Source: Polyangiaceae bacterium (GTDB taxonomy: Bacteria > Myxococcota_A > Polyangia > Polyangiales > Polyangiaceae). From it: DNA of 64,000 bases. The notes under the pieces were generated by a model, which was not told where the DNA came from, ran no database searches, and saw only the letters and a program-made list of their open reading frames with translations. The position numbers were made by a program, and so were the translations under genes. The stretch spans positions 62,001 through 126,000 of the forward strand of contig JABFXY010000026.1 in the NCBI GenBank assembly GCA_013361525.1, given 5' to 3'. Position 1 is the stretch's first letter; every line of letters begins with the position of its first letter. Positions 1 through 64,000 of the stretch are shown here, piece after piece.

Positions 1-2
1 TC

Positions 3-1181
3 GAGCGGACCTGTCAGACGCAGAGCGGACACACGATCATCGACGCCAAGGGATGTCAGGTCATTCGACAGGAGTTCGATGCGCAACACCTGCCGACGTC
101 CGCTGCGTGTTTCTCCTACGACGGCCGGCCGCTCATCGACTCCGACGGCATCCATATCGCGAAGAACACCTTCGACGATCGGGGCAATGCGACGGAGAGC
201 GCCTTCTTCGACGACAAGGGCGCGGGCCGCGCCAACATGGAAGGTTGCATGCGCGTTCGCGTCGAATACGACGCAGCCGGCAACAAGTCGGAGCTTCGCT
301 GCATCGGCCCCACGGGCCTCACCGCCGCATTGCGCGGAACGAAGATGGCGTACGTGCGCAATACCTACGACGCGCACGGCTGCCAGACGCGGCTCGAGCA
401 ATTCGACGTCGATGGGGCCTATGCGACGACGATGGGGATCGTCGGCGTCGACACCGCCCGAGACGAGCAATGTGGCGAGCTTTCCCGCGCGACCATCGAC
501 GCGAAAGGTGGGCTCGTCGCGCCGATCGGGGCGCCCGCCAAGATCGAGAAGACGCTGAACGCCGAGGGCCTCGTCGTCGAGCAACGGTGTTTCAATGCGC
601 AGCAGCTGCCTGCCCATTGCGAGGGCGAGTCGTCGCCGTACGGCTCCGTGCTTCGCTCTGCGTACGACGACAAGGGCCGCGAGATCTCGCTCAAGGCGTT
701 CGACGCGAACGGAAAGGCGACCAACAAGGCGCGAAACTACCCGCACGAAGCGCAGAAGACGTACGACGAACGCGGGCTTCTCGTCGAGATTCGGTATCTC
801 GATACGGAGGGCAAGCCGGCGACGGCGCTCGAGAAGATCGCGAAGCGCGTGATTCGGCACGATGCATTGGGTGCGGAGATCAGCCAGGCCGGATTCGGCA
901 TCGACGGCGCGCCGGTCGTCGACTCGACGCAGACGCACGAGATCCGAACCAGCTACGACGAGCGGCATCAGATCGCGCGCATTCAGGTGAAAGATGCGAC
1001 GGGCGGCCCGCCCGCCCGCGTCGACCTCGTCTATTACGGAATGACCTGGCCGCGCACGGCGGTGCGGCTCGACGTCGTCCGTGAGGACGGTCAAGTCGTC
1101 GAGAACAAGTTCTTCGACAAGACCGAAAAGGAAATTGCCAAGGTCGATTGCCGCAACATCGAAACGATGTGCGTCCGCTGA
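3..1181 (+). CDS. Partial YD-like repeat protein (5' end outside window)
   Basis: The reading frame is open from the window edge to the stop at 1179-1181, so the start lies upstream; 392 codons are visible. The protein is built from about eight imperfect units of 30-45 residues. Most begin with a Tyr/Phe-Asp-x-x-Gly turn (for example YDAAGNKSE, YDDKGREIS, YDERGLLVE) and end in an Asp-x-x-Gly/Lys turn. This is the pattern of RHS/YD-type and related beta-rich repeats, which are usually secreted or surface proteins. Scattered cysteines (QTQSGHTIIDAKGCQ and later) suggest an extracytoplasmic location. No toxin tip or catalytic domain is visible in the retained part. The next gene is convergent, with 4 bases between the stops. 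The repeat class is fairly sure; the function is unknown. Confidence 0.7.
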   Translation, partial: ERTCQTQSGHTIIDAKGCQVIRQEFDAQHLPTSAACFSYDGRPLIDSDGIHIAKNTFDDRGNATESAFFDDKGAGRANMEGCMRVRVEYDAAGNKSELRCIGPTGLTAALRGTKMAYVRNTYDAHGCQTRLEQFDVDGAYATTMGIVGVDTARDEQCGELSRATIDAKGGLVAPIGAPAKIEKTLNAEGLVVEQRCFNAQQLPAHCEGESSPYGSVLRSAYDDKGREISLKAFDANGKATNKARNYPHEAQKTYDERGLLVEIRYLDTEGKPATALEKIAKRVIRHDALGAEISQAGFGIDGAPVVDSTQTHEIRTSYDERHQIARIQVKDATGGPPARVDLVYYGMTWPRTAVRLDVVREDGQVVENKFFDKTEKEIAKVDCRNIETMCVR

Positions 1182-1185
1182 CGCG

Positions 1186-2595
1186 TCACGGTATCGCCGT
1201 GAGGAGCGCGCGAACGGCGTCGGACCAACTGGAAATGACGTCGGTGGAGGGGGGGCAAGCCGTTGCCCCTTCAAGCTCCGCTCGATCGGAGACCGCGAGA
1301 AAGCGGCCGACCGAGAGCCTCCGACCTACGCCGATCTCGAAGGCGGCCACGTCGGCATAGCGCTCTTCGGCTGCCGCGCGCTCGGGCACCGAATCGATCG
1401 ATTCCGAATGAAGCTCGACGACGCCGCGGCGGATCAACGCGCCGAGCTTGATTGCCAAGAGCGCGCGCTCTTCGTCGAGCCAGCCTTGTGGCAAGACGAT
1501 GTGAATCGATAGCGCCTCTTCGTGAAGTATGCGTGTGGCTCGCTCGGCGAACAGGCACACGGCGGCGAGGGCCAGCACCGCGCGCTGCCATGGCGTCCCG
1601 CGTGCGAGCGTTTTTGCGCGGGCCGCGATATCGGGCGACACCGCGATCCATATCGAGATGCGGCGCCGATGGGCGACGTTCTCGTCGCGGGTGTACGACA
1701 AGAGCTCGCCCATCGCCCAGCGAACCGCAAACGGATCCTCGGCGATGTCCCCTGTCTCCGACAGCGCGAGCTCGCTGGTGGCGACACTCTCGAGTGAGCT
1801 CGATTGCGTCATTTCGGCGTATCCGCCCATGGGATAGGTACTGTCGTCGTGCTGGCGCGTCGCGACCTCGTTCGAGCGGCGTCGGCCCACGGCAACCCCC
1901 TGCGGTAGGAGGCGATCGAGCGCAGCCTGCGCCTCCGCGATTTGATGAAGCATCAAACGCGCGGAGCGATTGCGCAGGTACGGCGCGCCCTCGGCGAGCA
2001 CCACGTCCGCAGGACCGAGCAGTCCGCCGGTCCTTCGCGCGCCGAGCGCAATGGCGTCGTAGCGCTCGCGAAGGGAGCTGCGCAACACTCGGTCGCGTAG
2101 CGCGGTCGCCCCGCGTAGGGCGAGGTCGACGACGGGCCGGTCCCAGCCCCGGCGTATGGCCGCGAGCCCGATGGGCGCGACCGGCTCTTCACGTGCGAGG
2201 AGGCGACGCGCGAGCTCCGCTGTGAGGACGCCGCCGGCGTCGAGCGCGACCGGCCGAGGATGACGTGCGAGCGCGTCGCGGATGTCGACCAGCGTGCGGC
2301 TCGCGGCGATCGGGCAAAGGACGGATTGGAAGACACCCCGGACGGCGCGACGGAGCTCCTCGTCGTCGACGAGCGCATTCGACGACGCACGTATGGCTGC
2401 GAGATCCATGCGCACCGGCGGCTCGATAAAGAGGTGAAGGAGATCGATACAGAAGCCGAGCGGTGCGCTCCGCGGCACGAGCTCGGCGGTCGCACGGAGG
2501 AGGCCGGGCCCGAGCAGCGCGAAACGATCGTCGTCGTGCGACACCAGGACCGAGAGCGAGAGCTCGGCGTCGATGCGCGCGAGCTCGTCCGTCAT
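1186..2595 (-). CDS. vWA-like partner of the MoxR ATPase (ternary system component)
   Basis: This is a 469-residue protein. The ATG at 2595 overlaps the stop of the upstream AAA gene as ATGA, which fixes the start and implies translational coupling; a longer frame upstream only shadows the AAA gene. Residues 1-230 are helical with no recognised motif. A short GGYAEM-type segment at about 257-262 precedes a C-terminal alpha/beta region (about 300-469) with the strand/helix order of a von Willebrand A domain. Where a MIDAS DxSxS would sit there is ISIWIAVSPDI, so the metal-binding motif is absent. Proteins coded next to MoxR ATPases are commonly vWA partners, and this one resembles the vWA component of the predicted MoxR/FtsH ternary conflict systems. 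Family assignment is from memory and gene context. Confidence 0.6.
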   Translation of the reverse strand: MTDELARIDAELSLSVLVSHDDDRFALLGPGLLRATAELVPRSAPLGFCIDLLHLFIEPPVRMDLAAIRASSNALVDDEELRRAVRGVFQSVLCPIAASRTLVDIRDALARHPRPVALDAGGVLTAELARRLLAREEPVAPIGLAAIRRGWDRPVVDLALRGATALRDRVLRSSLRERYDAIALGARRTGGLLGPADVVLAEGAPYLRNRSARLMLHQIAEAQAALDRLLPQGVAVGRRRSNEVATRQHDDSTYPMGGYAEMTQSSSLESVATSELALSETGDIAEDPFAVRWAMGELLSYTRDENVAHRRRISIWIAVSPDIAARAKTLARGTPWQRAVLALAAVCLFAERATRILHEEALSIHIVLPQGWLDEERALLAIKLGALIRRGVVELHSESIDSVPERAAAEERYADVAAFEIGVGRRLSVGRFLAVSDRAELEGATACPPSTDVISSWSDAVRALLTAIP

Positions 2596-3620
2596 TCCGG
2601 CTCGAGCCCGAGAAGGCGCGGAACCTTGACTTCGAGCAGATCGATCTCCGAGCGCGTGTCCCCGACGTACGACAGGAGACACAGATCGCTCTTTTCGACG
2701 GCGCCGCCGTGCGTGAGCCACGCGTGCGTGCGAATGAGGCGATAGAGCTTCACCACCTTCCGATCGCTCACGAAGACGTCGTCCTCACGAACCAGCGTGC
2801 GCACGAGGCGCCGAAGCTCCCCGAGAAGCGGCTCTGGGAAGAAGCGGTCGCGATCGCGCTCGGCGCCGTTCGCCGTCTCCACGGTCCGCGCGAACAGAAG
2901 GTTCATGTAGCGGTGCGCTTTGAGGAGGTCGGCGAGCGTCGCGTGGCCCTCCGCCCAAGGGCGCTGGCCGAGCTCGCGCTGCGTTTGAGCGTCGAGGCCC
3001 GCGTCGACGAGATCGACGAAATGGCGCTCTTGCACCGAGCGACAGGCGACCTTCAGGCAAAAACGATCCTTCAGGGCGGCGAGCTCGGCCTGCGCCGGGA
3101 CCTCGTTCGTCGCGGCAAAGAGCACCTTGAGGTGCACGGGCGTCGCGACCCCGTCTTGATAGAACTTTCGCTCGTTGATGACGGTCAACAGGGCATTCAG
3201 GATCGCCGAGCTCGATCGAAACACCTCGTCGAGGAACACCACCGTCGCCGTCGGCAGCTTTCCTCGATCGCGCCGGACGTAGCGCCCCTCGCGGAGGAGC
3301 GCGACGTCGATGGGGCCGAGGATTTCGCTCGGCTCCGTGAAGCGCGTCAGCATGTATTCGAAGTAGTCGGTATCGGGCACACCGAGCGCCTCGCGAAACT
3401 TCGTGACGAGCTCGCTTTTCGCCGTGCCCGGGTCGCCGACGAGCAAGAGCGGCTCCTGCGCGACGGCCGCTACCGTCATCAAATCGACGACGCGCTCGCG
3501 CCCTACGAAATAGCGGGACAGCGAGCGCCGAAATCGACCGAGCCGCTCGCGGATTCGAGGTGCCTCGTCCGCGAGCGTCTGGAAAGGGATGTCATCGATC
3601 GATGTGAAGTCCGTCGACAT
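2592..3620 (-). CDS. MoxR-family AAA+ ATPase
   Basis: The 342-residue AAA+ protein has Walker A GDPGTAKS at 62-69, Walker B VVFLDEVF at 127-134 (D131, E132), sensor-1 Asn in AATNE (N172) and an arginine-finger-like DRF at about 185-187. The insert after Walker B (RSSSAILNALLTVINERKF) is typical of the MoxR/RavA branch. MoxR ATPases act as chaperone-like remodelers together with vWA partners, and the vWA-like gene follows directly with an ATGA overlap. This pair lies 3 kb from, and divergent to, an FtsH-like operon (6659-13940), and the two units together make up the components of a predicted FtsH-vWA-MoxR ternary system. It is cytoplasmic; no membrane segment is seen. The MoxR class is very secure, the system role is inferred. 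Confidence 0.9.
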   Translation of the reverse strand: MSTDFTSIDDIPFQTLADEAPRIRERLGRFRRSLSRYFVGRERVVDLMTVAAVAQEPLLLVGDPGTAKSELVTKFREALGVPDTDYFEYMLTRFTEPSEILGPIDVALLREGRYVRRDRGKLPTATVVFLDEVFRSSSAILNALLTVINERKFYQDGVATPVHLKVLFAATNEVPAQAELAALKDRFCLKVACRSVQERHFVDLVDAGLDAQTQRELGQRPWAEGHATLADLLKAHRYMNLLFARTVETANGAERDRDRFFPEPLLGELRRLVRTLVREDDVFVSDRKVVKLYRLIRTHAWLTHGGAVEKSDLCLLSYVGDTRSEIDLLEVKVPRLLGLEPE

Positions 3621-3632
3621 GCCGTGAAGGTG

Positions 3633-5195
3633 TCATTGATAGAGAAAGACGCCCTTCAGATCTTCGGTGATCGAAATGGGCGAGCCGCCGTTTTTGATGG
3701 ATACGGCGCGGAACTGATAAAGAAGACCGCTCACGAGCGGATCCCCCTCGTAGGTGACCTCGACGTATTTGTCGCCGCTCACGCCGGGGACGTCGAGCTT
3801 CTCCCAGACGAGGGTGCCGTATGCGTCGTAGAGGCGGACTTCGTAATGGTCCTCGCCGCTATCGTCCGCCCAGGAGAACGTGGGCGTGCCGGAAACCACC
3901 TCTTCGTTATCGGGTTTCGGTTCGTCGAGAGATCCGGTGATTTTGAAGCTCTCGTCGATCGTCATGCTCGAGCCCTCGACGGTGATCCGTACGAGGCCCG
4001 TGCCGCCGATGCTGACGTCGGGATCGCGCACGAGGAAGTCGTTCTCGAACGCGGCGAGGACGACGTAATTGCCGTCGGGGACGAATGGGATTTGGAAGTC
4101 GCCGCTCACGCCGGAGACGCGCAAGCCGGGAGGTGCCTCCCCCCGCGCAGCCGTCGGGTTGAAGGTCTCGTCCACGACCAGAATGATTGACGTGTCGCTG
4201 CCGTTGCCCGGATTGACGATCTCGACCTTGCCGCCGATGACCGCCGTCGCCTCGCCGGTCGCGACGAGATCGACACCTTCGGTGACGGCGTCAGCGACGA
4301 CGTCCGCGGTCGCCGAGCCGAGCTGCAGCCCAGCCTTGTATCCGCGCACGCCGACAGTTCCGGCCGGCACGTTGAAGATCGTGTACGAGCCGTCGGTGTC
4401 GGCGATGCCGGTCACACCGCCACCGGCCTCGGTGGCGCCGCCGGCGACGACGAGCGTCCCGATGGGTACGTCCGCGACGACCGTGCCGCTGATGATGCCG
4501 AGCCCATCCGTATTCTCGAGCTCGATGAGGCCGATGTCGGTCGCCGACGACTCCAACAGAAGCGGGTCGCCCGATGCCTGCGACATGTCGATGGGGAGCG
4601 CGACGCGGGGCGGCGCCGGGAAGTTCAAATAACCCTGTGCGTCGGCGCGAAGGAAGACGTCGTATTCCGCGAGGCTGCCGTCGGCGTTGCGAGGGACGGG
4701 CACGGTGAGCTCGTAGTGGCCGGCCGCGTCCGTCGCCGCGACGCCGCTCACCGCCGCGAAGTTCGCATCGCGAGCGACGACGAGCGCACCCTCGATCGCC
4801 TCGTCGGTCGCGAGGTCGAACACCATGCCGCCCAACGTCACCGGCGGGAAACAATCGGGATAGCCGCCGACGACCTCTTCGCAGACGAGCCCAGGCTCGC
4901 AGCCGCCTTCCGTTTCGGTGTTGCAATAACAAGCCGGGTCGCCGTCGGGACCCTCGAGGCACTGTTGACCGCCTTCACACCCGGTGTCTCCGTCGACGGA
5001 GCAGAAGCAATGGGACTCGCCGTCTGCTCCGAGCAGGCATTCTTGACCGTTGCCGCAGCCCGACCCTTCGTCGATGTCACATTCGCCCTCGGGGTCACCG
5101 CAGCTGGGCGCTGCCATGGCTGCGACACCGAGGATGGCGATGTGGGTGGCCACGATCCGCCAGAAGGTTCGTAAGCGAGGTTGCTCGTTTCGCAT
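3633..5195 (-). CDS. Secreted cysteine-rich protein with carboxypeptidase-regulatory-like domains
   Basis: The start at 5195 has GGAGG five bases upstream, giving 520 residues. A hydrophobic signal (about 11-28) ends in AAPSC, a weak lipobox, so it is either a lipoprotein or a secreted protein. Residues about 33-108 hold three short Cys-rich units (CGNGQECL, CEGGQQCL, CEPGLVCE) resembling EGF-like or dickkopf-like knots. Two or three beta-sandwich repeats of the carboxypeptidase regulatory type follow (GGMVFDLATDEAIEGALVVA; GTVVADVPIGTLVVAGG; GGKVEIVNPGNG). The C-terminal 100 residues resemble a fibronectin-III-like domain (TPTFSWADDSGEDHYEVRLYD). No catalytic motif is visible. It lies 12 bases downstream of nothing obviously related, between the two halves of the ternary system. 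A surface adhesin or structural role is inference. Confidence 0.75.
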   Translation of the reverse strand: MRNEQPRLRTFWRIVATHIAILGVAAMAAPSCGDPEGECDIDEGSGCGNGQECLLGADGESHCFCSVDGDTGCEGGQQCLEGPDGDPACYCNTETEGGCEPGLVCEEVVGGYPDCFPPVTLGGMVFDLATDEAIEGALVVARDANFAAVSGVAATDAAGHYELTVPVPRNADGSLAEYDVFLRADAQGYLNFPAPPRVALPIDMSQASGDPLLLESSATDIGLIELENTDGLGIISGTVVADVPIGTLVVAGGATEAGGGVTGIADTDGSYTIFNVPAGTVGVRGYKAGLQLGSATADVVADAVTEGVDLVATGEATAVIGGKVEIVNPGNGSDTSIILVVDETFNPTAARGEAPPGLRVSGVSGDFQIPFVPDGNYVVLAAFENDFLVRDPDVSIGGTGLVRITVEGSSMTIDESFKITGSLDEPKPDNEEVVSGTPTFSWADDSGEDHYEVRLYDAYGTLVWEKLDVPGVSGDKYVEVTYEGDPLVSGLLYQFRAVSIKNGGSPISITEDLKGVFLYQ

Positions 5196-5538
5196 GAAGT
5201 CCTCCGATGGGGACCAGTCTACGCGGAACGAGCGGCCAGGTGCCGGCTGACAAAATTGGCGAACGCCGGCCTGCTTGGAGTCAACGGCTCGTGAAGTCCT
5301 GTCCTCGTTGTCGGGCGTATCGACGCTACGTGGCAACGTCGCTGCCGGCGCTGATTTCAAGAGCGTTCGACGTGCGATTGATCGCAGGCGGGTCGTGCGT
5401 TCTAGCCACGGGTGGTGCAGCCCGCGTGCCAGCAATTTTGCGCCGAGATCTACCGAATCGTGCGAGGCGCCCCCGCACACGAGCGGTGTGCGCGGTCACA
5501 AAGTCCACGCTCGCACGTACGTACAAAGCATCTCCACC
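5196..5538. other. Divergent intergenic region, no gene seen
   Basis: These 343 bases separate two divergent starts. Frames that cross them lack plausible starts or coding bias and only extend the flanking genes upstream. Promoters for both genes must lie here, but no clear -35/-10 pair, operator or hairpin could be picked out. Confidence 0.5.
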
Positions 5539-6171
5539 ATGTACGCTCGTCCTGTGCGCAAGCTCGAGATCTGGCAACCCTGTGACTTCGACGCGGCGCT
5601 CGCGCAGCCGGCCGCCACACCCGGTGCAGTGCACTGTCGAGGTTGTGGCCACGACGTTTACGACCTGTCGCGCATGACCCGTGCGGAGGCGACGGCTTTT
5701 CTCGACAACCGACAGCCCGACCATTGCGTGTTCTTCGAGCACGACGCCGAAGGGCAGATCGTCTTTGCCGATGGGACTGCGGGCGTGATCGGGCGTCTCG
5801 CGCGGGATGCTCGACCGATGATTGCGGTTGCGACGATGCTCCTCGCTGCGTGTGGCTCCAACGACCGCGGACGCGGTGGCGAGGCGACCGCACGTGCGGA
5901 GACAGCGGAGCCGGGCTCCGCCGAGAGCGCGTCCGCCGCCGCTACCGCGTCGGAAGCCGCGCGCACCGAGACGAGCGCAGTGCCGTCCGCGAGCGCTCAG
6001 GCGAGCGCGGCCGCGTCGGAGTCGGCGGACCGGGAGGCATGCGAAATGGGGGCGAATCCGATCGCGGTTCCCGTACCGCCGAGCGCGCAGCGCTCCGTGC
6101 AGCCGGTGCAAGGCGGCCACCATCCGGTTCGCAAGCTCGCGGGTAAGCCGATGCCGCCGCCGAAACCGTAA
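5539..6171 (+). CDS. Membrane or lipid-anchored protein with N-terminal Cys motif
   Basis: ATG at 5539 starts a 210-residue protein; in-frame upstream sequence is compositionally non-coding. The N-terminal 90 residues carry WQPCDFD, HCRGCGHDVYDLSRMTRAEA and DHCVFFEHD. This Cys-x-x-Cys plus VYDLS-MT pattern recurs, to my knowledge, at the N-termini of myxobacterial proteins and looks like a small metal-binding or disulfide module. A hydrophobic stretch PMIAVATMLLAACG (about 94-107) follows and could be an internal transmembrane segment. The remainder is Ala/Ser/Glu-rich and ends in a Pro/His/Lys-rich tail. The next gene is convergent with 17 bases between stops. Function unknown; the gene is likely real on codon bias. 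Confidence 0.6.
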   Translation: MYARPVRKLEIWQPCDFDAALAQPAATPGAVHCRGCGHDVYDLSRMTRAEATAFLDNRQPDHCVFFEHDAEGQIVFADGTAGVIGRLARDARPMIAVATMLLAACGSNDRGRGGEATARAETAEPGSAESASAAATASEAARTETSAVPSASAQASAAASESADREACEMGANPIAVPVPPSAQRSVQPVQGGHHPVRKLAGKPMPPPKP

Positions 6172-6188
6172 CCGCCTTTCGAGCGACG

Positions 6189-6617
6189 CTACCTCGGGCC
6201 GAGCGGCGGATAACCTGCTTGGCCGTGCGGCAGGCTGCCGCCGAACACGCTGCTCCACGTTGCCGCGAAGAGGTTCTTCTGGCGGGTGGTTGCGTCGCGC
6301 CACGCGAAGAAGAAGAGCACCGCGGCGACCGGCAAGCAGACGAACCAGCCGACGCCGAGCCACACGATGCCCATGTCCTCGAGCTCGGCCTCGATCTTCA
6401 CGTCGAGCGCGAAACCACCGTTCGGCATCGGGACTGCGATGATCGTCGTCTTCATCACGAAGCCCAAGCCGACGACCGGGCCTTTGCCCATCCAACTCGT
6501 CGGGCTTATCTGCTGCAGAAGAATCTGCCCGTCGCGGAACAACGCCTCGTGGACCCGGGCTGCCGTCCCGTAAAGATCGTAGCCGGGGACGATCTGACGC
6601 TCGTTGCGCTCGAACAC
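6189..6617 (-). CDS. Small membrane protein of unknown function
   Basis: This 142-residue protein has a polar N-terminal half (about 1-75, with a predicted beta-rich segment around PTSWMGKGPVVGLGF) and one strong transmembrane segment, MGIVWLGVGWFVCLPVAAVLFFFAW (quoted in part: IVWLGVGWFVCLPVAAVLFF at about 84-103). A short basic and Gly/Pro-rich tail follows. It has no recognised domain. It is convergent with the preceding gene and divergent from the FtsH-type operon that begins 41 bases beyond its start, so its promoter overlaps that operon's control region. Coding bias supports it as a real gene. Confidence 0.6.
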   Translation of the reverse strand: MFERNERQIVPGYDLYGTAARVHEALFRDGQILLQQISPTSWMGKGPVVGLGFVMKTTIIAVPMPNGGFALDVKIEAELEDMGIVWLGVGWFVCLPVAAVLFFFAWRDATTRQKNLFAATWSSVFGGSLPHGQAGYPPLGPR

Positions 6618-6658
6618 GGCACGAGGATAGCTCGAACCTTCTATCCTCCGTGTGTCTC

Positions 6659-7747
6659 ATGACGGTCCTCGCGTCGAGGCACGAAACGTCCCCCGTGCTG
6701 CCCGCAGAAGCGGATTTCCTGAGCCTCGCGCGGGCGGTCATGGGGTTCGCGCCCGCGGGTGCGGTCGGTCCTTTGCTCGCTGAGCGCCGGCAGCCGGTCG
6801 AGCTCGGCGACCGAGCCACGGCCGTGTTGCGCGACATCCTCGCGCGCGGCTTGGTGCGCGCGCTGATTCGCGGCGGAGGCCACGCGATACGACGGGCAGG
6901 GACGACGGACGCGCGGACCCGCCGGGGGCGGATCTGGGAGCGGCACGCGCCGCCGCGAACGACCATCGGACGCGCCAGCCTGACCCTGCTTCGCCGCTTG
7001 TACGTGGCGTCGGCGCTCGACGATCCGAGTCGGATCGAGGCGATCGACGTGGAGCTCACCGACGCCGACGAGGTGATCTTCCTTCTCGCGGCGGCGTGTT
7101 GCGCGGCGGCAGGGATGCGACGCGCGGTACGAGCGCCCGCCTTCGAACGCTCGCTCCTCGTCCGAATCGCGTTTCCGGAGGCGCAGCGCTTGCCGCTCGC
7201 GGCGGGCTCGGTGGCCGCGTGGCTCTCGGGGCCGCGCGCCATCGTGCTCGAAGGCCTGCGTGATCGATTGGCGCAGCACGTAACTCGTGCCGAACGAATG
7301 CGACGGGGCGCGACGACGCCCGAAGAGGCGATCGCGATCGAGGCGTCGATCACCGCCGGCACGCTCGCGTTCGGTCGTGCGATCGTCGAGGCTGGTCGTC
7401 CGGATCTCGCGCTGTTTCTGCTCGACGGTGCGAGGCCGCTCATCGTCGATCGAGCCTCTGCGTCGCCCGATGTGTGGTCCGTCTCGTGTGCGCGCGGACG
7501 TCCGCTGAGCGAGCGCAGCCGTCTCCTTCAGGGCGCGTTTCCGTTGCTCGAGACCGTGCTTTCATTTCGGTCCGTCCTCGCTCGTGCACGCGCCGTCGGC
7601 TTCGTCGACGACGGTCATGACGAGGCGCAGGCGATCATCGAAGCGCTCGAATGGTGGGGTGAGACGGGCTTCGACCGCGCCGGCGCCGTGGTTCGCGCGC
7701 TCTCGTCGATCCCCTCCGAATCGGGCATCGTAGGCGGAGGAGCATGA
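6659..7747 (+). CDS. Helical component of FtsH-type ternary system
   Basis: The ATG at 6659 gives 362 residues; a GTG at 6650 is an alternative and neither has a strong ribosome site. The protein is almost entirely helical, rich in Ala, Arg and Leu, with no membrane segment or catalytic motif visible (RTTIGRASLTLLRRLYVASA, DADEVIFLLAAACCAAAGM). It opens a five-gene operon: its stop overlaps the next start as ATGA at 7744. Position directly before the FtsH-like protease suggests it is one of the accessory X proteins of the predicted FtsH ternary conflict systems, perhaps a substrate or effector adaptor. That assignment rests on context; the sequence alone gives no function. Confidence 0.6.
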   Translation: MTVLASRHETSPVLPAEADFLSLARAVMGFAPAGAVGPLLAERRQPVELGDRATAVLRDILARGLVRALIRGGGHAIRRAGTTDARTRRGRIWERHAPPRTTIGRASLTLLRRLYVASALDDPSRIEAIDVELTDADEVIFLLAAACCAAAGMRRAVRAPAFERSLLVRIAFPEAQRLPLAAGSVAAWLSGPRAIVLEGLRDRLAQHVTRAERMRRGATTPEEAIAIEASITAGTLAFGRAIVEAGRPDLALFLLDGARPLIVDRASASPDVWSVSCARGRPLSERSRLLQGAFPLLETVLSFRSVLARARAVGFVDDGHDEAQAIIEALEWWGETGFDRAGAVVRALSSIPSESGIVGGGA

Positions 7748-8298
7748 GCAAGCCGTACGTGATTCGTATCTCCGAGACGGTTCGTCGCCACGTCGTGGTG
7801 GAGGACGGTGTGGAGGCGCGCCTCGATCTCCTCGAGATTTTGCCCCGCGACGATATGTCGGCGCTCCTCGAGGCGGAGCTCGAACGCCGCGGCTTCGTCG
7901 TCGCGGAAGGAAACGCGACCCGCGACGACGCGGAGGATATCGGCGTGCGCATCGACGTCGCTGCCCGCCGCGTCCACGTCGGCATTCGGAAGGAGGACGA
8001 AGTCGCCCTCACCCTCGACCGATCCATTCGGAGCGAACACCGCGAGGCGACGGACGATGATCGCGCGCAGGTCGTCGCGGAGGCGGAGGTGCTCGTCGAG
8101 CGCGAGCGAGAGGCGCGTCGCCGCGACGCCACGCAGATGCTCGAGCGAAAGCTCGGCGACCTTCGCGCCGAGCTCGACGAGGTCGTCGTCAAAGTGACCC
8201 AGGAAGCGCTGCGCAGGCGCGCCGGCCAGATCGGCGAGATTCAAAGCATCGAGGAGGACGCGGCGACCGGGTCGATGACCATCCGCGTGCGCGTATGA
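7744..8298 (+). CDS. Coiled-coil accessory protein of FtsH-type ternary system
   Basis: This 184-residue protein overlaps both neighbours by ATGA, so it is translated in a coupled block. The N-terminal 90 residues form a small alpha/beta domain (ISETVRRHVVVEDGVEARLD; LEAELERRGF; IGVRIDVAARRVHVGI) whose repeated GV.I.ID..A..V pattern suggests a beta-sheet. Residues about 100-160 are a charged coiled coil (AEAEVLVEREREARRRDATQ) and the C-terminus returns to a strand (GSMTIRVRV). It has no enzyme motif. A scaffold or adaptor that bridges the helical protein and the protease is inferred. It resembles accessory X domains of the FtsH ternary systems as I remember them. Confidence 0.6.
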   Translation: MSKPYVIRISETVRRHVVVEDGVEARLDLLEILPRDDMSALLEAELERRGFVVAEGNATRDDAEDIGVRIDVAARRVHVGIRKEDEVALTLDRSIRSEHREATDDDRAQVVAEAEVLVEREREARRRDATQMLERKLGDLRAELDEVVVKVTQEALRRRAGQIGEIQSIEEDAATGSMTIRVRV

Positions 8299-10406
8299 GC
8301 GCTCCTCTTTTCGTCCCGGAAGAGCGCCTCCCCGAGGAGCTGAGCGCATTCGATGCCGTCGTCGCCGCCTATCCGGCGGAGGTGAGCGCCGTCGTGGAGG
8401 CGCTGTCGAAAGGGCTCCCGGTGCTCGTCGAATGCGACAAGGAGGTCGTGCCGTACTTCTTCCGAACCATTCGAGATCGATTGAAGGCGTCGGGCCGGCG
8501 CGCGATCTACCTCGACGGCCGACCGCCCGCGGAGCCCGAGCCAGGCGCTCCGTCGTCCACGATGGATCGAATGATGGTGCAGCTCCGCGATGCGGTGAGA
8601 GGTGCCGTCGACGAGCGCGTCGTGGTTCTGCCGCACCTCGATTTGCTGACGACGACCACCGGCGAATTGAGCAGCTTCGCGCGTGAGGTCGTCGCGCTCC
8701 TCTACGAAAACCCGGCGGTCGTGTGGCTCGGGTTTCGCGACGTCAGCTTTCGCGTTCCGGAGGTCATTTCGGCGTTGTTTCCGCGGAAAGTCGCGATCGT
8801 CGGCGTGCCGCGCGATCGACTCTCCGCCCTGGTCACGCGGCGGGAGGCGCGCAAGCTCGGGCGTGGCCTCTCTCCTTATCGTCTCTACAAATACGTCTCC
8901 GGTGTGAACGCCGTGCGGCTGCGACGGTTGCTTTCGACGCTGGAGGGGGACGATTACCCCGAGGATCCGCGCGCCGCGCTCGGTCAGCTCCGTGCGGCGA
9001 CGGCGGCGGGTGACGTCCAGCTGCCGGACGTCGATCTGCGGCGGGATATCGGTGGGTACGAGCGCATCAAAGAGCGGCTCTCGCGCGAGGTCCTCGAGAT
9101 CCTCGAAAAGAAAGATGCAGCGGCGGATCCGGAGCGTGTCCGCACGATCGAGCAGCTCGTTCCGCGTGGAATGATCTTTTGGGGCCCGCCCGGTACCGGC
9201 AAGACGCTCTTCGCGAAGGCGCTGGCGACCGCGCTCGGCGCCGCGGTCATCGTGGTGAGCGGGCCCGAGCTCAAGAGCAAATGGGTCGGGGAGAGCGAGG
9301 AGAACCTGCGGCGCGTTTTCCTTCGTGCGCGGCAGAGCGCCCCGGCGATCATCGTGTTCGACGAAATCGATGCCTTCGCGGCGGCGCGCGGCACCTTCGA
9401 AGGCTCGGGCGTCGAGCATTCGATGGTGAACCAGCTGCTCACCGAAATGGACGGTTTTCGATCCAATGAAATGGTGTTCGTCGTCGGCACGACGAACCTG
9501 CCGCAATCGCTCGACCCCGCGCTCTTGCGGCCGGGGCGGTTCGAATTCCTTCTTCACATTCCGTTTCCGGACGCGCTCGATCGCGCGGCGATTCTCGCCG
9601 TCCACGGCCGAAACCTCGGATTGAAGCTGTCGGACGCGGCCATCGAATACGCGGTGCGAAGGACCGAGGGGCTCGTCGAGGGGAGCGGCAGCCGCTACAC
9701 GGGTGACCATTTGCAGGCGCTATGCCGTGCCATTGCGCGCCGGCGCCTTCGCGAGGGAATCGAGGGCGTGGTCGAGCCGGACGATATCGAGCGAGCGCTC
9801 ATCGAATACGTGGATCGGCCTCGTCTCACCTCCGCGGAGGAGCGCGTCGTCGCGACGCACGAGGCGGGGCATGCCGTCGTCGCGCTCTTCTCGAGCCACG
9901 CACCGCCGATCGAGCGCATCTCGATTCAAGGAGACTTGGGCGGCTCGCTCGGCGCCGTGTCGTTCAGCGACCCGGCGCACCGTTATGTCGTCACGCAATG
10001 GGAGCTCGAAGACCGCCTCGCGATCTTGTTCGGCGGGCGCGAAGCGGAGCTGCTCGTCTTGGGGCATCTTTCGGCGGGGGCGCAGGAGGACCTCGCGCAC
10101 GCGACGCTGCTTGCGCGATCGATGGCGACGGAGCTCGGAATGGCGAACGAAGGCTTCGGCCTCGTCGGTGCGGTGCACCCCGAGGGCGATGGGCGCAAGG
10201 TGTCGGAGGCGACGCGCGCGCGGATCGACGACGCCGTCCGGGCGATCCTCGACGCGGCGCGCGCGCGTGCTGCGCAAATTCTCTCCGAGCAGCGCGCCGT
10301 GCTCGAATCGCTGCGAGACCTCTTGGTGGAGAGAAAAATCATCGATCGCGCGGGCCTCGCCGCGCTCGCAGCGTCCCAGCAGGGCGAAGGAGGCGCACGT
10401 GGCTGA
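8295..10406 (+). CDS. Soluble FtsH-like AAA+ zinc metalloprotease
   Basis: The 703-residue protein has the FtsH AAA core and peptidase M41 domain: Walker A GPPGTGKT at 297-304, Walker B IIVFDEID (D356, E357), second region of homology LLRPGRFEF, zinc motif HEAGH at 522-526 and the third-ligand Asp in AQEDLAHAT (D599). All catalytic residues are therefore present. It lacks the two N-terminal membrane segments of cellular FtsH. Instead residues 1-230 look like a degenerate first AAA-like domain without a P-loop (VVVLPHLDLL as a remnant Walker-B-like strand). It overlaps the preceding gene by ATGA and the next by 8 bases. It is probably the ATP-dependent protease of a FtsH-vWA-MoxR ternary conflict system and acts in the cytoplasm on unknown substrates. 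Confidence 0.88.
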   Translation: MSAPLFVPEERLPEELSAFDAVVAAYPAEVSAVVEALSKGLPVLVECDKEVVPYFFRTIRDRLKASGRRAIYLDGRPPAEPEPGAPSSTMDRMMVQLRDAVRGAVDERVVVLPHLDLLTTTTGELSSFAREVVALLYENPAVVWLGFRDVSFRVPEVISALFPRKVAIVGVPRDRLSALVTRREARKLGRGLSPYRLYKYVSGVNAVRLRRLLSTLEGDDYPEDPRAALGQLRAATAAGDVQLPDVDLRRDIGGYERIKERLSREVLEILEKKDAAADPERVRTIEQLVPRGMIFWGPPGTGKTLFAKALATALGAAVIVVSGPELKSKWVGESEENLRRVFLRARQSAPAIIVFDEIDAFAAARGTFEGSGVEHSMVNQLLTEMDGFRSNEMVFVVGTTNLPQSLDPALLRPGRFEFLLHIPFPDALDRAAILAVHGRNLGLKLSDAAIEYAVRRTEGLVEGSGSRYTGDHLQALCRAIARRRLREGIEGVVEPDDIERALIEYVDRPRLTSAEERVVATHEAGHAVVALFSSHAPPIERISIQGDLGGSLGAVSFSDPAHRYVVTQWELEDRLAILFGGREAELLVLGHLSAGAQEDLAHATLLARSMATELGMANEGFGLVGAVHPEGDGRKVSEATRARIDDAVRAILDAARARAAQILSEQRAVLESLRDLLVERKIIDRAGLAALAASQQGEGGARG

Positions 10407-10683
10407 AGTGGTCATTCGCCTCGTCGTGAACAAAGCGACGGGAAAAAAGGACGTCATCATCTCGTACGCGAGCGATGAGGATGCGCTGCCGATGGAGCAC
10501 GAAGATGCGCACCGGCGTGTGGTCGATGCGCTCCTCGAAGGGGGCGCGCTGAAGGCGGCCGAAGTCGGCGAGGTCATCGTCACGAGGGCCGACCTCCAGC
10601 CGAAGCAACAGGAGGCCTCGGCCCAGCGCGACGAGGAGCAGGCGCATCAGGACCGGCGCGGTGTCGCCGGGAAGGGTGGATGA
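10399..10683 (+). CDS. 94-residue accessory protein of FtsH-type ternary system
   Basis: The GTG at 10399 is preceded by AAGGAGG at good spacing, overlaps the protease gene by 8 bases, and the stop overlaps the next ATG (ATGA at 10680). It encodes 94 residues: two strands (EVVIRLVVNKATGKKDVIIS), an ALPMEHEDAHRRVVDALLEG segment and a charged, Gln/Glu/Arg-rich tail. The PMEHED.HR motif is, from memory, a hallmark of a small conserved partner in these loci. It has no enzyme motif and no membrane segment. Its tight placement between protease and the 1086-residue protein argues for a subunit or adaptor. It is a real gene, since it has both a ribosome site and coupled neighbours. Confidence 0.7.
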   Translation: MAEVVIRLVVNKATGKKDVIISYASDEDALPMEHEDAHRRVVDALLEGGALKAAEVGEVIVTRADLQPKQQEASAQRDEEQAHQDRRGVAGKGG

Positions 10684-13600
10684 CGGCGCTCAAGTTTCCG
10701 ACCGAAAAGGCCTTCGTGACGGTCATCGCGGCGGGGCTCGTGCCCGCCGACGTGCTCCGTCGAGAGGTCGCGTTTGCGCGCGCCACCACGACGCGAGGAG
10801 GGCGGCACAAGACGTCGCTGGTCGTCGATTGCAGCGCGGTGCCGGAAGCCGATGTCGATGCGCTGGTGCGCGCGGGGGCCGAGCGCGTGACGTTGCCCGC
10901 GGTCGTCGAGCGCGCGCCGTTTTGGCCAGCGGTGATTCGACCGGTCACCTCGCCCGAGCGCGATCGCGATCGTCGCGGGGTGCTCGTTTTCAAGACTCCG
11001 CTGCCCGAGAGCGGTCTCGAGCTCGCAGGGGCGCTCGTGGAGCTCGGGGCGGAGCGGATCGAGATCGCGACGTTTCAAGGGACGCGCCTCGGCGACGATA
11101 CCTCGACCGCTGAGCAAGGCTCGCTCGTGCTCGCCGCGGGCGCCTCCGAATTTCACGTCGCGCGCGCCGTCGAGCACGACCGTGGTCTTGCGGTGTTCGA
11201 GCGCGCCTCGTCGAGAGACGGCGTCTACATCGAGCTCGGGTACCGGAACCCATGTCTCGGCGCGCTCGTCACGGCGCCCGGCCACGCGATCTTCGTGTAC
11301 GGCGACGGGCGCGTCGAACAGGTGACGCACAACGCGTTTTCGGCCGCGGACATGTCGATCGAGCTCGTGGTGGAGCAGCAGCCGTTCGAGCCGCCCAACG
11401 CGCAGATGCACAAGCTCTCGGTGCCGCTCCGGCTGGTTCGTGCCGCGCGCGATCGTCCTGCCTCTCTATGGGTATTTCGCGAAGGCGGATTGGCGCTGCT
11501 CGATCGGCTCGTGAGCGATGCGTCGGACCGCACGCTCGCGTCGCTCACCTTCGCGGTTGCGGGTGCTGCTGCATCGCCGGTCGTCGTGATCCGAGCGCAT
11601 GCGGGGGCGACGGATCTCCCGGTGTTCGAGGGCGAAGCACACGCTGCAATCACGGAGCTCGGCGACGTGTACGTGCCGGTCGATCGCGTCGTGCACCCAC
11701 CGGTGAGCGCGCACCGGCTTCGCCACGCCGTCGGCGGGCCTGACGATCTCGTTCGATGGCTCGCTCCTCGCGAGGGAAGGGTCGTCGTCGAGTCGCTGCC
11801 GCTGCGCGCATTCGAGCCGATCCTCGAGTGGGTCGAGCTGTGCGCGGGCAAGGCGGATCTCGAGCCGTGGGTACGCAACGTCTCCTTCGAGCCGCAGGCG
11901 TTCGTGGCCGCCGATGTCTCCGACGAGCCGGCCGCTCCGTCGCGACGCCGAACGCCGCCCGAGCTCGCGATTCCGCGCGCCGTGGAGACCACGACGAAAT
12001 CTGCGCCACCGAAGCCCGCTCGCATCGCCCGTGTGGCGACGGCACCGGCGGCTGCGCAATCGATAACTGCCAGCTCGGTTGCGCTGGCGCCGGCTGCGGC
12101 GAGCCTGCTCGACGAGCGGCTCGATACGGCCGAGCGGGCGATAGCCGCGACGGACTTTCCGCTCTCCGATCCTCGGCGCGATGCGGACTGGGTCGCGCTC
12201 GGACGCGCCTATCACGATAGTGGTCTCTTCGCGGACGCGCGGATCTGCTTCGCGCGCGCCGCAGCGGCAGAGAGCGAATCGGCGCGCGAGGCGAAGGAGC
12301 TCTTTCTGCGTCTGTGCCTCGATCGAGCCGGCGTCGCGTCGCAGGATGCATGGGCGCGTGCTGTCGCGACGGACGATCGAAATGAAGGCTCTTTCGAGCT
12401 CCTCCTCGCATTGCTGCTCGCGGGTGATGCCGGTTCGCCGATGCCGCCGGATGGCGCGATCGAGCGCGCCACCGCGGTCGTCGACCGGCACGAAGCCGAG
12501 CTCGACGTGCGGAGCGCGTGGCTCGCCCGCCTCGCGCTCGGGCGTCTCTCGGGAGGCGATCAGCTCGCGGTCGCGCGGGCGAAAGACACGACCCTCGGCC
12601 GTCTCGAGCGAGGTCTCTCGATCGGGCGCGACCTGCCGCGCGTGGTGCGTGCGCTCGGCGTGGCCCACGCGTCCGAGCGGCGCAGGGCGCTCTCGCAGAT
12701 CCTCACGCACTTCGAGACCACGCCGCGCACGAAGCACCCGCTCGAGGCTGCGTCGGCCGCGACACCCATCTACGTGCGGCTCGTCTTCGCGTGCGCGTTC
12801 GCGCGGGTCGGCGACGCGGCGCGGGCGCGGGAGCTCGCCTCAGCCGCGCTCGAAGCGCTGCCGCGCGACGATCGGATCCACGCGTTGCTCGGTCGATCGT
12901 TCGCTGCCCGCGTGGACCAGGCGCTCGACGGCGACATCGAGGACACGCCGCTGTCGCCCACGTTCGCAGCAGCTTACGAAGAGCTCACGAAGGCCGAGCG
13001 CTTCAAGGTCGACCGCGTGCGACAAGCGTCGAAGCTCCTCGAGCCCGACCCGGATCTCGACGCGTTCGGACGCTATCGAGCAGCAGAAGATCGCTCGATC
13101 GCGCTTTTTGCCTCGAAGGTCGCGCACGCAGCGCTGCCGAGCGAGGCCGGGCGGCTCTTGGACGATGCGATCGCCGAGGGCGAGGTCGAGGTGGACCCCG
13201 CGCGCCGTCGCGCTCGGTTCGAAGCGATCGTGAACGCCATGGGCTGTGCGCCACGTCGCGTGGCGTTGTCTCGGATCGACGCGATCGTGAAGGTCGCGCT
13301 CGGGCTCGAAGGAGTAGATCGCGTGCGGGCAATCGCGGTTGCGACGGCGATCACCGCGCGGCTCGATCGGCACGACGTGGCCGTCCTTCTGCTCGCTCGC
13401 GTCGGCGCGGAGATCGCCCGGCTTCCCCCGGACGTCGTCGCGACCGTCGTGCCTGCGGTCGTTCAAGGCATCGCTAGCGTCGCGCACCGAGGGGCGGCGG
13501 AAGAGGTGGAGCGCCTTCTATTGGCCATTCAGACTCGGTTGGGCACGCAGCGCGACGTGCCGGCTCGCATCGCCCGGCTCTGCGTTCTGCGCGCGCGCTC

Positions 13601-13940
13601 GTCGCAAAACCTGCCTGGTGAGGTTGGCGACGTCATCGAGTCGGAGCTTCGCGCGCTCGACGGCGGCGATCTCACTCCCGCGGAGCGACTGGCACTCGCG
13701 CGATCCGTCGCGTCCTGTGCTGCTGCGTCGGCGCGGCTCGACGACGTGCGACACGTCGCCTTGTTGTGGCGGCGGATGACGGACAGCTACCACACGAGCT
13801 CGCACCTCTGTTTGTCCGCGGTGGAGCTCGCCGACGCCGTCGCTTGGTCGATCGTACCGAGGCGAGGTGACACGGATGCGCGTGCACGGCGCCTGGCCGA
13901 TGCCGACGAGGAGGCCGTCCGCGCGCTGGTCTTCGGCTGA
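10680..13940 (+). CDS. Large two-part ternary-system protein (alpha/beta N-term, helical repeats C-term)
   Basis: This 1086-residue protein ends the FtsH-type operon. Residues 1-390 are alpha/beta with a repeated strand pattern (VLVFKTPLPESGLELAGALV, GALVTAPGHAIFVYGDGRVE, VPLRLVRAARDRPASLWVF). About 395-460 is a Pro/Ala/Arg-rich linker. From 465 to the end the protein is helical, beginning with TPR-like units (RDADWVALGRAYHDSGLFAD, ARICFARAAAAESESAREAK) and continuing as HEAT/ARM-like helices. No nuclease, protease, NTPase or membrane motif is seen, so it may be the scaffold or sensor rather than the effector. The start overlaps the upstream gene by ATGA. It resembles the large X component of FtsH ternary systems; the specific role is unknown. 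Confidence 0.68.
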   Translation: MTALKFPTEKAFVTVIAAGLVPADVLRREVAFARATTTRGGRHKTSLVVDCSAVPEADVDALVRAGAERVTLPAVVERAPFWPAVIRPVTSPERDRDRRGVLVFKTPLPESGLELAGALVELGAERIEIATFQGTRLGDDTSTAEQGSLVLAAGASEFHVARAVEHDRGLAVFERASSRDGVYIELGYRNPCLGALVTAPGHAIFVYGDGRVEQVTHNAFSAADMSIELVVEQQPFEPPNAQMHKLSVPLRLVRAARDRPASLWVFREGGLALLDRLVSDASDRTLASLTFAVAGAAASPVVVIRAHAGATDLPVFEGEAHAAITELGDVYVPVDRVVHPPVSAHRLRHAVGGPDDLVRWLAPREGRVVVESLPLRAFEPILEWVELCAGKADLEPWVRNVSFEPQAFVAADVSDEPAAPSRRRTPPELAIPRAVETTTKSAPPKPARIARVATAPAAAQSITASSVALAPAAASLLDERLDTAERAIAATDFPLSDPRRDADWVALGRAYHDSGLFADARICFARAAAAESESAREAKELFLRLCLDRAGVASQDAWARAVATDDRNEGSFELLLALLLAGDAGSPMPPDGAIERATAVVDRHEAELDVRSAWLARLALGRLSGGDQLAVARAKDTTLGRLERGLSIGRDLPRVVRALGVAHASERRRALSQILTHFETTPRTKHPLEAASAATPIYVRLVFACAFARVGDAARARELASAALEALPRDDRIHALLGRSFAARVDQALDGDIEDTPLSPTFAAAYEELTKAERFKVDRVRQASKLLEPDPDLDAFGRYRAAEDRSIALFASKVAHAALPSEAGRLLDDAIAEGEVEVDPARRRARFEAIVNAMGCAPRRVALSRIDAIVKVALGLEGVDRVRAIAVATAITARLDRHDVAVLLLARVGAEIARLPPDVVATVVPAVVQGIASVAHRGAAEEVERLLLAIQTRLGTQRDVPARIARLCVLRARSSQNLPGEVGDVIESELRALDGGDLTPAERLALARSVASCAAASARLDDVRHVALLWRRMTDSYHTSSHLCLSAVELADAVAWSIVPRRGDTDARARRLADADEEAVRALVFG

Positions 13941-13997
13941 GCCGCCTGTGCGCTGGGCTTTCGTCCGCGACCGAACCAAAGTACCTGTCTACGAGCC

Positions 13998-14630
13998 ATG
14001 ACGAAGCGCGACGACGATCCCGCCGGTGCCTCTGCTCGCGCTGGGGAAAACGTGAACCTGACGAGCGCCGCGCAGAGCCTCGAGGGCGACCTTCGCAAGC
14101 TCGAGGACACGGTTCGCGAGGCGAAGCAGCTCGACATCACGTCCGACAAGACGCTGCAGAAGGCGCGCAAGCTGCTCGAAGCGTGCTCGGAGCATCAGTT
14201 GAAGCTCGCGGGGCACCTGCAGGAGCTCGTCGCGGCGATGCAATCGGCGCAGCAGCGCGTCCAATCGAGCATGGATGAGACGCTCGCGCTCTCGCAGAAG
14301 GTCGGCGGGCGCGCGGGTGAGCGCGGCGATCTCGTCGAGCGGTTCGCGACGCTGGGCAAGCGAACCACCGAGATCAACGAGCCGGTGAACGCGGTGGTGG
14401 AGAAACATCGCGAGGGCGCGCAGCCCGCGGAGCTGCTCCTCGCGGTGAACGCGGTGCTCGTCGTCACCGAGGTGCTCGTCGCCGAGGCCGAAGGCCTCAC
14501 GAGCGACGCGAAGAAGGGCAACTGGGTCGACATCGCGAAGGAGGCGGACGGTCTCCGGCAGCAGATCCTGTCGGCTCGGAACAAGGTGATGATGCTCCGG
14601 CGCAACCTGTCCGAGCGAGCGCCTTCGTAG
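13998..14630 (+). CDS. Cytoplasmic coiled-coil protein, function unknown
   Basis: The 210-residue protein is helical and heptad-like throughout (LEGDLRKLEDTVREAKQLD, LKLAGHLQELVAAMQSAQQR, RNKVMMLRRNLSERAP), with no signal peptide and no catalytic motif. It starts 57 bases after the ternary-system operon and ends 7 bases before a WYL-type regulator, so it could belong to either unit. Its gene product would form a homo- or hetero-oligomeric rod. Coding bias is strong. No family could be named. Confidence 0.6.
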   Translation: MTKRDDDPAGASARAGENVNLTSAAQSLEGDLRKLEDTVREAKQLDITSDKTLQKARKLLEACSEHQLKLAGHLQELVAAMQSAQQRVQSSMDETLALSQKVGGRAGERGDLVERFATLGKRTTEINEPVNAVVEKHREGAQPAELLLAVNAVLVVTEVLVAEAEGLTSDAKKGNWVDIAKEADGLRQQILSARNKVMMLRRNLSERAPS

Positions 14631-14637
14631 ACGCGCC

Positions 14638-15294
14638 GTGCGACGCACCGAGCGATTGTTCGCGCTCGCCGAGCACCTGCGAGCGCGCCGCACAGGCGTG
14701 ACGGCCGAAGAGCTCGCGGATCGGTTCGGCGTCACCGTGCGCACGATCTATCGCGACCTCGACGCGCTGCGAGCCGCGGCGCTTCCGCTGCACGCGGAGC
14801 GAGGGCGTGGCGGAGGTTATGCGCTCGACCGCGCGTACTCGTTGCCGCCCGTGAACTTCAATGCGCGTGAAGCGGCGCTCCTCGCGCTCGCGGTGAACTT
14901 CGTCGTCGAGATGCGGATCCTTCCTTTTTCGCAGCCGCTGTCGCGCGCCGTGGACAAGGTGCGGGCCGCGCTGCCGGTGTCTGCACAACGGGATCTCGCG
15001 CGCCTCGAAGCGCGATTGTCGTTCATCGGCGTGCCTGCGCACGCGGGGTTGCCCGCGGTGCTGGAGGCGCTCGAGACGGCCTTCTTCGAGCAGCGGGACT
15101 TGCGCATTCGCTACCGCAGCAAAGACCACATCGTCACGGATCGCGTCGTCAGGGTCGAAGGCATCATCGTCGAACGGACGGAGACGCTCGTGAACTGCCT
15201 CGACATCGAACAGGGCGAAATCCGCCCATTTCGTCTGCATCGCATCGAGCGCGCGACGGTGCTCTCGCCGTCAGTTGCCGGGGTCGACCGATAG
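14638..15294 (+). CDS. WYL/YafY-type HTH transcriptional regulator
   Basis: GTG at 14638 starts a 218-residue regulator. The N-terminal winged helix-turn-helix of the DeoR-like HTH_11 type spans about 1-65 (TAEELADRFGVTVRTIYRDL). A central helical linker leads to a WYL-like C-terminal domain (AFFEQRDLRIRYRSKDHIVT, then LVNCLDIEQGEIRPFRLHRI) that ends in the conserved R.FRL.RI element. The WYL triad itself is replaced by VNC. Such regulators bind nucleic acid or nucleotide ligands and often control defence loci, which would fit its position downstream of the predicted ternary system. The 3' end overlaps the convergent lipoprotein gene by 24 bases. The regulator class is secure; the target is unknown. 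Confidence 0.85.
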   Translation: MRRTERLFALAEHLRARRTGVTAEELADRFGVTVRTIYRDLDALRAAALPLHAERGRGGGYALDRAYSLPPVNFNAREAALLALAVNFVVEMRILPFSQPLSRAVDKVRAALPVSAQRDLARLEARLSFIGVPAHAGLPAVLEALETAFFEQRDLRIRYRSKDHIVTDRVVRVEGIIVERTETLVNCLDIEQGEIRPFRLHRIERATVLSPSVAGVDR

Positions 15295-16434
15295 ACACTC
15301 TTGGCAGGCTTGGGCCGCCTGGACGACGCAGAACTCGTCCCAGCCGAAGCAGCCGCACCCGGGCGCCATCGAGAGCACGTTCGCGATGCACTGTTGCGTG
15401 ACCGGGTCGGCCGCGCACTCGATGTCGAGCGGCGCGCCGACTTCACAGACATCGTGGCAATCGATCGGCTTGCATTCGTTGTAGGCGCAGCCTTCGTTCG
15501 TGCACGCGAGGCCGTCGCAGCAAGGCACGTCCTGGCACGGGCTGCCTTCGCCCACGCAGTCGATCGCGGGTGTGCATTGCGAGAGGTTGGGGTTGCAGAA
15601 TCCGGGCTCGCAACACGTCGACGTTCCGAACGGGTCGCACGGCTCCTGCAAGCCGATGCAACCCTCCTCGCCGCACAGCCCTTGGCCGGACGGAGAAGGC
15701 ACACATTCGCCCTCGCAGCACGGGATCTGCTCGTCGCAGAGTGAGCCGGGGCCGGCGCAGACAGGCTCGTCCCCGAATGAGCAGAGTCCTTCGCGACAGA
15801 GCAGCTTGGCGCTCGCCGACACGTCGCCCTCGCCGACGACGTCATCGAGCTGGCAGCAATCGTCGTCGACCATGCACGGCTCGCCGGGGTCGGAGCAGTT
15901 CTTCTCGCTGCAGGCGCCCTCGATGCAGAGGAACGTGCAGCACTCGATGTCGTCGCCGCACGCTTCGCCGACGAGGCGGCATTCGTACCCGCCGCAGAAG
16001 CCGTCCGAGCAGAAGCCCTCGCAACATTGTTCGTTGCTCGAACACTCGACGCCGTTCGGCCTGCAGCACACACTCGACGTTCCTTCGTCGGTCTCGAAGG
16101 TGGCGCAGGTCGAAAGCCCCTGTGACCAGCCGCAGCAGTCCTGGAGCGTGTCGCACGCAGCTTCGCCGCAGAACGGTCGCGCGTCCGCACAGGCCCTGGC
16201 CTCGGCGCACGAGGAGAGGCAGCTCGCCGAGTCGAAGCCTTGGAGAAACGTGCTCCACTCGGCATCGCTTCCCTCGAGCGATTCGCAATAGTGCTCGTTC
16301 GGGTAGCAATCCTGGAGGAGCGCGCAGAGCTCGCTACCGGCGTCGACGGGGTCGCCGACGACGATGTTCCTGCACGCGCCGAACAGGAGGCCGGCGGTGG
16401 CGGTGATTGCAAAAGCCGTGGGAAGAAAGCGCAC
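15271..16434 (-). CDS. Cysteine-rich lipoprotein
   Basis: The likely start is GTG 16434, giving 387 residues with a signal peptide (VRFLPTAFAITATAGLLFGAC) whose LLFGAC is a usable lipobox at Cys21. An extended frame upstream is Arg-rich and unlikely to be coding. The mature protein has more than 40 cysteines, many as CC pairs in units of the form G..C....CC.G.C..G.C, that is, repeated knottin-like modules separated by acidic linkers. No enzyme motif is seen. Similar CC-rich lipoproteins are common in Polyangiales and are presumed to be exposed on the outer membrane. It overlaps the convergent regulator gene by 24 bases at the 3' ends. Confidence 0.75.
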   Translation of the reverse strand: MRFLPTAFAITATAGLLFGACRNIVVGDPVDAGSELCALLQDCYPNEHYCESLEGSDAEWSTFLQGFDSASCLSSCAEARACADARPFCGEAACDTLQDCCGWSQGLSTCATFETDEGTSSVCCRPNGVECSSNEQCCEGFCSDGFCGGYECRLVGEACGDDIECCTFLCIEGACSEKNCSDPGEPCMVDDDCCQLDDVVGEGDVSASAKLLCREGLCSFGDEPVCAGPGSLCDEQIPCCEGECVPSPSGQGLCGEEGCIGLQEPCDPFGTSTCCEPGFCNPNLSQCTPAIDCVGEGSPCQDVPCCDGLACTNEGCAYNECKPIDCHDVCEVGAPLDIECAADPVTQQCIANVLSMAPGCGCFGWDEFCVVQAAQACQECLSVDPGN

Positions 16435-16576
16435 GCCGATGACTAATGTACCGGACGGGCCATTTTGATCGAGGCAGAGCTGCTTTGGCCGGCGCCGTCG
16501 ACGCCGGTCCCACAGGCGATACAATTCGCTCGACTCATCGAGCCAAGGTCGGACCCGTGACAGGTTTCTCAGCTCC

Positions 16577-17770
16577 GTGACCCTCGCACGCCTCTTCGGA
16601 ACGCTCGCGCTCGGATCGACGCTCGCCGCGTGTGCTCCGCCCGCGCAGCGCGGGATGGTCTACGTCGCGCCGGGGGCGAGCGAGCGGTTCCAGCTCGCGA
16701 TGCGCATGGGGTACCTGGGGACGTTCGACCGCGAGATGGTCCCCGGCCAGGTCCGCCGAGCGATGTTCGAGGATCAGCTGCCCCAGGGCGACGCACGCAC
16801 GGGGCGCGTCGGGGACTACGTGCTCGAAAATGGCCATGTCCTTGCCGCGATCACCGCGATCGACGGCTCGGCTCGCGGTGGAAAGCTCGTCGACCTCGCC
16901 CGCAAACCCAAGAGCCTCGACGGCCTCGACGGGCTCGACCTAGACGTCCTCGGTCAACGTGTCGTCTACGACTCGCTCAAGACGGGCAACGACGACACGA
17001 CGCAGACCGCGTACATCGAGGTCTCCGGGCGCATCGATCGCGCGGCAGCCGACGGCTCGCTGCTCACCGTTTCGACCCGGTACGACGCTGCACCCGGCAT
17101 CGACGGCATCGTCGTCCACACGCACATCAAGCTCGATCGAGGCACCTTGAGCCCGGGGGAGGGCGGACCGGGCCTCCTCGACGAGCAGCTCCGGGCGAAG
17201 AACCCGGAGTCGCCGATCGTGGACGCGACGAACGGCTTCGGCGCCTCGATGGGATCGAGCGGCGCGTACTTGTTTCGTCCCCTCTTCGACGGCGCGACGC
17301 TCACCGCAGAACAGCAAGCGCCGCGCTTCGTGGTGGGCGTGGATCACGCACCGACGCTGGGCGATTCAATCGTCGTTACCCGCATCGTGACGCCCCTCGA
17401 GCGCCCCGACACGGGCGCCCTCGCAGTCGCGGTGGCGAAAACGGAAGGCCGCGGCATCGGCGACATCGAGGTGCGGGTCGCTCCGAAGGGCAAGGGAGCG
17501 CGGTTTCCGAACCGAGGAGACCTCGCCTTCGTCTCTTCGTCCGGCGCGCGCTACGAGGTCTGCGACGTCGATACGAGCGGCGAGGATTCGCACTTCGGGG
17601 CGACCTTGCCCGCCGGGCAATACACCGTGTTCTTCAACAATCGCGAGCTCGCCAGTGCAGGCGCGCCCATCGACATCGAGGCGGACCGGGTCGCGTTCCT
17701 CACCGTCGCGGCGTCGGCCCGCTCCGACGCGGGCGACGTCGCGCCGAGCGCCTGTCCTCTCCGTAGGTAG
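16577..17770 (+). CDS. Lipoprotein, function unknown
   Basis: GTG at 16577 starts a 397-residue protein with a signal peptide and clear lipobox (FGTLALGSTLAAC, Cys19). The mature part is beta-rich with alternating charged and hydrophobic strands (GDYVLENGHVLAAITAIDGS, VSGRIDRAAADGSLLTVSTR, LGDSIVVTRIVTPLE). The C-terminal third resembles a carboxypeptidase-regulatory or transthyretin-like sandwich (IGDIEVRVAPKG, SHFGATLPAGQYTVFFNNR). No catalytic residues can be assigned. It is divergent from the Cys-rich lipoprotein with about 140 bases between the starts. A cell-envelope role is inferred from the signal only. Confidence 0.72.
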   Translation: MTLARLFGTLALGSTLAACAPPAQRGMVYVAPGASERFQLAMRMGYLGTFDREMVPGQVRRAMFEDQLPQGDARTGRVGDYVLENGHVLAAITAIDGSARGGKLVDLARKPKSLDGLDGLDLDVLGQRVVYDSLKTGNDDTTQTAYIEVSGRIDRAAADGSLLTVSTRYDAAPGIDGIVVHTHIKLDRGTLSPGEGGPGLLDEQLRAKNPESPIVDATNGFGASMGSSGAYLFRPLFDGATLTAEQQAPRFVVGVDHAPTLGDSIVVTRIVTPLERPDTGALAVAVAKTEGRGIGDIEVRVAPKGKGARFPNRGDLAFVSSSGARYEVCDVDTSGEDSHFGATLPAGQYTVFFNNRELASAGAPIDIEADRVAFLTVAASARSDAGDVAPSACPLRR

Positions 17771-17840
17771 ATTTCCTGCTCTTTGGGGTATGTCGTCGTC
17801 GTTCGTTTTCGAACGCGAAAGGCGGAGGCATCCCCGGACC

Positions 17841-18497
17841 ATGACGACCCACCAGCATGCGGCGAGCACCTCGAGCACGGTGCAGCTCGACCCCAAGAAG
17901 GCGCGTTTCTTTCGCATCTATCTCAGCACCCTCGCGGCGCTCGGTGTCGGCGTCTGCGTCGCTTCGGCCGTCCTCGGCTGGGGCTTTTGGGGTTGGTTCG
18001 GCGGCGTCTTCCTCCTCGTCGCCGGCGGCGGCGGCCTCGCGGGGATGGCGAAGACAGGTGGGCCGGGCCAGCTCGCCTGCCCCATTTGCACCAAGCCGAT
18101 CGAGGTCATGCAGATCAACGTCGACCGGACGATGCAGTGCCCACACTGCGACACCTACCTCGAGGGCTCGACCCAGATGCAGCGCGTGCCCGACGATCGG
18201 ATCGCGACCCACACGGCGTTCGAGACCCCGCTCCGCGACAATTTCGTTTGGCCCAAGGAGTGTCCCGTCTGCGCCGGTCCCGTCACGGGTACGGTGACGG
18301 TCGAAGGCATGAGCACCGCTGGCGCCGTCGCTTTGGTCGCCGCGCCGATCGCGGTCGCACGCGTCACCAAGGTCGAGGCGCCGTGCTGTGACCAGCACAA
18401 GGACGGCGTTTCGCTGCGGCGTGAAGGCTCGAACACCATCATCGCCTTCCGTTCGATTCACTATTGGCGGGAGTTCCGCGCGCTGAACGGCGCCTGA
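17841..18497 (+). CDS. Membrane protein with zinc-ribbon-like Cys pairs
   Basis: The ATG at 17841 gives 218 residues; an in-frame ATG at 17790 would add 17 polar residues and cannot be excluded. Two adjacent hydrophobic segments (IYLSTLAALGVGVCVASAVL and WGWFGGVFLLVAGGGGLAGM, about 28-73) form a membrane hairpin. The cytosolic remainder has four Cys pairs: CPIC, CPHC, CPVC and CC, which would build two zinc ribbons. No enzyme motif is seen. The neighbours (a lipoprotein and tRNA-modification enzyme) give no functional hint. The gene is real on coding bias; the role is unknown. Confidence 0.65.
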   Translation: MTTHQHAASTSSTVQLDPKKARFFRIYLSTLAALGVGVCVASAVLGWGFWGWFGGVFLLVAGGGGLAGMAKTGGPGQLACPICTKPIEVMQINVDRTMQCPHCDTYLEGSTQMQRVPDDRIATHTAFETPLRDNFVWPKECPVCAGPVTGTVTVEGMSTAGAVALVAAPIAVARVTKVEAPCCDQHKDGVSLRREGSNTIIAFRSIHYWREFRALNGA

Positions 18498-18545
18498 ATC
18501 GCTCGCGCTCGCGCCCCCCTTTTGCAATAACGCGCGCCGTAGACC

Positions 18546-19511
18546 ATGCGCGCGCCCGTCGACGACCTCGCGATCGACCGCGCCGCCGAGATCCTTCGGC
18601 GGGGCGGTCTCGTCGCGTTTCCGACCGAGACCGTCTACGGCCTCGGGGCTCGCGCTGATCGAGACGACGCGGTCACGAAGATCTACGAGGCGAAGGGCCG
18701 CCCCGCCGAGAACCCGACCATCGTTCACGTCGCGAGCTCGGATGCCGCGTTCGAGCTCGCGCACCATGCGAGTGACGAGGCGCGCGCGCTCGCAAAGTCG
18801 TTTTGGCCCGGACCGCTCACGCTCGTCGTTCGCGCTAGGCCGGGTGCGGTTTCCGCCATTGCGACGGCGGGCGGCGACACCGTCGCATTGCGCGTTCCGA
18901 CGCACCCGGTTGCGCGCGCATTGCTCGAGCGAGCCAATCTCCCCATTGCTGCGCCGAGCGCCAATCGATCCACGGCCATTTCACCGACGACGGCGGAGCA
19001 CGTCGAAAAGAGCCTCGGCAGCGACGTCTTCGTGCTCGACGCGGGGCCGACGGGGTTCGGTATCGAGTCGACGATCGTCGACGTCTCGTCGTCGCCGCCG
19101 GTCGTTTTGCGCAAAGGGTCGATCACGCTCGCCGAGCTGCGGAGCGTCGTTCCTTCCATCGAAGATCGTTCGGCCCGCGCCGCGCTCGAAGGAGTGCGCA
19201 TGCAAGCGCCGGGCATGATGGCGAAGCATTACGCGCCGAAAGTACCGCTATCGCTCGAAACTTCGAGCCACATCGCGGATGCGATTGGATCGCGCACGGG
19301 CTTCTTGCTGTTTGAGGGCACCGTGGCTCCGGCAGACGCTGCGCACGTCGAGCGCCTGCCGGTCGAGCCGAAGGGTTATGCGAGCGGTCTATACGCGTGC
19401 CTCCATCGCCTGGAGGACGCGGACGTCGACGCGATCATCGTCGAGCGTCCGCCGTCCGAACCGGCGTGGGCCGCGGTGCTCGACCGATTGGGTCGAGCGT
19501 CGTCTCGGTAG
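18546..19511 (+). CDS. tsaC: L-threonylcarbamoyladenylate synthase (Sua5/YrdC type)
   Basis: The 321-residue protein makes threonylcarbamoyl-AMP from threonine, bicarbonate and ATP, the first step of t6A37 tRNA modification in the cytoplasm. It carries the YrdC domain: GGLVAFPTETVYGLGARAD near the N-terminus, KIYEAKGRPAENP at about 45-57, WPGPLTLVV and the SANRS motif. A C-terminal Sua5 extension is present (GMMAKHYAPKVPLSLE and on), so this is the long Sua5/YwlC form rather than the short TsaC form. Length fits the family. It stands alone; the following gene is convergent, 30 bases away. Confidence 0.93.
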   Translation: MRAPVDDLAIDRAAEILRRGGLVAFPTETVYGLGARADRDDAVTKIYEAKGRPAENPTIVHVASSDAAFELAHHASDEARALAKSFWPGPLTLVVRARPGAVSAIATAGGDTVALRVPTHPVARALLERANLPIAAPSANRSTAISPTTAEHVEKSLGSDVFVLDAGPTGFGIESTIVDVSSSPPVVLRKGSITLAELRSVVPSIEDRSARAALEGVRMQAPGMMAKHYAPKVPLSLETSSHIADAIGSRTGFLLFEGTVAPADAAHVERLPVEPKGYASGLYACLHRLEDADVDAIIVERPPSEPAWAAVLDRLGRASSR

Positions 19512-19541
19512 CGCGCGGTCATCCCGCGCAAGCTCGCTCAA

Positions 19542-20057
19542 TCAGGCAGCGCAGAGACCGTCGCCGCCGCAAACGCCGGAGCAGCAGTCGGCGGCGTTCG
19601 TGCAAGCCGAGCCGTCGGGGATGCAGCCGCAATACGCATCGCTCGCACAGAACCCCGAGCAGCAGTCGACATCCTCGACGCAGCCCATGTTGTCCGGAAC
19701 ACATCTGCAGACTCCGAACGGGTCGCAGCTGCCCGAGCAGCACTCGGGGTCGTCATCGCATCGCGCGCCGTCTTCACCGCACGCCGCACCACCCGCGCCG
19801 CCCTCTGCCGAACCGCCATTGGCGGCGCCGCCATTGGCCGCGCCGCCATCTGCGGCACCGCCATTCGCTGCACCGCCGGCTCCTCCCGCTGACGGGTCGC
19901 CGCCCACAGCCGATCCTCCGTTCGCCGATCCACCACCGCCGCCCGATGCAGGCGAGCCACCGCCACCCGAGCCGCCGCCCGAATCGTCCGAGCATCCCAG
20001 CCATAACGAGAGCGCGGCAACGAACGGCACGAGCCTCTCTGTGTTTTCGACATGCAC
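19542..20057 (-). CDS. Gly-rich, Cys-knot lipoprotein
   Basis: This 171-residue protein begins at GTG 20057, with GGAGG only three bases upstream, an unusually short spacing; the ATG at 20053 is better placed but opens a non-coding-like frame. A signal peptide with a possible lipobox (VAALSLWLGC) is followed by about 65 residues of Gly/Ala/Asn/Ser low-complexity linker (GGAANGGAADGGAANGG). Three CC-type knottin units follow (CDDDPECCSGSC, CVEDVDCCSGFC, CTNAADCCSGVC). The linker plus Cys-knot layout suggests a surface-displayed small module. It is related in style to the protein at 15271-16434. Function unknown. Confidence 0.7.
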   Translation of the reverse strand: MHVENTERLVPFVAALSLWLGCSDDSGGGSGGGGSPASGGGGGSANGGSAVGGDPSAGGAGGAANGGAADGGAANGGAANGGSAEGGAGGAACGEDGARCDDDPECCSGSCDPFGVCRCVPDNMGCVEDVDCCSGFCASDAYCGCIPDGSACTNAADCCSGVCGGDGLCAA

Positions 20058-20230
20058 TTTCCTCCCGAAGCAAACGTGTGACGCTAGCGCGAAGCTCGAT
20101 CCGTTCGACAGTGGCCTCAGCGCAATATGCCCAGCTCGACATCACACCGAGATCGAAGCGATCACGCGGCATCCGCGCGGATGACCCTTCCCAAGATCGC
20201 GATCGTCGTTCATGGTTGCGGGGTCCGAGC

Positions 20231-21379
20231 ATGGCCCGCCGCCCCGTCCGCAGAGCCGCCGCAACCATCGCGCTCGCAAGCGTGACCGTCGGCACCTTCG
20301 CGCTCGCGACGCCCGGGCCTGCCTCGGCGGAGATGCTGCTCGAGCAGCCGCCGCGCGAGGTCGAGTTCCGGCTCGACGTGCCCCGACGCCTCGCCTCCGT
20401 CGATCTGTTGCAAACGCTCCGTGAGGTCGAGCACGACCGCCTCGGCCCGATGCGCCTCTACACGACGGGCCGCTTCGGCACGTGGATTCGCGAGCCGCGC
20501 TGGTCCCTCGCATGGAATCCGCTCGCCGATGGTGGAGAAGCCGGCCCGCCGGCGCTCACGTTCGAGTCGGAGATCCCCATCGACTTCGATCTCACCGGCG
20601 AGCAGGCCGAGCCGATCCCGTTCGAGGTCCCGGAGCTCGACATCGTGCGCGAGCGCAAGTGGATGAGCCGCTTCGACTTCGGCGTGCGGCCGAGCTTCGA
20701 CACGACCGGCTTCGGCCTCAAGACCGACGGCTTCTCCAATGTGTTTCGCTTCCCTTCGCTGAAGCCCGTCGTCGATTGGCGATGTCGTCGCAAGCCGGTG
20801 CAGATCCTCCGCTCCGGCGGCGAAGGTGACCGCTTCGATCTCGTTCGCTGCGACGGAAGCGTGGCCCCGGAAGCGCTCGACCGCCTATCGATCCTCGCGC
20901 GCCCGCCCGAGGTCGCGCGACCCGGCGACGTGCTCCCCGACGAGCCGGCAGCCGAAGCGTGGAGCAGCCGTCGCGAATGGACCAACGGCGTTCGAGTCGT
21001 GCACCCACGCCTCGTCTGGGCCCTGCAGCAAATCGCCGACGCGTTCCCCCGCAAGGCGGTCGTCCTCTACAGCGGCTATCGCCCGCTCGCCGAGGTCAAC
21101 GACGGCAGCGGCCATCGCAGCTTCCACGCCGACGGCCGCGCCCTCGACATCGCGGTGCACAAGGTCTCGAACGACGACCTCTTCCGCGTCTGCACGAAGC
21201 TCAAGGGCATCGGCTGCGGCTTCTACCCGAACCACAAGTTCGTCCACATCGACGTCCGCCGCGCCGGCCCCGGCGAGGCATTCTTCATCGACGGATCGAA
21301 CCCGGGTGAGCCGGCGAAATACCTGACCGACTACCCGGGCCTCGTCGAGAGCGGCAAGCTCATCAAAGCCGCCAAGTAG
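20231..21379 (+). CDS. Secreted M15-like (D-Ala-D-Ala carboxypeptidase-type) peptidase
   Basis: The ATG at 20231 gives 382 residues with a signal peptide (ALASVTVGTFALATPGPASA). The C-terminal 130 residues carry the M15/DUF882-type motifs: SGYRPLAEVN, SFHADGRALDIAV (H299, D306) and KFVHIDVR (H339), matching the SxHxxGxAxD and HxD zinc ligands of this family. These enzymes cleave peptidoglycan peptide cross-bridges in the periplasm. The N-terminal 230 residues are beta-rich and unassigned, so the protein is much longer than a minimal YcbK/DUF882 peptidase. It ends just before a long inverted repeat. Confidence 0.82.
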   Translation: MARRPVRRAAATIALASVTVGTFALATPGPASAEMLLEQPPREVEFRLDVPRRLASVDLLQTLREVEHDRLGPMRLYTTGRFGTWIREPRWSLAWNPLADGGEAGPPALTFESEIPIDFDLTGEQAEPIPFEVPELDIVRERKWMSRFDFGVRPSFDTTGFGLKTDGFSNVFRFPSLKPVVDWRCRRKPVQILRSGGEGDRFDLVRCDGSVAPEALDRLSILARPPEVARPGDVLPDEPAAEAWSSRREWTNGVRVVHPRLVWALQQIADAFPRKAVVLYSGYRPLAEVNDGSGHRSFHADGRALDIAVHKVSNDDLFRVCTKLKGIGCGFYPNHKFVHIDVRRAGPGEAFFIDGSNPGEPAKYLTDYPGLVESGKLIKAAK

Positions 21380-21408
21380 CTGCCGGCAACCTTCGCGCAC
21401 GAAGCGCG

Positions 21409-21523
21409 GAGGGGACGCCAAGGACGCCAAGGGCAGAAGGAGAAAGAAAAGGGTTTCGTTCGAAACCCAAAATCCTCTCTCTCCTCTTCCTCTCTCTCCC
21501 CTTGGCGCCCTTGGCGACCCCTC
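21409..21523. repeat. Long inverted repeat at a convergent junction, copy A
   Basis: Arms of 24 bases (21409-21432 and 21500-21523) are complementary at 22 of 24 positions, with core GCCAAGGRCGCCAAGG. The interior is a purine-rich then pyrimidine-rich tract around a perfect hairpin GGGTTTCGTTCGAAACCC. The element fills the gap between the convergent genes ending at 21379 and 21535. It could fold as a very stable hairpin on either RNA strand and so serve as a bidirectional terminator or 3' end protector. A second copy is at 24738-24851. Confidence 0.85.
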
Positions 21524-21534
21524 TCGTTCTCTTC

Positions 21535-22467
21535 TCAGAAGCCGGCGGCTTGTTTCAGCGCCCAGCCGAGGACGACGGCGAGATCTCGTTCGGTCGATTG
21601 AGCGCTGATCTTCACTTCGGCGCCGCTCGACTTGGCGCTCAGGGTCTTGAGGATGCGGTCGACCTCTTTCGGCGCGCCCTTCGGGACGTTGACGAAGGCG
21701 CTGATCGCGTTGGCCGCCGCGGCGACCTGCTCCGCCTCTTTCTGGCTGCCCATCTCGACCGTCGTCGTCGCGGTGAGGTTGCCGCCCGACGCCGCGAGCG
21801 TGAGCTCGCCGTTGCGGACGGTCATCTTGTCGACGGGAAGCTGCTTGCCCCAGACGACCGATAGTGCGGCGTTCGAGTCGAGCTTGCCGATGCGACCGCC
21901 GACCTTCGACTTGCTCAGGCCGCCTTTGCCGCCCGTCATCTTCTCGAGGAGCGCCTTGTTGTCGGGGTCGGTCGCGACGACCAGCACGTCACCGGTGAGC
22001 CACGCGAAGTAGAGCGTGTCGCCCGATTTGTCGTTCTTCACCTCGGTGATGCTGCCGGTCTTCTTCGAGCTGACCGTCGCCTTGTTGCTGCTCTTCGCGA
22101 TCTTCGACACGCAATCGAGCAGCTTTTGCTCCGTCACGCCGTTCATCGCGATGAAGATCGCGCCTTCGTCCTTCGCGCCCACGCCGACGGTGGCGTCATC
22201 GAACGCCGTTACCGGGTCGATCCCGCACTCTTTTTTCACCTTGTCGATGCCGTCGCCGAACTTCCCGCCCATCTTCAGGAGCTCGGGAAACACCTTCTTG
22301 AAGGTTTCGGTCGAGCGCACGCTCTTGAGGTTGCTCGTCCCGAGGACCTCGATGTCCGATGGAAGGTTGGCCGTCGCGGCGGTGAACGATTTCGTCGCGG
22401 CGGAAGCGGCGGACGAGACGAACAAGAACGCGAAGGCCGACAGCACCAACAGCGCAAGCTTCTGCAT
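21535..22467 (-). CDS. Secreted protein of unknown function
   Basis: The start at 22467 has a GAGG ribosome site six bases upstream. The 310-residue product has a classical signal peptide (MQKLALLVLSAFAFLFVSSAASA). The mature protein is alpha/beta, Lys-rich for this genome (ATKSFTAATANLPSDIEVLG, FKKVFPELLKMGGKFGDGID), with a single conserved-looking Cys pair. It resembles periplasmic proteins that carry repeated DUF3352-like alpha/beta units, but that is only an impression. It has no catalytic motif. It is convergent with the M15-like peptidase gene across the inverted repeat, and divergent from prkA with about 190 bases between. Confidence 0.7.
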   Translation of the reverse strand: MQKLALLVLSAFAFLFVSSAASAATKSFTAATANLPSDIEVLGTSNLKSVRSTETFKKVFPELLKMGGKFGDGIDKVKKECGIDPVTAFDDATVGVGAKDEGAIFIAMNGVTEQKLLDCVSKIAKSSNKATVSSKKTGSITEVKNDKSGDTLYFAWLTGDVLVVATDPDNKALLEKMTGGKGGLSKSKVGGRIGKLDSNAALSVVWGKQLPVDKMTVRNGELTLAASGGNLTATTTVEMGSQKEAEQVAAAANAISAFVNVPKGAPKEVDRILKTLSAKSSGAEVKISAQSTERDLAVVLGWALKQAAGF

Positions 22468-22653
22468 ACAGTCCCTCTTCGGGGAGTCCCCCGACCGTGG
22501 CCGCGGGCTACCGCCCGCGTAGGCATCGATGACGCGCGCCTCAGGTAGCGGGCGTCAGACGGATCAAGCCTAGAGCCTATTCGTTGTTTTGCTACTCTCA
22601 GGGAGCCTCGCCGCCACGGCAGGTTTGCCCACCCCGAAAGAGGAAAGCCCGGA

Positions 22654-24711
22654 ATGAGCGACACAGCGAGCTCGATGGTTTCGAAGATCGCCGCGATGCA
22701 GGACTACGACCTGTACCGGGACCTGTCCTGGGAGGGGAGCTTCGAGGACTACCTCGAGATCGTCCGCAAGAACCCGCAGGTCACGCGTAACGCGTTCCAA
22801 CGCGCTTACGACATGATCATCCGCTACGGCACGGAGGAGTACACCGACGTCAAGAAGAAGCTGATTCGATACAACTTCTTCAAGGACGAGATCGACGGTG
22901 GAAAAGACGCCGTCTTCGGCTTGGACATCCCGCTCATGCGGCTCGTCCACGTCCTCAAGGCTGCGGCAGAGGGCTACGGCCCCGAAAAGCGCGTCATCCT
23001 TCTGCACGGGCCCGTCGGCTCGGCGAAGTCGACGATCGCGCGCCTCCTGAAGAAGGGCCTCGAGCACTACTCTCGGACGACCGACGGAGCGCTCTACACG
23101 TTCGACTGGGTGCACCTCGCCGACATCGGCATGACCAGCATCGAGGCGGAGCGTTTCCCGAGCCCGATGCACGAGGAGCCGCTGCGCCTCATCCCGCTCG
23201 AGTGGCGTGAGCGCGCGATCCGCGAGCTCGGCCTGTCCAACGATCGCTTCCACGTGCGGGTCACCGGCGACCTCGATCCGGCGAGCCGCTTCGTCTTCAA
23301 GAAGCTGATGGACAAGTACAAGGGCGACTGGGCGGAGGTGATGCAGCACATCCGCGTGAAGCGCCTCGTCTTGTCGGAGAAGGATCGCGTCGGTATCGGC
23401 ACCTTCCAGCCGAAGGACGAGAAGAACCAGGACTCGACGGAGCTCACCGGCGACATCAACTACCGAAAGATCGCCGAGTACGGCACCGACTCCGACCCCC
23501 GCGCGTTCAACTTCGACGGCGAGTTCTGCGTCGCGAACCGCGGCATCGTGGAGTTCATCGAGATCCTGAAGCTCGACGTCGCCTTCCTCTACGACCTTCT
23601 CGGCGCGACCCAAGAGCACAAGATCAAGCCGAAGAAGTTCGCGCAGACCGACATCGACCAGGTGATCATCGGGCACACCAACGAGGCCGAATACAAGAAG
23701 CTCATGAACAACGAGTTCATGGAGGCCTTGCGCGACCGCACGATCAAAATCGACATCCCCTACATCACGAAGATCACGGAGGAGATCCGGATCTACGACA
23801 AGGACTTCAACAAGGAGCGCATCCGCGGCAAGCACATCGCCCCGCACACGCTCCAGGTCGCCGCGATGTGGGCCGTCCTGTCACGCCTCGAGGACCCCAA
23901 GAAGCACAACCTGAGCCTGCTTCAGAAGATGAAGCTCTACGACGGCAAGGTGTTGCCCGGCTACACGCAGGACACCGTCAAAGAGCTCCGCAAAGAGACG
24001 CAGCGCGAGGGTATGACCGGGATCAGCCCGCGCTACGTGCAGGACAAAATATCGAACGCTCTGGTCAACGAGATCGGGGAGGGGACCATCAACCCCTTCA
24101 TGGTCCTCGCCGAGCTCGAGAAGGGCCTCCGCCACCACTCGCTCATCACGAACGAGGAGGAGAAGAAGCGGTACGCCGAATGCATCGGAATGGTGAAGCG
24201 CGAATACGAGGAGATCGTGAAGAACGAGGTCCAGCGCGCCATCAGCGCCGATGAAGAAGCCATCGAGAAGCTGGCGGCGAACTACATCGACGCGATCAAG
24301 GCCTACGTCCTCAAGGAGAAGGTGAAGGACCGCTTCACCGGCCAGGACGTCGAGCCCGACGAGCGTCTCATGCGCAGCGTCGAGGAGAAGATCGAGATCC
24401 CGGAGAACCGGAAGGACGACTTCCGCCGCGAGATCATGAACTACATCGGCGCGCTCGCGGTCGACGGCAAGAAGTTCGAGTGGCACACGAACGACCGCCT
24501 GCGCCGCGCGCTGGAGCTGAAGCTCTTCGAAGATCAGAAGGACGCGATCAAGCTCCAGACCCTGGTGTCGAACGTCATCGACAAGGAGACGCAGGAGAAG
24601 ATCGACATCATCAAGACGCGGATGATGAAGTACTTCGGTTACAACGAAGTCAGCGCGCGCGACGTCCTCGACTACGTCGCCAGCATCTACGCCCGCGGCG
24701 ACGCCAAGTAG
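22654..24711 (+). CDS. prkA: PrkA-family serine protein kinase
   Basis: The 685-residue protein is collinear with PrkA/YeaG. It has an N-terminal AAA-type region with P-loop GPVGSAKST at 119-127, the characteristic long insert and a C-terminal kinase-like domain. Characteristic runs are [39 protein letters not shown] and [18 protein letters not shown]. PrkA is a stress and stationary-phase regulator; it has been reported both as a kinase and as an ATP-dependent protease. Genomes usually place it beside a DUF444 (YeaH) gene and SpoVR; neither is present in the flanks here. GAGGA precedes the ATG. Codons are strongly biased, suggesting high expression. Confidence 0.95.
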
Positions 24712-24737
24712 GCGCCTCGGGCTGGTGAACCCACCAA

Positions 24738-24851
24738 GAGGGTCGCCAAGGGCGCCAAGAGAAGAAGAGGGAGAAGAGCGAGAGATGTTTTTTCTCGCTA
24801 TTCAAACCCTCTTCTTCCTTTTCTGCCCTTGGCGCTCTTGGCGACCGTCTC
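24738..24851. repeat. Long inverted repeat at a convergent junction, copy B
   Basis: The arms share the core GGTCGCCAAGGGCGCCAAG with copy A. The left arm is 24738-24761 and the right arm 24826-24851. The interior again has a purine-rich then pyrimidine-rich layout with a small hairpin AGCGAGA/TCTCGCT around a T-run. The element lies between prkA and the convergent LysR gene, whose last ~16 codons and stop lie inside it. Same family as 21409-21523. Confidence 0.85.
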
Positions 24852-25782
24852 TCGTCTTCGGCTGAGTATCTCCGAGCGCTGCAATGACCGCGTCGCGGAA
24901 GGCGCGTGAGCCTTCGTCGCGGTGGGTGCGCTCGTGCCACTGGAGCTGGAGCGGGAAGCGCACCGGGGGGAAGGGGGTGTCGACGATCGTGAGGTCGAGG
25001 CGCGGGCAAAGCGTCTCTGCGAGGCGGCGCGGTAGGCCGACGGCGAGATCGCTCGACGACGCCAAGATCGCCGCTGCCGCGAATGTCGGGACGGTCACCA
25101 CGATGTCGCGGACGAAGCCGTGCGAGCGCATGTGCTCCTCGGCGATGCGATGGCCGAGGCCTTTGCGTCCGAGCGCGAGGTGGATGTCGATGTGGCGCAG
25201 GCTCGCGACCTCCCCGGCCATCTTGCGCGGATCGAGCTTCAAGAACGGGTGCCCCTTGCGCAGGACGAGCACGCCCTCGTCGACATAGAGCGCGGTCGCG
25301 TAGAGCCCTGCCGAATCGGGGCTCGGTGGGCTGATCGCCGCGTCGACCTCGCCGGTCGCGAGGCCGTCGGTCGCGAGCAGGGTGTCGATGCTCACGACGC
25401 GCAGGCCCGCGCGCGGCATGCGTTTGCCGAGCTCGTCCACGACGCGCGTGATCCCCGATGCTTGATCCGCATCTCCCATCGCGATCACGAACACACGCGT
25501 CGTCGTTTTTGGATCGAAACCCTCCGACCCGAACGTCGCTCGGACCGTCGAGACGATCTCCGCGAGCTTCGGCGCGAGCTCGAGCGCGCGCGGTGTCGGC
25601 GACAGGCCCCGCCCGCTCCGAACGACGAGCGGATCCCCGAATGCATCTCGAAGCCGCGACAGCGCATTGCTGATGGCCGATTGCGTGACGTTGAGACGCG
25701 TCGCCGCGGCGGTCGCGCTGCGCGTCTCGAGGACGGTGTGCAGCACGACGAGCAGGTTCCAATCGAAGGTGTCCAGATTCAC
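24802..25782 (-). CDS. LysR-family transcriptional regulator
   Basis: GTG at 25782 starts a 326-residue regulator. The N-terminus LDTFDWNLLVVLHTVLETRS and the helix-turn-helix AAATRLNVTQSAISNALSRL are typical of the NodD/LeuO-like LysR group; residues 95-300 form the periplasmic-binding-protein-like effector domain. It is divergent from a flavin monooxygenase gene with 83 bases between the starts, the classic arrangement for a LysR regulator and its target. The C-terminal ~16 residues (TRDGRQERQGQKRKKR) are coded by the right arm of a dispersed inverted repeat, so the original stop was probably replaced. The effector is unknown. Confidence 0.92.
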   Translation of the reverse strand: MNLDTFDWNLLVVLHTVLETRSATAAATRLNVTQSAISNALSRLRDAFGDPLVVRSGRGLSPTPRALELAPKLAEIVSTVRATFGSEGFDPKTTTRVFVIAMGDADQASGITRVVDELGKRMPRAGLRVVSIDTLLATDGLATGEVDAAISPPSPDSAGLYATALYVDEGVLVLRKGHPFLKLDPRKMAGEVASLRHIDIHLALGRKGLGHRIAEEHMRSHGFVRDIVVTVPTFAAAAILASSSDLAVGLPRRLAETLCPRLDLTIVDTPFPPVRFPLQLQWHERTHRDEGSRAFRDAVIAALGDTQPKTRDGRQERQGQKRKKRV

Positions 25783-25786
25783 GGTG

Positions 25787-25813
25787 GTGATGAACTCTAT
25801 TACGAAACATCAC
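25787..25813. promoter_or_regulatory. Candidate LysR operator
   Basis: The LysR/monooxygenase divergent gap contains GTGATG and its exact inverse CATCAC separated by 15 bases. The inverted repeat includes an AT-rich centre and T-N11-A spacings as in LysR boxes. The position next to the regulator's own start fits autoregulation. This is inference from one short repeat. Confidence 0.4.
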
Positions 25814-25865
25814 TGGTCGTGTTCACGATACGGACCCATCGTTTGCTTCGAGGAGAGGTGAACGA

Positions 25866-27056
25866 ATGGGTGAGGGAACGAAGCGGACCGTGATCGTGGG
25901 TTGTGGGATTGGCGGGCCGGTCCTCGCGATGGCCCTGCAGCGCGCCGGTATTACGTCGACCGTCTACGAGGCGCGTCGAGGCGCGGAGCCCGAAGGTGGC
26001 TTTCTCGGCGTCGCACCGAACGGGATGAACGTCCTCGCGACGTTGGGCCTCGCCGCTGCCGTCGAAGAGCTGGGTTTTCCGAGCCGCGGAATGGTCTTCG
26101 TGAACGCCAACGACAAAATGATCGGCTCGATCGACCAGACCACCGACGAGGCGCGATTCGGTAAGGCCATGATCATGATTCGCCGTGCCGAGCTGCACCG
26201 AGCGCTCTGTGACGAAGCCGAGCGCCGCGGCATCGAGATCGTTTTCGGTGCACGGTGCACCGCTATCGATGCCACCGATCCACGCTATGTCACGGCGACG
26301 TTCGAGGGCGCGCCGGCCGCCCGCGCGGACGTGCTCGTCGGCTGCGACGGAATCCATTCGCGTGTACGCAATGTCGCGGTCGATGGCGCAAAGCCCCCGA
26401 CGTACACCGGCCTCCTCAATTATGGTGGCTATTCGCGTGTTCCCGGCCTCCAGCTCGAGGTCGGTTGGACGCGATTCCTCTTCGGTCGGCGAGCGTTCTT
26501 CGGGATGCTCGGCGCACCCGACGGGCAGATTTGGTGGTTTCACAATCGATCGGCAGAGCGCGCCGAAGGGGCGCCGGCAGGCTCCACGGCGATCGAAGCG
26601 ATGCTCGATGCGCATACAGGGGACGCCGCAATCGTCTCGGACATCCTTCGCAATACGACGGAGCTGGGCGGGCCGTGGCCGGTGTTCGATATGTTGTCGA
26701 ATCCACGTTGGGTGAACGGAAGAATCGCGCTCGTCGGCGACTCTGCGCACGCGGTATCACCCCACGCAGGGCAGGGCGCGTCGCTCGCCATCGAGGACGC
26801 TCTCGTGGTCGCGAAATGCCTGCGTGACGTCGACGACCCGGTCGTCGCTCTTTCCACCTACGAGCGGCTACGCCGCAATCGTGTGGAGGACATCGTCAAA
26901 CAAGGCAGGCGCACCGGAAACATGAAGGCGACCTCCGGGCCGATTGGAGAGTGGTTCCGCGACCGGATGCTCCCTATGTTCTTGAAGCTCGGCGCGAAGG
27001 CTCAGGCGAGGAATGTTTCGCATCGAATCGATTGGGATGCGACCGTTTCGACGTGA
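25866..27056 (+). CDS. FAD-dependent aromatic-type monooxygenase
   Basis: The 396-residue protein is a class A flavin monooxygenase: GCGIGGPVLAMALQRAG near the N-terminus is the Rossmann GxGxxG for FAD, VLVGCDGIHSRVR is the DG motif, and LVGDSAHAVSPHAGQGASL is the second FAD motif. It would hydroxylate an aromatic or polyketide-like substrate with NAD(P)H and oxygen; the sequence does not reveal which. GGAGAGG stands before the ATG. It is divergent from and probably controlled by the adjacent LysR regulator. Length matches the PHBH/UbiH-type family. Confidence 0.9.
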   Translation: MGEGTKRTVIVGCGIGGPVLAMALQRAGITSTVYEARRGAEPEGGFLGVAPNGMNVLATLGLAAAVEELGFPSRGMVFVNANDKMIGSIDQTTDEARFGKAMIMIRRAELHRALCDEAERRGIEIVFGARCTAIDATDPRYVTATFEGAPAARADVLVGCDGIHSRVRNVAVDGAKPPTYTGLLNYGGYSRVPGLQLEVGWTRFLFGRRAFFGMLGAPDGQIWWFHNRSAERAEGAPAGSTAIEAMLDAHTGDAAIVSDILRNTTELGGPWPVFDMLSNPRWVNGRIALVGDSAHAVSPHAGQGASLAIEDALVVAKCLRDVDDPVVALSTYERLRRNRVEDIVKQGRRTGNMKATSGPIGEWFRDRMLPMFLKLGAKAQARNVSHRIDWDATVST

Positions 27057-27114
27057 ATGGCTCATTCCCTCGAGGGCGCGGACGAGCGGTGGTCGAACGC
27101 GGTATGTTCGGCGC

Positions 27115-27781
27115 ATGCGTCTTCGCGGGGTCGCCGCTCTGGCCATTTGTGTCGTCGCCGGGCTCGGCTGTAAGCCGAACAAGAAGACCGGTGCCGAGGA
27201 TCGCGATTCCGACACGTCCTCCTCGAAAGTTCGTGGGGCAACCTCGAGCGTGCGGAGGCGAAGGCGCGGGAGGTCATCGCGCTTCCAGATGCTCCGCCGC
27301 ACAAGCTCGGCATGGCGTGACCCTGGTCGGTCTGACACTCCAGGATCGTGACGACTTGTTGGGCGCGCTCGAGGCTCACAAGAAGGCCGTCGCGCTTCAT
27401 CCCAAACTTTCGCAGGCCTGGATCAACAAGGGGATCGTGCACCGCCAGCTCAACGAGCCGGATGAAGCGGAGAAGTGCTACCGCACCGGAATCGAGCTCA
27501 ACCCGGGCAACGCCGACGGGTGGGCTTCCCTCGGCGCGCTCCACATCGTTCGCAAGGAGTATGCGAAGGCGATCGAAGTGCTCGAAAAAGCCGTGAAGCT
27601 AGAGGCCGACAACGCGATTGCGCACTCGAACCTCGCGATCGCGTACGCCCGTGTCCGACGCTTCGACGACGCCGAGAAGGAGCTGAAGAAGGCGGTCGCG
27701 GCGGGCTACAAGAACGAAGCCGGCGCGCGCAGGATGATCGACGAGGCGAAGGCGGCCCCGTCGAATCATTCGCCCGACTGA
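27115..27781 (+). pseudogene. TPR lipoprotein gene with two one-base frameshifts
   Basis: ATG at 27115 starts a lipoprotein signal (MRLRGVAALAICVVAGLGC) that reads in one frame to about 27210. The natural continuation (VLLESSWGNLERAEAKAREV to HKLGMA) is one frame back and runs to a stop at 27318. The third part (TLVGLTLQDRDDLLGALEAH to the stop at 27781) is a further frame back and contains three TPR units (AWINKGIVHRQLNEPDEAEK, GWASLGALHIVRKEYAKAIE, AHSNLAIAYARVRRFDDAEK). Each shift equals one missing base, near 27210-27225 and 27317. The joined product would be about 220 residues, a periplasmic TPR scaffold. Either the gene has decayed or the assembly has errors. Confidence 0.75.
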
Positions 27782-27824
27782 ACCGCAGCAGGAACTCCAC
27801 GTAGGAGACGTGTCACCTAGGTCG

Positions 27825-27838
27825 TCGAACCGGTTCGA
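27825..27838. promoter_or_regulatory. Perfect 14-base palindrome upstream of a lipoprotein gene
   Basis: TCGAACCGGTTCGA lies 24 bases upstream of the GTG start of the His-rich lipoprotein gene. Its position fits a repressor operator, but no cognate regulator is adjacent. Confidence 0.35.
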
Positions 27839-27862
27839 ACAGTGTTTCGACGAGGAGGACAC

Positions 27863-28123
27863 GTGAAAGCTTCACTGTTGCTGATTGTCGGTCTGGCCCT
27901 CTCGGGTTGCGCGGTTCATACGCACGGCTACGTCGAGCCGCCCCACGCTGATGTCCACGTGCATCACCGGCACCGCGAGCCGGCTCCTCCGCCCCGACAG
28001 CATCGGCACGATCACGACCACGGTAGGCGCGACGATCGAACCGCCGGGCACGTTCACTACTGGGGCTGCGGTCATATTTTGCGCGGCGGTGTTTGGGTCT
28101 CGGTCAACGGAGGCCTGAACTGA
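27863..28123 (+). CDS. Small histidine-rich lipoprotein
   Basis: GTG at 27863 follows GAGGAGG at ideal spacing, giving 86 residues. The signal ends in a canonical lipobox LALSGC. The mature part has about 17 histidines in clusters (HADVHVHHRHREP, RQHRHDHDHGRR), with Pro and Arg, suggesting divalent metal binding such as zinc, nickel or copper; this is inference from composition. A C-terminal HVHYWGCGHILRGGVW segment looks folded and contains one Cys. The next gene is convergent with 7 bases between stops. Confidence 0.72.
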   Translation: MKASLLLIVGLALSGCAVHTHGYVEPPHADVHVHHRHREPAPPPRQHRHDHDHGRRDDRTAGHVHYWGCGHILRGGVWVSVNGGLN

Positions 28124-28130
28124 TCTCGCG

Positions 28131-29738
28131 TTATCGCGCCAGGGGCCAATAGATCCTGAGCAAGGTCCTGGCTGGACAATTCCGCAGTGTCGCTTCCAGC
28201 CGGCCCGGCAGGCGTACCAGCTTCAATGGTTGCTCGATGCCCGTCCCGAGGTCGGTCGCGCTGCCGAACGCGTGAAGGGCCTCGTCACCGAGGCCTTCGA
28301 CGACCAGCGTGGTCTCGTCACAGGCATAGCGATTCATGATGCCGAGCCATTCGTAGGGTGAAGCGCGTCGCCCATAGACGCGCTCACTTTCTTCGACGGT
28401 ACGACACACGCCGCTGTTCAATCGGTAGCGGGTGGTCCCGCCGACCTCGAGGGCGAGGCGCGCGGGCACGGCGTGTGTGGCCGCGGAGGCGCCCTCGACG
28501 AAGACCTTCGCGCCGACGATGCCCTCGATCGTCTCTGCATACCTTCGCGGCTTGTCGCCGTGCGAAACGATTTGGCGTTTGCACGTGTAGTCCCAGCGCG
28601 GGCGGCCGCTCGAGCACGGCGATAGCGTGCACTCCGATCGATTGAGCAGAAGTCGTGGGCCGACCTGTTCACTCGGCTCGAGGGCGACCGGCTCGACCTC
28701 CCAGGTTGCGCCCGCTTGTCGCGCCCTCACCAACGAGCGTTGCGAGCAGCGCGATTTCGACGAGCCTTTGTATCCGAACGAGACCGTCTCGACGCGGAGC
28801 TCGCCGTCGTTCGTCTCGAGCAGATTGAACGACGGCCAAAGGCGCGCGACATCACCGACCGTGGTCGGGCTCCAAGGCTCGGCCGTCCCGGCGCTGCCGG
28901 CGGAGACGATGAGCACATCGCCCTGCGTGCGGACCATTCCGCGCAGGAGGCGCGCCGTCGCGTAATGTTTATGGCCGTGTAGGACCAACACGGCTCTTCC
29001 GAACTCGTGCAAGGTCGAGAGCGCCGTGCCGGAGCCGAGCGCCGTCATCGTCAGCTCTTCTCGATCGGCGTTCGAGATGAGCCGAGGCAAAAGCCGCTGA
29101 ACGGCCCAGCGCAGTACGCCGGCCGCCGACGCGAGGTCGATCGAGCCGACATCCGTCAGCGGCGTCGGGACGAGATGGTGGTGCAACACGAAGAGCAATG
29201 GATCGTCGGGCGGATCGGCTTCGATCTGGGCACCCGCCCGCAGCAAGTCTTCTTGGCGCACGATGCCGCCCGCGCTGATGAGGCCGCTCGGGAGGTACGT
29301 CGAGTCGTAGGCAATGAACGACATCGGAAGCCCATGGACCGCGCGTGGAACGACGCCGGCCAGGAACGGCACGTCACACCCGTGGACGTACGCGCGCTTG
29401 CCGAGCGTCCTGCGGAGGGCCGAAAACAACATGTCGCCGTGAGGGCCGAGCAAACCTTTGCGCCGACGGTCGTGGTTGCCCGGCACGATGACGGTGCGAG
29501 CCCGCCCCCCCAGCGCCGCGAGGATGCGATCGTGCAGCGAGACGAAGGACTCCGTCGCCTCTCGCTCCGGCAGGGACGACGTGTCGAAGACGTCGCCGGT
29601 GATCACCAGCACGTCGGCTTCGCGCTTCATCCCGGCGAAGCGGCGTTCCAGCACCGTCACCAGCGAATCCAGGATCGCGTGTTGTCCGGACGACCCCGGG
29701 TCGAGGTGCAGATCGGACAGCTGCACGATGTTCGCCAC
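28131..29738 (-). CDS. Calcineurin-like metallophosphoesterase
   Basis: GTG at 29738 starts a 535-residue protein directly with the first metallophosphoesterase motif (IVQLSDLHLD, D9 and H11). GDVFD, GNHDRRR, LHHHLVPTP and GHKHY follow, so all five metal and catalytic motifs are present within about 1-280. The C-terminal 230 residues are a beta-rich domain of unknown type, not seen in simple cAMP-phosphodiesterase-like members. No signal or membrane segment is seen. It could hydrolyse a nucleotide, nucleic acid or phosphoprotein; the substrate is unknown. It is divergent from a HAD phosphatase with 94 bases between the starts. Confidence 0.88.
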   Translation of the reverse strand: MANIVQLSDLHLDPGSSGQHAILDSLVTVLERRFAGMKREADVLVITGDVFDTSSLPEREATESFVSLHDRILAALGGRARTVIVPGNHDRRRKGLLGPHGDMLFSALRRTLGKRAYVHGCDVPFLAGVVPRAVHGLPMSFIAYDSTYLPSGLISAGGIVRQEDLLRAGAQIEADPPDDPLLFVLHHHLVPTPLTDVGSIDLASAAGVLRWAVQRLLPRLISNADREELTMTALGSGTALSTLHEFGRAVLVLHGHKHYATARLLRGMVRTQGDVLIVSAGSAGTAEPWSPTTVGDVARLWPSFNLLETNDGELRVETVSFGYKGSSKSRCSQRSLVRARQAGATWEVEPVALEPSEQVGPRLLLNRSECTLSPCSSGRPRWDYTCKRQIVSHGDKPRRYAETIEGIVGAKVFVEGASAATHAVPARLALEVGGTTRYRLNSGVCRTVEESERVYGRRASPYEWLGIMNRYACDETTLVVEGLGDEALHAFGSATDLGTGIEQPLKLVRLPGRLEATLRNCPARTLLRIYWPLAR

Positions 29739-29832
29739 GGCGGGCGAGTCTATGCGGGGACGTGTGACAGGTCCGCAACATCGGGCAGGTAGGACATCAA
29801 ATCTCGCCGGAGGCGCGCTATGGTCGCCCACG

Positions 29833-30633
29833 ATGCACCTACAATCTCCCGACGCGGTCTCCCGGCGAATCGCCGAGGCCCATGATCGTGAGCCCCGCGG
29901 CTTCATTGCATTCGACGGCGACGGTACCCTCTGGAGCGGCGACCTCGGCGAAGAGCTCTTTCACGCGTTGGTTCGTGACGACTTCTTCCGCGGCTCCGCC
30001 GTCGAACGGATCCGCGCCGACGCGCGCGCGAGATCGGTCCAATGGGATACGAGCGGCTCGCCGCGCGACACGCTCGCGCTCGCCCGCGCCCTCGACGCTG
30101 CATTCCAGACCGGGGCCTTCCCTGAAGAGCCCATGTACGAGCTCCACGCCTGGGCCATGGCAGGTGCCCTGCGCAACGAAATCGACCATTTCGTCGACCG
30201 CTTTCTCGCAAGCTCCAAGCTGGCCACCCGCCTCCAGGCGGAAGCCGTCTCCGTCCTCGAAGCCGCCCGGGCACGCGGGGTCGACGTCTATATCGTCAGC
30301 GCCTCACCGCTCCCCGTCGTCGAAGCGGCTGCGGCGCTATTGGGGATTCCCCCACAACACGTCGTCGCGGCGACGCCGCTCTACGAAGGCGAAACCATGT
30401 TGCCGGACGTCGAGCGGCCCATTCCTTATGGACCGGGAAAGGTCGAGAACCTTCGCCGGCGCTGCCCGACGCGGCCCCTGTTGGCCGCGTTCGGCGATAG
30501 CGCGTTCGATGCTGCGTTGTTGCGCGCCGCGGAGATTGGCGTCGCCGTGAGGCCGAAGCAGCGCCTGCGGGATCTGGTTGCTACTGGGGAGTTGCCGGGT
30601 GTCGTGGAGCTCGGGAGTGCGTCCAAACGATAG
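29833..30633 (+). CDS. HAD-superfamily phosphatase
   Basis: ATG at 29833 gives 266 residues. The HAD motifs are in order: FDGDGTLWSGD (nucleophile D28, acid D30), VYIVSASP, GPGKVENL (Lys) and FGDSAFDAALL. A helical cap of about 90 residues lies between motifs I and II, as in the SerB/phosphoserine-phosphatase-like C1 group. It is cytoplasmic. Together with the divergent metallophosphoesterase it may form a phosphate-ester hydrolysing pair, but there is no direct evidence. It is convergent with the CoA ligase gene 27 bases away. Confidence 0.9.
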   Translation: MHLQSPDAVSRRIAEAHDREPRGFIAFDGDGTLWSGDLGEELFHALVRDDFFRGSAVERIRADARARSVQWDTSGSPRDTLALARALDAAFQTGAFPEEPMYELHAWAMAGALRNEIDHFVDRFLASSKLATRLQAEAVSVLEAARARGVDVYIVSASPLPVVEAAAALLGIPPQHVVAATPLYEGETMLPDVERPIPYGPGKVENLRRRCPTRPLLAAFGDSAFDAALLRAAEIGVAVRPKQRLRDLVATGELPGVVELGSASKR

Positions 30634-30660
30634 CGAGCTTCATCGGGCGCGGCCCCGCGA

Positions 30661-32286
30661 TCACCTCAGCTTGTAGCGCTGGATTTTGCCGGTCGCCGTT
30701 TTGGGCAGCTCCTCCAAGAAGGTAATCCACCGCGGATATTTGAACGGCGCGAGGCGCGTCTTCACGAAGGCCTTGAGCTCCGATTCCAGCGACTCGGAAA
30801 CGGAATGCCCGGGTCGCAAGACGATATACGCGCTCGGCTTCGTGAGGCCATCCCCGTCCGTTTGACCGACGACCGCCGCCTCGAGCACCGCCTCGTGGGC
30901 GGCGAGCGCGGACTCGACCTCGAAGGGCGAGACCCAGATTCCGCCGACCTTCAGCATGTCGTCCGCGCGGCCCGAATACGTGAAGTAGCCATCCGCATCG
31001 CGTACGTAGCGGTCGCCGGTGCGGGTCCACGGGCCGTGGAACGTCGCGATTGTCCGTTCCCGCTGGTTCCAATAACCGATCGCGCTGCTCGGCCCGCGCA
31101 CCCAGAGCGAGCCCTCCTCGCCGTCAGGCACGGGCTCGCCGGCGTCGTCGACCAGCTTCACGTCGTAGCCGGGTACGGGCTTGCCGGTCGTCCCATATCG
31201 AGCTTCGCCGTGTCGATTGCTGATGAAGATGTGGAGCATCTCCGTCGAGCCGATACCGTCGAGAATCGCGGAGCCGAAGCGCTGATACCATCGCTCGCCG
31301 ATGTGTTTCGGCAGGGCCTCGCCTGCGGAGATGCTCACACGGAGCTTCCGAGATCCGGCCGTTGCATCGAGCTCCGGCGACGCGAGGATCGACGCGAAGA
31401 GCGTCGGCACGCCGGCGAAGACCGTCGCCTCGTAATCGTGGAGGCGTCGCATGACCGCGGTGGGGGTGGGTCGTTCGGCCATGAGAACCGCGGTCGTGCC
31501 GACGTGGAATGGAAACGTCAGCGCATTGCCGAGCCCATATGCGAAAAAGAGCTTTGCAGCCGAAAAGACGATGTCGTCCTCGCGCACGCCGAGGACGCCC
31601 CGACCATAAAGCGCCGCCGTGTACAAAAGGCTCGATTGCAGATGGAGCGTGCCTTTGGGGGTGCCCGTCGAGCCCGACGAATAGAGCCAGAAGGCGACGT
31701 CGTCGCGCGACGTCGCGGCGCCGGTTGTTCGTCGTGGGGCCCCGTCGAGCAGCGCGCCGAGGCGGCGGTGTCCCCCGTCCGGGCCGCCCATGGGCGACGG
31801 GACGATGACGACTTCCGGACGGCGCTCCACGACCGCAATGGCAGGCTCCAGCTTCGGCCACAGCGCGTCGCTTACGAACAATACCCGTGCGCGGCTGTCG
31901 GCGAGGAGGAACGCGTAGTCCTCGGAGGTGAGGAGCGTGTTGACCGGAACCGGAACGACGCCGGCCTTGATGGCGCCGAAAAACACGGCCGGGAAGTCGG
32001 CCGTGTCGTGGAGACACAGCAGCGCGCGCTGCTCTTCCATGACCCCCAGCTGCTCGAGCAAACCTGCGACCCGCGACGTGCGCTCGGCGAGCGCTGCATA
32101 GGTCGTCGTGCCCACGTCGTCGATGATCGCGACGCGTTCACCACGTCCTTCGGCGACGTGTCGATCGACGAAGTCGACCGCCGCGTTGTAGCGGCGCGGA
32201 ATCTCGACCCCGGGCGGTGAGGTCGAGGGATCCACGTGTCCGAACTGCGCCGCTTTGCCGGTGGCCTTCTCCGCCGTGGGTTTCAT
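30661..32286 (-). CDS. Benzoate-CoA ligase family AMP-dependent enzyme
   Basis: The 541-residue protein is an ANL-family acyl-CoA ligase. Motifs: WLYSSGSTGTPKGTLHLQ (P-loop), DGIGSTEMLHIF (A5), TGDRYVRDADGYFTYSGR (A7/A8 hinge) and catalytic Lys in KTATGKIQRYKLR. Runs such as KLFFAYGLGNALTFPFHVG and the SSAIGYW segment are typical of benzoate- or 4-hydroxybenzoate-CoA ligases. It would activate an aryl acid with ATP and CoA. The start overlaps the stop of a cyclophilin gene as ATGA, an odd partner. No other aromatic-degradation genes are adjacent, so the substrate is uncertain. Confidence 0.9.
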   Translation of the reverse strand: MKPTAEKATGKAAQFGHVDPSTSPPGVEIPRRYNAAVDFVDRHVAEGRGERVAIIDDVGTTTYAALAERTSRVAGLLEQLGVMEEQRALLCLHDTADFPAVFFGAIKAGVVPVPVNTLLTSEDYAFLLADSRARVLFVSDALWPKLEPAIAVVERRPEVVIVPSPMGGPDGGHRRLGALLDGAPRRTTGAATSRDDVAFWLYSSGSTGTPKGTLHLQSSLLYTAALYGRGVLGVREDDIVFSAAKLFFAYGLGNALTFPFHVGTTAVLMAERPTPTAVMRRLHDYEATVFAGVPTLFASILASPELDATAGSRKLRVSISAGEALPKHIGERWYQRFGSAILDGIGSTEMLHIFISNRHGEARYGTTGKPVPGYDVKLVDDAGEPVPDGEEGSLWVRGPSSAIGYWNQRERTIATFHGPWTRTGDRYVRDADGYFTYSGRADDMLKVGGIWVSPFEVESALAAHEAVLEAAVVGQTDGDGLTKPSAYIVLRPGHSVSESLESELKAFVKTRLAPFKYPRWITFLEELPKTATGKIQRYKLR

Positions 32287-33050
32287 CGGGGAAGGACGTC
32301 GGCGGTGATGACCGCGTCGAGCCCCGGGAAATTCGACTTCAAGAAGCCATTGCCCTGCTGCTCGATGGTTTGCTGCTGCATGCTCGCGCGCTCTTTGTGG
32401 CCGCCGAAGAGGGAATCGAGGACCCGCATTCCGCCGGGATCGACCTCACAGAGCGGCGCAAAGCCCATCTTGTCGAGCCGGCCGTTATCCGCGAGGTTGA
32501 CGAACACCTGCGTCGTGAACGTCTTCGATCCGCCCATTGCGAACGTGAGCGTGCCGCGGTGATTCGTCTGCACCACCGGGTCGGCTTCGACCTCCGTGTT
32601 CTTCCACTTTTCGTTCACCACGGGCGAGCCGTGGATGCCCCATTGCGCGATGAATGGCTGCGGGTCGTTGATGACGCGAAAGAAGACCGTGTCGTCGTAG
32701 TAGCCAATCTTCACCAGGTTGAAGAAGCGGTCCGCCGCCTTCGGCGCCCAGGACCGCGTGCACGTCACCTCGAAGACGCCCTTCGTCGTGGTGAACCGCA
32801 CCGCGTACTTCTCCGGGGCGCGAGCGCGCGCCGCGGAGGGGTCGAGCAGTGCCGCCAGCGGATCCCTGCGTGGCTCGTGAACCGTGGGCTCGGCGGAAGG
32901 CCGTGTGTCTGGAGGCGGTTGGGGAACCTCCGCGTAGGCCGTCTCGGCCGGCGCGGCCTCTACGGGCGCGGCTTCGGCCACGGGACGAGGCTCACGCGAC
33001 CCGCACGACGCGACGAGCGCACCAACGACGAACAACAGGCCGATTCTCAT
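32283..33050 (-). CDS. Lipoprotein cyclophilin-type peptidyl-prolyl isomerase
   Basis: The ATG at 33050 gives 255 residues with a lipobox (LLFVVGALVASC). After a Pro/Ala/Glu-rich linker (about 20-85) comes a cyclophilin domain: FTTTKGVFEVTCTRSWAPKA, FFNLVKIGYYDDTVFFRV, GTLTFAMGGSKTFTTQVFVN and ADNGRLDKMGFAPLCEV. The catalytic Arg (FFRV) and the QxFxN element are retained. It folds proteins in the periplasm or at the inner face of the outer membrane. It overlaps the CoA ligase start by ATGA, implying co-translation of two functionally unlike proteins. Confidence 0.88.
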   Translation of the reverse strand: MRIGLLFVVGALVASCGSREPRPVAEAAPVEAAPAETAYAEVPQPPPDTRPSAEPTVHEPRRDPLAALLDPSAARARAPEKYAVRFTTTKGVFEVTCTRSWAPKAADRFFNLVKIGYYDDTVFFRVINDPQPFIAQWGIHGSPVVNEKWKNTEVEADPVVQTNHRGTLTFAMGGSKTFTTQVFVNLADNGRLDKMGFAPLCEVDPGGMRVLDSLFGGHKERASMQQQTIEQQGNGFLKSNFPGLDAVITADVLPR

Positions 33051-33288
33051 CGCGCGCGAGGGTACCGCGAACATCGGCGCGAAAGCGACCGGGGTGAGGT
33101 CTGGAGTCTACACTTCAATCGAACGAACGCGCCGGCCTCTGCCGATGATTTCCAATGAGCGCAATCGCCCGGCGGAAGCGTGAGACTGCAAAAGCTCGAT
33201 ATATCTGTGTGGCGCTTTGGTCGCCGCGCGAATCGAGGCGTATTGCGTACTTGTCGCGGCGGCTGAAGAGCGCAAAATCAAATGCGTC

Positions 33289-34062
33289 ATGCAGCGCCTT
33301 GGAGCCTATCTAGCTGTGTCATTGGTCGCCGCCGGGTGTGCGTCCGACCGAAACGATCAGGCGCCGCCGCGCACCGCGATCAAGGTGGCCGAGAACCAAC
33401 CGGTGATGGTCGCCGATACCCAATCGAAGGGTGCGCAACCCGCTGCTGCGTCGAGCCGCGCTGCGTGTCCGCTCCACTCGACGAAGGGAACGGTCGGCGC
33501 GGAGAACGTCGATCGCGGTGCAGCCGTCGTGTTCGCCACCAAGGACGACGTCTCGAAGCTTCGCGCGAGCGTGGCGACGTTGTCGAAGCCGGCTGCGTTG
33601 CAGGGCGCCAACACGCGGCTCGACAACGTTCATCGAGGGGTACGTGTCATCTTCGAAGCGCGATCGGCCAACGACGTCGCGGCGCTTCGTCGCGACGTGA
33701 CCGACCATGCGCGGCGCCTGGCCAAGGCATGTGGCGTCGTCTTCACGCTTCCGCCCCCGCCGGCACCCGTCGCCGAGAAGCCGCCGGCCGCCTCGGAGCC
33801 TTCCCCCAGCGATTCTCCGTCGACGCCCAGCGCCGACACGAAGGCAGACAAGACCGAGAAGCCGAGCGCGGCGAAGCCGGAGGACGCGAAGGACAAGGAC
33901 AAGTCCAAAGACGCGCCGAAGGCCGACGCCAAGGACAAGAAGAAGGACGGCGACAAGCCGCCCGAGGGCGACAAGCCGAAGAACGGCGACAAGCCGAAGG
34001 ACAAACCGAAGGAGCCCGAGCGGCCGCCGCTCTTGCCGCCGGTGAATCCTCCCTTCGGTTGA
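33289..34062 (+). CDS. Lipoprotein with charged low-complexity tail
   Basis: ATG at 33289 gives 257 residues with a lipobox (GAYLAVSLVAAGC). Residues 55-165 are a folded domain with an apparent internal duplication: VDRGAAVVFATKDDVSKLRA and VHRGVRVIFEARSANDVAAL. The last 95 residues are a Pro-rich then Lys/Asp/Glu-rich tail (DAKDKDKSKDAPKADAKDKK) ending in PLLPPVNPPFG. The tail may span or bind the cell wall or the outer membrane surface. No enzyme motif is seen. Function unknown. Confidence 0.7.
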   Translation: MQRLGAYLAVSLVAAGCASDRNDQAPPRTAIKVAENQPVMVADTQSKGAQPAAASSRAACPLHSTKGTVGAENVDRGAAVVFATKDDVSKLRASVATLSKPAALQGANTRLDNVHRGVRVIFEARSANDVAALRRDVTDHARRLAKACGVVFTLPPPPAPVAEKPPAASEPSPSDSPSTPSADTKADKTEKPSAAKPEDAKDKDKSKDAPKADAKDKKKDGDKPPEGDKPKNGDKPKDKPKEPERPPLLPPVNPPFG

Positions 34063-34484
34063 CGCGGCGCGCCCTTCCTCCACGTCAGCGCCCCGCGTCG
34101 CCCGTTGATCTCTTTTGATCCGGGCTCCCGAGCGAGCGGCGCCTGCGCTGGTAGCTTTCATCGTCGCCGGGTGGCTCACCTCGGCACGGTTCGGGGCGCG
34201 ATTTTCGTGATCAGAGGCGGGGCTCACGGGCATGTGAGTTGCAGCCGGGTCGGACCCGTACCGCCTGGGTTAATTTCAACAATCCCTCAAGGCCGGAGGG
34301 CCTGAAGTCCGCGTAGGACTACGGCGTGCGCAGCTCGCGAGGGGCTGGCACCCATGAACATCGCGCGTCGAGCAGCCACTCACGTCTCGTCGTCGCCGCT
34401 TTCCTTCGTTTCGTTCCTTTCCCCGCCGCTTTCTCAGGTTTGCCGCCGCGCGGCCGCAGGTCGTCCGCGCCGAAGGTTCTGCCC
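34063..34484. other. Intergenic region carrying a palindromic repeat, no gene seen
   Basis: These 422 bases between plus-strand genes contain no convincing reading frame. A Shine-Dalgarno-free stretch before the DUF1592 gene (34350-34484) is pyrimidine-rich in parts. The middle holds the tandem short-hairpin repeat listed at 34290-34346. Confidence 0.5.
34290..34346. repeat. Tandem short-hairpin repeat, copy 1
   Basis: Three consecutive hairpins with 5-base stems: AGGCC/GGCCT (34290-34303), AGTCC/GGACT (34306-34320) and AGCTC/GGGCT (34332-34346). The segment CTACGGCGTGCGCAG (34319-34333) recurs with one change at 52241-52255, and both copies continue into a hairpin followed by CTGGCAC. The stems differ between copies yet pair in each, indicating conserved structure. 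Confidence 0.65.
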
Positions 34485-36119
34485 ATGAGACACCTGTCGT
34501 TTGCGTTGCGCTCCGTTGCACTGACCAGCCTCGTCGCGTTGATGGCTTGCGGCGACGACGAGTCGAACCCCACCGGGGATCCGCCCGTCGATCCACCCGT
34601 GCAGGAGCAGATGACGCCCGCCCCCGGCGGGATGCGCAAGCTCACGGCTGGGCAGTTCACGGCGAGCGTCCGCTACTTGTTCGGCGAAGGGGTCATCGAG
34701 GAGCTCGAGCTCCCGCAGGACACGTCGGCGCTCGGGCTCGATGCGATCGGCGCGGTGGAGCACGCCGTCAGCCCGCAGGCGGTCGAGCTGTACGAGCTCA
34801 CTGCTCGCCGAATCGGCGAGGTTTCGATCAACGACCCCGACGCGCGCACGCGCGTGATGAGCTGCTCGCCCGCTTCGGCCGAGGACGACGGGTGTTACCG
34901 GCAAATCGCAGAGCGGTTCGGCCGGCTCGTTTGGCGTCGCACCCTGGATGCCGCGGAGATCGATCTCCTCGCAGGCGTCGCTCGTGCTGCCGCCGTCGAA
35001 TACGAAGATCCCGATCAAGGCGTGGCCGCGCTCGTGAGCACGCTGATTCAATCGCCGGACTTTCTCTACGAGATCGAAATCGGCGACCCGAATCCGGACG
35101 AGCCGACGAAGCGAAACCTGCGTCCGACGGAGCTCGCGTCGCGCATGTCGTTCTTCATGTTGGGCAGGACGCCCGACGTTGCGCTCCTCGATCGCGCCGA
35201 GGCGGGTGGGCTCGCCGACGAAGAGCAGATTCGCCAAGCAGCAACGGAGATGCTCGGAAAGCCGGAGGCGCGCGCCGCGCTCCGCTCTTTCTATTCGGAG
35301 GTCTTCAACCTGCGCACGGTGCTCCAGATTCAGAAGGATCCGGAGAAGTATCCGCTCTTCACCGATGCGACGCGCACCGCGATTGCAGAAGAGACGCTGC
35401 TCTTCCTCGACGACCTCGTGTGGTCGCAGGACACGGATGCGCGCTCGCTCTTCGACGCGGACTTCACCTACGTGAACGAGGACAACGCGTGGCTCTACGG
35501 CCTCGCGGTCACCGGCAAGACGTTCCAGAAGATCACGATCGACGGTCGCCTCGGCCTGCTCTCGAAGCCGAGCTTCCTCGCGAAGTATGGCCACCCCGAG
35601 TACACGTCGCCGACGAAGCGCGGGCTCTTCGTCTTGACCACGCTCCTTTGCGATTCGGTTCCGCCTCCGCCCGAGGACGTGAACCCGACGTTCCCGCCGG
35701 ACGACGGTACGCCGAAGACGATGCGCCAGCGTCTGGAGGCGCACCAGAGCGAGAGCTGCGCCGTATGCCACGGCCAGACGGATCCGATCGGTCTCGCGCT
35801 CGAGAACTTCGACACGGTCGGCAAATGGCGCGACAACGATCAAGGGATGCCGCTCGACGTCACCGGCCAGGTCCCGGGTATCGGTGAGTTCGAGGGGATC
35901 GCGGGCGTCGCGCAGCGTCTGCGCGAGCACGAGGATGCGCCGATCTGCATGGCGCGCCAGCTGTTCCGCCAGTCGATGGGCCACCTCGAGGTGGAAGGCG
36001 AGGAGCCGGCGCTCGAGGCGATCGACGAAGCTTTCCAGAACAGCAACTACAGCATCCAGAGCCTGCTCGTGGAGATCGCCGCGAGCCCCGCGTTCCGCCT
36101 CGTCAACGAGCCGCGCTGA
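34485..36119 (+). CDS. DUF1592-type lipoprotein with c-type heme motif
   Basis: The ATG at 34485 gives 544 residues with a lipobox (SLVALMAC). The body matches the DUF1587/DUF1592/DUF1588/DUF1585 arrangement: RKLTAGQFTASVRYLF, RRTLDAAEIDLLAGVARAAA, TLIQSPDFLYEIEIGD, LRPTELASRMSFFMLG, then TSPTKRGLFVLTTLLCD, SCAVCHGQTDPIGLALENFD and CMARQLFRQSMG. C425-x-x-C428-H429 is a heme c attachment motif. These proteins are periplasmic, redox-linked and of unsolved function; they are almost always paired with DUF1552 proteins, as here (12 bases downstream). Confidence 0.9.
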   Translation: MRHLSFALRSVALTSLVALMACGDDESNPTGDPPVDPPVQEQMTPAPGGMRKLTAGQFTASVRYLFGEGVIEELELPQDTSALGLDAIGAVEHAVSPQAVELYELTARRIGEVSINDPDARTRVMSCSPASAEDDGCYRQIAERFGRLVWRRTLDAAEIDLLAGVARAAAVEYEDPDQGVAALVSTLIQSPDFLYEIEIGDPNPDEPTKRNLRPTELASRMSFFMLGRTPDVALLDRAEAGGLADEEQIRQAATEMLGKPEARAALRSFYSEVFNLRTVLQIQKDPEKYPLFTDATRTAIAEETLLFLDDLVWSQDTDARSLFDADFTYVNEDNAWLYGLAVTGKTFQKITIDGRLGLLSKPSFLAKYGHPEYTSPTKRGLFVLTTLLCDSVPPPPEDVNPTFPPDDGTPKTMRQRLEAHQSESCAVCHGQTDPIGLALENFDTVGKWRDNDQGMPLDVTGQVPGIGEFEGIAGVAQRLREHEDAPICMARQLFRQSMGHLEVEGEEPALEAIDEAFQNSNYSIQSLLVEIAASPAFRLVNEPR

Positions 36120-36131
36120 ACGGAGCCGACC

Positions 36132-37637
36132 ATGAAACGCGAACACTCCTCCAACGGAAGCAACCGGATCATGACTCCTCCGTCGCGCGTGACGAACCTG
36201 TCCACCAAGCCCGCGTTCCTTCGCCGACGCGCCATGTTGCGCGGCATCGTCGCCGGCGGCGCATCCGTCGCCGTGGGCCTACCGCTGCTCGAGATCATGT
36301 TGAACTCGCACGGCACGGCGCTCGCCGGTGGTGAGCCGCTGCCGGTTCGTCTCGTGACTTGGTTCTTCGGCAACGGCATCAACCGCGCGCGATGGATCCC
36401 CGGCGGCGTGAACACCCCGGTCCTCGGCGCGGACTATCCGATCTCCGAACATCTCACGCCGCTCGCGCCGGTGAAGCAGTACGTCAGCGTCGCGAACTAC
36501 TTCAAGAACCTCTGCGCCCAGCGAATCACGCACCACGAGGGCATGACGCTCTTCAATGCGTACAGCTTCGATCAGTCGTGCCCGAACAACTCACCCGAGT
36601 GCTTCCAGGGCTTCTATTCGAATGCCGCGGGGCCGACGATCGATCAGGTCGCGGCCGACCACATCGGCAAGCTCACGCCGGTTCGAAGCATTCAGCTCGG
36701 CGTGTCCAAGCGGATCAGCGGCGCGGATTTCGGCACGACGATGCACACGCTCTCGCACAAGAGCTCGACCGAGCCGCTGCCGCCCCAGCGCAATCCGAAG
36801 CTCGCCTTCTATTCGCTCTTCGGCAACATCCCGTCGGCCGACGACCCGGCCAAGCCGACGCGTCTCAGCGTCCTCAATGCGGTGCGCGAGCAGGCGAAGC
36901 GGCTCGATGCGCGCCTCGGCGCAAAGGACAAGGCGAGGATGGAGGCGCATCTCGAAGCGATCTCCGAGCTCGAAGGCAAGATCGACACGATGTTGCCGAC
37001 GTGCGCCTCGCCCGATGAGCCGACGGAAGAGAACATCGACTCGGGTGGTGTCGAGCCGATGCAGGCCGTCAGCCGCCTCATGGCCGATCTCCTCACGGTC
37101 GCGTTCTCCTGCGACATCACGCGCATCGCGAGCGTGCTCTTCCACGAAGGTGCGAGCGACACCGTATTCCCCGGCACGCAGGACGTCACCGGGCACCACA
37201 ACAACTCGCACATGTTCTACGTCGACGAGCAGGGCGTGGAGCAGGACGGCGGTGGGCTCGCAGGCTTCAACACCGGTCTGACGTTCACGATGACCGAGCT
37301 CGGCTACTTCTTGAACAAGCTGATGCTGACCGAGGACACGCCGACGACCAACATCCTCGACAACGCGGCGATCCTCATCGGCAGCGACTGCATGGATGGC
37401 TGGTCGCACGACTTCGACGAGCGCCAGAGTCTCGCGTGCCTCGTCGCTGGTCGCGGTGGCGGGCGGCTCGCCCACCCGGGCATTCACATCATGCAAGAGG
37501 GGCGAAACATCTGCGATATCTCGCTCACCGTGCTCAAGGCGGTGGTCCCCGAGATCGAATCGATCGGCCGCCTCGGGCAAGACCCGCCTGCGACCGACAC
37601 GCCCGTCGATGAGCTGATGTCCGACGAGACGCTGTAG
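36132..37637 (+). CDS. DUF1552 family protein
   Basis: The 501-residue protein follows the DUF1592 gene by 12 bases. The N-terminus (FLRRRAMLRGIVAGGASVAV) is a twin-Arg-like export signal. The core has the family features RLVTWFFGNGINRARWIPGG, VANYFKNLCAQRITHHEGM, DQVAADHIG and TDELMS-like ends, and it belongs to the alkaline-phosphatase-like DUF1501/1552 fold group. Partner of the heme protein in a periplasmic complex is the usual inference. Function is not established. The ATG has no strong ribosome site, in keeping with coupling to the upstream gene. Confidence 0.9.
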   Translation: MKREHSSNGSNRIMTPPSRVTNLSTKPAFLRRRAMLRGIVAGGASVAVGLPLLEIMLNSHGTALAGGEPLPVRLVTWFFGNGINRARWIPGGVNTPVLGADYPISEHLTPLAPVKQYVSVANYFKNLCAQRITHHEGMTLFNAYSFDQSCPNNSPECFQGFYSNAAGPTIDQVAADHIGKLTPVRSIQLGVSKRISGADFGTTMHTLSHKSSTEPLPPQRNPKLAFYSLFGNIPSADDPAKPTRLSVLNAVREQAKRLDARLGAKDKARMEAHLEAISELEGKIDTMLPTCASPDEPTEENIDSGGVEPMQAVSRLMADLLTVAFSCDITRIASVLFHEGASDTVFPGTQDVTGHHNNSHMFYVDEQGVEQDGGGLAGFNTGLTFTMTELGYFLNKLMLTEDTPTTNILDNAAILIGSDCMDGWSHDFDERQSLACLVAGRGGGRLAHPGIHIMQEGRNICDISLTVLKAVVPEIESIGRLGQDPPATDTPVDELMSDETL

Positions 37638-37720
37638 CGACTTTGTCACGGCGCTCCGTCGCATCACCGGCGCGGGGAGCTTGCGCTCCAGGCCCCCCGC
37701 GGGTACTCGCCAGTACCCTC

Positions 37721-38746
37721 ATGGAACACCAGACGACAGGACGCGTAGGGCTCGGTCGCGACGAGGTGAAGTCGACGGCGGAGGCCTACGTCGCGCACTT
37801 CGACAGACCCGCCGAGGAGTCGATCGCCGATCGCTACGCGACGATCACCTCGCAGTATTACGACCTCGTCACCGACTTCTACGAGTTCGGTTGGGGCAAG
37901 GCGTTCCATTTCGCGAACCGCCGCGAGGGTGAGGCGTTCGACGTCGCGCTCGCGCGCCACGAAGCTTACCTCTCGGATCACCTCGGCCTTCGCCGTGGCA
38001 TGCGCGTCGTCGATCTCGGCTGCGGCGTCGGCGGCCCGATGCGCCACATCGCCCGCGTGAGCGGCGCCAACGTCACCGGCGTGAACATCAGCGGCTACCA
38101 GGTCGAGAAGGCGCGCAAATACAACAAGCGCGATCGCCTCGAGGGCCAGTGCGACATCCTCAAGGCCGACTTCCTCAACATTCCGGTGCAGGAAGGCACC
38201 TTCGACGCGGCGTACGCGATCGAGGCGACGTGTCATGCACCCGACAAGCTCAGCATCTACGGCGAGGCCGCGCGCGTGCTCAAACCGGGCGGTGGGTTTG
38301 CCTTCTACGAGTGGTGCATGACGCCGAAGTTCGATCCGAACGACGCCGAGCACGCTCGCCTGAAGCTCCTCATCGAGCGTGGCAACGGCATCGCGCATCT
38401 CGCGAGCTTCGAGGACGTGACGAGCGCGCTGGATCAGGTCGGCTTCGACGTCCTTGCCGCACGCGATCTCGCCGACGGCTCGTACCCGGGCATTCCGTGG
38501 CACGCAGATCTCGACGTCGACTCGACGAAGAGCTCCGGACCGTTTTCGCTCCGTGCCCTACCGCGCACGCCGATCGGCCGCGCCGTCACGAACGTCGCGA
38601 CCGGCCTCCTCGAGAAGGTCGGCATCGCCCCGAAGGGCACGCGCCTCGTCAGCTCGTTCTTGAACGATGGTGCCGACGCGCTCGTGAAGGGCGGCAAGCT
38701 CGGCATCTTCACGCCGATGTACTTCGTGCACGCGAAGAAACGCTAG
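37721..38746 (+). CDS. Sterol C-24 methyltransferase-like SAM enzyme
   Basis: ATG at 37721 gives 341 residues, close to eukaryotic ERG6/SMT. It shows the SMT signature blocks in order: YYDLVTDFYEFGWGKAFHFA (about 46-65, sterol-binding region I), DLGCGVGGPMRHIA (98-111, SAM motif), VNISGYQVEKA, YAIEATCHAPDKL (165-177, region III) and FYEWCMTPKFD. A C-terminal sterol methyltransferase domain follows (LPRTPIGRAVTNVATGLLEK, DALVKGGKLGIFTPMYF). It would transfer a methyl from SAM to the side chain C-24 of a sterol. Bacterial sterol producers are known among myxobacteria, but no cyclase or squalene epoxidase gene is in the window. Confidence 0.85.
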   Translation: MEHQTTGRVGLGRDEVKSTAEAYVAHFDRPAEESIADRYATITSQYYDLVTDFYEFGWGKAFHFANRREGEAFDVALARHEAYLSDHLGLRRGMRVVDLGCGVGGPMRHIARVSGANVTGVNISGYQVEKARKYNKRDRLEGQCDILKADFLNIPVQEGTFDAAYAIEATCHAPDKLSIYGEAARVLKPGGGFAFYEWCMTPKFDPNDAEHARLKLLIERGNGIAHLASFEDVTSALDQVGFDVLAARDLADGSYPGIPWHADLDVDSTKSSGPFSLRALPRTPIGRAVTNVATGLLEKVGIAPKGTRLVSSFLNDGADALVKGGKLGIFTPMYFVHAKKR

Positions 38747-39006
38747 CCACGTCGCTCGAGGCGCCTCAAGGCGTCCTCGAGCGCGGCGACCTGACGCTTG
38801 AGGTCTCGCACGTCGTCGGACGTCGCGAGGCCCATCTCTCGCGCGAAGCGCTCTTTCTGCTCGGCGGTGAACGTCGACACCCGCCCGGGCATGCTCATCG
38901 CCGTGACGACGAGGCGCATGAAGCGCTCGTCGGCGAGGAGCTTCGCCACGGCAGGGTTTTGAGACAGCTTCATGGTTTCGGCGAGCAGTCGGTCTTTGAG
39001 CGCCAT
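38743..39006 (-). CDS. Small coiled-coil protein downstream of a hydrolase
   Basis: The ATG at 39006 lies 14 bases after the hydrolase stop, giving 87 residues. The product is helical and amphipathic (LSQNPAVAKLLADERFMRLV, then VRDLKRQVAALEDALRRLE), ending in a coiled coil. This layout resembles small granule- or polyester-associated helper proteins next to alpha/beta hydrolases, but no family could be assigned. Its stop codon shares the CTAG palindrome with the stop of the convergent methyltransferase gene. Confidence 0.6.
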   Translation of the reverse strand: MALKDRLLAETMKLSQNPAVAKLLADERFMRLVVTAMSMPGRVSTFTAEQKERFAREMGLATSDDVRDLKRQVAALEDALRRLERRG

Positions 39007-39020
39007 CTTGGGATCGTTCG

Positions 39021-40112
39021 TCAGTGAGAAGAGGGGCTGGCGTCGGCCGCTGCGGCTCGTCGCCGCACGCGTGTCGTCAGCCAAGAAAGGAGAAGCGGCC
39101 AGATCGTCTGCGGGCAGTCGCGTCCCATCAGGATGTCGATGTGGCCTCGCGGAAACACGCGGTACGTCTTGTCGGTGGAGCGGCTGCGCGCGAACGCCGG
39201 CTCGACCGAGACGGGCGGCGCGAGATCGTCTTTGCTGCCTGCGATGACGAGGAGCGGCATGTCGAGCGACTCGAACTTCTCCGCGTAGTGTGCGAGGTCG
39301 CCCATCGAGTGGCCGCCACGACGCGCCTGCACCGACGACAGAAACATCGTGCGAAGGACGCTGACGCTGCCCGTGTCCATCGCGAGGGCCATGTGCTGAC
39401 CGAGGACGGTGGGCTCGAGCGACCGCGGCGCGAAACCGCGAATCGGCAGAGGGAAGATCGGGCTCTCGATGAAGCCGCGGAGCAACCGCATCGCCTCGGA
39501 GAGCGGCTTGAGCGGCAACATGCCGTCGCCGAGGTGGACGCGCCGATCGACCGCGGTCATCAGCTGCGCGACGAGCGAGAGCGTGAGTGAGCCCTCGGTG
39601 AACTGGTAGGGGCTCCCGAGCGTGACGACGCCGGCGATCTTGTCGGGCATCGCCGCGGCCGAGGCGTAGGCAATGAGCCCGCCGAGGGAGTGGCCGAGGA
39701 TGTACGCCGGTCGTCCGCCCGAGAGGCGCTGCACCTCTTCGATCGCGGCCGGAACGTCCTCCTCCACGAAGAGCTGGAGCTTGCGCGGCGGGTGGGCGCC
39801 GAGGTGACGGGATCTTCCGTGACCGCGCAGCTCGAGGTTGAAGACGTCGAAGCCGGCGCGCGCGAGGTAGCAGAAGAGGCTCCGCGACGGCAGGTGCCAG
39901 GCGTAGCGATTCTGGCCGTAGCCGTGGAGAAGGATGATGGGCGCCAGCGTCTTCGTGAGGCCCGCCCTGCGCTTGCGAATCATCGCGAGCGGCACGCCGC
40001 CTTCGTCGTCGCGGTCGCGGCCCCTGGCCCGGACCACGACCAGCTCCTTGTCGAACGCGGCCCGCTCGTCGCGGTCTATCGTCTGCTCGATCGTCTTCGA
40101 ATGAATGATCAT
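39021..40112 (-). CDS. Alpha/beta hydrolase
   Basis: The 363-residue protein has the alpha/beta hydrolase fold: oxyanion region ILLHGYGQNRYAW, ELRGHGRS, nucleophile elbow YILGHSLGGLIAYASA, acid in VIAGSKDDLAPP and His in FPRGHIDILMG. The size and the helical cap region suggest an esterase, lipase or depolymerase; the substrate is unknown. There is no signal peptide, so it is cytoplasmic. It is followed by a small coiled-coil gene and is convergent with the sterol methyltransferase gene. Confidence 0.88.
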   Translation of the reverse strand: MIIHSKTIEQTIDRDERAAFDKELVVVRARGRDRDDEGGVPLAMIRKRRAGLTKTLAPIILLHGYGQNRYAWHLPSRSLFCYLARAGFDVFNLELRGHGRSRHLGAHPPRKLQLFVEEDVPAAIEEVQRLSGGRPAYILGHSLGGLIAYASAAAMPDKIAGVVTLGSPYQFTEGSLTLSLVAQLMTAVDRRVHLGDGMLPLKPLSEAMRLLRGFIESPIFPLPIRGFAPRSLEPTVLGQHMALAMDTGSVSVLRTMFLSSVQARRGGHSMGDLAHYAEKFESLDMPLLVIAGSKDDLAPPVSVEPAFARSRSTDKTYRVFPRGHIDILMGRDCPQTIWPLLLSWLTTRVRRRAAAADASPSSH

Positions 40113-40296
40113 GCGGGGGAACGCGCCCGCCCGCCCACCGAGCGCGCCACCATCGTACCAGGCTCAGCGGATTTTCAGCGAGCCCGAGGATCTGGCGCTG
40201 TGTGCAACGCCTGGTGTAGCGTTGGCACATAGCGCATCGATATTGCACGGTCGGCGACCCACGCGAACCGACGACGATCGTGTAGAAAGGTACCTC

Positions 40297-41286
40297 GTGA
40301 AGCCTTGCATCCTTTGCTTTTCAGCTGGTTTGCTGCTCGCTGTGCCGTCGATTGCCTTCGCTGGCGATCCGCCGGCCGCTGAGCCAGGCGCGGCGACCGA
40401 CCCGTCGAAGCCCGCCGATGCGCCGGCAGGCTCTGCGGGCGCCTCCGTCGAAGCGGGCGCCACCGTGAACGCCGGCGCCGACGCGACCGCTGACCCGAAC
40501 GCGAAGAAGCCGGAGAACGCCGACGAGAAGTACGGCAGGACCGACGACGGCTCGAGCTTCACGCCGGCCGAGAAGACGAAGTTCTACCTCGGCGCACGCT
40601 TCCGCGACTTCATCGTGCCCGGCTTCATGTTCGACCTCTTCGTCGACGGCGGGCCGAGCGTCGTGAACGTCTTCTCCGGCGGGCCGGAGCTCGCGGTGCA
40701 GATGGGCGCGCTCGAGGCCATCGTGTCCATCACGGTGCCGTACGCCGACTACTCGATGAACGACTTCTTGTTCAAGTCGAAGGACGATCCGGACCAGGCC
40801 TACGAGATCGTCTCGAGCTCGTTGAAGCTCATCACGGCGTCGGTCGATCTGCTCGGCCGCATCAAGCTCGAGAAGAGGGGAACGGTCGCGCTGCTCATCG
40901 GCGGCGGCGTCGGCATCTCCGGTGTCATCGGTGATATCCGCCGCACGCAGGCGTACCCGGACGATCCCAACAACATCGACCCCGAAGACCCCGCCAAGTG
41001 GCACAAGTGCCGCGAGCCGGGTGACCCGCAGGGGGCGTCCACACCCGACGGCGTCGCGTACTGCGGCAACGACAACGATCACTACCCCGACTCGAACGGT
41101 GAAGACTTCACCGAAGACTCGTGGGTCGACGGCGGCTCGAAGCCGATCATCTTCCCGTACGTCGCGCTGCCGCACATTGCGCTCGAGGTCACGCCGATCG
41201 AGCAGTTCATGGTGCGCGTCGACACCGGGTTTTCGATCACCGGGTTCTTCGTGGGGCTCGCCGCCGGAGGAAAGCTGCCGATCTGA
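40297..41286 (+). CDS. Secreted outer-membrane-type protein, function unknown
   Basis: GTG at 40297 with AGAAAGG upstream gives 329 residues. A signal peptide (ILCFSAGLLLAVPSIAFA) is followed by an Ala/Pro/Asp-rich linker (about 26-85). The remaining 240 residues alternate amphipathic strands (FYLGARFRDFIVPGFMFDLF, ELAVQMGALEAIVSITVPYA, PHIALEVTPIEQFMVRVDTG) and end with a Phe-rich Gly/Leu strand, as in outer-membrane beta-barrels. An acidic, Cys-bearing insert (PEDPAKWHKCREPGDP) may be an external loop. Role unknown. Confidence 0.72.
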   Translation: MKPCILCFSAGLLLAVPSIAFAGDPPAAEPGAATDPSKPADAPAGSAGASVEAGATVNAGADATADPNAKKPENADEKYGRTDDGSSFTPAEKTKFYLGARFRDFIVPGFMFDLFVDGGPSVVNVFSGGPELAVQMGALEAIVSITVPYADYSMNDFLFKSKDDPDQAYEIVSSSLKLITASVDLLGRIKLEKRGTVALLIGGGVGISGVIGDIRRTQAYPDDPNNIDPEDPAKWHKCREPGDPQGASTPDGVAYCGNDNDHYPDSNGEDFTEDSWVDGGSKPIIFPYVALPHIALEVTPIEQFMVRVDTGFSITGFFVGLAAGGKLPI

Positions 41287-41340
41287 TCCGGGATTGTGGG
41301 GCGCAGCGTTGAAGCAATTAGAAATCGGCATGGCTGCAAA

Positions 41341-41431
41341 TTCTCCCCCCCGACCCCCCTCACTTCGTGAGGGGGGAGACGCGCCAGCGGGCGCCCCCCT
41401 CGACTTCGTCGAGGGGGGATGGGGGGGAGAA
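41341..41431. repeat. Nested multi-hairpin element
   Basis: An outer perfect 11-base stem TTCTCCCCCCC (41341-41351) pairs with 41421-41431. Inside are three hairpins: stem CCCCCCTCAC with loop TTC (41354-41376), stem GCGCC with loop AGCG (41381-41394) and stem CCCCCCTCGAC with loop TTC (41394-41418). The whole could fold as a multi-branched junction. It lies between two plus-strand genes, upstream of the kinase-activator gene. Confidence 0.85.
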
Positions 41432-41484
41432 AAAGCGGCCTCAACGGTGCCCGATCACATGCCGGGCGCGTCCGCGCAACGACG

Positions 41485-44400
41485 ATGACGCCGGTGCTAC
41501 CGCCTCGATTCGAGGCCGTCGAGCCGCTCGGCAAGGGAGGAGGCGGGGAAGTTTGGTCTGTTCGGGACCGCCTCACCGGGCGCGTCGTTGCGCTCAAAGC
41601 GTTGGGCGAGCGAGCCGACGAAGAAGAGAGCCTCGCGCTCGTTCGTGAAGCCATCGCGCTGTCGGGCCTCGAGGGCCTCGATGTGCCGCGCGTCCTGCGC
41701 TTCGGACGCCTGCCGACGAGCGACAGGCCGTACCTCGTGCGCGAGCTCGTCCACGGCGAGAGCCTCGCGTCGCTCTGCAAGAAGCTCTCGAGCGCAGAGC
41801 CGGATCGTGCACGCGCGAAGCTCGCGCTCCTCGCCGTCGCGCGCGCCGCGAACCAACTGACGGCGCTGCATCGCGCGCAGCTCCTTCACGGCGACGTGAA
41901 GCCCGCGAACATCATCGTCTCCGACGAAGGCAAGGCGACGCTCGTCGATCTCGGCCTCGCGACGGCGTTCCGCGATCGAGGCGCGCAGCCGAAGGGGCTC
42001 ACGTTGCTCTACGCCGCGCCCGAGCTGCTCGAGGGCGGCGCGCTCACCGTTCGCGCGGAGGTCTTCGCGCTCGGCGCGACGTTGCGCGACGTGCTCGAAG
42101 CTGCGAAGCCTGCGCTCGATGCGCGTGAGGTGACGCCGCTCGACGACGTCGTCCGGCGCGCGACGAACCCGCGGCCCGAGGCTCGGTATCCGAGCGTCGA
42201 CGAGCTCGCGAATGCGTTGTTCGTCGCGATGCCCGATCTGCGTCCGAAGGACGAGGGCAGCCCGCGGGCCGCTTGGCCCGTCGTCGGTCTCGACGAGCCT
42301 GCGCGGGCGCTCGCGCGTCACGTCGAGGGGATGGATGCAGGCACGGCGCTCGTCGTCACCGGGCCTCGCGGCAGCGGTCGCACGACGCTCATGCGGCGCG
42401 TCGCGTGGACGCTGGGCCTCGGCGGTCGCAAGGTCGCTTGGATCGAGGCCAAGGACGTCGGTGATCCCCTTCGCGCGATCGAGCTCGAGAGCGAAGGTGT
42501 GGTCGATCGTCGAGCGTTGATCGTGCTGGTCGACGACGCCGAGCATCTCTCGAACGCCGCGCTCGATGCGCTCGGGCGCCTGCGCGAAGAAGGCACGCGC
42601 GTCGTTGTCACCGCGTCGGGCGAGGCGAGGATTCCGGGGCCTACGCTCGAGGTCTTCCCGATGGCTCGACTCGAGGTCGAAGCGGCGAACGACCTGGTCT
42701 TGCGTAACCTCCCGTCGCTCAACGAGACGGTCGTCGCACACGTCGTCGAGCGCGCGCAGAGATGGCCCGGGCCGCTGCGTTCGTTGGTCGAGCAGCTCCA
42801 AGGTGCGCCGGTCGTCGGCGTCGCCGACGTCGACCGCCTCGCAGCAACGACGGAGGTTGCGCCGCACACGCGCCGCGCCGGCCAACACGAGGCGGTCGAG
42901 GCGATCCGCGCGGTGCTAGAGCGTGGCCACTTCGAAGAGGCGGCAGAGCTGCTCGAGGCCCAGCGCGACGAGCGGTCGATCGAGATCGCGATCTTGCGCG
43001 CGCGCCTCGCATCGAACCAAGGTGAATGGCGCCGATCGCTCGAAGAGCTCGCCTCGGTCGCGGACGAGCTCGATTCGACGACCGATACGCTCGCGGCGGA
43101 GTATCTGCTCGAGCTCGCGCGCGCGCACCTTCGCGCCGGTGACAACGCAGCCTGCGAGCAAGCCGCGGACGAGGTCGTGAGTCGTTATGCCGGCGCGGTC
43201 GACGACGCCGTCGCCGAAGGAACGCCGAGGCGTCTCGTCGTTGCGGTGACGGAGGCGAAGGCGATCGGCGGCCTCGCCAAGAGCTTCCTCGCCAAACACG
43301 ACGAAGCGCGCGCGTGGCTCGCATCGTCGGTGGAGATCGCCCGCGCGCTCGCGGACGCTCGGACGCTTTCGATCACCCTCGGGTCGCTCGCGTTTGCGCT
43401 CCAGCGGACCGGCAAGCTCGACGAGGCGCAAACCGCCTACGAAGAAGCGCTGACCAACGCCGAGGCCGCGAGCGACGCGGGCACGCTCGCGACGACGCGG
43501 CTCAACCTCGCCGGGGTCGCCAAAGCGAAGGGAGATCTCTCGCAGGCGCTCGTTCATCTCGAGGCCGCCGTCGACATGGGCCGAAGGTCCGGTCGGCGCG
43601 CGACGCTGCGCCAGGCGCTGCTCAACCTCGCGAACCTGGACGTGTACCTCGGGCGGCTCGCCCGGGCGCGGGTGTCGATCGAGACGCTGGCGCTCGAGCG
43701 CATGGATCTGCCGCCGCATTTCGCTGCGCAGCTGCTGGCGCTGGAGGGCGAGCACGCCGCGAAGTCGCGCGAGCTCGAGCGCGCGGAGGCGCTGTGCCGT
43801 GCGTGCGCCGACGCGTATCGGCGCCTCTCACGTCCGGTCGACGCGGCCGAGGCGATGCTCGAGGGGTTGTTCGCGACGTTCGCGCGCGTCGGCAACACCG
43901 CCTCGTCGACCGAGCTCGCCGACATGCGCGCTCGCGTCCAAGAGGCCGAGCGCCTCCTCGGCACGAGCGAAGCACACCGCGCGGCGTTGGAGCTCGCGCG
44001 CGCAAAAATCGCCGTTTTTGCGCAGGACGTCGTCCAGGCAAACGCCGCCTTCGACCGATCGATCAAGAGCGCCGAAGCCTCGAAGAAGCGCGACTGGCTC
44101 GCACGCGCCTATCAAGCTCGCGCCGCGTGGTACCTCGAGGAAGGGCAGCGTCTCGCGGCTCGGCGTGATCGCGAGGCAGCGCTCGCCGTCCTCGAAGAGA
44201 TCGCGTCGCGCCTGCCGCGCGACCTGCGCGAGGTGTACTGGGACGACCCGATGCGTCGCTCGCTACGCGACGTCGAGGTCAGCCTGCACGCGCCGGCCGC
44301 CGGGCAGACGCTCGGCGCATCCGCGATCCCGGGCGCCGTCGTTCGCGAAGATCGCTTCGCCCGTTTGCTCGAGATCAATCGGCAGATCGCGGGCACCTAC

Positions 44401-45972
44401 GACCTCAAGCGCCTCCTCGAGCGCGTGACCGATCACGCGATTGCTCTGCTCGCCGCCGAGCGCGGCTTCATCATCCTGAAGAGCGAGCGAGAAGACCGAG
44501 CTCCCGGCGATCTGTCGATTCACGCGTCGCGCGACCAAGCGGGTGACGACCCACACGCGCGCTTCTCGCAATCGATCGCCGAGCGCGTCATTCGATCGAG
44601 CGAGCCCATCGTGACGTCGAGCGCACGCGACGACATCCGAATGGCGGACTACGTCTCGGTCCACCAGCTCATGTTGCAATCGGTCGCGTGTGTGCCCATC
44701 CGCTCGCGATCGGCGGGAACCATCGGCGCTCTCTATCTCGAGACGAGGCTGCGCTCGGTCGCGAGCTTCGCCGAAGAGCTCCCATTGCTCGTCGCGCTCG
44801 CGGACCAGGTCGCCATAGCGATCGAAACCGCCCGCCTCGTCTCCGAGAACGAGCGCCGCGCGCAGGCGCTCGAGAAGGCCAATAGTGAGCTCGAGGACGC
44901 GCGAAAAAAGCTCGAAGAGCTGCTCGGCCACAGAACGGCGCAATTGCAGGCGACCCGGCGCGATCTGCGTTCGGCGCGCGCCGTCCTCAAGAGCCATTTC
45001 GGTTACGAAGGCCTCGTCGGTACGAGCGAGGCCATGCGACGCGTGTACGCGCTCATCGACCGCGTGAAGGACACCGATGTCCCGGTGCTTCTCGTCGGCG
45101 AAAGCGGCACCGGAAAAGAGGTCGTGGCGCGGGCCATTCACAATGCTTCACCCCGTGCGCGCAGCCCGTTCCTCGGGCTCAACTGCGGAGCGATCCCCGA
45201 GCACTTGCTCGAGAGCGAGCTCTTCGGCCACGTACGCGGTGCATTCACGGGCGCCGAGCGCGATCGACGCGGCCTCTTTCGCGAGGCGACCGGCGGGACG
45301 TTGCTCCTCGACGAGATCGGCGAAATGGCCCACAAGATGCAGGCCGGGCTGCTCCGCGTCCTGCAGGAAAAGGTCGTGCGACCCGTCGGGGGCGCCCGCG
45401 AGGAGTCGGTGGACACCCGCGTCATCGCCGCCACCCATCGCGACCTCCAAGCGATGGTGGAGGAGGGGAAGTTCCGCGAAGACCTCTTCTATCGCTTGAA
45501 CGTCATCCAGGTGCGTGTTCCCCCGCTGCGCGAACGCATCGACGACATCCCCGTCCTCATCGACCATTTTCTCGGCATCTTCGCGGCGCGTTATCACCGC
45601 GAGCGACGGAGCGTCTCGCGCGCTGCCTTGAAGATGCTCGTTGCGCACCGCTGGCCGGGCAACGTCCGCCAATTGGAGAATGCATTGCTCAATGCGTGGG
45701 TGCTCTCCGACGGGCCGGAGCTCGAAATCGAAGACTTCGAGCTGACGGATCCCTCGGCAGGCGCCGCCCTTCGGAAACCTGCGCCGGCCGGCCAGCCTGC
45801 GGCCGCTGCGCCGTCCGTCGCGACGAGCCTGGACGCGCACCGAGCGAACGAGCGCGACCGCATCCTGCAGGCGTTGTCGGCGTGCAATTGGAACCGCGTT
45901 CGCGCGGCCGAGCTCATTGGAATGCCCCGTCGCACGTTCTATCGGCGATTGCGGGAATACGGCATTCAGTGA
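41485..45972 (+). CDS. Ser/Thr kinase / AAA-TPR / GAF / sigma-54 activator fusion
   Basis: ATG at 41485 gives 1495 residues. Domains in order: Hanks-type kinase about 9-265 (Gly loop GKGGGGEVW, K38, HGDVKPAN at 135-142, DLG at 155-157); an ATPase like those of signal-transduction ATPases with Walker A GPRGSGRTT at 293; about 16 TPR-like units to about 930; GAF 953-1115; coiled coil; sigma-54 AAA domain with GESGTGKE at 1205 and GAFTGA-type loop at about 1252; C-terminal Fis-type HTH (NRVRAAELIGMPRRTFYRRL). The HGD in place of HRD marks a non-RD kinase. It would phosphorylate partners and also activate sigma-54 promoters. The neighbours give no target. No clear ribosome site precedes the ATG. 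Confidence 0.92.
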   Translation: MTPVLPPRFEAVEPLGKGGGGEVWSVRDRLTGRVVALKALGERADEEESLALVREAIALSGLEGLDVPRVLRFGRLPTSDRPYLVRELVHGESLASLCKKLSSAEPDRARAKLALLAVARAANQLTALHRAQLLHGDVKPANIIVSDEGKATLVDLGLATAFRDRGAQPKGLTLLYAAPELLEGGALTVRAEVFALGATLRDVLEAAKPALDAREVTPLDDVVRRATNPRPEARYPSVDELANALFVAMPDLRPKDEGSPRAAWPVVGLDEPARALARHVEGMDAGTALVVTGPRGSGRTTLMRRVAWTLGLGGRKVAWIEAKDVGDPLRAIELESEGVVDRRALIVLVDDAEHLSNAALDALGRLREEGTRVVVTASGEARIPGPTLEVFPMARLEVEAANDLVLRNLPSLNETVVAHVVERAQRWPGPLRSLVEQLQGAPVVGVADVDRLAATTEVAPHTRRAGQHEAVEAIRAVLERGHFEEAAELLEAQRDERSIEIAILRARLASNQGEWRRSLEELASVADELDSTTDTLAAEYLLELARAHLRAGDNAACEQAADEVVSRYAGAVDDAVAEGTPRRLVVAVTEAKAIGGLAKSFLAKHDEARAWLASSVEIARALADARTLSITLGSLAFALQRTGKLDEAQTAYEEALTNAEAASDAGTLATTRLNLAGVAKAKGDLSQALVHLEAAVDMGRRSGRRATLRQALLNLANLDVYLGRLARARVSIETLALERMDLPPHFAAQLLALEGEHAAKSRELERAEALCRACADAYRRLSRPVDAAEAMLEGLFATFARVGNTASSTELADMRARVQEAERLLGTSEAHRAALELARAKIAVFAQDVVQANAAFDRSIKSAEASKKRDWLARAYQARAAWYLEEGQRLAARRDREAALAVLEEIASRLPRDLREVYWDDPMRRSLRDVEVSLHAPAAGQTLGASAIPGAVVREDRFARLLEINRQIAGTYDLKRLLERVTDHAIALLAAERGFIILKSEREDRAPGDLSIHASRDQAGDDPHARFSQSIAERVIRSSEPIVTSSARDDIRMADYVSVHQLMLQSVACVPIRSRSAGTIGALYLETRLRSVASFAEELPLLVALADQVAIAIETARLVSENERRAQALEKANSELEDARKKLEELLGHRTAQLQATRRDLRSARAVLKSHFGYEGLVGTSEAMRRVYALIDRVKDTDVPVLLVGESGTGKEVVARAIHNASPRARSPFLGLNCGAIPEHLLESELFGHVRGAFTGAERDRRGLFREATGGTLLLDEIGEMAHKMQAGLLRVLQEKVVRPVGGAREESVDTRVIAATHRDLQAMVEEGKFREDLFYRLNVIQVRVPPLRERIDDIPVLIDHFLGIFAARYHRERRSVSRAALKMLVAHRWPGNVRQLENALLNAWVLSDGPELEIEDFELTDPSAGAALRKPAPAGQPAAAAPSVATSLDAHRANERDRILQALSACNWNRVRAAELIGMPRRTFYRRLREYGIQ

Positions 45973-46044
45973 GGTGAGCTACGGCGGCGGCGACCGCCAT
46001 CGTATCGGAACGCGGGTCGGACTCTGCCTTGCAACATCCGACGC

Positions 46045-48813
46045 ATGGCCGCCGTGTCCGAACGTTCGACGTCCACGCCACAGCTCTGGTACGCCCTGCC
46101 GCCCGACCGCGCGCTGGACCTCCTCACCTCCAGCGAGGCCGGGCTCTCCTCGGATGAGGCGGCCACGCGGCTCGAGCAATTTGGTCCCAATGTGCTCGAG
46201 CGCGCAAAAGGGGTCAGTCCGCTGACGCTGCTCTGGCGCCAGCTCAATAGCCCCATTGTGTTTCTCTTGCTCGGATCGTCGGCGCTCGCAGCCGTTCTGG
46301 GGAAGATGATCGACGCGGCCGTCGTCCTCGGCGCCGTCGTCGTGAACACCATCATTGGGTTCTTGCAGGAGTTTCGCGCGGCGAAGGCCATCGAGGCGCT
46401 GTCCGGAATGGTCCCGCAGCAGGCGCAGGTGGTTCGTGACGGACGCCTGACCACGGCCTCGGCCTCATCACTCGTCCCCGGCGATATCGTCTCGATGTCG
46501 TCGGGTGATCGCGTCCCCGCCGACGTTCGGCTGCTCTCCAGTCGGAACCTCCAGGTGGAGGAAGCCGCGCTGACGGGTGAATCGGTCCCCGCCGAAAAGA
46601 CGACGGCAGCCGTCTCCGAGGACGCCACGATCGGCGACCGCAGGAGCATGGCCTACAACGGCACGTTGGTGACCGCCGGCACGGCGACAGCGCTTGTCGT
46701 CGCGACGGGCAAAGCAACCGAGCTCGGTCGCATTTCGAACATGTTGGAGGAAGCCTCGGAGCTGCAAACGCCGCTCACGAAGGCCATGGCCACGGTCGGC
46801 AAATGGCTCACCGTCGCGGTGCTCGCCATTTCGTTCATTCTCGCGGGCGTCAGCCTCGCCCGGGGGTATTCGGTCGCCGACGCCGTCCTCGTCGCCGTGA
46901 CACTCGCGGTCGCGGCGATTCCTGAAGGGTTGCCCGCCATCATCACCATTGCGCTGGCCATCGGTGTCCAGCGAATGGCCGCGCGCCGAGCCGTCGTGCG
47001 AAAGCTACCGTCGGTCGAGACGCTCGGGAGCACCACCGTCATTTGCTCGGACAAGACGGGGACCCTGACGCGCAACGAGATGACCGTCCTCACCATTGCG
47101 ACTCCGAAGTGCCGGTACACGTTCTCCGGCGTCGGTTACGAGCCGACGGGCGAGCTCACCATTTCGGACGGCGAGCGTGAGGAAGACCTGGAGGGTGCGA
47201 ACCAGCTCCTCATCGCAGCGGCGCTCTGCAACGACGCGTCGGTTCAGCAGCAAAATGGCCAATGGCAGCTCACCGGTGATCCGACCGAGGGCGCGCTCGT
47301 CGTCGCTGCGATGAAGGCCGGTCACGACGTGCACGCACTACGCACGGACTGGCGGCGGCTCGACGCGATTCCATTCGAATCGGAGCACCAATTCATGGCG
47401 TCGCTACACGCAATGCCGGACGGCACCGTCGTCGCGTTCATGAAGGGTGCGCCCGAGGTCGTGGTCAGCCGTTGCGACATCGCGTCGGACCGAGCGTCGG
47501 AGATAACGCGCCAGGTGACGACGCTCGCGTCAGGCGGGATGCGTATCCTCGCCGTCTCGCAGAAGGTCTTCGCGCGCGATGCGACCTCTCTCGAGCCGCG
47601 TGACGTCGAATCGGGCTTCGAGCTCCTCGGCCTGCAGGGAATGATCGATCCTCCGCGCCCCGAAGCCATCGCGGCGGTCAAAGCCTGTCACGCCGCCGGC
47701 ATCACCGTGAAGATGATCACCGGCGACCACCTCGAGACGGCCGCTGCCATCGGGCGCGAGCTCGGCCTCGTCCGCGACGACCAGCGCGGCATGAGCGGCC
47801 ACGAGCTCGCGAAGCTCGATCCGACCCAGATGCGCCGCGCCGCGCGCACGACCAACGTGTTTGCCCGCGTCGCGCCGGAGCACAAGCTCGGTTTGGTCAA
47901 AGCGCTTCAGGAGGAGGGCCACGTCGTCGCGATGACCGGTGACGGCGTGAACGACGCACCATCGCTGAAACAAGCGAACGTGGGTGTGGCGATGGGCATT
48001 ACCGGCACCGCGGTATCGAAAGAGGCGGCGGACATCGTCCTCACCGACGACAACTTCGCTTCGATCGCTGCGGCCGTCGAAGAAGGGCGCCGCGTCTACG
48101 ACAACCTCCTCAAGTCGCTCGCGTTCGTGCTCCCGACGAACCTCGCGCTAGGCCTCGTCCTGATCGCGGCCGTCGCGTTTTTCCCCGTCCTCGAAATCGG
48201 CGGGAAGCTCGTGCCGCTCATGCCGATGCTGCCGACGCAGATTTTGTGGGTGAACCTCGTCGCCTCCGTAGCGCTCTCGCTGCCGCTCGCCTTCGAGGTC
48301 AAAGAGCCGGACACGATGTCTCGCCCGCCGCGGGATCCGAAGACACCCATTCTCGGCCGGTTCGTCCTTCGGCGTACGTCGCTCGTCGCCTTCCTCATGG
48401 CCGTTGGCGCCATTGGCTTGTTCCTCTGGGAGTACTACCAAGAGCTGCCGAGGAGCGGCCACGAGTTCGCCTTGCGCGAAGCGCAGACGATGGCGGTGAC
48501 GACCATCATCTTCGCCCAGATCTTCTATCTGCTTCAGTGCCGGTCGCTGCGCGGCTCACTGCTCAGATTGGGCATCTTCTCCAACTGGACGATTTTCGCG
48601 GGTATCGCGGCGATTGTGGTGTTGCAAGCGGGCTTCGTCTACATCCCGTTCATGCAGCGAGTGTTCGGCACCGCCCCGCTGTCTCTCCATGCGATTGCAT
48701 TCTCCGCCCTCGTCGGGTCGGTGATTTTGCCGGTCATCGGCCTCGAAAAGGCCATTCGTAATCGGTTCCGAGCCGACGTGCCCACGCGGCGCCTCGCCCA
48801 CCAAGCGCGATGA
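46045..48813 (+). CDS. P-type cation-transporting ATPase (P2 group)
   Basis: The 922-residue protein has TGES at 177-180, PEGLP at 293-297 in the fourth membrane segment, phosphorylation site DKTGTLT (D336) and hinge GDGVND (D633-D637). About ten membrane segments are present, the last four in 680-905. The N-terminal cation-ATPase domain (about 15-75) and PEGLP resemble Ca2+-ATPases and MgtA-like pumps. In the sixth segment the usual NLVTDG Asp is replaced (NLVASVALSLPLAFE), so the ion cannot be deduced. It exports or takes up a cation at the inner membrane. ATG chosen at 46045. Confidence 0.93.
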   Translation: MAAVSERSTSTPQLWYALPPDRALDLLTSSEAGLSSDEAATRLEQFGPNVLERAKGVSPLTLLWRQLNSPIVFLLLGSSALAAVLGKMIDAAVVLGAVVVNTIIGFLQEFRAAKAIEALSGMVPQQAQVVRDGRLTTASASSLVPGDIVSMSSGDRVPADVRLLSSRNLQVEEAALTGESVPAEKTTAAVSEDATIGDRRSMAYNGTLVTAGTATALVVATGKATELGRISNMLEEASELQTPLTKAMATVGKWLTVAVLAISFILAGVSLARGYSVADAVLVAVTLAVAAIPEGLPAIITIALAIGVQRMAARRAVVRKLPSVETLGSTTVICSDKTGTLTRNEMTVLTIATPKCRYTFSGVGYEPTGELTISDGEREEDLEGANQLLIAAALCNDASVQQQNGQWQLTGDPTEGALVVAAMKAGHDVHALRTDWRRLDAIPFESEHQFMASLHAMPDGTVVAFMKGAPEVVVSRCDIASDRASEITRQVTTLASGGMRILAVSQKVFARDATSLEPRDVESGFELLGLQGMIDPPRPEAIAAVKACHAAGITVKMITGDHLETAAAIGRELGLVRDDQRGMSGHELAKLDPTQMRRAARTTNVFARVAPEHKLGLVKALQEEGHVVAMTGDGVNDAPSLKQANVGVAMGITGTAVSKEAADIVLTDDNFASIAAAVEEGRRVYDNLLKSLAFVLPTNLALGLVLIAAVAFFPVLEIGGKLVPLMPMLPTQILWVNLVASVALSLPLAFEVKEPDTMSRPPRDPKTPILGRFVLRRTSLVAFLMAVGAIGLFLWEYYQELPRSGHEFALREAQTMAVTTIIFAQIFYLLQCRSLRGSLLRLGIFSNWTIFAGIAAIVVLQAGFVYIPFMQRVFGTAPLSLHAIAFSALVGSVILPVIGLEKAIRNRFRADVPTRRLAHQAR

Positions 48814-48860
48814 CCGGTCGGTAGCGAGGGCGGCTCGATCGCGCGGTCAGATTCCCGATT

Positions 48861-50957
48861 GTGTCGCGTCCGTGGTCGACCGTGCACGAAAGGGGCATTC
48901 TGCAGACGGAGCTTTGGGGCCTCCGCCTGCTCGCGTTCGCGATCGAGCGTGGGCCGGCGCCGGGCCGCACATTGGATACGACGTGGGTTCGTACGCTGGG
49001 GCTCGGCGGTCGTTTCGACGACGGCTTGCGCGACGAGGCCATTCAGAAGGCCATCCGCAAACGACGGAAGCACGCTGAAAAGGCATGTGCTGCGGAAGGT
49101 GCAAAGCGCTCCTCGCTCATCTTCGAGAACGTCGAGACCTTTGCGCGAGCGCTGGGCCTCGATGCCGTCGAACGCGATGTCCTCGCGCTCGCCGTGGCGT
49201 CCCACGACGACGACCTGCTGAAAGCGGCCTTCGCCGCCGTCGGTGCCGAGGTCACACAGCGATCCACCGAGCTCCTCGCGCGCGTGCTCGGCCACGACCG
49301 CGCTGCCATTCAGCAAGCGCTCGCGAGCTCCAGCGTGCTCGCGTCGACGGGTCTCGTGCGATTGGGAAAGTGCCACCACTACGGCCATTGCGAGCCCACG
49401 CAGCTCGCCTATGGATTCGCGGAATTGTTTTGCCGCGAGCACGACGGCGAGGCGGCCATGTTCGCCCGATTCTTCCGCCATGGCCGAGCCGCGCGGCTCG
49501 CGCGCGCCGATTACGATCACGTCGAGGCCGACGTTGCCGTCATCGTGAGCCTGCTGAAGGCGGCGGTGGCAGAACGCACGCCGGGCGTGAACATCCTCGT
49601 TCACGGCAAACCGGGCACCGGTAAGACCGAGCTCGCGCGAATGGTCGCCTCCGAAGCCGGGGCGAAGCTGTTCGAGGTCGTCGACGACGACGAAGAGGGC
49701 GACCCGATTCAGCGCCAGCGACGCCTCTCAGCCTATTCGCTCGCGCAGCGCCTTCTCGCCAACAGCGGCCCGGCGGTGTTGGTCTTCGACGAGCTCGAGG
49801 ACGCATTCCCGAAAGCGAGGCTCGCATCGATCGACGAGCCGCCCGAGCCCGACAAGGGCTGGACCGTCCGAATGCTCGAGACGAACGCCATTCCGGCGAT
49901 TTGGCTCGGTAATCGAATCTCCCAAATCGATCCGGCGTTTCTGCGTCGATTCGACTACGTCCTCGAGCTCGGCACGCCGCCCGCGAAGGTGCGAAAGCGC
50001 GTGCTCGCGCGTTATGCCAACGGTTTGCAAGTCCGCGATACGTGGATCGAGCGCGCGGCGCGCGACGAGCGGCTGACTCCGGCCCACATCGAGCGTGCGA
50101 CGCGTGTCGTGCGGCTCGTGGGCGCCGCGTCCCCAGCGCTCGCCGAGAGCACGCTCGAGCGAGTGTTGGATCGCTCGCTGTCGGCGACGACGATGGCGCG
50201 GCCGAGCATTTCCGCCGCCCATTGCGAGCGATTCGACCTCGGCGCCTTGCAGGCCTCCGAGGACCTCGGTCGTGTCGTCGAAGGGCTCTCGCGAACGCGG
50301 TCCGGTTCGATTTGCCTTTATGGCCCTCCGGGGACGGGAAAGACCGCCTTCGCGCATCACGTGTCGACCGTCCTCGATTGCCCGCTCCACGTGCGACGCG
50401 CCTCCGACCTGTTGAGCCCGTATGTCGGCGAGACGGAGCAAAACCTCGCCGAGATGTTTCGCCGCGCCCGAAACGAGCGCGCCATGATCTTCCTCGACGA
50501 GGCCGACTCCTTCTTTCGATCCCGCGCGCGCGCGAACACGTCGTGGGAGGTCACGCAGGTGAACGAGCTCCTCGTCCAAGTCGAAATGTTCGACGGCGTC
50601 TTCGTCTGCGCGACCAACTTGGTGGACCAATTCGACGATGCCTCGATGCGCCGATTCGGACTCAAGATTCGCTTCGACCCGCCCAATGGGGAGCAGAGGT
50701 GGCGCCTGTTCGAGCGCCTCGTCCAAGACGCGGGCGCGTCCTGGGACGTCGACGCTTCGGCGCTGAAAGCGGTGGTCGGCCGGCTCGCCGGCATAACCCC
50801 GGGCGACTTCGCGACCGTCCTTCGCCGCGCGCGGCTGCTCGGTGTTTCGGAGAGCGCAGCAGCCCTCGCGGAGAGCCTCCGCCGTGAGGTGCGCGGCAAA
50901 GCCGCCGGCAGCAATCGAGAGATTGGCTTCGTGCAAGAGCCTGGCGAGCGCGCGTAA
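48861..50957 (+). CDS. Tandem AAA+ ATPase
   Basis: GTG at 48861 gives 698 residues with two AAA+ modules: Walker A GKPGTGKT at about 251 with Walker B VLVFDELED, and GPPGTGKT at about 490 with Walker B MIFLDEADSFF and the SRH SMRRFGLKIRFDP. The N-terminal 220 residues are helical with HCEP-type polar motifs and Cys/His clusters (GKCHHYGHCEP). This is the layout of Cdc48/proteasomal-type or CbxX-like double AAA proteins without known adaptor domains. Each core retains D/E of Walker B, so both may hydrolyse ATP. Its substrate is unknown. It lies between a P-type ATPase and a DUF1295 enzyme. Confidence 0.85.
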   Translation: MSRPWSTVHERGILQTELWGLRLLAFAIERGPAPGRTLDTTWVRTLGLGGRFDDGLRDEAIQKAIRKRRKHAEKACAAEGAKRSSLIFENVETFARALGLDAVERDVLALAVASHDDDLLKAAFAAVGAEVTQRSTELLARVLGHDRAAIQQALASSSVLASTGLVRLGKCHHYGHCEPTQLAYGFAELFCREHDGEAAMFARFFRHGRAARLARADYDHVEADVAVIVSLLKAAVAERTPGVNILVHGKPGTGKTELARMVASEAGAKLFEVVDDDEEGDPIQRQRRLSAYSLAQRLLANSGPAVLVFDELEDAFPKARLASIDEPPEPDKGWTVRMLETNAIPAIWLGNRISQIDPAFLRRFDYVLELGTPPAKVRKRVLARYANGLQVRDTWIERAARDERLTPAHIERATRVVRLVGAASPALAESTLERVLDRSLSATTMARPSISAAHCERFDLGALQASEDLGRVVEGLSRTRSGSICLYGPPGTGKTAFAHHVSTVLDCPLHVRRASDLLSPYVGETEQNLAEMFRRARNERAMIFLDEADSFFRSRARANTSWEVTQVNELLVQVEMFDGVFVCATNLVDQFDDASMRRFGLKIRFDPPNGEQRWRLFERLVQDAGASWDVDASALKAVVGRLAGITPGDFATVLRRARLLGVSESAAALAESLRREVRGKAAGSNREIGFVQEPGERA

Positions 50958-50992
50958 GCTTCGGGCTCCCGCCCGCAGGTGGGTGCCCGCCA

Positions 50993-51799
50993 ATGGATCA
51001 CGCTCTCGTCTTTGCAATCGAAGCAGCCGCCGTCGTCGCAGCAACATGCTGGCTACTCGGCATCCTGACGCGCGAGCACTCCTGGGTCGATCGCGCCTGG
51101 TCGATCGTCCCGCCGCTCTACGTCGGCTGGTTCGCGTGGCAGACCCGATTGTCGGATCCAAGGCTCGTCGTCATGGCTGTGTTGACGGCGCTCTGGGGGT
51201 TGCGCCTCACCTTCAACTTCGCGCGCAAAGGCGGCTACGCGAAAGGTGGAGAGGACTATCGCTGGCAGGTCCTGCGCCGCAAAATGACAGCGTGGCAATG
51301 GCAGCTCTTCGCGCTCGTCTTCATCGCCGGCGTGCAGAACGCCATCCTGCTCGGAATCACGCTTCCCGCGTGGGTAGCACTGCAGCCAGGGGCTCGGCCC
51401 TTCGGTCCAATCGACGCCGTCGCAACGCTTCTATTCGTATTGCTCCTCATCGGTGAAACATGGGCCGACGAGGAGCAATGGCGGTTCCACCAGCAAAAGA
51501 AGGCAAAGCTCGCGCGAGGGGAGGTCGTCGACCCGCCGTTTTGCACGACAGGCCTGTTTCGCTATTCGCGCCATCCCAACTTCTTCTGCGAACAGGGCAT
51601 GTGGTGGGCGCTCTACCTGTTTTCGATCGGCGCGACCGGCGAGGTCTTGAATGTATCGATCGCCGGGCCTGCGGTGCTGACGGGGTTGTTCCACGGCTCG
51701 ACGGGCTTCACGGAGAGCATCACGCTGTCGAAGTATCCGAGTTATGCGGAGTATCAGCGTACGACTTCGCGGCTTTGGCCGTGGCTTCCTCGTCGCTGA
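50993..51799 (+). CDS. DUF1295 (steroid 5-alpha-reductase-like) membrane protein
   Basis: The 268-residue protein has about six membrane segments and the DUF1295 hallmarks: EHSWVDRAWSIVPPLYV, GLRLTFNFARKGGY, DEEQWRFHQQKK and the C-terminal GLFRYSRHPNFFCEQGMWW. It belongs to the steroid 5-alpha-reductase/ICMT-like fold that binds NADPH and reduces or modifies lipids in the inner membrane. A link to the sterol methyltransferase at 37721 is possible but they are 12 kb apart. The ATG lies 35 bases after the AAA gene, so read-through transcription is likely. Confidence 0.88.
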   Translation: MDHALVFAIEAAAVVAATCWLLGILTREHSWVDRAWSIVPPLYVGWFAWQTRLSDPRLVVMAVLTALWGLRLTFNFARKGGYAKGGEDYRWQVLRRKMTAWQWQLFALVFIAGVQNAILLGITLPAWVALQPGARPFGPIDAVATLLFVLLLIGETWADEEQWRFHQQKKAKLARGEVVDPPFCTTGLFRYSRHPNFFCEQGMWWALYLFSIGATGEVLNVSIAGPAVLTGLFHGSTGFTESITLSKYPSYAEYQRTTSRLWPWLPRR

Positions 51800-51820
51800 A
51801 GCAACATCGTCGTCCGCCGT

Positions 51821-51958
51821 CAGTCATCGGAATTCGCTCGTCGGTCGTCGCTCGTCGATTCGTCGGCTGTCGATAGGTCGGTTGCCGATACGTCGGTTCG
51901 TCGGTCCGTCGGTTCGTCGGAATTCGCCGTCGGTCGTCGGATCCTCGGTCGTCGATGC
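51821..51958. repeat. Short degenerate tandem repeat (TCGTCGGT-like)
   Basis: About 16 degenerate copies of an 8-base unit TCGTCGGT/CGATCGGT-like run from 51821 to 51958. TCGGAATTCGC occurs twice (from 51827 and 51918). No spacers of regular length separate the units, so it is not CRISPR. It sits directly beside the four-helix-bundle pseudogene. Confidence 0.75.
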
Positions 51959-51959
51959 G

Positions 51960-52416
51960 AAATGGCCGCCGCGAAGCACGGCGGCCGCCCCCAACCGCTA
52001 CCAACGCCCCCAGCAACGCCGCCAAGCGCACCGCACAAGCCCGAAGCGCCGGCACCCGCGCCGTCTCAACGGCCCCGAGCATTGTCGCGCAATCGAGCGC
52101 GGAAACCGCCTCCGCCACCGAGCCCGGCGCGATGCTGAAGTGCCGATGGCGAATGCCCTGCCGGTCGGTCCGGCAACCCCTCCGCGATGTTCAGAACCGG
52201 ATTGGACGGAGTCCACGAAGTGGACGGAGTCCAGGGAGGTCTACGGAGTGCGCAGGTCACGAAGTGACCTGGCACGCGGTGAAACGCGCTCTTCGCGGCT
52301 CGGGTGGCCTGGTCCCGCAGCTCGGCGTCAGCGATGGCGGCCTGATGAACAAGGCAGGCGAACTCCCCGGCGACCACGTAAACGTCGAGCTGCTGAAAGG
52401 CGAGAATATCGTGCAC
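51960..52416 (-). pseudogene. Four-helix-bundle (S23/IVP-type) gene with insertion and frameshift
   Basis: GTG at 52416 has GGGAGG upstream and starts VHDILAFQQLDVYVVAGEFA, LRDQATRAAKSA, typical of 23S rRNA-intervening-sequence-type four-helix-bundle proteins. Then 87 bases of palindromic repeat (52198-52284) interrupt in frame before the conserved VLNIAEG. About 10 codons later, around 52161-52175, the frame shifts by one base; the remaining family sequence GIRHRHFSIAPGSVAEAVSA to LAALLGALVA continues in the other frame to about 51960. The in-frame stop is lost into the tandem repeat. The intact protein would be about 120 residues. Its role is unknown even in intact relatives. Confidence 0.8.
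52198..52284. repeat. In-frame palindromic insert, copy 2 of the short-hairpin repeat
   Basis: The 87-base element (29 codons) contains TGGACGGAGTCCA twice (52203-52215, 52221-52233), a hairpin GTCCAC/GTGGAC with loop GAA (52211-52225) and a 7-base stem AGGTCAC/GTGACCT with loop GAA (52254-52270). It shares CTACGGAGTGCGCAG with the element at 34290-34346. Being a multiple of three, it leaves the frame of the four-helix-bundle gene open. Confidence 0.7.
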
Positions 52417-52750
52417 GGGCGATCCTCCCGCCGGCGCCCGGAGCAGAGGCGGGAGGTCGCGCGGCGGGGCGTGGTGAGGACCCGATGCTGCCGGACCTGC
52501 GACGTCTATATCGAACCTTTGCGGTTGATCAGGCGGTTTTGGGGGGAAAACAGGCAAAACGTGGCGCACTAGGACAGTGTGGACCTGAGGACTGTGCGCC
52601 GCATGCCCGAGCGTAAGACTCGATTCGACAACGTCAGCCATGTCCCTGACCAACTCGTCAGTACGGGCAGGCTTGCATGCGCCGCGCGCTCCGTCGAACA
52701 TGTGAAATGACGTCGTATGCGTCGAGCTCGCTCGCGGAGCGGGGAGGGAG
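52417..52750. other. Intergenic region upstream of accessory module, no gene seen
   Basis: These 334 bases hold no convincing gene. A short stretch reading RRLYRTFAVD on the plus strand looks faintly like a transposase tail but lacks further match. Two GC-rich hairpin-like stretches occur near 52430-52480. The promoter of the downstream two-gene module is presumably here. Confidence 0.45.
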
Positions 52751-53872
52751 ATGGAAATCGTGCCCGCCGGACGTGTTCAAAGGATCGAGCAGCAAGGACT
52801 TCGTTTGCCGAAGGGCTTCCGCATCAACCTTCGCGCAGACGGCACGCCGTCGCTGCGCGGATTCCAGATGAAGGAGGAGGCTCCGCCCACGTCTCACCCT
52901 GGGGTCGATTGGGCCGCGCTCGCCGGTCGGAAGCGCAGCCCACCCTCCGTCGTCACCGAGTACGAACAACTATCGACCATGCAGTCTCGTTATGGCGACC
53001 CCATGGAGGTGAGGCTGTACGAGGCCAAGATTGCGGCGCTCACCGGCATGCACCGAGAGGGGTGGTTGCCGATCGACTGGAACGCGATCGCTTCGTCACC
53101 ACCACCCCAGGCGCCCGCCCGCCCCAACGCGCGCGAGCAGCATGCGGCGCACGCGCTGTCGGCCTACAAGCCCACCCTTTCCGAGAAGATCTTCGGCGCG
53201 GAGAAACGCCGCGCGGAGCTCTCACAGGCCGTCGAGGCGGCGCGTGCTCATGACGAGCACGAGTATCGCGCCCTCCACGCGACGTACGAGTCGCACCGTA
53301 AGCGGTGGGAGTGGTTCAACGTTCTCGCGCGGTCCGTTCTGGCTGGAGAGGTGTGCGGCTGCCAAAGCGCGATCGAGCACCTCGGTCCGTTTAGCACGTT
53401 CAAGAGCTTCGGCTCGTCGCTCAATGTCGCCATCACTCGCCCGTGGTGCATCGAAGCATGGGTCATCGGGAACACGAACCGCGTCATCCCGACCGAGACC
53501 ATCGGCTACACACCGACGGGGCGTATCTCGCGAAAGGAGACGCCCGATCCGAAGTATTGGGCGATCTATCAAGATCACGTCTGCAGTGCCGCACTCAGCG
53601 TCGGGCGCGAGATTTTCGCCATTCTACCCGTCCCCATCGTGATGGTTCACGTGGGTTACCCATACGTCAGCTCCAAGACGAGCCACCCCGATTGCTCGCC
53701 GATGCTCTCGGTCGCGTTCGAGAGGACAAAGTTCCTTTCACTGAATCTGCACGGCATCGATCCCTCCGACTCGATGGCGAACTTCGAGCACCGGATGGAT
53801 CACAAGAAGAAGACGGGCCTCGAGCCGATCGAGCCGCTGACGCCCGACGACCTAGACGTCCTGGAGGAATAG
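52751..53872 (+). CDS. Accessory protein of unknown function, paired with GIY-YIG protein
   Basis: ATG at 52751 has GGGGAGGGAG immediately upstream and gives 373 residues. The N-terminal third is basic, then Pro/Ala-rich (about 120-140). A helical stretch with paired charges follows (EKRRAELSQAVEAARAHDEH). The C-terminal 190 residues look folded, with Trp and Cys residues and a repeated strand pattern (AITRPWCIEAWVIGNTNRVI, IFAILPVPIVMVHVGYPYVS). No known domain could be recognised. The stop precedes the next start by 8 bases, so the two genes form an operon. In accessory DNA this pairing suggests a self-contained module. Confidence 0.65.
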   Translation: MEIVPAGRVQRIEQQGLRLPKGFRINLRADGTPSLRGFQMKEEAPPTSHPGVDWAALAGRKRSPPSVVTEYEQLSTMQSRYGDPMEVRLYEAKIAALTGMHREGWLPIDWNAIASSPPPQAPARPNAREQHAAHALSAYKPTLSEKIFGAEKRRAELSQAVEAARAHDEHEYRALHATYESHRKRWEWFNVLARSVLAGEVCGCQSAIEHLGPFSTFKSFGSSLNVAITRPWCIEAWVIGNTNRVIPTETIGYTPTGRISRKETPDPKYWAIYQDHVCSAALSVGREIFAILPVPIVMVHVGYPYVSSKTSHPDCSPMLSVAFERTKFLSLNLHGIDPSDSMANFEHRMDHKKKTGLEPIEPLTPDDLDVLEE

Positions 53873-53880
53873 AAGGCGCG

Positions 53881-55374
53881 ATGTATCCGGAGGAAATGCT
53901 CGTCGAGGTCACGATTGACGGGGCAACCGTGGTGGGCCCCGTCACCATCGATCAACTGCGTCGCGGTGTCGCCGCAGGACGCGTTCCGCACAACGCTCAC
54001 GTGCGCCCTCCGGGGTCTTTCGCGTGGTCGCCGCTTTCGGCTTTCCTGGGTCCTCCACAACCCGGTTACGTGCCCGCCCAAGCGCCTGTCGCTTACCACC
54101 ACCAGCCGCAGGCGTGGGCGCAGCCAGCTCCTCACGCCGCGGCCCCAGCACAGCAGCCGCCGCAGCTCCATTGGACGCAGCAGCCGCAGCCTCCGCCGGC
54201 GGTCTCGCACGCGCCCGCACCCAGACCCCCTCCTCCTCCCGTGCCGACCGGTGCACAGCTGACCGCGTTGCAAAGGGAGATCTCGGCCGCCGAGCAGCGC
54301 CTTTGTGAGGTGCGCCGCGAGCTCGAGTCCGTCGAAGAGGCGGTGGAGATTCAATCGTTCGGCTTCTATAAGGCGCGCTACGGCTTCGAATCCTCCGAAG
54401 ACTACGTCGAGCGCCTTCGACAAACCCGCGACGAGCAGAAGTTGCTGATCAAGCAAGGAGAGGCGACGGCCTGCACAACCAAGTGGACCGTCGACGGGAG
54501 CGCTGCGGAAGGAAAGAAGCTGGTCCAGCAGCAGTCCAAGCTCATGCTCCGCGCGTTCAACGGCGAGGCCGACGCTGCGATCGCCAAGGTCCGATACGAC
54601 AACGTTGTGAACCTCGAACAGAGGATCTCGAAGTCCTTCGCAGAGCTCAACAAGCTCGGAGAGGCGAAGAAGATTTCGATCACGAAGCGCTACTTCGACC
54701 TGAAGGTCGCTGAGCTGCGCCTCGTCCACGAGCATCGCGAGAAGGTGCACGAGGAGAAGGAAGAGCAGAAGGCGATCCGCGAGAGGCTACGCGACGAAGA
54801 GAAGGCCTTGGCAGAGGCCGCCAGGATGCAGGCCGAGGCCGAGGCCGAGGCCGCACGCAAGGAAGCAGCGCTGGAGAAGGCTCGCGCGGAACTCGCGGAC
54901 GCCGCCGGAAAGCAGCATGCAAAGCTCGAAGCGCTCGTCACGAGGCTCGAGACCGAGCTCAGCGCCGCCCTCGACCGCAAGGCGAAGGCAATCGCTCGCG
55001 CGCAGCTCACGAAGTCCGGTCACGTCTACGTGCTTTCCAACATTGGCTCGTTCGGCGAGGGCGTTTTCAAGATCGGCATGACACGTCGCTTCGAGCCCCT
55101 CGAGCGCGTCGATGAGCTCGGTGATGCGTCCGTTCCCTTCCCGTTCGACGTTCACGCGATCATCTACTGCGAGGACGCTCCGGGGCTGGAGAACAGACTG
55201 CACAAAGCCTTTGACCACCGACGCGTCAACGCGGTGAACAAACGGAAAGAGTACTTTCGGGTGACCCTCGATGAGATCCGCGGCGAGGTCGCAAAGCACC
55301 ACGGGCTTGTGAGCTTCATGCTGCACGCTGAGGCCGAGGAGTATCGCAAGACGTTGAGCGCAGCTGCCTCGTAG
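53881..55374 (+). CDS. GYF-like / coiled-coil (DUF4041) / GIY-YIG (T5orf172) protein
   Basis: ATG at 53881 gives 497 residues. The N-terminal 55 residues resemble a GYF_2 domain (VTIDGATVVGPVTIDQLRRG, then FAWSPLSAF). A Pro/Gln linker (about 60-120) leads to a long coiled coil (about 125-375), whose first half resembles DUF4041. From 381 comes a T5orf172/Mug113-type GIY-YIG domain: HVYVLSNIGSFGEGVFKIGM, RRFEPLERVDELGDASVPFP and ENRLHKAFDHRRVN...KEYFRV. GIY-YIG domains of this group are found in phage and conflict genes, and predicted to cut DNA. Together with the upstream gene it may be a defence or mobile-element module. The nuclease class is good; the biological role is inference. Confidence 0.85.
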   Translation: MYPEEMLVEVTIDGATVVGPVTIDQLRRGVAAGRVPHNAHVRPPGSFAWSPLSAFLGPPQPGYVPAQAPVAYHHQPQAWAQPAPHAAAPAQQPPQLHWTQQPQPPPAVSHAPAPRPPPPPVPTGAQLTALQREISAAEQRLCEVRRELESVEEAVEIQSFGFYKARYGFESSEDYVERLRQTRDEQKLLIKQGEATACTTKWTVDGSAAEGKKLVQQQSKLMLRAFNGEADAAIAKVRYDNVVNLEQRISKSFAELNKLGEAKKISITKRYFDLKVAELRLVHEHREKVHEEKEEQKAIRERLRDEEKALAEAARMQAEAEAEAARKEAALEKARAELADAAGKQHAKLEALVTRLETELSAALDRKAKAIARAQLTKSGHVYVLSNIGSFGEGVFKIGMTRRFEPLERVDELGDASVPFPFDVHAIIYCEDAPGLENRLHKAFDHRRVNAVNKRKEYFRVTLDEIRGEVAKHHGLVSFMLHAEAEEYRKTLSAAAS

Positions 55375-55451
55375 CAAACGACGGCTCGGTCGCTCGACGA
55401 ATGATCGCGCGCGTGCGTGGTGAATCAACTCGGCGCTCTAACACTCGTCAG

Positions 55452-56210
55452 GTGAAACGCGAACGAAACACCAGCTTTCCCCATGCTTGCATTCTCGGTG
55501 TATGGGTTGCCCTCTCCGCACATGGCTGCAGTCCCACTGCAAACAAGCGGCCCAAAGAGCATCCTCCGGAGCCCAGTACCAGTTCCGAAAAAGCCCATAA
55601 TCATACCGAGGTTGAGGCCGATGGTGTGGCGGTCCAATTTGATATGGCGCGAGGCGAACAGATATTCAACAATTGTGAGCGCGCCAACGCGTCCCTTTCG
55701 CTTTCGTATTGGCGCCTCGCGACGGACGAGTTGCTTGCGGCCGACAGAATCATGATGATGGTTCTTGGAGCCCAAGTCGGTCCGCTCGGAAAACATCTTG
55801 GCGCGAAGCCGGACGAGTACGTTCGACACTATGTAGGAATTACGAAGGCAGAGAAGCGCCTCGTCCACGCGACGGGAATGCATGTATGGCTGGCAAACGC
55901 CGCCTGGCGTGCCGAGGTTCGCGGGACGGATAGGGAGGGCACCGCTCCTGACTGGCGCCACTTCAAGCCTACCGCGTGTGATGCATCCGCAGCCGTCTTC
56001 AGTGCGACAATCGACCTCAGCCACCAGCGAGTTGTCGATTTTGATTTTTCGTCGCCGGCCTGGAACTGCTGCGAGTCAACTCTTTGCGACGACGCGATTA
56101 GGTGCATATGCATCGACGGAGATGGCGCACGAGTGCCTGGTCGTGAACTTTCCGAGGATGGTAGGTGCATGCGAGTCGGTGGCCGGTCTCCGCCTGAGCC
56201 AGGGCAATAG
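55452..56210 (+). CDS. Secreted or lipid-anchored protein, atypical GC
   Basis: The likely start is GTG 55452, giving 252 residues. A short signal (ACILGVWVALSAHGC) has a weak lipobox. The mature part has a Pro/Glu/Thr-rich spacer and then a folded region with eight cysteines (CERANASLSLSYW, CDASAAVFSATIDL, WNCCESTLCDDAIRCICIDG), the last cluster resembling a disulfide knot. Base composition here is distinctly less GC-rich than in neighbouring genes, and codons such as ATA and TTA occur, which suggests recent acquisition. No family could be assigned. Confidence 0.62.
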   Translation: MKRERNTSFPHACILGVWVALSAHGCSPTANKRPKEHPPEPSTSSEKAHNHTEVEADGVAVQFDMARGEQIFNNCERANASLSLSYWRLATDELLAADRIMMMVLGAQVGPLGKHLGAKPDEYVRHYVGITKAEKRLVHATGMHVWLANAAWRAEVRGTDREGTAPDWRHFKPTACDASAAVFSATIDLSHQRVVDFDFSSPAWNCCESTLCDDAIRCICIDGDGARVPGRELSEDGRCMRVGGRSPPEPGQ

Positions 56211-56225
56211 GCGCGCTAGCGCGCC
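56210..56225. terminator. Perfect 16-base palindrome just after a stop codon
   Basis: GGCGCGCTAGCGCGCC begins on the last base of the TAG stop of the preceding gene. It could form a compact hairpin, but there is no U-run after it, so intrinsic termination is uncertain; it might stabilise the transcript end. Confidence 0.45.
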
Positions 56226-56272
56226 GCAGTGGCGACGCCTGTGTATGGAGCCTTTGTGTCCGAAGGAACCGC

Positions 56273-56847
56273 ATGTGTATAAGGATGGTTCTTGTCTGCG
56301 CTGTGTCCATCACGGTCGCTTGCGGTTCTCAACAGTCGGTCCGCAACGAAGCCGCGGGGAGCGGAGGCGCTCCCGAGGCGAGCTCTGCCCCACGACCGGA
56401 CGGTTCTGTTTCGGTCGGCTCTGGACCCCTATCTGGGCACTCCATTGGTTCGGAAGGAAGCCGAAAGGGTGTCCGTGGAGAGGACGTCCGCGGCGAACGC
56501 GCGACGTCCGCAATGGTCATACTTTTTGAGCCTGGTTCTGCAAACGTTGGAGAGGACGCTAAGCCGCTGCTCGACGATATTGCCAAGCTGTACTCGCCCG
56601 CGAGCACGTAAGTCCGATAGAGATAGGCGAGTATGCCGACCATGACGAGCCTGCGCCACAGCGTCTTTCAGAGCAGCGGTCGTTAAGCGTCTTTCGCTAT
56701 TTGGTCGCAAAGGGTGTGCCTGCTGCGCGGCTAGCTCGTCGAGGTTATGGAAGCTCGGTTCCGGTCGTAGCCCCGAATATGCCCGATCGCCGCGCGAATA
56801 TGCGGGTCCAGTTTCTGTTTGGACCCGATCGACAAGACCTGCCTTGA
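56273..56847 (+). pseudogene. OmpA-type lipoprotein gene with a one-base frameshift
   Basis: ATG at 56273 with AAGGA upstream starts a lipoprotein signal (VLVCAVSITVACG) and a Gly/Ser-rich linker, then the OmpA/MotB start SAMVILFEPGSANVGEDAKP. A stop at 56609-56611 ends this frame. One base earlier in register the sequence continues as IEIGEYADHDEPAPQRLSEQ, RSLSVFRYLVAKGVPAARLA and ANMRVQFLFGPDRQDLP to a stop at 56845-56847, which is the rest of the OmpA domain, including the RG.G motif. A single missing base at about 56610 explains it. Intact, it would be about 190 residues and bind peptidoglycan. Either true decay or a sequence error. Confidence 0.78.
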
Positions 56848-56884
56848 GCGGGTCAGGAGCTGCAGGCGCTTGCCGCGCGCGAGC

Positions 56885-57478
56885 CTACCCCCGAGACCCA
56901 CGCCGAAACACCACCACGGTAGACCCCAACCCATCCGACCGAAACGACCCAACCAGCGCGTGCCCCTCCAGGATCTTGTGAACGCGCCGTCGCTGCACGC
57001 CCTTGCCCCGGCCGTGAATGATCCTCACCTCCGCGAAGCCACGGGCGTGCGCCTCCCGTAGGTATTCCTCGACGACGGACGGCACGTCCCGCGGCGCGAA
57101 GAAATGCAAGTCGATGGACTCCTCGATTGGCACGACGGCGACGTCGCTTCCGCCGGAGCCATCGTCAGTGTCGTCACCGGGATTGTCCGCTGAGACGGCG
57201 TCTGGCAGCGGGGGAGTGGCGCGGCGCTTCGAGCGCTGTTCCGCGATGTGGCCGCCGACGAAAAGGACCGCGCCAATCCCCGCCGCGACGAGACATGCAA
57301 TGGTCGGGACCGTACCGTTGAGTCGGAGGAGCAACGCGATGAATATGATCGCCCCACCGACGAGCGTCGGCCCTCCGGAGAGAAGCCACGGGCGCGAAGG
57401 AGTTTTTCTCAAGGCGGTGTCTTTTCGTCGTCGTCGTCGTCGTGCCGGGCGGCGAGCATCGCGAAGTCGGCCGCACAC
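56885..57478 (-). CDS. Smr-domain membrane protein
   Basis: The ATG at 57478 gives 197 residues; the first 20 are very basic and a TTG start nearer the membrane segments is possible. Two hydrophobic segments (LVGGAIIFIALLLRLNG and ACLVAAGIGAVLFVGGHIAE, about 38-77) precede an acidic linker and a C-terminal Smr domain: ESIDLHFFAPRDVPSVVEEY, EVRIIHGRGKGVQRRRVHKI. The DLHxx and GRGxx elements are the Smr motifs, found in nucleases that nick DNA or RNA and in MutS2. Here it is membrane tethered, which is unusual. It is the last gene of the minus-strand peroxidase operon, 22 bases after the flavoprotein. Confidence 0.82.
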   Translation of the reverse strand: MCGRLRDARRPARRRRRRKDTALRKTPSRPWLLSGGPTLVGGAIIFIALLLRLNGTVPTIACLVAAGIGAVLFVGGHIAEQRSKRRATPPLPDAVSADNPGDDTDDGSGGSDVAVVPIEESIDLHFFAPRDVPSVVEEYLREAHARGFAEVRIIHGRGKGVQRRRVHKILEGHALVGSFRSDGLGSTVVVFRRGSRG

Positions 57479-57499
57479 CGCAAGCGTGGCGGGCCTACC

Positions 57500-58918
57500 T
57501 CACAAAAGCTCGGCGAAGTGGCTTCGCTGGACGTCCATGTTCAGCTCGCGCGTTGCAATGGCGGCTGCGCGTCCAAGCGCTCCGGTGTAGGTGGGGAAAG
57601 AAAGCGGTACTCGAGCGAGCGCGGCGACGCCCATCCCGGCCGTGATCGCGATCGCGGCTGTTTGGACGATATCCACGGCGCGTTCGCCGACGACGTGGCA
57701 CCCGAGCAAGAATCCCGTTTTGCGGTCGACGACGAGCTTCAGAAATCCTGTGGTTCGGCCATCGATGATCGTCCTCGTGGTTGCATCGAAGCGGACGACT
57801 GCAACCACGACGTCGTGCTCTTTCCTCGCCTCGGCCTCCGTCATCCCCACGTGCGCGTATTCCGGGTCGGTGAAGCTCCCAATCGGGTAGACCGTGTCCT
57901 TTATCGTGATGCCCCCGCCGCGGACGGCATTCGTGGCGGCGACGAAGCCGTCCTGCAATGCCTGCGGGACCAGCATGATCCGGCCGGTGACGTCGCCCGC
58001 GGCGAAGACGTTCTCCGCGGACGTTCGCAAGCTCGCATCCACGCGAACGAAGCCGCGGGACGTTACTGCGACTCCTGCCTTCGGCAAATCGAGCGCCGAT
58101 GTATTCGCGACCCACCCGATCGCGATAACGATGAGCGCGGCTTCCGCGCTCTTGGAGACTCCATCTTTGGAAAACCACATCCGGACCCCGCCGGCGGTCG
58201 TCTCGAAGCGGTCAATCGTGCCGAAGTCCTCGTGCACTCCCATGCCGCCGTTGCGCAGGCACGAGGCCATGGCTGCGGACACATCTTCGTCCTCCGTCGC
58301 GAGGATTCGCGGGCTGCGTTCGAACAGCTCTACCTTCGCCCCGAACGCGTGAAAGATGGACGCGACCTGAAGAGCGGTCGCGCCTCCACCGACCACCAGC
58401 ATTGTCGCCGGCACGGAGGTCAGCCTCCAGGCGTCACTGTGCGTCGCCGTCAGCTCGAACCCCGGAACCGGCAACTGTCGACTCTGACCGCCGGTGCAAA
58501 TGATGAATCGGTCCGCGTGCACGGTGACCCCGTTCCCCGTTCGAATCGTATGTGGGTCGAGAAAGGTCGCGGCGCCGGCATCCTCGTGCACCACGATGCC
58601 GGCGGAAGCGATTTGTGCGCGCAGGCTGGCGTGCTCTGCGACCTCATCCACGACGGCACGGACCCGCTCGAGCAGTCGGGGATAGTCCAATCTTTCGTCT
58701 GTCCCAGAGATTCCATAGCTGGAGAGCTGGCGGGCCTCACGCACCAGCCGCGCGGCGTGCGCGAGCGTCCGGACCGGGACCGGCCCGTCGTGCCCAGCCA
58801 TTCCGCCGACCTTTTCGCGCGTCACCAGGGCCGTCTTCGCGCCGAGGTCGCCGGCGCGCAACGCGGCCAATAACCCAGCTGGGCCCGCTCCGATCACCGC
58901 CACATCGACGCTCGTCAT
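57500..58918 (-). CDS. Pyridine nucleotide-disulfide-type flavoprotein lacking redox cysteines
   Basis: The ATG at 58918 overlaps the peroxidase stop as ATGA and gives 472 residues. It has the dihydrolipoamide dehydrogenase-like fold: FAD motif DVAVIGAGPAGLLAALRAG, NAD(P) motif TMLVVGGGATALQVASIFHA, the second FAD motif ENVFAAGDVTG and the dimerisation domain. The segment that should be GGTCxxxGCxPS is GGMAGHDGPVPV, so both redox Cys are gone, and the HPTxxE of the partner subunit reads FPTYTGAL. It cannot do disulfide chemistry; NAD(P)H oxidation or transhydrogenation, perhaps supplying electrons or peroxide for DyP, is inferred from its operon. Confidence 0.85.
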   Translation of the reverse strand: MTSVDVAVIGAGPAGLLAALRAGDLGAKTALVTREKVGGMAGHDGPVPVRTLAHAARLVREARQLSSYGISGTDERLDYPRLLERVRAVVDEVAEHASLRAQIASAGIVVHEDAGAATFLDPHTIRTGNGVTVHADRFIICTGGQSRQLPVPGFELTATHSDAWRLTSVPATMLVVGGGATALQVASIFHAFGAKVELFERSPRILATEDEDVSAAMASCLRNGGMGVHEDFGTIDRFETTAGGVRMWFSKDGVSKSAEAALIVIAIGWVANTSALDLPKAGVAVTSRGFVRVDASLRTSAENVFAAGDVTGRIMLVPQALQDGFVAATNAVRGGGITIKDTVYPIGSFTDPEYAHVGMTEAEARKEHDVVVAVVRFDATTRTIIDGRTTGFLKLVVDRKTGFLLGCHVVGERAVDIVQTAAIAITAGMGVAALARVPLSFPTYTGALGRAAAIATRELNMDVQRSHFAELL

Positions 58919-60249
58919 AGCTGCAACTCCGACAGGTAGCGCAACGCACGGATACCCGGCATGAAGCCGTATTCGCCCCCGCGCGTGACCACGAAAGAGG
59001 GAATGCCCCGGAGCTTCCTCGGAATCGGCCTCCCCGGAATCGACAACGTCCTCTCCGCCTCTCCCAGCCCGGCGATGGCGTCTTTCACATGGCCCAGGCC
59101 CAGAAAGTCGCCGCCATTGACCCACTCGCTCTGGACGAACTCGAACTGCCGGCCGAGGTGAGCACCGAGAAACGCGAACATGAGCCCTCGGTCGGCGCCG
59201 TCGTCCTCGAGCACACCTTCGGGCAGCTCGGGCCCGTAGGCCGTTCCTCGGCGAATCATTCGGTGGAGTCGGCTGACCCCCGCGATCTTCGAGTCGCGCG
59301 GATTGGATCGGCGAATATGGCAGCCCGGTGGGGTCGAATATCCCGTGGGATCGTCTGCATAGAGAAAGTCGTTATTTCGCGACGGGTCCGCGCCCAGCGC
59401 GGGATCGTCGTGGAGAGGGCAACGCGCGAGCGGCGCGCCGCTCCTCCATCGGCCCATGATCTTCGCGGCGAGCCGTTCTTCGTCTTCGGGGCCTTTGGCG
59501 ATGTCCCGCAGATAGCGACGAAAGGCCGCGACGCGCTGGTGGAGCTTTCGAAAGGCGACGTAGGTCCCATTGCGTCCCAGGACGTCGGGCTTCGGAAGGG
59601 GCGGCGCCGGATCCATCTCGTCCGGATACCCGAGGACGAGCTCGCCGGGCTTCAACGGCCGCTCGTGCGGGTTCGTTCCTGGGATATTGCTGCCCTCGAT
59701 CGCGGGGTGGCCGATTCCGTCTTTGAACCCGAACGGCTCTCGACCGGTCGACAGTGCATGGCAATCCTGACGCCAGATTTCTCGAATGGCGCCGAGCTCA
59801 GCGTACGTCCCACGCGCGCGGGAAATCGCCTCGTCGAGGGCGCGGCGCGTCGGCGAGACGCCGGTGAGGACGACGTGGACATCCGCCGTTCCGAGCGGCT
59901 TTTCCCAATGCTCGGGGCTGCTCTCGCCGACGTCGCCGAGCGCCGTCGCCCGCGCCGCCATCCCTTGGCGGAATTCCCACGCAAATGACTCCAGCGACGA
60001 CGCTGGGACACCGAGGACCACGAGGCCCGAATACGTGAGCGCTGCGCTTACCCAGGTATCGCCTGCCGGGCTGTGACCGTCGGCGGCGTTCGCGACCACG
60101 TCCGCCAAGCGGCCCATCAACGCTCGCCCGGCGCGCGCTTCGTCGATCTGCAATAGCAGGTAGGTCGCCGCATACGGCGACGGGCGCGGCCGCAAGACAC
60201 CGCTTTGAATGTCGTTCAGCTCGAGCCGAGGGCTGCCGTTCGTCGTCAT
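58915..60249 (-). CDS. DyP-type heme peroxidase
   Basis: The ATG at 60249 gives 444 residues; a longer upstream frame crosses the intergenic gap and is not coding-like. The DyP hallmarks are present: FGFKDGIGHPAIEG with the catalytic Asp (D177 in FKDG), proximal heme His in GCHIRRSNPRDS (H311), distal Arg in RMIRRGTAYGPEL (about R334), and the two ferredoxin-like domains. It oxidises dyes, phenols or metals with hydrogen peroxide. No signal peptide is seen, so it is cytoplasmic or encapsulin-borne, though no encapsulin gene is adjacent. It overlaps the flavoprotein by ATGA and follows two unknown genes in one operon. Confidence 0.92.
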   Translation of the reverse strand: MTTNGSPRLELNDIQSGVLRPRPSPYAATYLLLQIDEARAGRALMGRLADVVANAADGHSPAGDTWVSAALTYSGLVVLGVPASSLESFAWEFRQGMAARATALGDVGESSPEHWEKPLGTADVHVVLTGVSPTRRALDEAISRARGTYAELGAIREIWRQDCHALSTGREPFGFKDGIGHPAIEGSNIPGTNPHERPLKPGELVLGYPDEMDPAPPLPKPDVLGRNGTYVAFRKLHQRVAAFRRYLRDIAKGPEDEERLAAKIMGRWRSGAPLARCPLHDDPALGADPSRNNDFLYADDPTGYSTPPGCHIRRSNPRDSKIAGVSRLHRMIRRGTAYGPELPEGVLEDDGADRGLMFAFLGAHLGRQFEFVQSEWVNGGDFLGLGHVKDAIAGLGEAERTLSIPGRPIPRKLRGIPSFVVTRGGEYGFMPGIRALRYLSELQL

Positions 60250-60269
60250 GACATCTCGACCGGTGAGGC

Positions 60270-61289
60270 TCAGCGTGCGAGGGCGAGGTTCTTCCAAAAG
60301 CGCTCGAGGCTCTGGTCGCGACCGAACAGTGTGCTGAAAATCGTGGAGTCGGCGATCAACACGTCGCCCGCGCGTTTCCCCGACGGGGGCAGCCAAACGA
60401 ATGCATTGAAGGCGTCGTTGCCCGCGTTCGTGAACGGGTGCGGTCGGGTCTTGTCGATGGGCTGTCTCGCGAGCACGACGGCAGAGCGAGCGTCGTCGGT
60501 CGTGACCGCGTAATGCGGCAGGTGCATATGGAAGTTGAAGTTCGTGACACCTTGGAGAAATCCCTTCTCGTCGAGGTCACGGACGATCGAGAGCGGCGCG
60601 ATGCGGGTCGTCCCAGGTACCACCGCCGGGCGAAGGCCATAGCGATTCTCGATGGGGAGGCCCAGGCCCTTCAGGAGCGAGCGGGTATATCCGCCAAACC
60701 GCTGTTGGCGCGGGACGAGCGCATCGCCGTGATGTGCATATTCCATCGCCCGCTCGGCGAGATCGTTCGACGCGCCGACGTCGTGATGCGGGCCGATCAC
60801 CAGGCAGGTCCCTTCTCGGGCAAGAAACGCCGCGACGGCCTCTACTTCCGCTATCGAGGCCTGCTGTCCCGTAACCGAGTGGTCGAGCCCGAAGACGAGC
60901 AGGGTATCCGTATCGGCGAGCACGCGCTCGTCGATAGGCAAATAGAACCCGGCCTGATCGACGCGTTGAAACATCGGGACCACGTGCCCCGTCGCTTGCT
61001 CGACGACCTCTTGGAATTGTACCCAAGCCCAAAAGAACAATTCGAGGGACCCGGCGATCCCCTGTTGGAAACGGAGAGCGTCCGCCCATTGAGGCTCCTC
61101 GTAGGCGGGCCATAGAACGCGCCTCACCTCCGTCATCGTGGAGAACCGATTGTCCAGCACGGTGACGTCGCGGTTCGCCTCCCCGGGATAGCTCCAGGCG
61201 ATGTAGACGGAGAGCCGCCGCTTCCCTCTCGAGTAGGCGCGCGCCCTGTGGGTCTGGTTGTACGTCCTCGCAGCGCTGGTGTCGCTCAT
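60270..61289 (-). CDS. Unknown protein in DyP operon (GATase/ThuA-like impression)
   Basis: The 339-residue protein starts at 61289, seven bases after the preceding stop and 20 before the peroxidase. A central alpha/beta segment (DTLLVFGLDHSVTGQQASIA, VAAFLAREGTCLVIGPHHDV) has the strand-helix order seen in glutamine-amidotransferase-like or ThuA-like folds. Later come QGVTNFNFHMHLPHYAVTTD and RPHPFTNAGNDAFNAFVWLP, with clustered His that could bind metal or heme. The signature Cys of amidotransferases is absent. No signal peptide is visible. It is probably cytoplasmic and tied to the peroxidase by operon structure; the activity is unknown. Confidence 0.65.
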   Translation of the reverse strand: MSDTSAARTYNQTHRARAYSRGKRRLSVYIAWSYPGEANRDVTVLDNRFSTMTEVRRVLWPAYEEPQWADALRFQQGIAGSLELFFWAWVQFQEVVEQATGHVVPMFQRVDQAGFYLPIDERVLADTDTLLVFGLDHSVTGQQASIAEVEAVAAFLAREGTCLVIGPHHDVGASNDLAERAMEYAHHGDALVPRQQRFGGYTRSLLKGLGLPIENRYGLRPAVVPGTTRIAPLSIVRDLDEKGFLQGVTNFNFHMHLPHYAVTTDDARSAVVLARQPIDKTRPHPFTNAGNDAFNAFVWLPPSGKRAGDVLIADSTIFSTLFGRDQSLERFWKNLALAR

Positions 61290-61296
61290 GGCGGAC

Positions 61297-61830
61297 CTAC
61301 TGCATCTGTTCGAGCATTTCCGCGAGGGCGGCCTTGATCTTCAATGCCTTCTTGATCTCGTCGCTCGTGACGTACGGATATTCCCCGTACTCGAGGAAGC
61401 TGTTGCATTGATGATCGCGGAGGAACTTCACGAACGCCGCGGTGTTCGTCTTCCAATCGGCGGGAAACCCTTCGAGGTTGACGAAGACGGTGTCGATCCC
61501 CGCCTTGCGAAACAGCGCCACCGCGTCCTCGGTGTACTTGTCGAAGTCGGTATCGAAGATGCCCTGGTACATGAACCGGGTATCGTTGTCGAACAGCACC
61601 CAGCGGAGGTAATGAAGCTTCAGCGGCGCCAATAGGGTCGGGTCCGCTTCGAGCGCTTTCGCTACGGTGGGACCATATTGGCGAATCGTCTCCGCCTTGC
61701 CGGGCTTGACGTTCGCGATGATCGTGAACCCGTAGCAGGCAGGCGTTTTGGGGAAGATGGGGCCGTACTTTCCCTTTTCGAGATGATCGGTCGATTTGGG
61801 TATCGCGACGGCCTGAGGTCGGATCTCCAT
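61297..61830 (-). CDS. Unknown first protein of DyP operon
   Basis: The ATG at 61830 with AAAGGAGC upstream gives 177 residues and opens the operon. The sequence has alpha/beta character (CYGFTIIANVKPGKAETIRQ, LHYLRWVLFDNDTRFMYQG, DKYTEDAVALFRKAGIDTVF, FPADWKTNTAAFVKFLRDHQ), suggesting one or two ferredoxin-like units of the dimeric alpha/beta barrel kind, the same fold class as DyP peroxidase itself. No heme-ligand motif can be identified and no signal peptide is present. It is divergent from the membrane kinase gene with 146 bases between starts. The fold is an impression; function unknown. Confidence 0.65.
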   Translation of the reverse strand: MEIRPQAVAIPKSTDHLEKGKYGPIFPKTPACYGFTIIANVKPGKAETIRQYGPTVAKALEADPTLLAPLKLHYLRWVLFDNDTRFMYQGIFDTDFDKYTEDAVALFRKAGIDTVFVNLEGFPADWKTNTAAFVKFLRDHQCNSFLEYGEYPYVTSDEIKKALKIKAALAEMLEQMQ

Positions 61831-61976
61831 GGGCGCGCTCCTTTGCGGACGGCTGCTGATTTCGGTGATGCAAGCCGCTGCCCCGCGCGCCCCCCGCATG
61901 TGCTCGCCGCGCCCCTTCGCGAGGCCGGCGTCATCCTCCAGCCATCCCCGGCCCGCAAATGCTAGGGTCTCGGTCG

Positions 61977-63584
61977 ATGTTGCCCGAGCGTCTCGGAGCG
62001 TTCGAGATCACCGGGATGCTCGGCGAGGGCGGAAGCGCCCTCGTCTATTCAGCGCACGACGGCGCGCGAGATGTCGCGCTCAAGGTCCTGCACGAAGAGC
62101 TCTGCGTCGACGAGAAGCAGGTCGAGCGTTTCCTCGCCGAGGCCGAGCGCATGCGCAGTGTGCGGCATCCTTCGCTGGTGCCCGTGCTCGGCGCGGGTTG
62201 CCTGCCCGGCGGTCGGCCTTTCATCGTCATGCCGCGGCTTCGCGGTCGCACCCTCGCGGCTCGTCTGGTCCACGGCCCGGTGCCGTTCGCGCGCGCTCTC
62301 TCGCTCTTCGAGGACGTGGCGCAAGCCGTCGCCGCGCTCCACCAAGCAGGCCTCGTTCACCGCGACATCAAGCCGGAGAATGTGTTTTGGTGCGAGCCTG
62401 AAGACGTACTCGTGTTGCTCGATCTCGGCATCGCGCGCGACACCTTCAGCGGTCCTTCGACGACGACCCGCGCCGGGTTTCAGCGCGGGACGCCGGCCTA
62501 TATGGCACCGGAGCGATTGTTCGGGCAGCCGGCGAGCACGGCGTCCGACATCTACGAGCTCGCGCTCTTGTTCTACATGATGACGACGGCGCGGCTGCCT
62601 TGGGAGGAAGGCGACGCGCTCGGTCGGGTGAAGCCCGCGCTTCGGCCGCAAGATCGACACCTCCTTCCCGCGCAGCTCGCGGACGTCTTGCTCGAGGCGA
62701 TGAGCTTCGATGTCACGCAGCGTCCTTCGACCGTGGAGACGCTGATGGCGAAGATTCGTCGCGCCACCACGGTGTTTGCCCCGACGGTGCTCGCGCCGAT
62801 TACGCCGAACGTGCCGATCGGTCTTTGGCCTTCGTCGCCGCCCCCGGCCCACGCCGAAAGCGCGCCGCACGACGTCACCATTCAAACCCCGGACAAGGTG
62901 ACGCTCAGGTCGCAGGACACGCCCGCGGTGCGCCCGTCGACCACGACGCCCGCGTCTGCGCCGCGCAGTCGCACGGGGCTCTTCGCTGTCGCGACCTTCG
63001 TCCTCGGTGCGGGCCTCGCCGCGGGGTTGGCGCTCGGTATCCCTGCATTGAAGAGCCGTCAGGCGCCGGCCGCTGCCGTGGGCACGCCGAGTGACGATTC
63101 GAGCGCAGCGGCGGAAGCCACGTCCGAGCCGAGCGCGCTGCCTGCTGCTTCTCTATCGATCGCTTCGTCGGAGGCTATCGAGTCAGCCTCTGCGCCCTCC
63201 GATTCAGCCTCGGCCGATTCGAGCGCATCGGCTTCGGCGAGCGTGGCGCGCTTCGCGAGCGCCGGGCCGATCAAAGAAGGAACGATCGACCCCGAGGCTG
63301 TTCGCTCCCGCGTGACTGCGCGTATGTCCGCGATGCAGGCGTGTTTGTCGACCGACGCGGCCAAACCCGATTTCCAGGGTGGCCGCGTGAACCTGCGCTT
63401 TTGGATCGGCACGAATGGGACCGTCACCTCGGCGACGGGCTCGAGCGCCGAGCTCTCACGCGCGGTCGTCGATTGTGTCGTCGGTCAGGTGAAGACGGTG
63501 TCGTTCCCCACGCCGGTGGGCGGGCCGGTCAACATCATCTTCCCAATCCGTTTCAAGCCGGCTCAGTCGTCGAGCTCCGGGTAG
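61977..63584 (+). CDS. Membrane Ser/Thr kinase with AgmX/PglI-like C-terminal domain
   Basis: ATG at 61977 gives 535 residues. A Hanks kinase occupies about 8-270 (GEGGSALVY, K36 in VALKVLHEE, HRDIKPEN at 128-135, DLG at 149-151, APE in YMAPERL). A Pro/Thr/Ser-rich linker, one membrane segment (GLFAVATFVLGAGLAAGLAL, about 334-355) and a Ser/Ala/Glu-rich periplasmic linker follow. The C-terminal 100 residues (AVRSRVTARMSAMQACLSTD, RVNLRFWIGTNGTVTSATGS, VGGPVNIIFPIRF) match the TonB-like domain seen at the ends of AgmX/PglI and other myxobacterial proteins. The kinase would signal across the inner membrane. The kinase is complete. Confidence 0.9.
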   Translation: MLPERLGAFEITGMLGEGGSALVYSAHDGARDVALKVLHEELCVDEKQVERFLAEAERMRSVRHPSLVPVLGAGCLPGGRPFIVMPRLRGRTLAARLVHGPVPFARALSLFEDVAQAVAALHQAGLVHRDIKPENVFWCEPEDVLVLLDLGIARDTFSGPSTTTRAGFQRGTPAYMAPERLFGQPASTASDIYELALLFYMMTTARLPWEEGDALGRVKPALRPQDRHLLPAQLADVLLEAMSFDVTQRPSTVETLMAKIRRATTVFAPTVLAPITPNVPIGLWPSSPPPAHAESAPHDVTIQTPDKVTLRSQDTPAVRPSTTTPASAPRSRTGLFAVATFVLGAGLAAGLALGIPALKSRQAPAAAVGTPSDDSSAAAEATSEPSALPAASLSIASSEAIESASAPSDSASADSSASASASVARFASAGPIKEGTIDPEAVRSRVTARMSAMQACLSTDAAKPDFQGGRVNLRFWIGTNGTVTSATGSSAELSRAVVDCVVGQVKTVSFPTPVGGPVNIIFPIRFKPAQSSSSG

Positions 63585-63597
63585 GGGCGGCGGCTGT

Positions 63598-63885
63598 TTA
63601 CCAATTCGGCGAGCAGGTCTTGATATCCGCGGCCGACTTCGCGTCCCGAAGGCACTTCATGCGTTTTGCATAGGGAAGACGGCCAAACTCCGGCGGCTGC
63701 GTCTTCTTCACGCAGTCTTTATCGAAACCCTTCGGATCGACGCCGGTCTCCTTTTTCATGACCTCGCTGAGGTTCGCGCATACTTCCTCGGGTGATGGTG
63801 CGCGCAGCCATCCGAACCAGAAGACGAACGCGGCGAGGCCCAGGAGCCCCACCAGCACACCCAACCCGAGCAGAACTTTCTTCAT
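63598..63885 (-). CDS. Small membrane-anchored protein, function unknown
   Basis: The 95-residue protein has a single N-terminal membrane segment (VLLGLGVLVGLLGLAAFVFW), an uncleaved anchor or signal, and a short soluble domain with four Cys (EEVCANLSEVMKKET, KDCVKKTQPPEFGRLPYAKR, KCLRDAKSAADIKTC) that could form two disulfides. CxxxL and C-terminal DIKTC repeats resemble small periplasmic adaptors. It is convergent with the kinase gene, 13 bases between the stops. The role is unknown. Confidence 0.72.
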   Translation of the reverse strand: MKKVLLGLGVLVGLLGLAAFVFWFGWLRAPSPEEVCANLSEVMKKETGVDPKGFDKDCVKKTQPPEFGRLPYAKRMKCLRDAKSAADIKTCSPNW

Positions 63886-64000
63886 AAGGATTCAGCCTTC
63901 GGTAACACTCATTCGGCAAAGTGCCACGCCTCGTACGACGGCGATCATCGCTCCTTCCCTTGGCCTCGTCCGAGCCCATTCACTATCCCGCTAGACTGAA

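Follow-up and report, generated by a model that had tools for sequence, protein, structure and literature searches.

Why does one gene of a paralogous set carry an additional hairpin that leaves its reading frame open, and does this hairpin belong to the gene or to something that moved into it? The locus lies on the minus strand of a 64,000-nucleotide stretch of a Polyangiaceae genome (the window), and the original prediction read it as an in-frame palindromic insertion recalling those of Rickettsia. The following features were recognized:

51964..52416, minus strand: decayed four-helix-bundle (S23/IVP-like) gene copy with a GTG start at 52416-52414, identified by blastn to in-genome paralogues
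52281..52283, minus strand: left flanking TTC; TTC is also present at other insertion sites
52197..52280, minus strand: body of the palindromic element, 84 nt with two hairpins (ACCGCGTGCC...CCAATCCGG), with no counterpart in the paralogues and with homologues elsewhere in the genome and in relatives
52248..52275, minus strand: hairpin 1, GTGC-CAGGTCAC-TTC-GTGACCTG-(bulged C)-GCAC, from the fold and from covariation over 62 distinct copies
52203..52233, minus strand: hairpin 2, TGGAC-TCC-GTCCAC-TTC-GTGGAC-TCC-GTCCA, from the fold and from covariation
52194..52196, minus strand: right flanking TTC; most family copies are followed by NTC
~52163, minus strand: separate +1 frameshift, an extra base in the alignment with L004, L001, and L003

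The minus strand reads GCC GCG AAG AGC GCG T, TTC, ACCGCGTGCC...AATCCGG, TTC, and TGAACATCGCGGAG. The five in-genome paralogues of the gene (L001, L003, L004, L005, and L006; genome size 11.9 Mb) display instead an uninterrupted AAKSAFLNIAEG or AAKSTFLNIAEG, which corresponds to AAKSAF|LNIAEG. Relative to these, the window copy possesses 87 extra nucleotides, or 29 codons, across which the frame of the gene is not interrupted (AAKSAF-HRVPGHFVTCALRRPPWTPSTSWTPSNPV-LNIAEG). The in-frame hairpin insertion was thus confirmed: the uninterrupted paralogues rule out the extra codons as native sequence, and all five carry the empty site. The original prediction placed it between AAKSA and VLNIAEG; as a minor correction, the natural limits are TTC to TTC (AAKSAF|LNIAEG). 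The 87 nt equal the 84-nt body plus one repeated TTC if the codon before insertion was TTT (GCG TTT CTG AAC); we infer this codon for the window gene, the paralogues having TTC CTG or TTC TTG.

On either side of the insert, the gene copy shares 73-88% identity with its paralogues (blastn); the alignment reaches GCGTT and resumes from CTGAAC. The paralogues score above the cut-off of Pfam family PF05635, so the host gene is an S23/IVP gene by its paralogues, while the broken window copy itself gave no PF05635 match. The extra base at ~52163 agrees with the separate downstream one-base shift that had been claimed. The copy further differs from the paralogues in its 3' end, in one additional base that immediately precedes the GTG start, and in the loss of ~125 nt from the leader. 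By these comparisons, the gene copy looks like a decaying duplicate, one of several paralogues; metagenome assemblies may contain errors that mimic a shift by one base, but the remaining lesions are consistent with decay. The region 51800-51960 of the window, adjoining the gene, contains a run of degenerate short repeats (GTCGTCGG / GTCGGTT-type), and comparable runs occur at the flanks of paralogues L001 and L003.

Most genes of this family in the genome have a structured leader of their own:

52424..52456, minus strand: remnant of the long-hairpin leader (CCTCCCGCC...GGCGGGAGG), with ~125 nt of its middle gone relative to the paralogues
L004:1313-1474, L001:1829-1992, L003:1825-1986, L005:790-954, and L006:1309-1471: leaders directly before S23/IVP genes (~165 nt)

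The leader forms a nearly continuous hairpin, with 63 predicted pairs across the aligned stretch and the presumed ribosome-binding site within its closing stem. A leader model (R3) located the leader before two further PF05635 genes in the same genome, so that 7 of 9 PF05635 loci possess it. In G011, G045, and G046, the model matched ahead of genes that are divergent relatives of this one; the remaining matches were not accompanied by such a gene. No Rfam family matched the leader at curated score. The leader, the gene, and a hairpin on the 3' side seem to be dispersed together as one unit.

Compared with shuffled sequences, the insert is far more stable in its fold, both as RNA (z -5.2, 0/200) and as DNA (z -3.4, 0/200). 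Its stems covary strongly: both sides had changed in 19 of the 20 stem pairs across 62 distinct copies, and 94.7% of the cells remained paired, with 0 of 500 shuffles as high, in an alignment that was fitted to the model and leans towards structure; in slid controls, the paired cells dropped to 22-42%. Members of the family are ~63-90 nt long and contain two subterminal hairpins whose stems are variable yet base-paired. The left end is TT(C/G)ACT or similar and the right end is usually YCGG. Terminal inverted repeats are absent, as seen from the left ACTTCGTGCC and from CCGGAGTGGA, the reverse complement of the right end. The motif GTAG is located between the two hairpins in the own-genome copies and in most copies of the genus-mate G001, but is unconserved in other relatives. 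The element had no Rfam match at curated thresholds.

Five copies were identified in the own genome: the window insert, a tandem pair at C1, one copy at C66, and a degraded one in the window:

34284..34358, minus strand: second, degraded, intergenic copy of the element, sharing an exact 15-mer with the insert and matched by covariance model R1, of which this sequence is one of the four training sequences

Thus, one of the five copies lies within a gene. As predicted, the CTACGG-N-GTGCGCAG segment of the insert recurs at 34319; its exact matches are at 34319 and 52241 and nowhere else in the 11.9-Mb genome. A loose search of this genome (E<=1) added weak matches only. The pattern GTGCGCAG-N{5,35}-CTGGCAC, tried on the own and related genomes, was rejected, its matches being mainly due to chance.

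Beyond this genome, model R1, built from four sequences, matched 25 of 97 relatives, and a second model, R2 (71 matches), detected the element in 25 of the 108 family-level genomes. Copies number 17 in G001, the genus-mate richest in them, and ~40 in G073, most of these copies being carried in larger repeats and not representing independent insertions. Searching 84,980 species with an exact pattern gave matches only in records labelled Myxococcales, Polyangiaceae, Sorangiineae, Labilithrix, and delta proteobacterium; judged by such matches, the family appears to be found only in Myxococcota. In G073 (L112-L117), the element is embedded in a dispersed repeat of greater length, whose ends are inverted and TIR-like (GACCGCTTTCGATTTGACGCGA ... 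TCGCGTCAACTTGAAAGCGGTC). In G001 (L098-L108), a second palindrome (GACTCGTGCC...GGCACGAGTC) lies to the left of the element, and the two form a composite repeat.

Where an empty site could be read, the element lies at a TTC. Empty sites read GT-TTC-TG in the window gene; CA-TTC-TG in the G001 repeat, of which L103 holds an empty copy; GC-TTC-GAG (L139), TG-TTC-GAG (L137), and GGC-TTC-TGT (L081) in IS91 transposase genes; GGG-TTC-GTG in a serine recombinase gene (L167); and GGG-TTC-GAA in tRNA-Glu (L147). In the last case (L147:1430-1660, G117:C56), a tRNA-Glu(CTC) has its T-loop interrupted by the palindromic element (GGTTC|GAA). ARAGORN recognized tRNA-Glu(CTC) when the flanks were joined and found none in the actual sequence with the element; a second close copy of this tRNA was not found in that genome. 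On the right side of the copies, NTC was present in 62 of 76, with TTC in 35 of these 62. Several copies are flanked by TTC on both sides and some have TTG or TGC at the left end. With such left ends, a true duplication of TTC is no more than possible, and the element itself may include the TTC on its left.

Association with tRNA genes was pronounced. A tRNA gene occurred within 350 bp of 16 of the 76 surveyed copies against 0.4-0.7 expected (roughly 20-35x), the probabilities being only indicative since these copies come from related genomes and, in G001 and G073, share larger host repeats. A T-loop-like right flank (NTCGAN[CT]C) was present in 15 of the 76, and 11 of these 15 lie beside a tRNA. 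In the own genome, no copy has an ARAGORN-detected tRNA in its vicinity. Displaced or repeated 3' ends of tRNA or tmRNA adjoin the element at L165, L166, L084, and L089. At L165:1001-1280 (G109:C81), a tRNA-Ser gene is followed by ~206-nt tandem units, and the 3' half of the tRNA is repeated at the end of each. Tandem copies of the element joined by a single TTC (CCGG-TTC-ACT) were seen on C1, in G115, in G111, and on G001:C547. Perhaps the family prefers the tRNA T-loop. Searches of the literature for palindromes within bacterial tRNA genes returned nothing relevant, although such a negative does not prove that none exist.

The element is dispersed into unrelated TTC sites, retains its double hairpin, and is over-represented at tRNA genes. 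We are confident that the 87-nt addition as a whole is best explained by a palindromic element that is mobile but non-autonomous and whose family is lineage-specific; this family is best read as a new one.

Which enzyme moves it bears on the closest rival, a REP-like repeat mobilized by a RAYT or an IS200/IS605-type Y1 transposase, with the left TTC as target and no true target duplication. Minimal IS200/IS605 derivatives have two subterminal hairpins, no TIR, and a fixed short target, and the anatomy of our element resembles theirs; the GTAG that the own-genome copies and most of those in G001 carry between their hairpins points in the same direction. However, this motif is not conserved in the relatives, and Y1_Tnp is missing from the own genome and from G001 with its 17 copies. 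Neither of these two assemblies, both ~92% complete, yielded a Y1/RAYT transposase, and no element flanks the Y1 genes of G073, G070, G031, and G002. The Y1/RAYT route gained no positive support from these searches and is on balance unlikely. The searches found neither a mobilizing enzyme nor an autonomous parent.

The original prediction had likened the insert to the Rickettsia palindromes, a comparison that is useful as an analogy only. A second rival would be a coding palindrome of the Rickettsia type, selected for in-frame insertion in genes and tolerated as an extra peptide. An in-frame mobile insert is indeed present, but no preference for ORFs was demonstrated, the strongest association being with tRNA genes. 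The survey for further in-frame copies in genes gave a mixed result. Counting only genes with a Pfam match or clear homology, as long spanning ORFs elsewhere are mostly spurious GC-rich frames, the net length is in-frame in the window gene (87), the L139 IS91 gene (66), a second IS91 gene, L081 (84), and the serine recombinase gene L167 (66). It is frame-breaking in the L137 IS91 gene (67) and, by our reading of the expected codon, in an ATPase gene, L169 (68). Four in-frame copies among the six of known length are not significantly more than one third, and these counts give no support to selection for in-frame insertion. The IS91 ORF of L139 stays open over 618 codons and matches both Zn_Tnp_IS91 and Y2_Tnp, and in the complete genome that holds L080 a divergent, in-frame copy lies immediately before the HTH of a LacI-type gene; like the other in-frame copies, both fit a coding role. 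The majority of copies, however, are intergenic or at tRNAs, and the window host gene is broken at other points. Since this gene has several paralogues and other lesions, its kept frame needs no selection and is most likely luck. A coding palindrome is accordingly an improbable account, and a coding role does not follow from finding a palindrome in-frame in a single gene.

The weakest reading, that the inserts are mini-introns removed from tRNA and mRNA by splicing or excision at the RNA level, could draw on the precise T-loop insertion with two intact tRNA halves and no other close tRNA match in that genome, but it is scarcely credible, as no self-splicing intron is known to be as short as the element, the predicted fold has no visible bulge-helix-bulge, many copies are intergenic, the assembly is incomplete, and a cell may do without tRNA-Glu(CTC), GAG being read by the UUC isoacceptor.

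For the mobile palindromic element, a mechanism may be sketched. Its favoured target would be the T-loop GGTTCGA, a direction of inference that is our own, and insertions such as that in the window gene would represent off-target use of the TTC core. A recombinase or transposase might act in trans on the folded ends. Perhaps the copies pass through circles that recombine at (GG)TTC, which would explain why tandem copies share one TTC; repeated insertion would fit such copies as well. Whether these traits amount to a new class, namely gene-less mobile DNA of 63-90 nt with two covarying hairpins, a T-loop TTC target, spill into other TTC sites including genes, and a candidate recombinase reading folded ends, is a tentative proposal to which we give somewhat less than an even chance. 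What is now defined is a structured palindromic family of Myxococcota whose target is linked to tRNAs and which offers clean empty-site pairs; with these pairs, it becomes possible to test how targets are chosen, how the ends are built, and which enzyme mobilizes the element.

Among known systems, the S23/IVP four-helix-bundle family (PF05635) includes the 23S rRNA intervening-sequence protein; the host gene, a member by its paralogues, is here found outside rRNA, dispersed, and with a long-hairpin leader. GTAG- and CGTC-tagged REP palindromes associated with RAYT are units of 20-40 bp with an end tag, described in a text that does not name myxobacteria (PMC3733652). The element resembles them in being a dispersed hairpin with grouped, sometimes intragenic copies and presumed non-autonomy, but differs in its 63-90 nt double hairpin, in having no conserved GTAG/CGTC tag at an end, and in that no Y1/RAYT transposase was found in the own genome or G001. 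With MITEs it shares small size, non-autonomy, dispersal, and the existence of empty sites, but not the terminal inverted repeats; in G073 it is the surrounding separate repeat that has TIR-like ends. Islands and phages that integrate into tRNA genes (T-loop att) also use the T-loop, and displaced or repeated tRNA/tmRNA 3' ends lie beside some copies of the element; the latter, however, is shorter than 100 nt, contains no integrase gene, and shares the TTC core only. Like the Rickettsia palindromic elements (RPE), it is short palindromic DNA found in-frame within genes and also in intergenic regions, but it belongs to an unrelated lineage, has a TTC core and a tRNA association, and displays no significant in-frame enrichment or demonstrated ORF preference. 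Its general kind is small non-autonomous palindromic mobile DNA. It works like RPE, REP, and MITE palindromes, but it lacks the defining features tested for GTAG/CGTC REPs (end tag, RAYT) and for MITEs (TIRs), and it departs from an RPE-like coding palindrome in its host gene, which the +1 shift, the leader deletion, and the changed 3' end mark as not otherwise functional.
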